The position numbers and the translations under genes are program-made. Source: Actinobacteria bacterium Ga0077541 (GTDB lineage: Bacteria > Actinomycetota > Thermoleophilia > Miltoncostaeales > Miltoncostaeaceae). From it: a stretch of DNA of 32,961 nt. Of this stretch, positions 1-32,961 are shown piece by piece. The stretch is from the NCBI GenBank assembly GCA_001464995.1, contig LNEQ01000215.1:1-32961 (forward strand), written 5' to 3'. A model generated the notes under the pieces. The model had not been told where the DNA came from and did not search any database. It worked only from the letters and a program-made list of their open reading frames with translations. The stretch's first letter is position 1. Each line of letters opens with the position of its first letter.

Positions 1-2081
1 ACCTCGTCGGCGAGCTCGGAGACGGTGCGGCGCAGGGCGACCGGCTCGAAGAGCACGGCGTCGCCCTGGTACTTGAGGAGCTCCTTCACGAGCCAGTCCT
101 CGCTCGCGTACGGGATCTCGACGAGCACCGAACCGTCGGCGAAGCGCTCGCGGGAGTGGTGCTTCTCGAGCATCCAGCGCGCGAGGGCCGGGTTGCACCA
201 GACCGAGGCGCTCTGGGCGACCGTCTCGCCGGGCGCCGGGTGCGCGCCCCAGGGCATGTAGGGCCCCGAGACCGCGATCTCGGGGCGGCGGTCGAAGCGC
301 TCCTCCTGCAGGATGGCGCTCCGGATGCGGTCGAGGCGGAAGGTCCGCTGGCCGTCGGCCCGGCGGCAGAACGCGACGACGTACCAGGCGTCCTGCGTGT
401 TGACGAGCAGGTGGGGCTCGATCATCCGCTTGGTGATCGCGCCGCGCGACTCGGTCCAGTAGTCGATCTCGAGCAGGCGGTCCTCGCGGATCGCCTGACT
501 GACGGCCGCGGCGACGCCGGCGTTGGCGTTCTGGGCGCGTCCCAGCTCCACGGTGGGGAGGCCCTCGCTGCCCATGGCCGCCTCGACCTTGGCCCGCACC
601 GAGCTGAGCGACCCCCCGGCCTCGGTGGGCAGGCGGTCGCCGATGAAGTCGAGCGCCCACAGCAGTGCCTTCGCCTCCAGGGGGGAGAGCCGGGCCGGCC
701 GCGCGAAGCGGTCGCCGTAGGTCTCCTTCTGCACCGCCACCGTGTCGCCCTCGATCTGCGCGTAGAGGGCGTAGCAGCCCCCGCCGAAGTTGATGAGGTT
801 GAGGAGGCCGATGTCGTCCTCGAGCACCTTGCGGTCGAGGTTGAGCGACGCCCGCAGCTCGGAGATGGGGATGTGGGCCTCGGCCGACTCGCCGCAGGCG
901 GCCAGCAGACGCGTCATGAGGGCCAGCAGGCGCGCGAAGCGCTCGGCCGGCACCACGCGCTCGGGGGTCCCCTGGGTGCCACCCGCGCCGCCGGCGGGCG
1001 TCGCCGGGGCGGCCGGAGCGGGCGCGGGGGCCGCGGGGGCGAGGGGGGTCGGCGCACCACCGCCGCCCACCTGGTGGCGTTCGCCGACGAGCTCGAGCGC
1101 GGCGATGACGGCATCGCGCAGCTCGGGCGGCCCGACCACCTCGGCCTCGGCGCCCAGGCCGAGGATCCACGAGACGAGCTCGCGGCGGTTGTTGAAGGCC
1201 GTGGTGTAGACGCCTGCGCCGTCCGCGCCGATGGCCGTCGTGCCGTAACCGCCGAACATCTGCTCCACCCACCACGCGATCGTCGGCGTCAGCGCGATCG
1301 TGGCGGTGTGCTCCACGCCCTCCAGCTGCCAGGGTGCGCGGTCGCGGTAGCGCGAGAGATCGAAGTCCTGCGGTGCCGGGAAGTCGTGCTCGGCGCGGGT
1401 CTTGAAGGTGATCCTCCCCTCGATTCGCGAGAGGCGGAAGATCCGGGTGTCGTCGCGCTCGTGGGAGAAGCCGACCATGTACCAGTTGCCGGCCGAGTAG
1501 AGCAGGCTGTACGGGTCGATCTCGCGCTCGGAGCGCTCGTCGCGGCCGATCGAGTAGTACGTGAAGCGGATCGTCTTGCGCCGGCTGATCGCCGACTCGA
1601 TCTTGGTGAGGTGCGCGGCGACCTCGGGTGAGTAGTCGCCCCCGAGCAGGTTGACCGACACGGTGCGCGCGGCGTGGTCGTCGAGCGGGCTCGGGCGGCC
1701 GAGCGTCAGGTGCTGCAGCGCGAGCCGCAGCGGCTCCGCGTAGGCGAACTGGCCCTCCAGCAGGTAGAGGCAGGTCTGCAGCGCCGAGAGCTCCGCCTGG
1801 TCGAAGTCGAGCTCCGGCAGGTAGTAGTTCTCGGGCGGCAGTGCATACAGGTCGCCCTGGAACGGATCGTCGCCCGGGCGCTCCACCGCCAGCCGCAGGC
1901 CCATCGCCTCGATCTCGGCGCGGTCGGCGTAGAACCGGCGCAGGAACGCCTGCTCGGTCATGCCGCCGTAGCCCTCGACCGCCTCATGGATCTCGTCGGC
2001 CGTCACCGGCCGCTGCTGCGACATCAGGAAGGCGACCAGCGAGAGCTGCCGGACCAGCTTGTCGTCGTCTCTCATGGCCAT
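1..2081 (-). CDS. Double WYL-domain transcriptional regulator (PafB-PafC-like fusion), 3' end cut by window edge
   Basis: One open frame runs from an ATG at 2081 (in-frame ATGs also at 2078 and 2075) through base 1 without a stop, about 693 codons. It holds two copies of the same architecture: a winged-helix segment (starting DDDKLVRQLSLVAFLMSQQ), then a WYL domain with NWYMVGFSHERDD and IFRLSRI; after an Ala/Pro/Gly-rich linker encoded near 970-1060, a second helix-turn-helix and a second WYL domain with AWYVVAFCRRADG and TFRLDRI. WYL proteins are ligand-sensing DNA-binding regulators. In actinobacteria PafB and PafC are usually adjacent separate genes that form a DNA-damage-responsive activator; here the two halves are fused. 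The C-terminal end lies outside the window, as does any proteasome neighbourhood that would support the Paf link. WYL assignment is firm, Paf orthology is inference. Confidence 0.85.
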   Translation of the reverse strand, partial: MAMRDDDKLVRQLSLVAFLMSQQRPVTADEIHEAVEGYGGMTEQAFLRRFYADRAEIEAMGLRLAVERPGDDPFQGDLYALPPENYYLPELDFDQAELSALQTCLYLLEGQFAYAEPLRLALQHLTLGRPSPLDDHAARTVSVNLLGGDYSPEVAAHLTKIESAISRRKTIRFTYYSIGRDERSEREIDPYSLLYSAGNWYMVGFSHERDDTRIFRLSRIEGRITFKTRAEHDFPAPQDFDLSRYRDRAPWQLEGVEHTATIALTPTIAWWVEQMFGGYGTTAIGADGAGVYTTAFNNRRELVSWILGLGAEAEVVGPPELRDAVIAALELVGERHQVGGGGAPTPLAPAAPAPAPAAPATPAGGAGGTQGTPERVVPAERFARLLALMTRLLAACGESAEAHIPISELRASLNLDRKVLEDDIGLLNLINFGGGCYALYAQIEGDTVAVQKETYGDRFARPARLSPLEAKALLWALDFIGDRLPTEAGGSLSSVRAKVEAAMGSEGLPTVELGRAQNANAGVAAAVSQAIREDRLLEIDYWTESRGAITKRMIEPHLLVNTQDAWYVVAFCRRADGQRTFRLDRIRSAILQEERFDRRPEIAVSGPYMPWGAHPAPGETVAQSASVWCNPALARWMLEKHHSRERFADGSVLVEIPYASEDWLVKELLKYQGDAVLFEPVALRRTVSELADE

Positions 2082-2117
2082 GATCGTCTGCGCACAACCC
2101 GTCGTTCGGGGCGCCCG

Positions 2118-2123
2118 ATGATA
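2118..2123 (-). promoter_or_regulatory. Candidate -10 element of the WYL gene
   Basis: On the minus strand the hexamer reads TATCAT, a good TAnnnT -10 match in an otherwise GC-rich spacer. It lies about 36 nt upstream of the ATG at 2081. No convincing -35 is visible. Confidence 0.35.
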
Positions 2124-2217
2124 GCCCAGCCGGCTCCGGCGGGCCGTCCGGACCGGCCCGTCGATGTCGCTCGGAGCGGGGACGGCGCGGGGACGGCGGT
2201 GCCGGTCCGGACGCCGC

Positions 2218-3249
2218 TCACGAGCGGCGCTCCACGGCCGCGGCCGGACGGGCGCGGGCCGCCATCAGATCGCGGTGGGCCGCTCCCGAGAGGATCAGCT
2301 CCAGGGGCACCAGGATCACGGCCGGCACGAGGGCCCACAGGAGCCCCGGCGCCAGGGCGGCGGCGGTCCCGAGGCCGGCGGCCATGCCGAGCAGGATCAC
2401 TCCGAGCTCGGCGCGCGTGACCGAGTCGGGGTCGTCGGGGGTGACGCTGCCGTGGATCGCCAGGGCGGCCGCGAAGCCCGCCGCCGCGATCAGGAACCGG
2501 TCGTCCACCAGCGCCGTCAGCGCGATCGCGCTCACCACGGCGATCGACGCCCACAGCACCGCGTACCGGCGTCCGGCGCCCGCCAGCAGGACGATCGTCG
2601 TCGTCTTGGGGGGGAAGGCGCGGCTGTCGGGGACCCGGTCGAGGTAGTGGTGCATCATCAGCATCGCCACGCAGGACGCGCCGTAGGCGATCCCCGTGAG
2701 CGCCGCGCCCCCCGACAGCTCGCCGCGTTGCAGCACATAGGCCCCGGTCACGCAGCCCCAGATGCAGACGAACGCGATGGCCTCGCCCGTGAACGGGCGA
2801 TACGACGCCCGCAGCGGGGGCAGGGTGTAGAAGACGGCGCCCGCCAGGCCCGCCAGTCCGTAGACCAGAAGCACCCAGCCCCAGGTCATCGCGGCGAGGA
2901 TCCCCACGACCGCGGCGGCCAGTGCGGCGGCCAGGCCGATGGCCGCGAGGGCCCGCGGTCCGAGCAGGCCCGAGGCGATCACCTTGCTGCCTCCGCTGAT
3001 CACCCGCGGCGACGGATCGCGGTCGGTCCCCGAGCGCCAGTCGGCGATCTCGTTCACGCAGTGGGCGACCAGCCCCTGCAGCAGCAGGCCGACCGCCAGG
3101 GCCGCGAGGTAGCCGGGCACGGAGATCTCTCCGCCGTCCCTCCACGCGAGGGCGGTTCCGAGCGTGATCGCGGTGTAGGACCACAGGAGCACCGGGATGA
3201 TCCGGATCTCCAGCCACAGCCCCAGCAGCGCGCGGCGGACGCCGGCCAT
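2218..3249 (-). CDS. UbiA-superfamily prenyltransferase, MenA-like
   Basis: A 343-residue integral membrane protein with about eight or nine hydrophobic segments. The first Asp-rich motif is visible as NEIADWRSGTDRDP, followed by RVISGGSKVIASG, the SGGS pattern common in MenA-type members; the second is YLDRVPDSRAF followed by KTTTIVLL, matching the DxxxD plus Lys-Thr pattern of the family. Such enzymes attach an isoprenoid chain to an aromatic acceptor such as 1,4-dihydroxy-6-naphthoate or 1,4-dihydroxy-2-naphthoate. The presence of mqnE in the same window makes a menaquinone role attractive, but the acceptor cannot be read from sequence. Start ATG 3249 is chosen because it opens on MAGVRRALLGLWLEIRIIP, a typical N-terminus, and a TACGAT hexamer lies 5 nt before it. 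Confidence 0.8.
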   Translation of the reverse strand: MAGVRRALLGLWLEIRIIPVLLWSYTAITLGTALAWRDGGEISVPGYLAALAVGLLLQGLVAHCVNEIADWRSGTDRDPSPRVISGGSKVIASGLLGPRALAAIGLAAALAAAVVGILAAMTWGWVLLVYGLAGLAGAVFYTLPPLRASYRPFTGEAIAFVCIWGCVTGAYVLQRGELSGGAALTGIAYGASCVAMLMMHHYLDRVPDSRAFPPKTTTIVLLAGAGRRYAVLWASIAVVSAIALTALVDDRFLIAAAGFAAALAIHGSVTPDDPDSVTRAELGVILLGMAAGLGTAAALAPGLLWALVPAVILVPLELILSGAAHRDLMAARARPAAAVERRS

Positions 3250-3254
3250 GGGGC

Positions 3255-3260
3255 ATCGTA
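3255..3260 (-). promoter_or_regulatory. Leaderless-type -10 of the UbiA-family gene
   Basis: Minus-strand TACGAT ends 5 nt before the ATG at 3249, so transcription would begin at or next to the start codon. No Shine-Dalgarno sequence is present, which fits leaderless expression. It is back to back with the -10 of the divergent small gene. Confidence 0.5.
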
Positions 3261-3282
3261 TCCCGGTCGCGGGCCGCGCTGG

Positions 3283-3288
3283 TACCCT
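3283..3288 (+). promoter_or_regulatory. Leaderless-type -10 of the 88-residue gene
   Basis: TACCCT followed by a 6-nt spacer and then the ATG at 3295. There is no Shine-Dalgarno sequence. The hexamer-to-start distance is that of a leaderless transcript. Confidence 0.5.
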
Positions 3289-3294
3289 GCCGTC

Positions 3295-3561
3295 ATGTCG
3301 GTCTCACAGCACGTGCACGATGTCCCGTCCGAGGACGTCCTCGCCCAGCTCGTGGGCGCGGCGACGCCGCACTTCGCCTTCCAGGTGCGCGACCGCGTCG
3401 CCCAGTACGCGGCGGCGCTGCCGCCCGACCACCCCCGTCAGGCCGAGCTCGCCGCGCACCTCGAGCGCCTCGACCGGCTCGGGTTCCAGGGAGAGGCCGG
3501 GCGGGTCAGCGCGCCGGATCTGCCTCCGCGGGCGCCGTTGTCGGTGCCCCCGGCCCACTGA
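3295..3561 (+). CDS. Small protein of unknown function (88 aa)
   Basis: I do not recognise a family. The frame encodes an acidic, probably helical protein starting MSVSQHVHDVPSEDVL, with a middle section (FQVRDRVAQYAAALPPDHP, then AELAAHLERLDRLG) that looks like two amphipathic helices and a proline-rich tail. Support for reality is the start: ATG at 3295 sits 6 nt after a TACCCT hexamer, divergent from the prenyltransferase gene. The final 56 bp overlap the 3' end of the convergent Nudix gene, which is unusual in amount and slightly lowers confidence; an antisense frame over the same bases exists but has less protein-like composition. Confidence 0.55.
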   Translation: MSVSQHVHDVPSEDVLAQLVGAATPHFAFQVRDRVAQYAAALPPDHPRQAELAAHLERLDRLGFQGEAGRVSAPDLPPRAPLSVPPAH

Positions 3562-4162
3562 GGGCGAACCGGGTCACCTGGCAGAAGGTGCGCAGGATGC
3601 GCGCGGTCGCCCCCCAGACGTCCTCCCCGGCCAACGGGTAGCGCAGCGAGAGCATCGGCGGGTCGGGCGGCAGCGCGACGTCCGCCGTCAGCAGGTCGTG
3701 GACGCGCACGTCCATGATCCGCGCGACCTCGGCGTCGCTGGGGACCGCCCGCATCTCGCCCTGGAGCACCGCGACGAACGGCCGGATGATGAAGCCCGAG
3801 CTCATGGTGCCGACGTCGTCGAGCTCGCCGACCACCCGCAGGGCGGTGCGCGGGATCCCGACCTCCTCCTCGGTCTCCCGCAGGGCGGCGTCCCGGGCCG
3901 AGCGGTCGCCCGGGTCGATCACCCCGCCCGGGAGCGAGACCTGGCCCGGATGCGAGGGCATCGCCTCGCTGCGCTTGGTCAGCAGCAGGTGGGGTTCTCC
4001 GACGTGGTCGTAGAGCACCACGAGGACCGCCGCCCGGCGGCCGGGGCCGGCGATCTCCCGGGGAGCGCGTCCGCGCAGCACGCCCTCGAGCATGCGTCCG
4101 ATGTCGCCCGCCCCCGGCAGCCGGGCCGGAGGTGGGGGAGGGTTCTCGCCGGTCCGGACCAC
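3506..4162 (-). CDS. Nudix hydrolase, CoA-pyrophosphatase type
   Basis: The Nudix box is intact: GGVIDPGDRSARDAA followed by LRETEEEVGI (G-x5-E-x7-REUxEExGU). Just upstream are LLTKRSEAMPSHPGQVSLPG, matching the extension (LLxxRxxxLxxHxGQxxFPGG) of the CoA-diphosphatase subgroup, which cleaves CoA to 4'-phosphopantetheine and 3',5'-ADP. Size with the chosen start is 218 residues, normal for NudL/YeaB-like proteins. The start chosen is GTG 4162 because TACACT lies exactly 7 nt before it; an upstream frame to 4234 would cross the promoter and the divergent gene. The N-terminus is proline-rich and of low complexity. Family is firm, exact substrate is inferred. Confidence 0.8.
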   Translation of the reverse strand: MVRTGENPPPPPARLPGAGDIGRMLEGVLRGRAPREIAGPGRRAAVLVVLYDHVGEPHLLLTKRSEAMPSHPGQVSLPGGVIDPGDRSARDAALRETEEEVGIPRTALRVVGELDDVGTMSSGFIIRPFVAVLQGEMRAVPSDAEVARIMDVRVHDLLTADVALPPDPPMLSLRYPLAGEDVWGATARILRTFCQVTRFALSGPGAPTTAPAEADPAR

Positions 4163-4169
4163 GGGGGCG

Positions 4170-4175
4170 AGTGTA
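4170..4175 (-). promoter_or_regulatory. Leaderless-type -10 deciding the Nudix start
   Basis: Minus-strand TACACT, a 7-nt spacer CGCCCCC, then GTG at 4162. This spacing places the transcription start on the G of the start codon and is the reason for preferring 4162. Confidence 0.5.
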
Positions 4176-4224
4176 CGCCCGGGGTGCCGGGACGCCGCCG
4201 CGCCGTTCTGCAACAGTGGACCTG

Positions 4225-4929
4225 ATGACCGCATCCACCGCAGACGACGAGGTCGTCGGACGGCTCGTCCGCCGGCTCGAGTCGGCCCGCGACGCCGCCG
4301 CGGGGCTCGCCGGCCGCCCGCCCATCGGGGTGCGGGCCGTCGAGCCCGCCGAGGGGCGCGTCAGCTACCTGGCCGCGTTCGAGGGCCCCGCGTTCCTCTG
4401 TCTCACCGGCGAGATGTCGGCCGAGGTCGACGAGCGGCGCGCCCGCGAGGCGGCGTCGGCGAGCCTGCTGTGGGAGACCGTCGAGATCCTGGTCGACTCC
4501 GCCGCTCTGCGGGAGCTGGCGCGCGCCGTCGGTCGTTTTCTGGCGCTCGGGGGCGAGCCCGCCGAGGTCGCGCGCACCCTGGAGGTGGTGGCCGCGCGGG
4601 CGCTCGAGCTGGCGGCCTGGCGCGATGACCCCGTGCGCGCGCTCGCGTCCCTGCCGGCACTCGACGAGGGCGTCGCCCTCCAGGAGCGCCTGGCCGGCGC
4701 CTTCGCGCGCTTCGTGCGGGCCTCCGAGCCGCTCGTCGCCGTGCAGGAGACGCTCACCCCCGAGGTCGTCGCCGCGCTGCGCGAGGTTGAGGAGGGTGCC
4801 GGCCGCGCCGGCGCGGCCGAGCGCCTGGCCGAGCGCCTCGCGGGCGCGATGCCCGAGTGCGAGGACGGCGCCGACCAGATGATCGCGGCCCACCTCACGC
4901 GCCTGCGCGCCCCGGGCGGGCGGGCGTGA
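4225..4929 (+). CDS. Unknown protein, Ala/Glu/Arg-rich, helical (234 aa)
   Basis: No family recognised. The protein is rich in Ala, Glu, Leu and Arg, with no signal peptide, membrane segment or obvious catalytic motif. A β-like stretch near the start (RVSYLAAFEGPAFLCLTGEM) is followed by long amphipathic helices. The start is ATG 4225; GTG 4216 in frame is an alternative. Its stop overlaps the next gene by 4 bp (GTGA), and that gene overlaps the dehydrogenase likewise, so the three are probably one operon and made in fixed proportion. Composition and coupling suggest a cytoplasmic protein that works with the downstream enzyme, but this is inference from position alone. Confidence 0.6.
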   Translation: MTASTADDEVVGRLVRRLESARDAAAGLAGRPPIGVRAVEPAEGRVSYLAAFEGPAFLCLTGEMSAEVDERRAREAASASLLWETVEILVDSAALRELARAVGRFLALGGEPAEVARTLEVVAARALELAAWRDDPVRALASLPALDEGVALQERLAGAFARFVRASEPLVAVQETLTPEVVAALREVEEGAGRAGAAERLAERLAGAMPECEDGADQMIAAHLTRLRAPGGRA

Positions 4930-5213
4930 GCGGTTACGGCACGGAGGTGTCCTTCCGCCTCGGCCCGGGGACCCTCGACGAGGCCCGCGACATCGCCCGC
5001 CGGCTGGCCGCGGCGGCCCACGGCTGCCGGCGGCACGTGCTGTTCGTGGACGCGGGGGCGGGCGAGTACGGCTGCCTGGCCGAGTGGGACAGCCACGAGG
5101 ATGCCGTGGGCTTCACGCGGCGTCCTGCGACTGCCGAAGAGATCACCGTGCTGGGCGCGCGCCTCGGCAAGGAGCCGCGGATCCGCGTGTACTCGATGGA
5201 GGAGACGGCGTGA
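4926..5213 (+). CDS. Small unknown protein, possible ferredoxin-like α/β fold (95 aa)
   Basis: Starts at GTG 4926, which shares GTGA with the previous stop. The order of elements, a β strand (TEVSFRL), a helix (LDEARDIARRLAAAAHG), a strand (RHVLFVDAG), a strand (YGCLAEWDS) and a helix (EEITVLGARLG), then RIRVYSME, resembles the β-α-β-β-α-β layout of dimeric ferredoxin-like (ABM/Dabb) proteins. The segment CLAEWDSHEDAVGF is like the EWDS..A..F pattern of monooxygenase-like ABM domains. That is a fold guess; no active-site His is obvious. It sits between an unknown protein and an isocitrate-dehydrogenase-like enzyme with 4-bp overlaps on both sides. Confidence 0.65.
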   Translation: MSGYGTEVSFRLGPGTLDEARDIARRLAAAAHGCRRHVLFVDAGAGEYGCLAEWDSHEDAVGFTRRPATAEEITVLGARLGKEPRIRVYSMEETA

Positions 5214-6316
5214 GCGATTCACCGGGACCCACGACCCTCGTCGTGATGGAGGGCGACCAGACCGGCCAGGAGCTGCTCGAGGAGGCCCTGCGGGTGATCG
5301 ACCCGGAGGTGACCGGCCTGCCGCTCGTGATCGAGCGCTACGACCTGTCGCTCGAGAACCGCCGCCGCACCGCCAACCGGGTCGTGTTCGACGCGGCCGA
5401 GGCCACCAAGCACCACGGCTTCGGGCTGAAGGCGGCCACGGTGACCCCGGAGGACGCGGGCGACGTCGGCAGCCCGAACGCCCTCCTGCGCGAGGCGATC
5501 GGCGGCAAGGTGATCATCCGCACCGGCCGGCGCCTGTCGGGTGTCCGGCCCCTCGGCGGCATCCACGCGCCGATCTCGATCGTCCGGATGGCCGTCGACG
5601 ACGCCTACAACGCCCGCGAGTACCGCGAGATGGAGGGCGACGACGAGATCGCCTGGCGCACCGAGCGCATCTCGCGCCGCATCTGCCGCGCCGTCGCCGA
5701 GTTCTCGTTCCAGCAGGCCCGGCGCATGCACGCCACCGTCTTCGGCGGCCCCAAGTGGACCGTCTCGCCGGTCTACGAGGGGATGTTGAAGGAGGAGCTG
5801 GACGCCGCCGCCGCGCGCCACCCCGACGTCCGCTACAAGCCGCTCCTGATCGACGCCCTCTACGCGGCGCTGATCAGCCACTCGGGCGACGCGCTCGTGG
5901 TGCCGGCGCTCAACCGCGACGGCGACTGCCTGTCGGACATGGTGCTCCAGCTCTTCGGCTCGATCGCCGGTGCCGAGTCGCAGCTGCTGGCCTTCGACGA
6001 GGACTTCCGCGCCTCAGCGGTGATGGCCGAGGCCCCCCACGGCACGGCCCCGACCCTCCAGGGCAAGAACGTCGCCAACCCGCTGGCCATGATCCTCGCC
6101 GCCGCCTCGGTGCTGCCCTACATGGGCGGTGTGCACGCGCCGGTCGTGTCGCGCGCGATCTACGAGAGCGCGCTCGAGGCCATCGGCGACGAGGTCCGCA
6201 CCGCCGACCTCGGCGGCCACTGCGGCACCGACGACTTCACCGACGAGGTCATCAAGCGCGTGCGCACCAAGCTCGACGTCTGGTCGGCCCTCGGGGAGAG
6301 CGCCCTCCGCTTCTGA
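5210..6316 (+). CDS. Isocitrate/isopropylmalate dehydrogenase family enzyme, isocitrate-like substrate motif
   Basis: 368 residues from GTG 5210 (GTGA overlap with the previous gene). Family landmarks are all present: N-terminal VVMEGDQTGQEL in place of the usual GDGIGPE; substrate motif SPNALLR at residues 88-94, matching the SxNxxxR loop of isocitrate dehydrogenases; further arginines at 104-108 and 113; catalytic Lys182 in GGPKW; metal-binding Asp215 (LLIDALYAAL), Asp239 and Asp243 (DGDCLSDM); and the NAD(P)-site motif EAPHGTAPTLQGKNVANP at 274-291. The enzyme should oxidatively decarboxylate a 2-hydroxy acid such as isocitrate in the cytoplasm. It is divergent at the first loop and between residues 110 and 150, so a variant substrate is possible. 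Placement behind two coupled unknown genes is unusual. Confidence 0.75.
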   Translation: MSDSPGPTTLVVMEGDQTGQELLEEALRVIDPEVTGLPLVIERYDLSLENRRRTANRVVFDAAEATKHHGFGLKAATVTPEDAGDVGSPNALLREAIGGKVIIRTGRRLSGVRPLGGIHAPISIVRMAVDDAYNAREYREMEGDDEIAWRTERISRRICRAVAEFSFQQARRMHATVFGGPKWTVSPVYEGMLKEELDAAAARHPDVRYKPLLIDALYAALISHSGDALVVPALNRDGDCLSDMVLQLFGSIAGAESQLLAFDEDFRASAVMAEAPHGTAPTLQGKNVANPLAMILAAASVLPYMGGVHAPVVSRAIYESALEAIGDEVRTADLGGHCGTDDFTDEVIKRVRTKLDVWSALGESALRF

Positions 6317-6337
6317 GCGGGAGGCGTCCGCCGCCCG

Positions 6338-6433
6338 CTATCGACCGCGGCGGTTCCGGGAGACGATCAGCCCGATGATCAGGGCGAAGAGCAGGATCAC
6401 CACGACGAACGGTATGGCGAAGGAGGCGCTCAC
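6338..6433 (-). CDS. 31-residue single-pass membrane peptide
   Basis: GTG at 6433 overlaps the stop of the MarR-like gene by 4 bp (GTGA). The product begins SASFAIPFVVVILLFALI, continues IGLIVSRNRRGR and stops at 6338: one transmembrane helix of about 22 residues with a short positively charged tail, so the C-terminus should face the cytoplasm. A longer frame reading up to 6676 exists but is antisense-like upstream of the GTG. The precise coupling and the clean hydrophobic/basic pattern support a real gene. Function is unknown; tiny membrane peptides of this kind often act on a partner protein. Confidence 0.55.
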   Translation of the reverse strand: MSASFAIPFVVVILLFALIIGLIVSRNRRGR

Positions 6434-6867
6434 GCGTCCTCGTCGGTGGGGCCCTCCGCGAGGAAGGCCAGCAGGTCCTCGACCGTGAAGCGGCCGCTCT
6501 GCATCGAGGCGACCAGCCCGTAGACCGTCGCGGTGTGCGGGCGCTCGACCACGTAGGCCCGCATCGCCTCGTTGGCCTCCGACTCGATCGCGGCCGCCGC
6601 CTCGACTCCGTCGTCGGTCACCGCGACGCCGCTGCCCCGGGTGGCCGCGAGACCCGCGGACACGAGGCGCTGGCACACGACGGCGATCTCCTCGGGGTCG
6701 GCTCCGAAGCCCTCGGCGAGCGCGGTAACCGGGTGCGGGCCGGGTGCGGCGACCAGCTCCCGCAGCACCAGGTACGAGCCCGACGAGAGCCCGGCCGCGG
6801 TCACGGTCTGGTCCAGCACCCCGCCGAGCTCGGCCAGCAGCTGGAGGTCGTCCTCGTCGCGCAGCAC
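6430..6867 (-). CDS. MarR-like winged-helix protein
   Basis: 145 residues starting GTG 6867. The N-terminal helix (DDLQLLAELGGVLDQTVTAAG), then SSGSYLVLRELVAAPGPHPV and TALAEGFGADPEEIAVVCQRL with the recognition-helix-like part, followed by a wing (GSGVAVTDDGVEAAAAI), follow the MarR order, where LTxxG is replaced by VTDDG. The C-terminal helices carry the dimer region. The DNA-binding helix is not strongly basic, so it may be a weak or degenerate DNA binder. It lies 10 bp after an unknown gene and is coupled to the 31-residue membrane peptide, forming one minus-strand unit. Confidence 0.6.
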   Translation of the reverse strand: MLRDEDDLQLLAELGGVLDQTVTAAGLSSGSYLVLRELVAAPGPHPVTALAEGFGADPEEIAVVCQRLVSAGLAATRGSGVAVTDDGVEAAAAIESEANEAMRAYVVERPHTATVYGLVASMQSGRFTVEDLLAFLAEGPTDEDA

Positions 6868-6877
6868 CGGCGCCGGC

Positions 6878-7204
6878 CTACGGTCCGTAGCGGTGCGGCG
6901 GTGCGGGGCGGGTGACGCTGCGGGCGGCGCCGCCCCAGGTGCGACCCGTGATGCCGCGGTCGTCGAGGATCTTGAGGGCCGAGCGGACCACTCCGGCCCG
7001 GGCGCCGTGGCCCTGCGTGTTGGCCACGGTGATCTCGAAGTCGTGGTCGGCCTCCCGCCGCACCGGGCGCGCGTTGGCGCGCGCCAGCGAGACGCGGGCC
7101 TCCGAGAGCTTGCGGGCGTCGTCGAGGGTGACGAACACCTCGAAGAACGACCAGTCGGACGCCTGCTCGGCGAGCAGGTCGTCGAATGCCGCGGTGTGGC
7201 TCAT
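6878..7204 (-). CDS. Unknown protein (108 aa)
   Basis: Not recognised. Starts at ATG 7204 with GGAGGG ending 6 nt before it. The protein has a well-ordered first 85 residues (DDLLAEQASDWSFFEVFVTL, then DDARKLSEARVSLARANARP and HDFEITVANTQGHGARAG) and a short basic, proline-containing tail. No signal peptide or membrane helix is visible. It is the first gene of a unit with the MarR-like protein and the small membrane peptide. Confidence 0.6.
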   Translation of the reverse strand: MSHTAAFDDLLAEQASDWSFFEVFVTLDDARKLSEARVSLARANARPVRREADHDFEITVANTQGHGARAGVVRSALKILDDRGITGRTWGGAARSVTRPAPPHRYGP

Positions 7205-7237
7205 GCGTGCCCTCCCTGTCGTCCTGCGCGAGATGGT

Positions 7238-7254
7238 CCCGCCATGACGGCGGG
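7238..7254 (-). terminator. Hairpin after the DUF1802 gene
   Basis: CCCGCC (7238-7243), loop of 5, GGCGGG (7249-7254): a perfect 6-bp GC stem in the gap between the DUF1802 stop and the next minus-strand start. No T-tract follows, as is common for such GC-rich genomes. Confidence 0.4.
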
Positions 7255-7280
7255 GCGCCGGCCGAGGGTCCCGGCCGTCG

Positions 7281-7856
7281 TCAGCGGATCACCCCGGCCT
7301 CGGTGAGCGCCGCCTCGACGGCCGCGGCCGATGCGGTGAAATCCTCGTCGGAGAGGGCCGGGGTACGCTCACCCGGGGCTCCGATCGACTCCGGCAGATC
7401 GACCCAGCTGACGCAGCCGCCGTGCTCGGGTCCGACCTCGAGCACTGGCGGATCGGCCAGGGTCCAGACGCGGAGGACGGCGGCCCACAGGGGGTGGATG
7501 CGCCTCCACTTGAGGCGCTCGCCGGCGTACTCGGGCGAGAGGATGTGGAGCGGGTCGATCGCCTCCAGCGCGTCCGGGTCGGCGATCGGGTGGGCCGAGT
7601 GGAGCTCGGCGTAGACCGCCAGGGGCAGGCGGTCGGGCTCGTCGCGCTGGGCGAGGGGGTCGGCGAAGCGCCGGCGCGCCTCGGCCTTCACGAGCTCCGG
7701 GCGCTGGTGGGCGTAGGTGGGGAAGAGGTGGAAGCGCGGGTGGGGCAGCTCGAACTTCTTCTCACCGATGCCGCCCTTGCGCACGATCAGCACCTGGTCG
7801 CCGGCCGCGAGGGCCGCGATCGTCACCGCCCATTCCTTGAGAGCATGCTCCGGCAC
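7281..7856 (-). CDS. DUF1802 family protein
   Basis: 191 residues starting GTG 7856. The N-terminus matches the DUF1802 pattern: ALKEWAVTIAALAAGDQVLI, then RKGGIGEKKFEL and HPRFHLFPTYAHQ. A later block (WRRIHPLWAAVLRVWTLADP) is also typical. The family is found in cyanobacteria, firmicutes and actinobacteria and has no established function; it is often suspected to be a nuclease-like or nucleotide-related protein but nothing here settles it. The start is favoured because TAATCT lies 6 nt upstream of the GTG, a leaderless arrangement. It is divergent from mqnE with about 75 bp between starts. Confidence 0.75.
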   Translation of the reverse strand: MPEHALKEWAVTIAALAAGDQVLIVRKGGIGEKKFELPHPRFHLFPTYAHQRPELVKAEARRRFADPLAQRDEPDRLPLAVYAELHSAHPIADPDALEAIDPLHILSPEYAGERLKWRRIHPLWAAVLRVWTLADPPVLEVGPEHGGCVSWVDLPESIGAPGERTPALSDEDFTASAAAVEAALTEAGVIR

Positions 7857-7862
7857 CGGCCC

Positions 7863-7868
7863 AGATTA
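7863..7868 (-). promoter_or_regulatory. Leaderless-type -10 of the DUF1802 gene
   Basis: Minus-strand TAATCT, 6-nt spacer GGGCCG, then GTG 7856. It is the best TAnnnT match among the start-adjacent hexamers in this window. Confidence 0.5.
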
Positions 7869-7917
7869 GCGCGGCCGCCCGGGACGGGTGTCCGGTGCCT
7901 CCGTCAGGGGCCCCTGG

Positions 7918-7923
7918 TACTCT
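7918..7923 (+). promoter_or_regulatory. Candidate -10 of mqnE
   Basis: TACTCT ends 9 nt before the mqnE ATG. The intervening GGAGCGCAG contains a GGAG that could act as a Shine-Dalgarno, but with a start site about 7 nt after the hexamer that GGAG would mostly be excluded from the mRNA; a near-leaderless transcript is likely. Confidence 0.4.
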
Positions 7924-7932
7924 GGAGCGCAG

Positions 7933-9015
7933 ATGATCGACAGCATCCTCTCGCGCGCCGCCGACGGCGGGCGCATCACCCCGGACGAGGCGATCGCCCT
8001 CTTCCGGGACGCGCCGCTCGAGGAGCTCGGCGCCGCCGCCGACTCGGTCGTGCGTGCGCGCTACGGCGACGCGATCACCTACAACGTCAACGCGCACCTC
8101 AACCCGACCAACATCTGCGTCGTCGGGTGCGGGTTCTGCGCGTTCGCGGTCTGGACCGAGAAGGACGAGCGCGCCTACGCCTACAGCGTCGACCAGCTGG
8201 TCGACCGCGCCGCCCAGCTGTCGGAGCTCGGCATCACCGAGCTGCACATCGTCGGCGGCATGACCAAGGAGTACGACCTCCCGTACTACGAGGAGCTCTT
8301 CTCCGAGCTGAAGGCCCAGCTGCCGCACGTGTCGCTCACCGCCCTCACGGCGGTCGAGGTCGACTTCATCGCCCGCATCTCGAAGGTGGACCACGCCGAG
8401 GCGCTCCGCCGCCTGCGCGCCGCGGGGCACGACACCATGCCCGGCGGCGGCGCCGAGGTCTTCAGCCCGCGCGTGCGCAAGATCATCGCCGACCGCAAGG
8501 TGCCGGCCGAGACCTGGCTCCAGGTCCACCGCGAGGCGCACGCCCAGGGGATGCGCACCAACGCGACCCTCCTCTTCGGCCACTTCGAGACGCCCGAGGA
8601 GCAGGTCGACCACATGCGCCAGCTCCGCGAGTTGCAGGACGACACCAGCGGCTTCCAGGCCTTCATCCCGCTGCCGTTCCTGCCGGGCAACACCGACTTC
8701 GCCTACCTCCCCGGCCCGACCCGCGAGGAGAAGCTGCGCACGATCGCGGTGGCGCGCCTCTTTCTCGACAACTTCCCCCACATCAAGGGGCACTGGGTCA
8801 TGCTGGGCGAGGAGATCACCTCGGAGGCCCTCTCCTACGGGCTCGACGACCTGTCGGGCACGCTCACCGAGGAGCGCATCGCGCACGCCACGACCGTGCA
8901 GACGCCGCTCGGGCTCTCGCAGGAGCGGATGCAGAACCTGATCCGCGCCGGCGGCAAGACGCCCGCCGAGCGCGGCACGCTCTACGAGCCGGTCACCCGC
9001 GAGGTCGCGGCCTAG
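7933..9015 (+). CDS. mqnE: Aminofutalosine synthase (radical SAM)
   Basis: 360 residues. The radical-SAM cluster motif is NICVVGCGFCAF (CxxxCxxC). The specific MqnE signatures follow: ELHIVGGMTKEYDLPYYEEL, TALTAVEVDFIARIS, DTMPGGGAEVFSPRVRKII, ATLLFGHFETPEEQVDHM, GFQAFIPLPFLPGNT and DNFPHIKGHWVMLGEE. The HIVGG and TAVE blocks separate it from MqnC and from CofG/CofH. The enzyme joins a SAM-derived adenosyl radical to 3-[(1-carboxyvinyl)oxy]benzoate to make 6-amino-6-deoxyfutalosine, the second step of the futalosine route to menaquinone. ATG 7933 is chosen over an upstream frame start at 7888 because the family begins close to MIDSILSRA and a -10-like TACTCT lies between. No other mqn gene is adjacent. 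Confidence 0.92.
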   Translation: MIDSILSRAADGGRITPDEAIALFRDAPLEELGAAADSVVRARYGDAITYNVNAHLNPTNICVVGCGFCAFAVWTEKDERAYAYSVDQLVDRAAQLSELGITELHIVGGMTKEYDLPYYEELFSELKAQLPHVSLTALTAVEVDFIARISKVDHAEALRRLRAAGHDTMPGGGAEVFSPRVRKIIADRKVPAETWLQVHREAHAQGMRTNATLLFGHFETPEEQVDHMRQLRELQDDTSGFQAFIPLPFLPGNTDFAYLPGPTREEKLRTIAVARLFLDNFPHIKGHWVMLGEEITSEALSYGLDDLSGTLTEERIAHATTVQTPLGLSQERMQNLIRAGGKTPAERGTLYEPVTREVAA

Positions 9016-9028
9016 GGCCTTCGGCGGA

Positions 9029-9058
9029 TGCGGCGACCGCGCGCCTTGCGCCGCCGCA
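9029..9058 (+). terminator. Possible terminator hairpin downstream of mqnE
   Basis: TGCGGCG (9029-9035) pairs with CGCCGCA (9052-9058) across a 16-nt loop, 13 nt after the mqnE stop. No T-tract follows. Confidence 0.35.
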
Positions 9059-9094
9059 CGGTCTGCCGGTCCTGCGCCTGGTCGGCAGTTGACG

Positions 9095-9478
9095 ATGAGT
9101 GAACGTGACGGCTCATGGGCGCGTCGTGAGGCCCTGCTGAATGTCGTACGGCTTCGCGCGCCCCTCGGGCGCTCAATCGAGGAACTCCGTGAGTTCTCAT
9201 GGGACTGCGATCGCGCGCTCGTCGTCCTCTCCACGGCGGACGCGGTCCGGGCCGCGGGCGCCTACCTCTCGGGTGCCCTCTCGGCGGGCGAACTCGAGGA
9301 TTGGGCAAACGCGCTCGAGATGCGCGACGACGTGGACTTCGCTCACCCGCACGAGGCGATCCTGGCGGCCTTCGTCTTCGCCGTCGCGAACCCCGTCCTC
9401 ACGGCGCCGATCACGCCGGAGGCCATCCGGGCGTGGCGAACCGGTCTTGACGCCGCGGGTCCGCCGGTCCGCCCCTGA
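9095..9478 (+). CDS. Unknown protein with atypical codon use (127 aa)
   Basis: No family recognised. Start ATG 9095 (a TTG at 9089 is in frame). The product begins MSERDGSWARREALLNVVRL and is an acidic, mostly helical cytoplasmic protein; AGELEDWANALEMRDDVDF and the C-terminal PLTAPIT-like region (VLTAPITPEAIRAWRTGL) look well ordered. The first 35 codons include TCA three times, CGT four times, plus AGT, GAA, AAT, GTA and CTT, all rare in the neighbouring genes, so the gene may have been acquired recently. Size and charge resemble small immunity-like or antitoxin-like proteins, but there is no partner gene beside it and that is speculation. Confidence 0.65.
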   Translation: MSERDGSWARREALLNVVRLRAPLGRSIEELREFSWDCDRALVVLSTADAVRAAGAYLSGALSAGELEDWANALEMRDDVDFAHPHEAILAAFVFAVANPVLTAPITPEAIRAWRTGLDAAGPPVRP

Positions 9479-9500
9479 GCCATGCCGTCTGCGCCGTGCC

Positions 9501-10316
9501 TCAGTTGAGGGGGCGGCGGCGGAGGCCGGCGGCGCAGAGCAGGCCCAGCAGGACGCACCAGGCGATCGTCCAGCCGACCGTGTCCCACCCGGCCGCCGGC
9601 ACGATCACGGTGTTGTCGTTGATCTCGACGCGCGGAGCGGCCGGGCCGGCCTCGTTGCGCAGCTGCAGGTCGGCGATCATCGGCGAGGTCACGGTGCGCG
9701 GGGCAACGTAGTAGAGGATCCGGACGCCGACGTCCGCCGTGCCGATCAGGCCCTGGTCGGCCGCCGCCTTGAGGTTGACCGCGGCCTGCGCGACGACGTA
9801 GATCGCGCCCCCGAAGATCCCGGCGGCGACCGGACCCACGATCGAGCTCGCCGCCGCCGCCGCGAGCATCGCGATCAGCAGGCCGAGGAGCACCGCCAGC
9901 GTGTGCACCGCGAGCGGCCCGTCCAGCCCCATCCCCAGCACGAGCGAGCCGGCCTGCAGCACCACGGCCCAGGCCGCCACGACCGCCGCCAGCAGCGCGA
10001 CGCGGGAGGCCACGGCCCCGGCGACCAGCTCGGGCCGCGAGGCGCCCCCGCCGCGGAGCATGCCGAAGTGGCCCGACTGCGCGTCGAGGTTGAGGGCGGC
10101 GCTGCCGAGGCCGAGCGCGAGGGACAGGCCGCCGAGCAGCAGGAGCGCCGCCGCCCCACGGCGCAGGGAGTCCTCGCGCACCGACCCCTCGTGCGTCGCG
10201 GCCACGGCGACGGCGACGACCGCGAGGGCGATGCCCGCGGCGACGCCCACCTGGATCCAGTGACGGCGGGAGAGGCGCCGCAGCTGCGCGAGCACGAGGC
10301 CGGCGAGCCGGGTCAC
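9501..10316 (-). CDS. ABC-type permease subunit, probably ABC-2-like
   Basis: 271 residues from GTG 10316, which shares GTGA with the stop of the ATPase gene. About six hydrophobic segments are visible, beginning with HWIQVGVAAGIALAVVAVAV, then AALLLLGGLSLALGLGSAAL, ending with TIAWCVLLGLLCAAGL. A polar stretch of about 60 residues between the fifth and last segments (ADQGLIGTADVGVRILYYV to DNTVIVPAAGWD) would lie outside the membrane. Arrangement behind an ABC ATPase and the topology suggest an ABC-2-type export or membrane-remodelling permease. The substrate is unknown; co-transcription with a sugar-phosphate mutase hints at envelope glycans but this is only positional. Confidence 0.6.
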   Translation of the reverse strand: MTRLAGLVLAQLRRLSRRHWIQVGVAAGIALAVVAVAVAATHEGSVREDSLRRGAAALLLLGGLSLALGLGSAALNLDAQSGHFGMLRGGGASRPELVAGAVASRVALLAAVVAAWAVVLQAGSLVLGMGLDGPLAVHTLAVLLGLLIAMLAAAAASSIVGPVAAGIFGGAIYVVAQAAVNLKAAADQGLIGTADVGVRILYYVAPRTVTSPMIADLQLRNEAGPAAPRVEINDNTVIVPAAGWDTVGWTIAWCVLLGLLCAAGLRRRPLN

Positions 10317-10933
10317 CGGGCGACCCCGTCCACGAGCGTCATGCGCCGTCCGAGGGCGGGCCCGAGTCCACCCGGGCGCTGGGCGGCCACCAGGACGGCG
10401 GCCCCCCGGGCGCGTGCGGCGGCGATCTCACGGAGCGTGTCGGAGAGCACCCAGGGGTCGTCGAGCACCACGAGGTCCGGGTCGCCCACGATCGCGAGGG
10501 CCAGGCTGAGGCGCCGCGAGCCCTCGGCGTCGAGGCGGCTGGTGCGCCAGTAGCCGACGTAGGAGAGCCCGGCGCGCGCGAGGGCGTCGTCGGTCGCCCC
10601 GCGGCCGCCCGGGCGCAGCGCGGCGAGGGCGGCGACCGCCTCCCGCACCCGCAGCCCCGACGCGAAGCGCTCCCCCTGGGGCCCGTAGCCGATCCGCCCA
10701 CGCGCGGCGGGGTCGCCGACGGGCGCGCCGAGCACCGCGGCCCGGCCCCGGTGCTCCACCAGGCCGAGAAGGCCGCGCAGCAGGCTGGTCTTGCCGGAGC
10801 CGGCGGAGCCCGACACCAGAAGGCCCTCGCCGGGCGCGAGGGTCAGCGAGACCCCCCGGACCGCCGGCTCGGGGCCTCCGTGGTACCTGACCTCGACGTC
10901 CTCGGCCTCGACGACCGTCCCGGAGCCGCTCAC
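10313..10933 (-). CDS. ABC transporter ATPase with degenerate catalytic motifs
   Basis: 206 residues from GTG 10933, overlapping the mutase stop by GTGA. Walker A is intact (GSAGSGKTSLL) and a Q-loop is present (IGYGPQGE). Beyond that, family motifs decay: the signature LSGG position reads LDAEGSRRLSLA, the Walker B Glu is Asp (DLVVLDDPW), the D-loop SALD is missing, and the switch His is Gln (VLVAAQRPG). The protein is also short for an ABC ATPase. It could bind nucleotide and hydrolyse it slowly, or act as a regulatory ATPase for the following permease, which overlaps it by 4 bp. The ABC fold assignment is solid, the activity is in doubt. Confidence 0.75.
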   Translation of the reverse strand: MSGSGTVVEAEDVEVRYHGGPEPAVRGVSLTLAPGEGLLVSGSAGSGKTSLLRGLLGLVEHRGRAAVLGAPVGDPAARGRIGYGPQGERFASGLRVREAVAALAALRPGGRGATDDALARAGLSYVGYWRTSRLDAEGSRRLSLALAIVGDPDLVVLDDPWVLSDTLREIAAARARGAAVLVAAQRPGGLGPALGRRMTLVDGVAR

Positions 10934-12279
10934 CCGGAGAGGATGACCTCGAGCACCTCGTCGCGGCGGCGCTCCATGTCGGCCTCCGACACGAGCGACT
11001 CGAGGTTGAGGCGCAGCAGGGGCTCGGTGTTCGACGAGCGCACGTTGAAGTGCCAGTCGTCGTACTCCACCGAGAGGCCGTCGATCTCGGTCTGGCGCCC
11101 GTCGGCGTAGCGCTCGCGGATGCGCTGGATGGCGGCCGGCGCGTCGGAGACGGTGGAGTTGATCTCGCCGGAGATGTGGTACCTGGCACGGAACTCGGCC
11201 ACCAGCTCCGACAGGGGGCGGCCCGTGGTCGCGACCATCTCCATCACCAGCAGCGCCGGGATCAGCCCCGTGTCGGCGAAGGAGAAGTCCTTGAAGTAGT
11301 AGTGGCCGCTCACCTCGCCGGCGAAGATCGCGTCGATCTCGCGCATGCGCTTCTTGATGAAGGCGTGGCCGACCCGGTGCATGTCGGCGACCCCTCCGGC
11401 GGCCTCGACGGTGTCGCGCACCGCCCATGAGGCCCGCAGGTCGTAGACGACGTTCGCCGGGCCGCTGCGGGCCAGCAGGTGGCGGGCGAGCAGCGCGGTG
11501 AGGAAGTCGCCGGCCACGAAGTCGCCGGTGTCGTCGATGAAGAAGCAGCGGTCGGCGTCGCCGTCGAACGCGATGCCGAGGTCGGCCTTCTCCCTGCGGA
11601 CCGCGTCGATGATGAACTCGCGGTTCTCCGGAAGGAGGGGGTTGGGCTCGTGGTTGGGGAAGCGGCCGTCGAGCTCGAGGAAGTAGGGCACGGCGTCGAT
11701 GTCGAGCCGCTCGAGGACGGGGGGCATGTAGAGCCCGGCCATCCCGTTCGCGGCGTCGATGACGACGCGGAGGCCCCGGATCGCATCCGGATCGACGAAC
11801 GCCATGCACGCGTCCACGAAGCGCCCGAGGAGGCCCTCCTCCACCTTCCGGCTCCCGGGTGTCGCGGCGAGCGGCGGGCCGGCCTGGGCGATGCGGCCGA
11901 CCTCGCCGATGCCGGCGTCGCCCGACAGCGGCACGGCTCCGGCCGTGACCATCTTGACCCCCGTGTACTGGGGCGGATTGTGGCTGGCCGTGATGCAGGC
12001 ACCCGCGTCGAAGCCCCCGTCGGCGACCGCGAAATAGAGCATCTCGGTGGCGCAGAGCCCGAGCTCGGTCACGTCGGCGCCCGCCGCGATCGCGCCGGCG
12101 GTGAAGGCCTCCGCCATCGACGGCGACGAGAGCCGGGTGTCGTGCCCCACGGCGATCCTCGTCGCCCCGGTCACGGCGATGAAGGCCGCGCCGATGGCCT
12201 CGGCACCCTCCTCGTCGAGCTCGCCGGGGTGGAGGCCCCGCACGTCGTAGGCCTTGAAGACGCTCGGGTCCATGGTCAT
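10930..12279 (-). CDS. manB: Phosphomannomutase/phosphoglucomutase
   Basis: 449 residues with all four motifs of the α-D-phosphohexomutase family: catalytic phosphoserine loop CITASHNPPQYTGVK, magnesium loop FDGDADRCFF, sugar-binding loop GEVSGHYYFKD, and phosphate-binding loop VRSSNTEPLLRLN. It starts FKAYDVRGLHP, typical of ManB/AlgC bacterial enzymes that interconvert mannose-6-P and mannose-1-P (and often glucose phosphates) to supply GDP-mannose and envelope glycans. ATG 12279 is chosen because it shares ATGA with the stop of the HIT gene. The order HIT, mutase, ABC ATPase, permease with 4-bp overlaps at each junction indicates one transcript. The gene symbol reflects the family; sugar specificity is not determined by sequence alone. 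Confidence 0.88.
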   Translation of the reverse strand: MTMDPSVFKAYDVRGLHPGELDEEGAEAIGAAFIAVTGATRIAVGHDTRLSSPSMAEAFTAGAIAAGADVTELGLCATEMLYFAVADGGFDAGACITASHNPPQYTGVKMVTAGAVPLSGDAGIGEVGRIAQAGPPLAATPGSRKVEEGLLGRFVDACMAFVDPDAIRGLRVVIDAANGMAGLYMPPVLERLDIDAVPYFLELDGRFPNHEPNPLLPENREFIIDAVRREKADLGIAFDGDADRCFFIDDTGDFVAGDFLTALLARHLLARSGPANVVYDLRASWAVRDTVEAAGGVADMHRVGHAFIKKRMREIDAIFAGEVSGHYYFKDFSFADTGLIPALLVMEMVATTGRPLSELVAEFRARYHISGEINSTVSDAPAAIQRIRERYADGRQTEIDGLSVEYDDWHFNVRSSNTEPLLRLNLESLVSEADMERRRDEVLEVILSG

Positions 12280-12761
12280 TCGGCGAATCCCGGTAGGAGG
12301 AGTTGGTAGGTCTCGTCGAGGTGCTGGGGCATCACGCGCACGTCGCCCAGCGAGGTCATGAAGTTGGTGTCGCCCGCCCAGCGCGGCAGGACGTGCATGT
12401 GGATGTGGTCGGCGATCCCGGCGCCGGCCGCGCGGCCCTGGTTGATCCCGACGTTGAATCCCTGCGGTCTCATGCACTCCTGGAGGACGCCCTGCGATCG
12501 CTGCGCGAGCAGCATCATCTCGGTGAGGGTGGCCTCGTCCAGCGCGGACAGCGCGTCCACGTGGGCGTAGGGGACCACCATCAGGTGCCCGTTGTTGTAC
12601 GGGAACAGGTTCATGATCACGAACGCGCGCGCGCCACGGTACAGGATGTAGGTGTGCGCATCGTCGTGGCGGGCGGGGAGGTCGCAGAAGACGCACTGCG
12701 GCCGCTCGAACCCGTGCTCCTTCTCCGCGGAGATGTAGGCCATCCGCCATGGCGACCACAT
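12276..12761 (-). CDS. HIT-family hydrolase, Ap4A phosphorylase-like
   Basis: 161 residues. The histidine triad is HIHMHVLPRW; the N-terminus MWSPWRMAYI with a following CVFC pair matches the subgroup typified by mycobacterial diadenosine-tetraphosphate phosphorylase, in which the cysteines help bind zinc. ATG 12761 is preferred to an in-frame start at 12806 because the family begins with this W-x-PWR motif; the longer form would overlap CorA. The protein hydrolyses or phosphorolyses dinucleoside polyphosphates in the cytoplasm. It sits 35 bp after corA and overlaps the mutase by ATGA. Confidence 0.85.
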   Translation of the reverse strand: MWSPWRMAYISAEKEHGFERPQCVFCDLPARHDDAHTYILYRGARAFVIMNLFPYNNGHLMVVPYAHVDALSALDEATLTEMMLLAQRSQGVLQECMRPQGFNVGINQGRAAGAGIADHIHMHVLPRWAGDTNFMTSLGDVRVMPQHLDETYQLLLPGFAE

Positions 12762-12796
12762 GATCTCGGGCCCCCTCTCGGGCGGCCCGGGGGCGC

Positions 12797-13801
12797 CTAC
12801 AGCCACCGCTTGTGCCGGAACCAGGTGAGCAGCGCGGCGGCGACTCCCAGCATCAGGACGATCGGGAAGACGAACGAGAGCACCCCGGCGCGCGCCAGCG
12901 GCAGCGTGTCGGTGTTCATCCCGTAGATGCCGGTGATCAGCGTCATCGGCAGCATGATCGCCGACAGGATCGTCAGCAGCCGGATGATGTCGTTGAGCTT
13001 GTGGGTGATCACCGATTCGTTGGTGGCCTCGAGCGCCTCGGCCACCTCCTTGTAGTTCTCCAGCAGGTCCCAGATCCGCTCGCTCTTGTCGACGATGTCG
13101 TCGAAGTAGATCTCCAGGTCCTGCGGGGCGTAGCGCTGGTTGCTGCGCTCCAGCAGCCGCAGCGTGGGCCGCTGCGGCTTCACGATCTTGCGGTAGTTGA
13201 TGATCTCCTGCTTGATGTTCGAGATGTCGCGCACGAGGTCGTCGCTCTCGCCCTCGAACAGGGCGTCCTCGATCGAGTCGAGCTTGAACCCGATCTTGTC
13301 CAGGATCGGGAAGCAGTAGTCGTACATCGTGTCCACGATCTCGTAGAGCAGGTAGCCCGAGCCCTTGCTCATGTACTGCTCGCGCGCCGACTCGCTGCGC
13401 TCGCAGCGCGACCAGAGGGCGCTCAGCGGCTTGAGCGGCTCGTTGGGGAGCGTGATGACGAGGTCCTCGGCGACGAAGACGTTCAGCTCGGTCGCCTGCA
13501 GCCGGCCCGTGCGCTTGTCGAAGCGCGGGAAGTGCAGGACGATGAACAGGTAGTCCGCGTACTCGTCGATCTTGGCGCGCTGGCGCCGGCGCGAGAGCAC
13601 GTCCTCGAGGTCGAGCGGGTGGAACTCGTGGTGCTCGGCCAGCCAGGCGGTCTCGATCTCCGTCGGGGCCTCGATGTTCAGCCAGGTGAGCCCGGACGAC
13701 TCCAGGCGCTGGATGTCGGGCCGTACGCGCTCAGCGCCGGATGCGTTCGCGGGCCCTGCCCCGCGGCCGTGGCCCCGGCGGATCTTCGGAAGGTTCGCCA
13801 T
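12797..13801 (-). CDS. corA: CorA-type magnesium/divalent cation channel
   Basis: 334 residues. The hallmark YGMNT lies between two C-terminal membrane helices (LTILSAIMLPMTLITGI and LSFVFPIVLMLGVAAALLTW), and the protein ends with the basic tail FRHKRWL. The large cytoplasmic N-terminal domain includes WLNIEAPTEIE, HPLDLEDVL and the long helix region ILDKIGFKLDSIEDALF typical of the family. CorA forms a pentameric Mg2+ or Co2+ influx channel. The acidic GMN-adjacent loop (NTDTLPLARAG) is shorter than in E. coli and resembles the thermophile CorA type. It is the first gene of the minus-strand run continuing with the HIT gene. Confidence 0.92.
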   Translation of the reverse strand: MANLPKIRRGHGRGAGPANASGAERVRPDIQRLESSGLTWLNIEAPTEIETAWLAEHHEFHPLDLEDVLSRRRQRAKIDEYADYLFIVLHFPRFDKRTGRLQATELNVFVAEDLVITLPNEPLKPLSALWSRCERSESAREQYMSKGSGYLLYEIVDTMYDYCFPILDKIGFKLDSIEDALFEGESDDLVRDISNIKQEIINYRKIVKPQRPTLRLLERSNQRYAPQDLEIYFDDIVDKSERIWDLLENYKEVAEALEATNESVITHKLNDIIRLLTILSAIMLPMTLITGIYGMNTDTLPLARAGVLSFVFPIVLMLGVAAALLTWFRHKRWL

Positions 13802-13907
13802 CGTCCGCCCGGGCGGTGAGGGGTGGGGTGAGCGCGCTGATCGGGGTCATCGCGGGGAGTCTGGCACACGGCGGGCGCGGTACCCACCCTGACGACCCTC
13901 ACGACCG

Positions 13908-13927
13908 GCCGGGCACGCGGGCCCGGC
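13908..13927 (-). terminator. Hairpin after the NarL-type regulator
   Basis: GCCGGGC (13908-13914) and GCCCGGC (13921-13927) form a perfect 7-bp stem with a 6-nt loop, 12 nt past the regulator's stop. No T-tract. It lies in the 138-bp spacer that also carries the corA 5' region; nothing else was recognised there. Confidence 0.45.
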
Positions 13928-13939
13928 ACGCCGCGGCTG

Positions 13940-14665
13940 CTACTCGATCATCCCGTTGCGGTAGGCGAAGCGCGTCGCCTCGGTGCGGTTGCCGACGCCG
14001 AGCTTGCGGTAGATGTTCGACAGGTGGAACTTCACCGTCTGCTCGGTGACGTACAGCTTGCTGGCGATGTCGAGGTTGGAGAGCCCCTCGGCGACCAGAC
14101 GCAGGATCGACAGCTCGCGGTCGGTGAGGCCACCGGGGTGGCCGCCGCCGGTGCCGGCGGGGGCGGAGGAGCCGTCGCCGCCGCGTCCGCGCGGGTGGTA
14201 GACGGTGCCCTCGACCACCTGGCGGATCGTGGAGGGGAGGTCGAGCGGGTTGATCGACTTGACCACGTAGCCCGAGGCGCCCTGGTGCAGCGCCTGGTCG
14301 ATGTGCTCGGAGTCCTCGAACATCGAGAGGATGATGATCTTCAGGTCCGGGTAGTCCTTGCGCAGGGCCGCCAGCGTCGTGAGGCCGTCGCCCTTGGGCA
14401 TCCTCAGGTCGAGGATCACCACGTCCGGGCGCACCCGGGGGACCAGGGTCAGCATCTCCTCGCCGCTCATCGCCTCGCCCACGACCTTGATGTCGGGCGC
14501 GGTCTCGAGCGCCCGCTTGATGCCGTCGAGCATCAGCCGATGGTCATCGGCGATCGCGACGCGAAGGGGGGTTTTGGTCGGGGAGGCGGGGTTGGGCACG
14601 TGTGTGGTCGCCACAGGTTCAGCATCGGCGGCGCCGATGCGATCCTTGAGCAGTTCGCGGCACAC
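13940..14665 (-). CDS. NarL/FixJ-type response regulator
   Basis: 241 residues. The receiver domain starts LRVAIADDHRLMLDG near residue 34, the phosphoacceptor is Asp86 (VVILDLRMPKGDG), and the switch residues are Ser (IIILSMFED) and Lys (GYVVKSI). After a Gly/Ser-rich linker comes a LuxR HTH: LTDRELSILRLVAEGLSN, LDIASKLYVTEQTVKFHLSN, IYRKLGV. The start GTG 14665 is supported by AGGAG ending 8 nt upstream; the first 33 residues are an extension before the receiver. It is the likely DNA-binding output of the divergent histidine kinase, phosphorylated by it and binding promoter DNA as a dimer. It follows a receiver-only regulator with 71 bp between. Confidence 0.9.
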   Translation of the reverse strand: MCRELLKDRIGAADAEPVATTHVPNPASPTKTPLRVAIADDHRLMLDGIKRALETAPDIKVVGEAMSGEEMLTLVPRVRPDVVILDLRMPKGDGLTTLAALRKDYPDLKIIILSMFEDSEHIDQALHQGASGYVVKSINPLDLPSTIRQVVEGTVYHPRGRGGDGSSAPAGTGGGHPGGLTDRELSILRLVAEGLSNLDIASKLYVTEQTVKFHLSNIYRKLGVGNRTEATRFAYRNGMIE

Positions 14666-14679
14666 TAACCTGTCTCCTG

Positions 14680-14695
14680 CCCGGTACCAACCGGG
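14680..14695 (-). other. Small hairpin in the leader of the NarL-type regulator
   Basis: CCCGGT (14680-14685), loop ACCA, ACCGGG (14690-14695), immediately upstream of the AGGAG ribosome binding site (14674-14678). It could influence translation or simply be part of the preceding terminator region. Confidence 0.3.
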
Positions 14696-14706
14696 TTCGC
14701 CATCCC

Positions 14707-14726
14707 GGGGCCCGGTCGTCGGCCCC
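14707..14726 (-). terminator. Hairpin after the receiver-only regulator
   Basis: GGGGCC (14707-14712) and GGCCCC (14721-14726) pair across an 8-nt loop, 10 nt past the stop of the receiver gene on the minus strand. It could partially separate its transcript from that of the NarL-type regulator. Confidence 0.4.
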
Positions 14727-14736
14727 TGCGGTGCGG

Positions 14737-15114
14737 TTACGCGGTGCCGGGCACCGGTCCGTACCGCTTGATCGCGTCCACGATCTCGCGCGCGGGTCCG
14801 CCCTTGACCAGGTACTCGGTCGCCCCGCCGGCGAGGCCGGCGGCGATCTCCTGCTCCTTGTCGCCCACCGAGAGCATCAGCACCGTGACGTCCGGGTGCT
14901 GGGCCTTGAGGGCGTAGGTCGCCTCGAGGCCGTCCAAGCCCGGCATCGACACGTCCATCAGCACGACGTCGGGGTGGTAGGACTCGGCCAGGTCGAGCGC
15001 CTCGGAGCCGTCACCGGCTTCGGCGACGACGACGATGTCGGGATCGCGCTCCAGCAGGCGCCGGAGCACTCCGCGGAAACGCTCGTTGTCGTCGGCAAGG
15101 AGCACACGAACCAA
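14737..15114 (-). CDS. Stand-alone receiver-domain response regulator
   Basis: A CheY-like receiver of about 125 residues with no output domain. It begins MVRVLLADDNERFRGVL, has phosphoacceptor Asp54 (VVLMDVSMPGLDG), Ser switch residue (VLMLSVGDK) and Lys (EYLVKGG), and stops soon after the last helix (EIVDAIKRYGPVPGTA). Start: the frame extends to 15168, but TTG 15114 gives the normal receiver N-terminus and has a GGGAGGG tract 9-10 nt upstream. Sequence is closest to receivers of NarL-type proteins, so it may have lost its HTH or serve as a phosphate sink for the divergent kinase. Upstream lies an 18-bp perfect palindrome. Confidence 0.82.
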   Translation of the reverse strand: MVRVLLADDNERFRGVLRRLLERDPDIVVVAEAGDGSEALDLAESYHPDVVLMDVSMPGLDGLEATYALKAQHPDVTVLMLSVGDKEQEIAAGLAGGATEYLVKGGPAREIVDAIKRYGPVPGTA

Positions 15115-15148
15115 CGGGCCGGACCCTCCCTCGTGACCAATGGACACC

Positions 15149-15166
15149 GGAGCCCCGCGGGGCTCC
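15149..15166. promoter_or_regulatory. Perfect 18-bp palindrome upstream of the receiver gene
   Basis: GGAGCCCCGCGGGGCTCC is a perfect palindrome about 35 bp before the TTG start of the receiver gene, in the divergent promoter region shared with the histidine kinase. It could be a regulator-binding site for a dimer or, in RNA, a very stable leader hairpin. It overlaps the alternative longer N-terminus of the receiver frame. Confidence 0.45.
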
Positions 15167-15283
15167 ATGCGGAAAACCCTACGCTCCGGAATGTCCCGGG
15201 TCGCCTAGACGCCTTGGTAGTTCGGAGCAACAAGAGGTATAGGCGATCTTTTTTCGCATCGCGAGCCCCTTTCGGGGGATCGG

Positions 15284-15289
15284 TACGAT
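15284..15289 (+). promoter_or_regulatory. Leaderless-type -10 of the histidine kinase operon
   Basis: TACGAT, 7-nt spacer AGCCGCA, then ATG 15297. The A of the ATG would be the transcription start. Upstream is a T6 run (15249-15254) and a small hairpin CCCC-tttc-GGGG (15267-15278). No ribosome binding site is present. Confidence 0.5.
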
Positions 15290-15296
15290 AGCCGCA

Positions 15297-16508
15297 ATGC
15301 CCGCTGCAGCCGATTCCACAGCCTCCGACGCGGTCGCGGCGCTCGTCGCCGTCACCTCCTGCGACGCCGATCCCTCGCGCGGCGACGCCGCCGTCGCGGA
15401 GCTCGCCGAGGCGGTGCGCGCGGCCGCGCTCGCCGATCTCGTCGCCGTCTGGATCCACGATCCGCGCGAGGCGGAGGGGCGCCTGGTGGCGGCGGTCGGC
15501 CTGCCCGACGACGCCCGCGACGCCCTCGCCGCGGCCCTCGCCACCCACGGTCACGAGGACGGCGCGCGGGAGATCGGCACGGCCGCTGGCGCGCCGCTGG
15601 ACGCGGCCCTCGCCGCCGTGGGAGCGCCGCGGGGGCGCGCGATACCGGTCGCACCCCTCTCGCGCGGGCTGGTGGTCGTCGCCGGCGAGGCGCCCGCGCT
15701 GACGGACGAGCTCCGCGCGCACGCGGTCACCGCGGGGGCGCTGCGCATCGGCCGCGTGCTCGACGCGGTGCGGATGCGCGACAACCTCGAGCGCGCGATG
15801 GCCCAGATCCTCGCGACCGACGAGCGGATGCTCGGCCGCATGGGCCTCGACATCCACGACGGGCCCACCCAGCAACTGTCGGTCGCGCTCCTCGAGGTGC
15901 AGCTCCTGGAGGCCGACATCGCCGACGCCGAGGATGGTGCGCTCCCGGCGCCGGAGACGCTGCGACCCGCGCTCGCGCGCATCTACGAGACCGTCGGCGG
16001 CGCCCTCCACGAGATGCGCGAGCTGATCGGCCACCTGCGCCCGGCCCAGTTCGAGGACCGCCGCCTGTGCGACATCCTCCAGGACGCCGTCACCGCCTTC
16101 GAGGTGCGCGCCGACTGCACGACCACCGCCGAGTGGGACGGCGAGTTCGCGGTGAACGGGGTCTCGATCACCCAGCGCATCACGCTCTACCGGATCCTCC
16201 AGGAGACGCTCACCAACGCCCAGCGCCACGGCCGGGCGACCCACGTCGCGGTCCGGGCGCGCGAGGACGCCACCGGCGTGACGATGGAGGTCACCGACGA
16301 CGGCGCGGGCTTCGACCCGGTCGCCGTCCAGCGCCGCCGCCCGGGCATGCCCCTCGCGCGCTTCGGCCTCTACGGCATGCGCGACCGCGCCCAGATCCTC
16401 GGGGGCTCGTTCGACATCACCAGCGCCCCGGGCGAGGGCACCACCGTCCGCGTCTTCCTGCCGCGCTGGGACGGCCCGGCGCCCGAGGTCGCGGTCGATG
16501 TCGCCTGA
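15297..16508 (+). CDS. Soluble NarX/DegS-type sensor histidine kinase
   Basis: 403 residues without membrane helices. Residues about 10-165 form a GAF-like sensor region (ALADLVAVWIHD, RGLVVVAGEAP). The HisKA_3 phosphoacceptor is His187 in LDIHDGPTQQLS, and the DHp helix continues to RELIGHLRPAQFED. The HATPase domain has Asn307 in ETLTNAQRHG and the G1 box VTDDGAGFDP at 333-342, with GLYGMRDRAQILGGS and PGEGTTVRVFLP at the end. The protein should autophosphorylate and pass phosphate to the divergent response regulators. The ATG is 7 nt after a TACGAT, so leaderless. Its 3' end overlaps trpF by 11 bp, which couples a signalling gene to tryptophan synthesis genes. Confidence 0.88.
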   Translation: MPAAADSTASDAVAALVAVTSCDADPSRGDAAVAELAEAVRAAALADLVAVWIHDPREAEGRLVAAVGLPDDARDALAAALATHGHEDGAREIGTAAGAPLDAALAAVGAPRGRAIPVAPLSRGLVVVAGEAPALTDELRAHAVTAGALRIGRVLDAVRMRDNLERAMAQILATDERMLGRMGLDIHDGPTQQLSVALLEVQLLEADIADAEDGALPAPETLRPALARIYETVGGALHEMRELIGHLRPAQFEDRRLCDILQDAVTAFEVRADCTTTAEWDGEFAVNGVSITQRITLYRILQETLTNAQRHGRATHVAVRAREDATGVTMEVTDDGAGFDPVAVQRRRPGMPLARFGLYGMRDRAQILGGSFDITSAPGEGTTVRVFLPRWDGPAPEVAVDVA

Positions 16509-17147
16509 GTTCCCCCCGGGCGCGGTGGCCGTGAAGGTGTGCGGCCTGACGACCCCCGACGACGTGCCCGCCTGCCTGCGCGCGGGCGTGTGGGGCATCG
16601 GCCTGGTGTTCGCCGCGAACAGCCCGCGGCGGGTCGACGCCGCTCAGGCGGCGCGGGTGGCCGCCGCCGTGCCAGCATCCGTGGCCCGGGTGGGCGTCTT
16701 CGTCGGCACCTCCGCCCGGGAGATGGCCGACACGGCCGCCCTGGTGGGGCTCAGCCACATCCAGGTCCACGGAGACGCCGACCCCGAGGAGGCGCGTCGC
16801 GTGAGCGGACTGCCGGTCATCCAGGGCATCCGGATGGAGGGGCCCGCAGCGCTCGGGCGCGCGCGGGCGAGCGCCGCCGACCTGGTCCTGCTGGACGCGG
16901 CCGTCGCCGGCATGCACGGCGGAACCGGGACGGCGTTCGACTGGTCGCTGCTCGAGGACGACGCGCTCGGACGGCCGTTCGCGCTGGCCGGCGGGCTGCG
17001 CCCCGACAACGTCGGCGACGCGCTCGGGCGCCTCCGCCCCGTACTGGTCGATGTGTCGAGCGGCGTCGAGGCCTCGCCGGGCCGCAAGGATCCCGAGCGG
17101 GTCGCCGCGTTCGCCGCCGCGGTCGCCGGGGCCGCGCGGGCGCACGC

Positions 17148-17151
<4 letters not shown>
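16498..17151 (+). CDS. trpF: Phosphoribosylanthranilate isomerase
   Basis: 217 residues with the TrpF signatures: catalytic Cys in [49 protein letters not shown] with the second catalytic Asp, [12 protein letters not shown] and [15 protein letters not shown]. It rearranges N-(5-phosphoribosyl)anthranilate to CdRP in tryptophan synthesis. ATG 16498 lies inside the 3' end of the kinase gene; no internal start nearer the first strand fits better. Its stop shares ATGA with trpB. The indole-glycerol-phosphate synthase gene (trpC) that usually accompanies it is not in the window. Confidence 0.93.
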
Positions 17152-18345
<1,194 letters not shown>

Positions 18346-18353
<8 letters not shown>

Positions 18354-19161
18354 CGGCGGTCGCCGGATCCGGGCCGCGTTCGAGGACGCGGGGCGCCCCC
18401 TGTTCATGCCCTACGTGATGGGCGGGTACCCCGACCTCGACGCCAGCGCCGCGCACCTCGCGGCCGCCGCCCGCCACGCCGACCTGATCGAGCTCGGCAT
18501 CCCCTTCTCCGACCCCCTCGCCGACGGGCCGACGATCCAGGCGGCCGGGCAGCGGGCGCTGGAGGCCGGCGCGCACCCCGAGGACGTGATCGAGATGGCC
18601 GCGGCCGTCGCCGGCGACACGCCGGTCGTGCTCATGACCTACGTCAACATCGTGCTGTCGGCCGGGCCGCGGGCCTTCATGGAGAGGGCGGCGCGCGCCG
18701 GCGTGGCCGGGGTGATCCTCCCCGACCTGCCGATCGACGAGGGCGAGGACCTGCGCGACCAGGCCCGGCGCGCCGGCATCTCCGTGATCCCCCTGGCGGC
18801 GCCCACCACCGGGGACCGGCGGCTGGCCGCCATCGGCGAACGCGCCGACGGCTTCGTCTACTGCGTCGCGGTGACCGGCGTGACCGGCGGCGAGGTGCAG
18901 GTCGACGACGAGCTGCGGGGCTTCCTCGGCCGCGCGCGGGCGCAGATCGACGCGCCGCTCGCGGTCGGCTTCGGCATCCGCACGCCCGCGCACGTGGCGG
19001 CGATCGGCGCGATCGCCGACGGCGTCATCGTCGCGAGCGAGCTGATCCGCCGGATCGGGGCGGCCGCCACGCCCGAGGCGGCCGAGGCCGAGGTCGAGGA
19101 CTTCTGCGCGGCGGCCGTCGAGGCCCTGCGCGGGCTCGCGCCGGCCGCCCCCTCCGCCTGA
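18346..19161 (+). CDS. trpA: Tryptophan synthase alpha chain
   Basis: 271 residues. Catalytic Glu is in [20 protein letters not shown] and catalytic Asp in [11 protein letters not shown]; the phosphate-binding glycines appear in [12 protein letters not shown] and the [11 protein letters not shown] loop is canonical. The subunit cleaves indole-3-glycerol phosphate and passes indole to TrpB through the intersubunit tunnel. ATG 18346 lies 8 bp inside trpB. A further gene begins 2 bp after its stop. Confidence 0.95.
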
Positions 19162-19163
19162 GC

Positions 19164-19865
19164 GTGGTCGCCGCGGTCCACGCGGCGCCGCCCGCCACGG
19201 CGCCCATCGTCTGGGTGCAGGCCGGTCACGAGGGCCCGCGGGAGCCGGGCTACACCGCGCAGACCGGTGCCGGCTCGGGCCCGTTCGGCACGGAGGTCGG
19301 CTTCACCACGCGCCTGGCGGCCCGGGTCGTCGTGCGCCTGCGGGCGGCCGGTGTCGACGCTCGCCGCACCCCGGGCCGGGTCACGCCGCTCGGGGCCCGC
19401 GGGGCCGTGTTCATCAGCCTCCATCACGACGCCGAGGGCGGTCGCGCGGGGATCGGCCACGCCATCGCCGCAGCGGGGGAGAACTGGTACCACGGGGAGG
19501 GGTTCGGGTCGCCGAGCCCCCGTCCGTATGCCGACAGCGCCCCCCACCGCGCGGCGACGACGGTCTCGCCGGCCGTCGAGCGCCGCTCGCGCGACCTCGC
19601 CCACCGCCTGGCGGCCACCATCGGCCCCCTGCGGGCCCGCTCTCCGGGGGCGAGCGGAGCCTTCGGAGGAGTGGAGCCCCGCGACGGAAACGTGCGGATG
19701 ACGCGCTTCTACGGCTTCTACCGCACGCGCGCGGCGGCCCGGGTGCTGCTGGAGGCGGGCGCCCCGGGCGTCGACGACGGCTTCCTGAGGCGCGTCGACC
19801 CGATCGCCGTCGCAGTGTCGGCTGCGATCTCCCGGCACCTGCGCGGCAGGGGGCTGCTCCGCTAG
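19164..19865 (+). CDS. N-acetylmuramoyl-L-alanine amidase-like protein (Amidase_3 type)
   Basis: 233 residues from GTG 19164, just after trpA. The Amidase_3-like elements are visible: first His in WVQAGHEGPREPGY, Glu in GPFGTEVGFTTRLAARVVVR, and second His in AVFISLHHDAEGG, giving the zinc-binding His-Glu-His set. The helix RVVVRLRAAGVDARRT is characteristic of the family. Such enzymes cut the amide bond between muramic acid and the stem peptide. The N-terminus (VVAAVHAAPPATA) is only weakly hydrophobic, so export is uncertain. The last catalytic Glu of the family is not obvious. It may be cotranscribed with trpA, and converges on the next gene with a 4-bp gap. Confidence 0.72.
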   Translation: MVAAVHAAPPATAPIVWVQAGHEGPREPGYTAQTGAGSGPFGTEVGFTTRLAARVVVRLRAAGVDARRTPGRVTPLGARGAVFISLHHDAEGGRAGIGHAIAAAGENWYHGEGFGSPSPRPYADSAPHRAATTVSPAVERRSRDLAHRLAATIGPLRARSPGASGAFGGVEPRDGNVRMTRFYGFYRTRAAARVLLEAGAPGVDDGFLRRVDPIAVAVSAAISRHLRGRGLLR

Positions 19866-19869
19866 CCCA

Positions 19870-20286
19870 TCACGACGCGGCGGCGAGCATCCAGGCGACG
19901 ACCGCGCCGCGGCCGCTCCAGGCCACGGTTCGGATCCAGTTCTCGGCCACCAAGCGGCGCACCTCGCCCGAGCCCGCCGCGAGGCCGCGGTGGCGCGGCA
20001 CCTGGATCACCGCCGTCGAGATCCAGATCACCGCGAGCAGGGCGAGCCCGATCAGCGCCGCGGCCACGGGCACGCCCTCGGGGCGCTCGGCCACCAGGAG
20101 CACGGCGGTCACGGCCTCGACGATCATGGGCGGGCCCACCACCCACCCGGTGCGGCGCTGGTGCTCGGCGATGCCGGTGGCGTCCAGGTGCGCGAAGAGG
20201 GGGTAGTGGACCACCTGGACGAACCAGATCAGGCCGACCATCGCCAGGGTGGCGACGGCGTTCGCGATCAGGACCGCGGTCGCCAC
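19870..20286 (-). CDS. Small four-helix membrane protein, DUF1772-like
   Basis: 138 residues from GTG 20286, 1 bp after the kinase stop. Four hydrophobic segments are seen: LIANAVATLAMVGLIWFVQV, MIVEAVTAVLLVAE, ALIGLALLAVIWISTAVIQV and a C-terminal one ending GAVVAWMLAA. The VQVVHYPLFAHLD motif after the first helix and ENWIRTVAW before the last recall the DUF1772/anthrone-oxygenase-like group. Function is unknown. It ends a minus-strand unit after DUF202 and the PknB-like kinase. Confidence 0.65.
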   Translation of the reverse strand: MATAVLIANAVATLAMVGLIWFVQVVHYPLFAHLDATGIAEHQRRTGWVVGPPMIVEAVTAVLLVAERPEGVPVAAALIGLALLAVIWISTAVIQVPRHRGLAAGSGEVRRLVAENWIRTVAWSGRGAVVAWMLAAAS

Positions 20287-20287
20287 C

Positions 20288-21784
20288 TCAGCATTCGCCG
20301 CTGAGCACCTGCGAGCCGACCACCGCGTAGCACTGGGTGCCGTCGGCGGTGATGCCGGTGGCGTTGGATATCACCGGGCCGACGTCGTCCTGCCCGAGCT
20401 GGACCACGTACCAGCCGCTGGCGGAGAGGCCGGCGAGGGCCGCGGTGCGTCCGTCGGAGACGCCGGAGGCATAGCCGGTCCGCTCGCCCTCGGCGAGGCC
20501 CGCCTTGCGGCCTGCGGCCAGGCCGGCGGCCCGGCCCTCCTTCAGCCCGGCCTTCTTGCCGGCCGTGTTCCCGATGCGGACGCCCTTCTTCTGACCGGCG
20601 GCGAAGCCGGTCACCTCGCCCTCGCGCTTGCCGGCCTCGAAGCCCCGGGCCTCCGCGCCCGTCAGGTCGGCGCTCGACGACCCGAGCAGCCACCCGCCGA
20701 CGCCGACCGCGATCAGCAGGACGGCGGCGGCGACCGCGCCCCAGATCGCGACGTCGCGCTTCATCGACAGGGCACGGCGACGCGCGGCGTCGCCGAAGGC
20801 CTGGGTCGGCCGGTCGGCCACCACGCCCTCGCGACCGTCGGCGAAGCGCCCGAGGGCCGCCTGCCAGGGGTCGTCGGCCGCCGCGGCGGGAGCGTCTGCG
20901 CCGGCCGCGGCCGCGAGCGGGATCGCGGCGCCGGTCACGGTGGGGCGCAGGCGGCTGCTGCCGAGGGCGTGGCGGATCTCCTCGACGAGGCCGGCCGCGG
21001 TGGCCGGCCGCGCATCCGGCTCCTTGTCGAGCCCGCGCGCGAGCGCCGCATCGACCGCGAGGGGCAGGCTCGGCGCGATGGCCGAGGCGTCCGGCACCGG
21101 ATCGCGCAGGTGCGCCATGAGCACCTTCTGGGGTGTCGCGCGCACGAACGGCGCCCGGCCCGTCAGCGTCTCGTAGGCGACGATCGCCAGCGCGTAGCGG
21201 TCGGATGCGGCGGTCGCCTCGTTGCCCTCGACCTGCTCGGGGGAGACGTACTCGGCCGTCCCCAGCCAGTCGCCCGGACGGGTCACGGACGGCATGTCGT
21301 CCATCCGGACCAGCCCGAAGTCGCTCAGATAGGCGGCGCCGCCCGGCTCCAAGAGGATGTTCGCGGCCTTGACGTCGCGATGGATCGTGCCGTGCGCGTG
21401 CGCGAAGTCGATCGCCGCGGCGATGTCGGAGAGCACCGAGAGGGCCTGCTCGGGGGGCAGGGGGCCCGACCGGGCGAGCCGCTCGGCCAGGCTGTCGCCC
21501 GGGATCAGCCGCATGGCGAGGAAGGTCCGCCCCTCGATCTCGCCGGCGTCGTAGACCGGCACGATCCTCGGGTGCTCGAGGCGCCCGGCGACCAGCGCCT
21601 CGCGGCGGAAGCGCTCCAACGCGCTCGGGCGCGTCAGATAGCCGGCCTCGAAGACCTTGAGCGCGACGGGGCGCTCCAGATCGAGCTGGGTGGCCCGGTA
21701 GACGATCGCCTGACCGCCGCGGCCGATCTCCGCCTCGATGCGGTAGCGGCCGCGGCCGAATTCCTCTCCGGGAACGAGTCTCAC
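20288..21784 (-). CDS. PknB-type Ser/Thr kinase with Gly-tetrad extracytoplasmic tail
   Basis: 498 residues. Kinase domain about 12-275: glycine loop IGRGGQAIVYRA, Lys43 (ALKVF), HRDVKAANILL with catalytic Asp137, DFG at 155-157, and SPEQVEG. An Ala/Asp-rich juxtamembrane linker follows, then one membrane helix at about 344-368. The outside part is unusual: residues 378-445 are 17 consecutive tetrapeptides each ending in Gly, then a short domain ending GSQVLSGEC with two Cys (TQCYAV and final EC). PASTA repeats, the common sensor of PknB, are absent. GTG 21784 is taken as start; there is no clear ribosome site. The kinase likely senses an envelope signal or partner. Confidence 0.87.
   Translation of the reverse strand: MRLVPGEEFGRGRYRIEAEIGRGGQAIVYRATQLDLERPVALKVFEAGYLTRPSALERFRREALVAGRLEHPRIVPVYDAGEIEGRTFLAMRLIPGDSLAERLARSGPLPPEQALSVLSDIAAAIDFAHAHGTIHRDVKAANILLEPGGAAYLSDFGLVRMDDMPSVTRPGDWLGTAEYVSPEQVEGNEATAASDRYALAIVAYETLTGRAPFVRATPQKVLMAHLRDPVPDASAIAPSLPLAVDAALARGLDKEPDARPATAAGLVEEIRHALGSSRLRPTVTGAAIPLAAAAGADAPAAAADDPWQAALGRFADGREGVVADRPTQAFGDAARRRALSMKRDVAIWGAVAAAVLLIAVGVGGWLLGSSSADLTGAEARGFEAGKREGEVTGFAAGQKKGVRIGNTAGKKAGLKEGRAAGLAAGRKAGLAEGERTGYASGVSDGRTAALAGLSASGWYVVQLGQDDVGPVISNATGITADGTQCYAVVGSQVLSGEC
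20450..20653 (-). repeat. 17 tandem xxxG tetrapeptide-coding repeats in the kinase tail
   Basis: Reading residues 378-445 of the kinase, Gly occurs at every fourth position without a break. The units include EARG, FEAG, KREG, EVTG, FAAG, QKKG, NTAG, LKEG, RAAG, YASG and VSDG. The other positions are charged or small, so this is a protein-level repeat more than a DNA tandem duplication. Confidence 0.85.
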
Positions 21785-21833
21785 GGGTGAGGGGTTCGCG
21801 CTCCGGCCCTCCGCTCCTTGGCGGCCGGGTCCC

Positions 21834-22181
21834 TCAGACCTCCAGCAGCACCGCCAGAATGGTCAACAGGCCGAGCGTGATGCCGAAGGCGCCCATCGCG
21901 AGCACGATCCGGCGCTCCAGCGGGGCGAACTCCCCGCGGGCGAGCGCCCGCTCGACGACCCGGTGGCGGTGGGAGCCGTAGGCGATGAACATGATCGCCA
22001 GCACCGCGAAACCGATGCCGAGCACGACGAAGGGCCAGCGGGTGGCGGTGGTCAGCTCGGGCACGAGCGCCCCCGCCCCGAGGCTGACGGCGAGGGCCGT
22101 GAGGCCGCCGCGCCACCAGGCGAGGAAGGTGCGCTCGTTGGCGAGCAGCGTCCGACGGGTGGCGTCCCTCTCCTCGTCCAT
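21834..22181 (-). CDS. DUF202 (YidH-like) membrane protein
   Basis: 115 residues. The N-terminal motif RRTLLANERTFLAWWRGGL is the DUF202 hallmark (LANERTFLAW.R), followed by three hydrophobic segments: TALAVSLGAGALV, FVVLGIGFAVLAIMFIAYGS and IVLAMGAFGITLGLLTILAVLL. Family members are small inner-membrane proteins of unsettled function. ATG 22181 sits 6 nt after TAGCGT, a leaderless arrangement. It precedes the PknB-like kinase by 49 bp on the same strand and probably heads that transcript. Confidence 0.82.
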   Translation of the reverse strand: MDEERDATRRTLLANERTFLAWWRGGLTALAVSLGAGALVPELTTATRWPFVVLGIGFAVLAIMFIAYGSHRHRVVERALARGEFAPLERRIVLAMGAFGITLGLLTILAVLLEV

Positions 22182-22187
22182 GCCGCC

Positions 22188-22193
22188 ACGCTA
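22188..22193 (-). promoter_or_regulatory. Leaderless-type -10 of the DUF202 gene
   Basis: Minus-strand TAGCGT, 6-nt spacer GGCGGC, then ATG 22181. There is no ribosome binding site. Confidence 0.45.
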
Positions 22194-22302
22194 CCCGCCG
22201 CGCCCGACGCAGTCGACGGAATCGCCGATGACGGGCGATCCGCGCATCGGAGGGGCCGCCGACTCGACCTCCGGGGAGCAGACGGACGGGAGAACCCCGT
22301 CC

Positions 22303-22308
22303 TAGGTT
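22303..22308 (+). promoter_or_regulatory. Candidate -10 of the transglycosylase gene
   Basis: TAGGTT, 9 nt before the GTG at 22318. The spacing is the same as that between TACTCT and the mqnE ATG. No ribosome site is visible. Confidence 0.35.
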
Positions 22309-22317
22309 CTGCTCCTC

Positions 22318-23376
22318 GTGACCCCTCCCGCCGTCAGCCTGCCCGAGATCGAGCTCCTGCCGTCCGGCGCCCCTCCGCGCCCGCGCCGTCCCGCGGGGCC
22401 CTCGCCGTGGCGGACGCCACCGGCGCCCGACATCGAGAGGATCGTCCCGGCGGCCGAGCCCGCACCGTCGCGGCCCGCCCGCGCGCCTCGGCCGGCAGCG
22501 TCGCCCCGCAGGACCAATTGGCCGTCGACCCCCAGGTCCAAATGGACCTCGGCGCCGGCGCGGACTGCGCCGCCCGTCCCGCGGCCGGCCCCGGCGCCCG
22601 CGCGTGCGGCCCCGGCACCGGCCCCGGCCCCGGCGGCCCGGCCCGTCGCCGCCCCCGTCGCCGAGCTGGAGATCCCGGACTTCCTGTCCCGGCCGCGGCG
22701 GGTGGTGCCCGCGCTCGTCCCCGTGGGCGCCCCGGCGCCCCCGGAGGACCCGGCGTCGCCGGTGCCGGCGGCGCGCCCCCGTCCGCGTCGGCGCCGGTCG
22801 CGCCCGCGGTGGGGACGCATCGCGTCGGCGGCCACCGTCGTCGCGGCCGTCGCCGCCTTCGCGGGCCTCGCGTGGTCCGAGCCTGCCGTCGTCCCCGCCG
22901 AGCGCGCCCCGGCGGGCGCGGTGAGCGCGAGCGCCGCGGCCCTGGCCGAGATACCGCCCGACTACCTCGCCCTCTACCGGCGCTTCGGCCGGGAGATGGA
23001 CATCGACTGGCGGTTCCTCGCGGCGATCGGCGGACAGGAGTCGGACCACGGACGCAACCCCTGGGCCGCGCAGGTGAACGCCGCCGGGTGCGTCGGCCCG
23101 ATGCAGCTGGGGGTCGGGGGCCGCTGCGGCGACTTCGTGGGGGCCTGGGGGGTGGACGGCGACGGCGACGGGCGCATCGACCCGCGCCGCCCGGCCGACG
23201 CCATCGCCACCGCCGCGCGCGGCCTGCGTCTCGGCAAGGGAGCGCCGCCGGCGGGCGGCGACTCCGAGGACTACCGGCGCGCCGCCTGCGGGTACTACGG
23301 CGCCTGCGCGGATGCCCGTGCCGACTACGCCGCCGAGGTCATGGCACGCGCCGCGCGGTACGGATTCCGGGGCTGA
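22318..23376 (+). CDS. Membrane-anchored lytic transglycosylase-like protein
   Basis: 352 residues from GTG 22318. Residues 1-160 are a low-complexity Pro/Ala/Arg region that should be cytoplasmic and disordered. A basic stretch (RPRPRRRRSRPRWGR) precedes one membrane helix (ASAATVVAAVAAFAGLAW), after which the SLT domain lies outside: FLAAIGGQESDHGRN with catalytic Glu, AAGCVGPMQLG, and DGDGDGRIDPRRPADAIATA, the Asp-rich loop and DPADA box typical of MltB/actinobacterial transglycosylases. It should cleave the MurNAc-GlcNAc bond to give anhydro-muropeptides. The long intracellular Pro-rich part is unusual for an SLT enzyme and could dock a partner; Pro-rich tails also occur in divisome proteins. 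Confidence 0.8.
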   Translation: MTPPAVSLPEIELLPSGAPPRPRRPAGPSPWRTPPAPDIERIVPAAEPAPSRPARAPRPAASPRRTNWPSTPRSKWTSAPARTAPPVPRPAPAPARAAPAPAPAPAARPVAAPVAELEIPDFLSRPRRVVPALVPVGAPAPPEDPASPVPAARPRPRRRRSRPRWGRIASAATVVAAVAAFAGLAWSEPAVVPAERAPAGAVSASAAALAEIPPDYLALYRRFGREMDIDWRFLAAIGGQESDHGRNPWAAQVNAAGCVGPMQLGVGGRCGDFVGAWGVDGDGDGRIDPRRPADAIATAARGLRLGKGAPPAGGDSEDYRRAACGYYGACADARADYAAEVMARAARYGFRG

Positions 23377-23404
23377 GCCCGGACCCGGGACCGCTCGGGC
23401 CGAG

Positions 23405-23444
23405 GGCCCCCGCGCCGTCCGGCGCGGCGCGGGGCGCGGGGGCC
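23405..23444. terminator. Strong bidirectional hairpin between convergent genes
   Basis: GGCCCCCGCGCC (23405-23416) and GGCGCGGGGGCC (23433-23444) form a perfect 12-bp stem around a 16-nt GC loop. It lies 28 nt after the transglycosylase stop and 7 nt after the actin-like gene's stop on the other strand, so it can end both. There is no T-tract. Confidence 0.7.
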
Positions 23445-23451
23445 GGGGTGA

Positions 23452-24561
23452 TCAGTAGGGCGAGTCGGGCTGGCGGTCGTTGTTGCCGCCGCCGCCCACC
23501 AGGGCCGGCTCGGGGACGGGCTCGGCCGCCGGCGGGGCCGCCTCGGCGGCGCCGCCCCAGGTCTGCACGCCCAGCTTGTGGAAGCCGCGCACGTTGTTGA
23601 GCCGGGCGTCCCGGCCGCGCTCCATCGGCAGCACCCGGCCGTCGAGCAGCGGCGTCAGGTAGGGCGCAAGGACCGCGCCCCCTCCGCCGGTGATGACGAT
23701 CGCGTCCATGTCCCACTCGTCGGCCCACAGGCGGTTCGCGTCGGCCGCGATGTCGGAGGCCAGCTGGTTCATGACGTGCTCGATCAGCTTGCTGAGGTCG
23801 AAGCTCTCGCCGCGGATCTTGATGCGCCCCTCCTGCATGGCGTCGTAGAGGCGGTAGAGCTCGACGCCGACGCCGCTCTTCTCGCGGATCTTGCCCGCGA
23901 TCGTCGCGAACGCCCGGCCGACGCCGGTCTCGGTGCTCTGGCTGGCGCGCTCGAGGAAGGTGCCGCGGTCGGAGACCGTCAGATCGGAGGTCTGGAAGCC
24001 GACGTCCACGACGCCGATCTTCTGCTGGAGCGTGGCCTGGTCGCCGACGCCACCGGCACCGTCGAGCACCATGTCGTAGACCGAGCCGAAGGGCTGGGGG
24101 ATGACGGTGACCTCGGCGAAGTCGAGCACCTGGCGCTCGCGCCGTCCGTCGGGGCCGATCGTGGTGAGCACGTGGCGGCCGCGCAGGATCCGCGCCAGCT
24201 CGTCGGCCTTGTCGCGGTAGGTCGAGATCGGCAGGCCGGTGACGACGCCGATCGGCCGGCCGGGCTCGGCGAGGTCGGAGGCGACCGCCAGGGCGAGCAC
24301 CTTGGCCGACTCGGCGATGAAGCGGTCCTGGTCGAGGGTGAACGACCGCAGGCTGCTCTGGCGCTCGGCCAGGTCGCCGGCGAAGACGGCGTGGTCGTCG
24401 AGCTCGATGTGGAGGTGGTCGCTACCGGGCCGGGCGACGGACATCGGGGCGCCGAGGCGGTCCTCGACGGCCTCGCCGATGACCGACTTGACGATCAGCG
24501 ACCGCTGGCCGTCGGTCGCCTTGGTGAATCCGAATCCGAGATCGATACCGAGGATCTGCAT
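23452..24561 (-). CDS. ParM-like bacterial actin
   Basis: 369 residues. Actin-ATPase fold landmarks: phosphate-1 loop ILGIDLGFGFTKATDG, phosphate-2 loop IGVVDVGFQTSDLTV, adenosine motif IVITGGGGAVLAPYL, and a connecting GVVTGLPISTYRDKADEL that matches ParM/StbA/Alp-type proteins more than MreB or FtsA. Near the end RLNNVRGFHKLGVQTWG is typical of the ParM group (ANxxGFxxxG), then a Pro/Ala tail. Members form filaments that move plasmids or organise cell components. No ParR-like partner or parC-like iteron is beside it. An AGGAG ribosome site is 9-10 nt before ATG 24561. Confidence 0.82.
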   Translation of the reverse strand: MQILGIDLGFGFTKATDGQRSLIVKSVIGEAVEDRLGAPMSVARPGSDHLHIELDDHAVFAGDLAERQSSLRSFTLDQDRFIAESAKVLALAVASDLAEPGRPIGVVTGLPISTYRDKADELARILRGRHVLTTIGPDGRRERQVLDFAEVTVIPQPFGSVYDMVLDGAGGVGDQATLQQKIGVVDVGFQTSDLTVSDRGTFLERASQSTETGVGRAFATIAGKIREKSGVGVELYRLYDAMQEGRIKIRGESFDLSKLIEHVMNQLASDIAADANRLWADEWDMDAIVITGGGGAVLAPYLTPLLDGRVLPMERGRDARLNNVRGFHKLGVQTWGGAAEAAPPAAEPVPEPALVGGGGNNDRQPDSPY

Positions 24562-24731
24562 GGGGGAGGTCTCCTGGCTGCGGGGGGTCCGAGCCTATGA
24601 GCGCCCCCCGCCGGCTGACTGCTCCCCGGAAGACCTGCGCCCCACTGGCCGATGGTGTGGTTCCTGCGGCCTGAGAACGCCTTCGTCATGCGGTTCTCGC
24701 AACTTTCACCAAGAACGCCGCGCCAAACCTC
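24562..24731. other. 170-bp spacer upstream of the actin gene and downstream of the ABC operon
   Basis: On the minus strand it holds the actin gene's ribosome site and a candidate -10, TAGGCT (24598-24593). Less GC-rich sequence near 24673-24719 contains GAGAAC (24673-24678) and GTTCTC (24693-24698), which could form a weak stem after the ABC operon stop at 24732, and the 8-mer AGAACGCC twice (24674, 24712). No gene is supported here. Confidence 0.4.
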
Positions 24732-25523
24732 TCAAACGCGCACCTGGTCGATCAGGATGTCCTGTACGTGGTCGCGCAGATCGAGGAACAGCGGGTCGCG
24801 CGTGATCGCCGGCCCGCGGTCGGCGGGCAGGGGCACCGGCACCTCGGCGGCGACCCGCCCCGGATGCGAGGTGAGCACGTACACCCGCCCGGCCAGGTAG
24901 ACGGCCTCCTCGACGTCGTGGGTCACCATCAGGATCGTGGTGCCGATGTCGCGCCAGACGCCGAGCAGGAAGTCGCGCATCACCCGCTTGGTCTGGGCGT
25001 CGAGGGCGCCGAAGGGCTCGTCGAGCAGCAGGATGTCCGGCCGCGGCGCCAGGGCCCGGGCGATCGCCACCCTCTGGCGCATCCCGCCCGAGAGCTCGCG
25101 CGGGATGCGGTCGGCCCAGGCCGCCAGCCCCATGATCGCGATCAGCTCGTCCACGCGCTCGCGGCGCTCGGCACGCGGAACGCGGGCGGTCTCGAGGCCG
25201 AAGGCGATGTTCTCGGCGACGGTCTTCCAGGGGAAGAGGCTGTATCCCTGGAACACCATGCCGCGGTCCGCGCCCGGCCCCACGACGGCCTCCCCGTCGA
25301 TCTCCACCCGGCCCGCGTCGGCGGGCTCGAGTCCGCCGACCACGTTGAGCAGCGTCGACTTGCCGCACCCCGAGGCGCCCACGATGCACACCAGCTCGCC
25401 GGCGCTGACGCGCAGGTCGATGCCGTCGATCGCCGTGACGGCGGGCCGGCGGCGCGAGCCGGGGAAGGTCTTGACGAGCCCCTCGATCTCCAGCTTCTCG
25501 GGGCGGACGATGGTGAGGCTCAT
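24732..25523 (-). CDS. ABC transporter ATPase, nitrate/sulfonate/taurine type
   Basis: 263 residues with canonical motifs: Walker A GASGCGKSTLLN, Q-loop MVFQGYSLFPWKTV (the FQ..LFPW form of SsuB/TauB/NrtD), signature LSGGMRQRVAIARAL, Walker B DILLLDEPFGALD and switch His in MVTHDVEEAV. It energises the adjacent permease on the cytoplasmic face. ATG 25523 shares ATGA with the permease stop. It is the last gene of the operon starting at the substrate-binding lipoprotein. The substrate cannot be fixed from the ATPase, but context with urea/guanidine carboxylase genes suggests uptake of a nitrogenous compound. Confidence 0.92.
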   Translation of the reverse strand: MSLTIVRPEKLEIEGLVKTFPGSRRRPAVTAIDGIDLRVSAGELVCIVGASGCGKSTLLNVVGGLEPADAGRVEIDGEAVVGPGADRGMVFQGYSLFPWKTVAENIAFGLETARVPRAERRERVDELIAIMGLAAWADRIPRELSGGMRQRVAIARALAPRPDILLLDEPFGALDAQTKRVMRDFLLGVWRDIGTTILMVTHDVEEAVYLAGRVYVLTSHPGRVAAEVPVPLPADRGPAITRDPLFLDLRDHVQDILIDQVRV

Positions 25524-26425
25524 GCGCGGGCCCACGGGGCGGCGCGGCGGCGCAGGGCGCGCAGCGCGAGGTCGCTGACGACGCCGATGATCCCGAAGAT
25601 GATCAGGATCGCGAACATCTCGTCGATCTGGCGGAAGCGCTGGGCCCGGACGATCCGGAAGGCCAGGCCCTCCTCGGCGGCCAGCAGCTCGGCGACGACC
25701 AGGATCGACCATGCCGCCGCCAGGTTGATCCGGGCGACGTCGATGATGCCGGGCAGGGAGTGGGGGAGCACCACCCGGCGCAGCACGGTGAGCCTGCCGG
25801 CACCCAGCGTGTAGGAGGCGTTGATGATCTCGCGCGGCACCGCGCGCGCCACGTCGGCCACCATCAGGAGGTTGAAGAAGACCGAGCCGAGGACGATCAG
25901 CGTGATCTTCGGCGTCTCGTCGATCCCCAGCCAGAAGAGCATGAGCGGCACCAGCGCCGTGGCGGGGATGTAGCGCATGAAGCCGGTCGGCGGCTCGAGG
26001 AACGCCTCGACCGACCGGAAGGTGCCCATGCCCAGGCCGAGGACGATCGCGATCGCCATGCTGATCGTGTACCCGATCAGGATGCGGCGGCTCGACGCCC
26101 AGAAGTCGCCCAGCAGCACCCCGTCGTCGTGGAGGCGCATCGCGCCCTGCCACGTCTCTGCCGGGCTCGGGACGATCAGGTCGCCCGACGATCCGCTCGA
26201 GATCAGCAGCCAGAGCAGGATCGGCGTGGCCAGGCCCGCGGCCATGAGCCCGATCCGCCACGCCGCCGGGATGTCGTCGCGCACGCGCAGCAACGCGTGC
26301 TGGCGGCGGCCCCGCGTGCCGCGGCGCTGGGCGCCGAGCGTGCGGCGCCACTGGATGACGGTGCGCCGCTCCCCGGGGGGAGCGGCGCCCGTCGTCGTGC
26401 CCGTGTCGTCCTTCAGGGGCGGCAT
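25520..26425 (-). CDS. ABC transporter permease, nitrate/sulfonate/taurine type
   Basis: 301 residues with about six membrane helices. The ILIGYTISMAIAIVLGLGMG start of the transmembrane domain, PATALVPLMLFWLGIDETPK (the ALxPLxxxWFGxGxxxK region) and the EAA-like loop ASYTLGAGRLTVLRRVVLP are diagnostic of SsuC/TauC/NrtB permeases. The N-terminal 60 residues are hydrophilic and basic. It begins at ATG 26425, 17 bp after the lipoprotein stop, and overlaps the ATPase by 4 bp. It should form a homodimeric channel served by the ATPase and the lipoprotein. Confidence 0.92.
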   Translation of the reverse strand: MPPLKDDTGTTTGAAPPGERRTVIQWRRTLGAQRRGTRGRRQHALLRVRDDIPAAWRIGLMAAGLATPILLWLLISSGSSGDLIVPSPAETWQGAMRLHDDGVLLGDFWASSRRILIGYTISMAIAIVLGLGMGTFRSVEAFLEPPTGFMRYIPATALVPLMLFWLGIDETPKITLIVLGSVFFNLLMVADVARAVPREIINASYTLGAGRLTVLRRVVLPHSLPGIIDVARINLAAAWSILVVAELLAAEEGLAFRIVRAQRFRQIDEMFAILIIFGIIGVVSDLALRALRRRAAPWARA

Positions 26426-26441
26426 CGCTCGACCCCGGGGG

Positions 26442-27473
26442 TCACTCGCCTCCGCTCGCGTCGGCCGCGGCCCTCGTGAACGAGTCGGAGAAGAGCCCGG
26501 TGAGATCGGCCTCCTCGCGCGTCAGCCCCGACGAGACGAGGAACGGGTTGATCTTGCGCGCCGTGTTCGGCAGCGAGGTGGGCTCGGACGAGTCGGCGAA
26601 GGCCTCGAGCGCCGCCGCGGCGTCGAGGATCTGCGTGCCCTCGGCGTAGGTCGCGTACTCGGCCGGGGTCACGCCGGCCTTCTCGGCCATGATCGCCGTC
26701 GTCTCCTCGGGGTTCGCCTCGATGTAGGCGAGCGTCTCGTACCAGGCGTCCACGATCTTCTGGACGTCGTCGGGGCGCTCGGCGACGAGGTCGCTCGAGA
26801 GGACGATGTGGTCGGAGATGCTTCCGGGGAAGTCGGCGGAGCTGAACAGCACCTTCGATCCCGGCCGCTTGAGCGCCTCGGTGGTGAACGGCGCGAAGAC
26901 GCCCACGCCGTCGAACTGGCCGCCCGCGAAGCCGGCCGCCGCGGCGTCGGTGAGCACGCCGCGGAACTCGATGTCGTCCTCGCCGAGCCCGACCGACTCC
27001 AGGCCCTGCAGGAGGAGGAAGTGGTCCACCACTCCGGCCTCGGCCGCCACGGTCCTGCCCTTCAGGTCCTCGATCGTGTCGATCGACCCGTCGACGATGA
27101 TCGCGTCGTTGCCCGCCGAGAAGTCGGTGTTGACCACGATTGCGGCCTTCTGGCCGGCGGCGACCCCGGCCATCGTGTCGTTGAGGGTCTGCGTGTTGCC
27201 GTCGATCTGCCCCGCCGTGAACGCGTCGATCGAGGCGATGTAGTCGGTGAAGAAGCGGAGCTCGACGTCGACGCCCGCCTCCTCGAAGAAGCCCTTCTCC
27301 TCGGCGACCGCGAGCGGGAACCAGCCCGGCCAGGCGCTGTAGCCGAGGGTGATCGTGGGTCCGGCGGCCGTGGTGCCGGCGGCGGCCTCGTCGTCGTCGC
27401 CTCCGCACGCGGACGCCCCGAGGGCCAGGGCGGCCACGAGGCCGGCGAGCAGTGGGATGCGCAGGAATCTCAT
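26442..27473 (-). CDS. Substrate-binding lipoprotein of the same ABC transporter
   Basis: 343 residues. A signal peptide MRFLRIPLLAGLVAALALG ends in lipobox ASAC, so Cys at residue 23 is the lipidated residue. NMT1/SsuA-like features follow: TITLGYSAWPGWFPLAVAEE, GFFEEAGVDVELRFF, a YIASIDAFTAGQID segment, and the DLKGRTVAAEAGVVDH loop. This family binds nitrate, taurine, pyrimidine precursors and similar small molecules. Acidic DDDE residues follow the Cys. GAGG lies 7 nt before the ATG. A candidate operator and -10 are at 27531-27553. Placement next to DUF1989/carboxylase genes argues for guanidine, urea or a related compound as ligand; this is inference. Confidence 0.9.
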   Translation of the reverse strand: MRFLRIPLLAGLVAALALGASACGGDDDEAAAGTTAAGPTITLGYSAWPGWFPLAVAEEKGFFEEAGVDVELRFFTDYIASIDAFTAGQIDGNTQTLNDTMAGVAAGQKAAIVVNTDFSAGNDAIIVDGSIDTIEDLKGRTVAAEAGVVDHFLLLQGLESVGLGEDDIEFRGVLTDAAAAGFAGGQFDGVGVFAPFTTEALKRPGSKVLFSSADFPGSISDHIVLSSDLVAERPDDVQKIVDAWYETLAYIEANPEETTAIMAEKAGVTPAEYATYAEGTQILDAAAALEAFADSSEPTSLPNTARKINPFLVSSGLTREEADLTGLFSDSFTRAAADASGGE

Positions 27474-27530
27474 GGGCGGACCTCGTGCGTCGGAGTGCGG
27501 CCGGTCGGCCGCGACCGGGCGGTGGCCCGG

Positions 27531-27553
27531 GCTTTCGATAACGTATTGACAGC
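27531..27553. promoter_or_regulatory. Candidate TetR operator A, upstream of the ABC operon
   Basis: A 23-bp imperfect palindrome (8 of 11 positions symmetrical) with core TTTCGAT (27533-27539), N6, TTGA (27546-27549). It is the most AT-rich part of this spacer. The minus-strand hexamer TACGTT (27545-27540) inside it could be the -10 of the transporter operon, about 67 nt upstream of the ATG, so a bound repressor would block it. The same core with the same spacing occurs at 28411-28433. Confidence 0.55.
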
Positions 27554-27633
27554 TCCGGGCGGGCGAGTCGGCCCCAGGGTGGAAGAACGGCGCCCGCGCT
27601 TGGCCCCCGTGGCGGGGTCCGGAGCGGAGCCGC

Positions 27634-28350
27634 TCAGGCGGGGTCGCGCTCGCGGGCTTCGGTGCGCAGCGCGGCCAGCCGCGCACGCTCGCGCAGGAGC
27701 CCGCCGACCGCGAGGTCGGCGGAGAAGGTCGCGACCTGCTCGGGTTCGTAGCCGTCGTCCTCGAGCTGGCCGAGCGCGCCGACGGGGCGATGCCAGTTCT
27801 GGGTGGCCTCGTCGTTCGCCAGCAGCGTGAGCGCCGCGAGGCGGGGGTCGACATCCACCAGCTCGCCGGCCGCGATACCCTCGCGCACCAGCTCCTCCAC
27901 GGCCCGGTTCAGCGCGCGGCGCTCCTGCCAGAAGCGGGCGAAGCGCTCCTCCTGGAGCGCGGACAGGCGCGAGATCTCGTTGATGTCGTACGGGAAGGCG
28001 CAGAGCTGCAGCACGTCGAGCCGGATGAGCCGGTAGAGGCGCAGCGCGGGCGGGCCGCCCTCGGCGTTGACGCGCGCGAGCTGGTCGAGGACCACCCGGT
28101 TCACGCTGCCGAGGATCTCCTCGAGGATCGCCTCCTTGTCGCGGAAGTAGTAGTAGACCGACGACTGGCGCAGTCCCGAGCGCCGGGCGATCTCGCTCAT
28201 GGTCGTGCCCGCGACCCCGCGCTCGGCGAACAGGCGGCTGGCGACCGCCACGATCTCCTCGCGCGGCTCGCGCTCGAGCGGGCGGTCGTCGGCGCGCGGG
28301 CGTCCGGTGCGCGGCCGGGGGGGCTCCTCGTGGGTCGCGCCGGCCTCCAT
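27634..28350 (-). CDS. TetR-family transcriptional regulator
   Basis: 238 residues. The DNA-binding domain is clear: REEIVAVASRLFAERGVAGT, then TMSEIARRSGLRQSSVYYYF and RDKEAILEEIL, the TetR HTH with the YYYF signature. The C-terminal part is an all-helical ligand domain that is not conserved in sequence. ATG 28350 is chosen over GTG 28359 because TAGAGT lies 7 nt upstream of it. The N-terminus (MEAGATHEEPPRPRTGRPRA) is the usual disordered basic arm. The gene lies between the transporter operon and the DUF1989/carboxylase operon and is flanked by two matching palindromes, so it probably controls both in response to a nitrogen compound. Confidence 0.88.
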   Translation of the reverse strand: MEAGATHEEPPRPRTGRPRADDRPLEREPREEIVAVASRLFAERGVAGTTMSEIARRSGLRQSSVYYYFRDKEAILEEILGSVNRVVLDQLARVNAEGGPPALRLYRLIRLDVLQLCAFPYDINEISRLSALQEERFARFWQERRALNRAVEELVREGIAAGELVDVDPRLAALTLLANDEATQNWHRPVGALGQLEDDGYEPEQVATFSADLAVGGLLRERARLAALRTEARERDPA

Positions 28351-28357
28351 GGCGGCC

Positions 28358-28363
28358 ACTCTA
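28358..28363 (-). promoter_or_regulatory. Leaderless-type -10 of tetR
   Basis: Minus-strand TAGAGT, 7-nt spacer GGCCGCC, then ATG 28350. It decides the start codon. No ribosome site is present. Confidence 0.5.
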
Positions 28364-28373
28364 CGCCGGGGGC

Positions 28374-28402
28374 TTGACGGCCGCGCTCGCGTCGCGCAGG
28401 CT
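28374..28402 (+). promoter_or_regulatory. Weak candidate promoter of the DUF1989/carboxylase operon
   Basis: TTGACG (28374-28379), 17-bp spacer, CAGGCT (28397-28402). The -35 is good, the -10 weak. A start near 28410 would place operator B exactly at the transcription start. Confidence 0.35.
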
Positions 28403-28410
28403 AGAGGAGC

Positions 28411-28433
28411 AGTTTCGATGCGTCCTTGAAACT
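28411..28433. promoter_or_regulatory. Candidate TetR operator B, upstream of the DUF1989/carboxylase operon
   Basis: AGTTTC (28411-28416) and GAAACT (28428-28433) are perfect inverted arms. The core reads TTTCGAT (28413-28419), N6, TTGA (28426-28429), identical in bases and spacing to operator A, and the total length and symmetry (23 bp, 8 of 11) agree. It lies 15 bp before the ribosome site of the first gene. A leader hairpin is an alternative reading. Confidence 0.55.
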
Positions 28434-28447
28434 TCCCGGCAGTCCCC

Positions 28448-28452
28448 AGGAG
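28448..28452 (+). promoter_or_regulatory. Ribosome binding site deciding a TTG start
   Basis: AGGAG followed by 5 nt (CCACG) and TTG 28458. No ATG or GTG in this frame is near the conserved N-terminus, so this site is the main evidence for the start. Confidence 0.65.
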
Positions 28453-28457
28453 CCACG

Positions 28458-29240
28458 TTGTCCCTCACCTCGAGTACCCATGGGGCCCGGGACCACGCCC
28501 GGGCGCAGGCCGGCCGCCGCGTCACGAGCCAGCCCACCGTCCCGGCGTCCGCGGCCGCCGACCCGCCGGCCGGGATCGCCCCGGAGCGGCTGATCTGGGA
28601 GGAGACGCTCGGCGACGGCGCCTACTGCGCCCACCGGCTCCCCCGGGGGGCCCGGCTGCGCCTCTCCGATGTGGCCGGCGACGCCTGCGCCACCCTGATG
28701 CTGCACAGCGCGCACGGGCCGGCGGAGCGCCTCAACGTCGCCGACACCGTGAAGGTGCAGTGGACGGCCTACCTGGGCCCCGGATCCCTGCTCCTGTCCG
28801 GCATGGGGCGGGTGCTGATGACGCTCGAGGAGGACACGAGCGCCCGTCACGACGCGCTCTGCGGGCCGCATCCGGCATCGCGCGCCCGCCTGCTGCTGGC
28901 CATGGCCAAGCACGGCCTCGGGCGTCGCGACCTGCCGCCCGCCCTGACGCTGTTCACCGGGGTCCGGGTCGCGTCCGACGGCGGCCTGGTCTTCGAGGGC
29001 GGGGCCGCCCCCGGCCGGCACGTCACGCTGCGCGCCGAGCAGGACGTGCTGGTGTCGCTGGTCAACGCGCCGCACCGGCTGGACGTGCGCGAGGGCCACT
29101 CCTGCAGCCCGCTCAGGGTGACCGCGTGGGAGGGTCCGCCCACCGCCCCCGACGACCCGCTGCGGTCGGCGACGCCCGAGCGCCTACGGGCGTTCGAGAA
29201 CACCGAGGACCACCTCCGCGGTCTGGGCGTGCGCCCGTGA
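28458..29240 (+). CDS. DUF1989 protein, urea-carboxylase-associated UAAP1 type (carboxyguanidine deiminase subunit)
   Basis: About 260 residues from TTG 28458. The UAAP1 pattern is visible: GDGAYCAHRLPRGARLRLSD, ACATLMLHSAHGPAERLNVA, DTVKVQWTAYLGPGSLLLSG, MGRVLMTLEEDTSARHDALCG and VLVSLVNAPHRLD. DUF1989 pairs encoded next to such carboxylases were annotated as urea-associated proteins, and characterised pairs act together as carboxyguanidine deiminase, turning carboxyguanidine into allophanate with release of ammonia. The gene stop shares GTGA with the UAAP2 gene. The first 40 residues are not conserved-looking and the true start could be a little downstream. Pathway assignment depends on its partner, which is broken here. 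Confidence 0.82.
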   Translation: MSLTSSTHGARDHARAQAGRRVTSQPTVPASAAADPPAGIAPERLIWEETLGDGAYCAHRLPRGARLRLSDVAGDACATLMLHSAHGPAERLNVADTVKVQWTAYLGPGSLLLSGMGRVLMTLEEDTSARHDALCGPHPASRARLLLAMAKHGLGRRDLPPALTLFTGVRVASDGGLVFEGGAAPGRHVTLRAEQDVLVSLVNAPHRLDVREGHSCSPLRVTAWEGPPTAPDDPLRSATPERLRAFENTEDHLRGLGVRP

Positions 29241-29859
29241 GCGCCGCGCCGCCCGGCCGGATCGTGCGCGACGAGGTGGTGCCGGCGCGGGTTCCCTGGT
29301 CGGGCGTCGTGCGGGCCGGCCAGACCCTCCGGATCATCGACCTCGGCGGCAACCAGGCCGTCGATTGCATCCTCTACCGCGCCGACGACCCGTCCGAGCG
29401 CTACAGCGCGCCCGACACGATCGCCGAGCAGGGCAACATCTTCCTCACCACCGGCTCGCGCCTGCTGTCGGACGAGGGCGCGGTGATGATGGTCATCACC
29501 GACGACACCTGCGGCCGCCACGACACCATCGGCGGCGCCTGCAGCCAGGAGTCGAACACCCTCCGCTACGGCCACCACACCAAGCAAACTTCCTCGTCGC
29601 GCACTCCCCGCGCGAGATGGGCCGGCGCGACATGGTCAGCAACATCAACTGGTTCATGAACGTGCCGGTGGAGGAGGACGGGACGCTCGGGATCGTGGAC
29701 GGCATCTCCGCGCCGGGCCTGTACGTGGACCTGCGCGCCGAGATGGACACGCTCGTCGTGATCTCGAACTGCCCGCAGGTCAACAACCCCTGCAACGGGT
29801 TCGACCCCACGCCGGTCCGGCTGGTGGTCACCGATCCCGAGCCGGTCGCTGGTGCCTGA
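29237..29859 (+). pseudogene. Frameshifted DUF1989 protein, UAAP2 type
   Basis: From GTG 29237 the frame encodes the UAAP2 hallmarks LRIIDLGGNQAVDCILYRAD, ERYSAPDTIAEQGNIFLTTG and DDTCGRHDTIGGACSQESN up to RYGHHTK (AAG at 29582-29584). That frame then turns to unrelated sequence and stops at 29659. The rest of the domain continues one frame over from AAC 29587: NFLVAHSPREMGRRDMVSNI, NWFMNVP, GISAPGLYVDLRAEMDTLVV and [20 protein letters not shown], ending at 29859. Family members have about seven more residues between these points, including a conserved Cys-containing His-rich segment (of the HSCRD or HQHAC kind); the missing length and phase fit a deletion of about 19 bp. Flanking sequence is otherwise intact, so the break looks recent, or is an assembly error. 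Confidence 0.8.
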
Positions 29860-32800
29860 GTCCCCGGCCGTGCGCCGGGTGCTGGTGGCCAACCGGGGCG
29901 AGATCGCCTGCCGCATCATCCGCACGCTGCGGCGGATGGGGATCGACGCGGTGGCGGTCCACTCCGACGCCGACGCGGGCGCCCCGCACGTGCGCATGGC
30001 CGACGCGGCCCACCGCCTCGGCCCGGCGCCCGCGGCCGAGAGCTACCTGCGCGCCGACCTGCTGATCGCCGCCGCGCGCGCCCATGGGGCCGACGCGGTG
30101 CACCCCGGGTACGGCTTCCTCAGCGAGGACGCCGGCTTCGCCGACGCCGTCGAGGCCGCCGGGATGGTGTTCTGCGGGCCGACCCCCGGCCAGATCCGCG
30201 CCTTCGGGCGCAAGGACTCCGCGCGCGACCTGGCCCGCGCGGCGGGCGTGCCCCTCCTGCCGGGATCCGGGGTGCTGGAGGACGACGATGAGGCCCTGCG
30301 CGAGGCGGCGCGGATCGGCTACCCGGTGATGGTGAAGAGCACCACGGGCGGCGGGGGCATCGGAATGTCGGTGTGCACCGCCCCGGACCAGCTCGTGGAC
30401 GCCCTCGCCCGGGTCGCCCGGGTGAGCGAGGCCAGCTTCGGCGGCGGCGGCGCCTTCCTGGAGCGCCACGTCGCGCGGGCGCGGCACGTGGAGGTGCAGA
30501 TCCTCGGCGACGGCCGGGGCCGGGTGGTCGCGCTGGGCGACCGCGACTGCTCGCTTCAGCGCCGCCACCAGAAGGTGCTCGAGGAGGCGCCGGCGCCCGG
30601 CCTCGGCGACGGCCTGCGGGCGCGCCTCCACGCCGACGCGGTGCGGCTGGGGGAGCTCGTGGCCTACCGGTCGGCCGGGACGGTCGAGTTCCTCCTCGAC
30701 GACGACACCGGCGAAGCGTTCTTCCTGGAGGTGAACACCCGTCTCCAGGTGGAGCACGGCGTCACCGAGGAGGTGCTCGGCATCGACCTGGTCGAGCAGA
30801 TGATCCTCATCGCCGCCGGCGAGCCCGGCCTCACCGCCGCGCCGCCGCCGCCCACGCGCGGCCACGCGGTGGAGGCGCGCGTGTACGCCGAGGATCCGGC
30901 CCGCGGCCACCGGCCCTCGTCGGGCCTGCTGTCGCGCGTGGTGTTCCCGGAGGGCGTGCGCGTGGACGGCTGGGTGGAGGACGGCACCGAGGTGACGCCG
31001 CACTACGACCCGCTGCTGGCGAAGCTGGTGGTGCACGGCGACGACCGCGCCGGCGCCCTCGCGCGGATGTCCGAGGCGCTCGCGGGGACTGAGATCCACG
31101 GGCTGGAGACCAACCTCGGCCTGCTGCGCGCGGCGGTGGCCTCGGGGCCGTTCGCCGAGGGGCGGCCCACCACGGCGGCGCTCGCCGGCCTGGCGCCCGA
31201 CACGTCGACGGTGGAGGTGCTCGCCCCCGGGCTCGTGACGACGTTGCAGGACCACCCGGGCCGGCTCGGCCTGTGGGCCGTCGGCGTGCCGCCCTCCGGG
31301 CCGATGGACGACCGCAGCCATCGTCTCGCCAACCGCCTGGTCGGGAACCCCGAGGGCGCCGTCGCGCTGGAGATGACGCGGATCGGGCCGACGCTGCGGT
31401 TCGACCGGGACGCGCGCGTCTGCCTGGGCGGCGCGCGCATGGCGGCCGACCTCGACGGCGCGCCGGTGCCCTGGTGGACCCCGTTCGCGGTGTCCCGCGG
31501 CCGGACCCTGCGCCTCGGCGCGGTGGAGGGGCCCGGCGCCCGGGCCTATCTGGCCGTCGCCGGGGGCTTCGCCGTGCCGCCGTACCTGGGCAGCGCGTCC
31601 ACCTTCACCCTCGGCGGCTTCGGCGGCCACGGTGGCAGGGCGCTGCGCACCGGCGACATCCTGCGCCTGGGGCCCGAGTCCGGTGCGTCCGACGCCGCGT
31701 CCGGGCCGGGGCCGGAGGCGATCCCCCGTCTCACCACGGAGTGGGAGGTCGAGGTCCACTACGGACCGCACGCCGCGCCCGACTTCTTCACCGAGGAGTA
31801 CGTCGAGGAGTTCCTCGGCGCGTCGTGGAGCGTCCATCACAACTCGGACCGCACCGGCGTGCGGCTGCTGGGCCCGCGGCCGGGGTGGGTCCGCGCCGAC
31901 GGCGGCGACGCCGGGTTGCACCCCTCCAACATCCACGACTGCGCCTACGCGGTGGGCGCGGTCGACTTCACCGGCGACATGCCGGTGGTGCTCGGCCCGG
32001 ACGGGCCGAGCCTCGGGGGCTTCGTCTGCCCGGTGACCGTCGCGACCCGCGACCTCTGGAAGCTGGGCCAGCTGTCTCCGGGCGACGCCGTCCGCTTCCG
32101 GCTCGCCCCGGGCGCCCGCACGCGCCCCGGGCCCGGCGGGGTGTCGGCGGCGGTGCTGGGGCGGCGCCCGCGGGCGGCGGGCCGTCCCGAGGTGGTGGTG
32201 CGACGCAGCGGCGACGCCAACCTGCTGGTCGAGCTCGGCCCCCCCGTGCTCGACATCGGGGTGCGCCTGCGCGTCCACGCGCTCATGACCGCCCTCGAGC
32301 GCCGCGGGGTGCCGGGGGTGATCGACCTGACGCCCGGCATCCGCTCCCTGCAGGTGCACGTCGATCCGGCGCGGCTGCCGCTCGAGAGGGCCCTCGCGAT
32401 CGTGCTGGAGGAGGAGGAGGGTCTCGCGGCCGGGGGCGACATCACGGTGCCCAGCCGCGTTGTCAACCTGCCGCTGTCCTGGGAGGACGACGCGGCCCTG
32501 CTGGCGGTCGAGCGCTACATGAGCTCGGTGCGCCCGGACGCCCCCTGGTGTCCCAGCAACACCGAGTTCATCCGGCGCGTCAACGGCCTCGCCAGCGTCG
32601 ATGACGTCCGCGAGATCGTCTTCGGCGCGAGCTATCTGGTGCTGGGCCTCGGCGACGTCTACCTCGGCGCGCCCGTGGCCACCCCCGTGGATCCACGCCA
32701 CCGCCTGGTCACCACCAAGTACAACCCGGCCCGCACCTGGACGCCGGAGAACGCCGTCGGCATCGGCGGCGCCTACATGTGCGTCTACGGGATGGAGGGG

Positions 32801-32961
32801 CCGGGCGGCTACCAGCTGGTCGGGCGCACGGTGCCCGTGTGGAACACGCACCGCTCGACGCCCGAGTTCCCGCCCGGCTCGCCCTGGCTGCTGCGCTTCT
32901 TCGACCGGATCCGCTTCTTCCCGGTGTCCTCGCGCGAGCTGGACGGCTGGCGCGCGGGAGT
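29852..32961 (+). CDS. Urea/guanidine carboxylase, biotin-dependent, 3' end cut by window edge
   Basis: An open frame of 1036 codons from GTG 29852 (8-bp overlap with the UAAP2 gene) to the edge. Domains in order: biotin carboxylase ([53 protein letters not shown] near residue 292), then a KipA-like carboxyltransferase half ([20 protein letters not shown] near 452; [17 protein letters not shown]), then a KipI-like half ([91 protein letters not shown]). This is the urea-carboxylase architecture, in which urea or guanidine is carboxylated with ATP and bicarbonate. The biotinyl domain and any allophanate hydrolase are beyond the edge. Adjacent DUF1989 genes favour guanidine as substrate, by family knowledge. 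Confidence 0.93.

Follow-up and report, generated by a model that had tools for sequence, protein, structure and literature searches.

According to a 2025 review, riboswitches are the only known guanidine receptors besides transporters and enzymes, and guanidine-binding transcription factors are left for future work (PMC12186494). In the regulons of the guanidine-I and guanidine-II riboswitches (RF00442, RF01068), guanidine import is coupled with either the Gca-CgdAB-AtzF route or the guanidinase route, which is also the kind of coupling proposed here. Unlike those regulons, in which the sensor is an RNA acting in cis, the locus described below would be controlled by a protein acting in trans.

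The closest described protein regulator is AmtR of Mycobacterium smegmatis and Streptomyces (PDB 5e57), a TetR-type repressor of a "urea carboxylase" operon (PMC4222082), which by present knowledge is probably a guanidine carboxylase operon. In M. smegmatis, AmtR was experimentally shown to repress the cgd operon and was released neither by urea nor by amino acids (PMC4222082); its deafness to urea may be explained by a target enzyme that probably acts on guanidine. AmtR of Corynebacterium glutamicum also belongs to the TetR family and has creatine/creatinine-type genes among its targets, as relatives of the regulator studied here appear to have. However, it is a global nitrogen regulator with a CTAT-N6-ATAG site, and it is reported to lack a known small effector and to be released by GlnK (PMC8864220). 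TetR/AmtR-type control of a cgd operon is already known, and what is added here is a candidate protein sensor of guanidine. In our literature search, no guanidine-responsive TetR was found named, and no paper was found linking AmtR with guanidine.

The window, i.e., the whole stretch of DNA analysed (32,961 nt from Actinobacteria bacterium Ga0077541), carries a TetR-family regulator gene, tetR (27634..28359, minus strand), which starts at an ATG at 28350 or a GTG at 28359. On the same strand lies a three-gene operon for an ABC importer, which consists of an NMT1-type substrate-binding protein (26442..27473; Pfam NMT1), a permease (25520..26425; Pfam BPD_transp_1), and an ATPase (24732..25523; Pfam ABC_tran, with an NCBIfam match). 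On the plus strand, cgdA (28458..29240; Pfam DUF1989, TIGR03425 above cut-off), a UAAP1-type gene for carboxyguanidine deiminase subunit A, is followed by cgdB for subunit B (29237..29859; Pfam DUF1989) and gca for a biotin-dependent guanidine carboxylase (29852..32961; TIGR02712), the end of which is lost at the contig end. The likely start of cgdA is the TTG at 28458, with an AGGAG ribosome-binding site just before it. Relative to the sister genome G021, where the frame is intact, cgdB lacks 19 nt at 29586/29587 and is thereby shifted out of frame (alignment with L008); the loss is either genuine or an artefact of assembly. On the basis of the sequence comparisons given below, we think it likely that TetR is a repressor whose operators are two matching palindromes, one in front of each operon, and that its release by guanidine would raise uptake and breakdown together.

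The sequence-only reading had placed two 23-bp palindromes with the shared pattern TTTCGAT-N6-TTGA on either side of tetR. The pattern is indeed found on the plus strand at 27533-27549 and 28413-28429, and both sites are real, but alignment over relatives showed a unit of 19 bp, the palindrome TTTCGATA-N3-TATCGAAA, of which the earlier pattern covers one half and part of the other. Candidate operator 1, TTTCGATAACGTATTGACA (27533..27551, unstranded), is located 5' of the minus-strand importer operon, 59 nt from the ATG of the binding-protein gene (27473). Candidate operator 2, TTTCGATGCGTCCTTGAAA (28413..28431, unstranded), is located between the divergent tetR and cgdA, and would probably serve autoregulation of tetR as well. 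Its end is separated by 26 nt from the likely start of cgdA, and match coordinates give a distance of roughly 26-35 nt in orthologues of the host order. The description of both sites as AT-rich islands of comparable symmetry was correct, since each 23-mer has 56.5% A+T (26% for the window) and 8 of 11 symmetric pairs. By contrast, the proposed overlap with a likely promoter could not be confirmed, because a scan of the region with the sigma-70 consensus recognised no promoter at either site.

Symmetry of at least 8 of 11 pairs is reached by 204 of the 32,939 23-mers in the window; it is ordinary and by itself no proof, and a chance likeness of two functionless AT-rich spacers has to be weighed for this reason. 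The significance of the sites rests instead on their shared sequence and on its conservation. TTTCGAT-N6-TTGA with at most one mismatch occurs twice in the window, while 0.01 matches are expected from dinucleotide shuffles. In the whole 3.16 Mb genome, sites 1 and 2 are the only matches to the relaxed form of this pattern and, with as many as three mismatches allowed, the sole matches to the 19-bp form.

The sequence-only reading would fail if the motif were not kept upstream of orthologous operons, and a search of related genomes, mostly MAGs, found that it is kept. Four genomes of the host order and the loci L011-L013 carry the site beside TetR, 5' of the orthologue of the cgdA operon, of the binding-protein operon, or of both. 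TetR and cgdA occur in the identical 5 of 42 genomes of the host order, and the strict palindrome was found in five genomes of the order, in four of them at the TetR locus. The fifth match, in the TetR-less genome G008, lies where a short contig ends and was rejected as chance. Across the phylum, the perfect motif is present in 4 of 396 genomes, two of which encode, no more than 2.5 kb from the motif, a TetR relative of 44-45% identity; the share of searched genomes with a window-clade TetR varies between groups, from about 1% to about 12%. Operator 1 is the same at 19/19 bases and operator 2 at 18/19 bases in G021, and operator 2 is found at the matching place in G009, G011, G006, and L011. 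In G009 and G011, there are three sites: one precedes cgdA/tetR, one the binding-protein gene, and the third a type III glutamine-synthetase gene. The latter gene appears to belong to the regulon as its third member. The type III glutamine-synthetase-like ORFs of these two genomes (L075:13583, L076:10676) have a long N-terminal part without a Pfam match.

Scoring with position matrices gave a similar picture. With a matrix trained without the genus, site 1 scored 30.1 (the top of the window) and site 2 scored 21.7, with 9.3 for the third position. With leave-one-clade-out matrices, the top score fell on a proposed site in 11 of 12 loci; in the five Thermoleophilia loci, all of the top ranks were proposed sites, followed by a wide gap. 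A held-out set was obtained by searching the order of one Acidimicrobiales genome with a TetR protein profile, which yielded nine new genomes and loci, and these were scored with the matrix made earlier. In five of them (L130, L133, L134, L135, and L136), the highest two scores of the whole locus fall 5' of cgdA and 5' of the binding-protein gene; tetR is inverted in L135, yet both sites are in place. The operons are also present in L131 and L138, with weaker sites, while L132 and L137 have creatininase and glutamine-synthetase-III genes instead of guanidine operons. The rarity of the sites and their repeated conservation leave chance likeness with a negligible probability, and the held-out loci already contradict it. 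Taken together, comparative genomics supports the candidate shared-operator reading, with two sites conserved along with TetR.

The enzymes of the plus-strand operon point to guanidine rather than urea as the substrate. Asp705 and Asp935 of Gca align with Asn1330 and Asp1584 of Kluyveromyces lactis urea amidolyase (5i8i), respectively, and Asp at both positions is described in PMC11410670 as the signature of guanidine carboxylases. Both aspartates are thus present in Gca, and the window also carries the DUF1989 pair CgdA/CgdB; allophanate hydrolase is found in the relatives L075 and L076, while the contig of the window ends before it. Judged by these signatures, the operon is that of the guanidine carboxylase pathway. 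The importer probably transports guanidine, and its binding protein matches SsuA_fam first among NCBIfam models, followed, below cut-off, by TIGR03427 for a urea-carboxylase-associated binding protein.

Additional evidence came from two loci with a different enzyme route, L012 (Acidimicrobiales) and L013 (an Actinomycetota MAG). Both carry a window-type TetR (~50% identity) and importer (~60% identity) adjoined by an arginase-family gene and urease genes, together with a palindrome-type site, although there are just weak site candidates 5' of the arginase-family gene itself. No cgdA orthologue was found in the two genomes, only weak DUF1989 matches. The arginase-family protein of L012 matches the guanidinase of Nitrospira inopinata (9FEK) with an E value of 7e-204, and the three motifs bearing the guanidinase signature residues (Thr, His, and Trp) were found in L013 as well as in the alignment of L012. 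These guanidinase genes (L012:4699-5850, L013:4648-5763) are located beside urease genes and the window-type TetR and are not under a riboswitch. Since the carboxylase and guanidinase routes have only their start, guanidine, in common, the compound shared by all of these loci is guanidine, which sharpens the earlier "nitrogen uptake and carboxylation". NCBIfam names such as urea carboxylase, urea ABC transporter, and urea-amidolyase-associated proteins would suggest urea as the regulated substrate. Such a reading is very improbable, because Asp replaces Asn at the specificity position of the carboxylase, the CgdAB pair belongs to the operon, and urea is a product and not a substrate of guanidinase, the enzyme present in L012 and L013.

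An RNA sensor was also looked for. The Rfam scan of the window and 28 related loci returned RNase P and tRNA only, with no guanidine-I, -II, or -III RNA, and guanidine-I (RF00442) had no match in the whole genome.

The protein encoded by tetR is a member of the TetR family according to its TetR_N and TetR_C_24 domains (PF00440, E 2e-16; PF17932, E 2.8e-12). Its predicted model is all-helical (mean pLDDT 72.9, from a shallow alignment) and loosely matches the TetR folds of 3dcf and of AmtR (5e57). In the sampled tree, the window TetR clade is sister to AmtR, with support of 100/99 for the AmtR type, 89/91 for the window clade, and 95/92 for both together. That the window TetR is itself an AmtR was rejected, as it falls outside the AmtR clade and has a different operator, i.e., TTTCGATA-N3-TATCGAAA compared with ATTTCTGTC-N4-GACAGAAAT for AmtR of M. 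smegmatis and Streptomyces. The latter AmtR has a small regulon and is autoregulated, as is proposed for the window TetR, but here the second site would control an NMT1-type ABC importer instead of an amino-acid permease, and the residues of the effector domain differ. Specifically, all 12 window-clade members compared have D125, E128, and W144, while Asn, Gly/Ala, and His/Arg, respectively, stand at these positions in AmtR-type proteins, suggesting a different effector site. Acidic and aromatic side chains at these positions would fit a guanidinium ion.

The distribution of the two operators also distinguishes the two regulators. The cgd operon of Streptomyces-like and mycobacteria-like genomes has a gene for a TetR protein nearby, and for the one tested, the best relative of solved structure was AmtR. 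Of 12 cgd loci from other Actinomycetota, six carry the AmtR palindrome (0-1 mismatch) and two more match it weakly, and the window-type palindrome is absent from the cgd operons of AmtR type. Conversely, no AmtR operator (CTGTC-N4-GACAG type) was detected in the 16 window-clade loci, even with up to five mismatches allowed. Genomes G434 and G726 have both kinds of TetR, and their window-type TetRs lie beside creatininase, arginase-family, or glutamine-synthetase-III genes, together with a window-type palindrome. The operator type therefore follows the regulator type and not the enzyme operon as such. Moreover, the recognition helix has Gln-Pro-Ser in place of Gln-Ser-Ser in L012, L013, and L130, where the sites read TTTCTA in place of TTTCGA, as expected if TetR reads the site. 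It is hardly credible that tetR is merely a neighbour and that the operators belong to another, unlinked regulator: the motif co-occurs with the TetR clade, the same enzyme operon lacks it next to AmtR-type regulators, and TetR relatives keep it beside other neighbours such as creatininase and type III glutamine-synthetase genes.

We infer that a TetR dimer binds TTTCGATA-N3-TATCGAAA at both sites, presumably as a repressor and not as an activator. When bound at site 2, it would silence cgdAB-gca, the divergent operon for degradation, and probably tetR as well; when bound at site 1, it would silence the three-gene importer. Guanidine or a closely derived product (e.g., carboxyguanidine) may bind to the C-terminal domain and release the repressor, upon which import and breakdown to ammonia would go up together.

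The same operators and repressor could instead answer to GlnK (a PII protein) or to general nitrogen status. Given the reports on AmtR (PMC8864220, PMC4222082), such a signal is conceivable for the sister clade to which the window TetR belongs, as AmtR of C. glutamicum is reported to be released by GlnK and to have no known small effector (PMC8864220). We consider a signal of this kind unlikely, though it deserves more weight than the other alternatives. The clade tracks guanidine genes across two enzyme routes, the differences from the AmtR type at D125, E128, and W144 suggest another effector site, and the creatininase and arginase-family genes next to some relatives hint at guanidino ligands. 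Release by guanidine is thus the preferred reading, and the genes near the window-type TetR relatives suggest a wider set of regulators for guanidino compounds. Whether this holds more broadly is evenly balanced in our judgement: the TetR clade may be a dedicated guanidine sensor within a wider guanidino-sensing clade, which would replace riboswitches in Thermoleophilia and Acidimicrobiia and would govern two unrelated routes through one operator type, and the sister AmtR, too, may respond to guanidine and not to urea.

In this way, a specific TetR protein with a predicted operator and predicted targets is tied to guanidine by comparison of genomes; the joint switching of import and breakdown proposed for it is otherwise known chiefly from RNA switches. 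If the proposal is true, the repressor and its operator could be put to use as a biosensor for guanidine. AmtR may be guanidine-responsive too.

Several minor observations were made as well. In the guanidine operons of L101-L104, L107, and L112, which come from other Actinomycetota, no guanidine riboswitch was found with Rfam, and the AmtR palindrome is located 5' of cgdA or near an AmtR-type gene. The window-type palindrome was also seen at TetR relatives near creatininase, arginase-family, or type III glutamine-synthetase genes (L068:7063, L069:7006, L070:12744, and L071:7329). Finally, the importer operon of the window is adjoined by a gene for an actin-like protein (23452-24561; ALP_N / MreB-like_C), which is of the archaeal actin homologue type.
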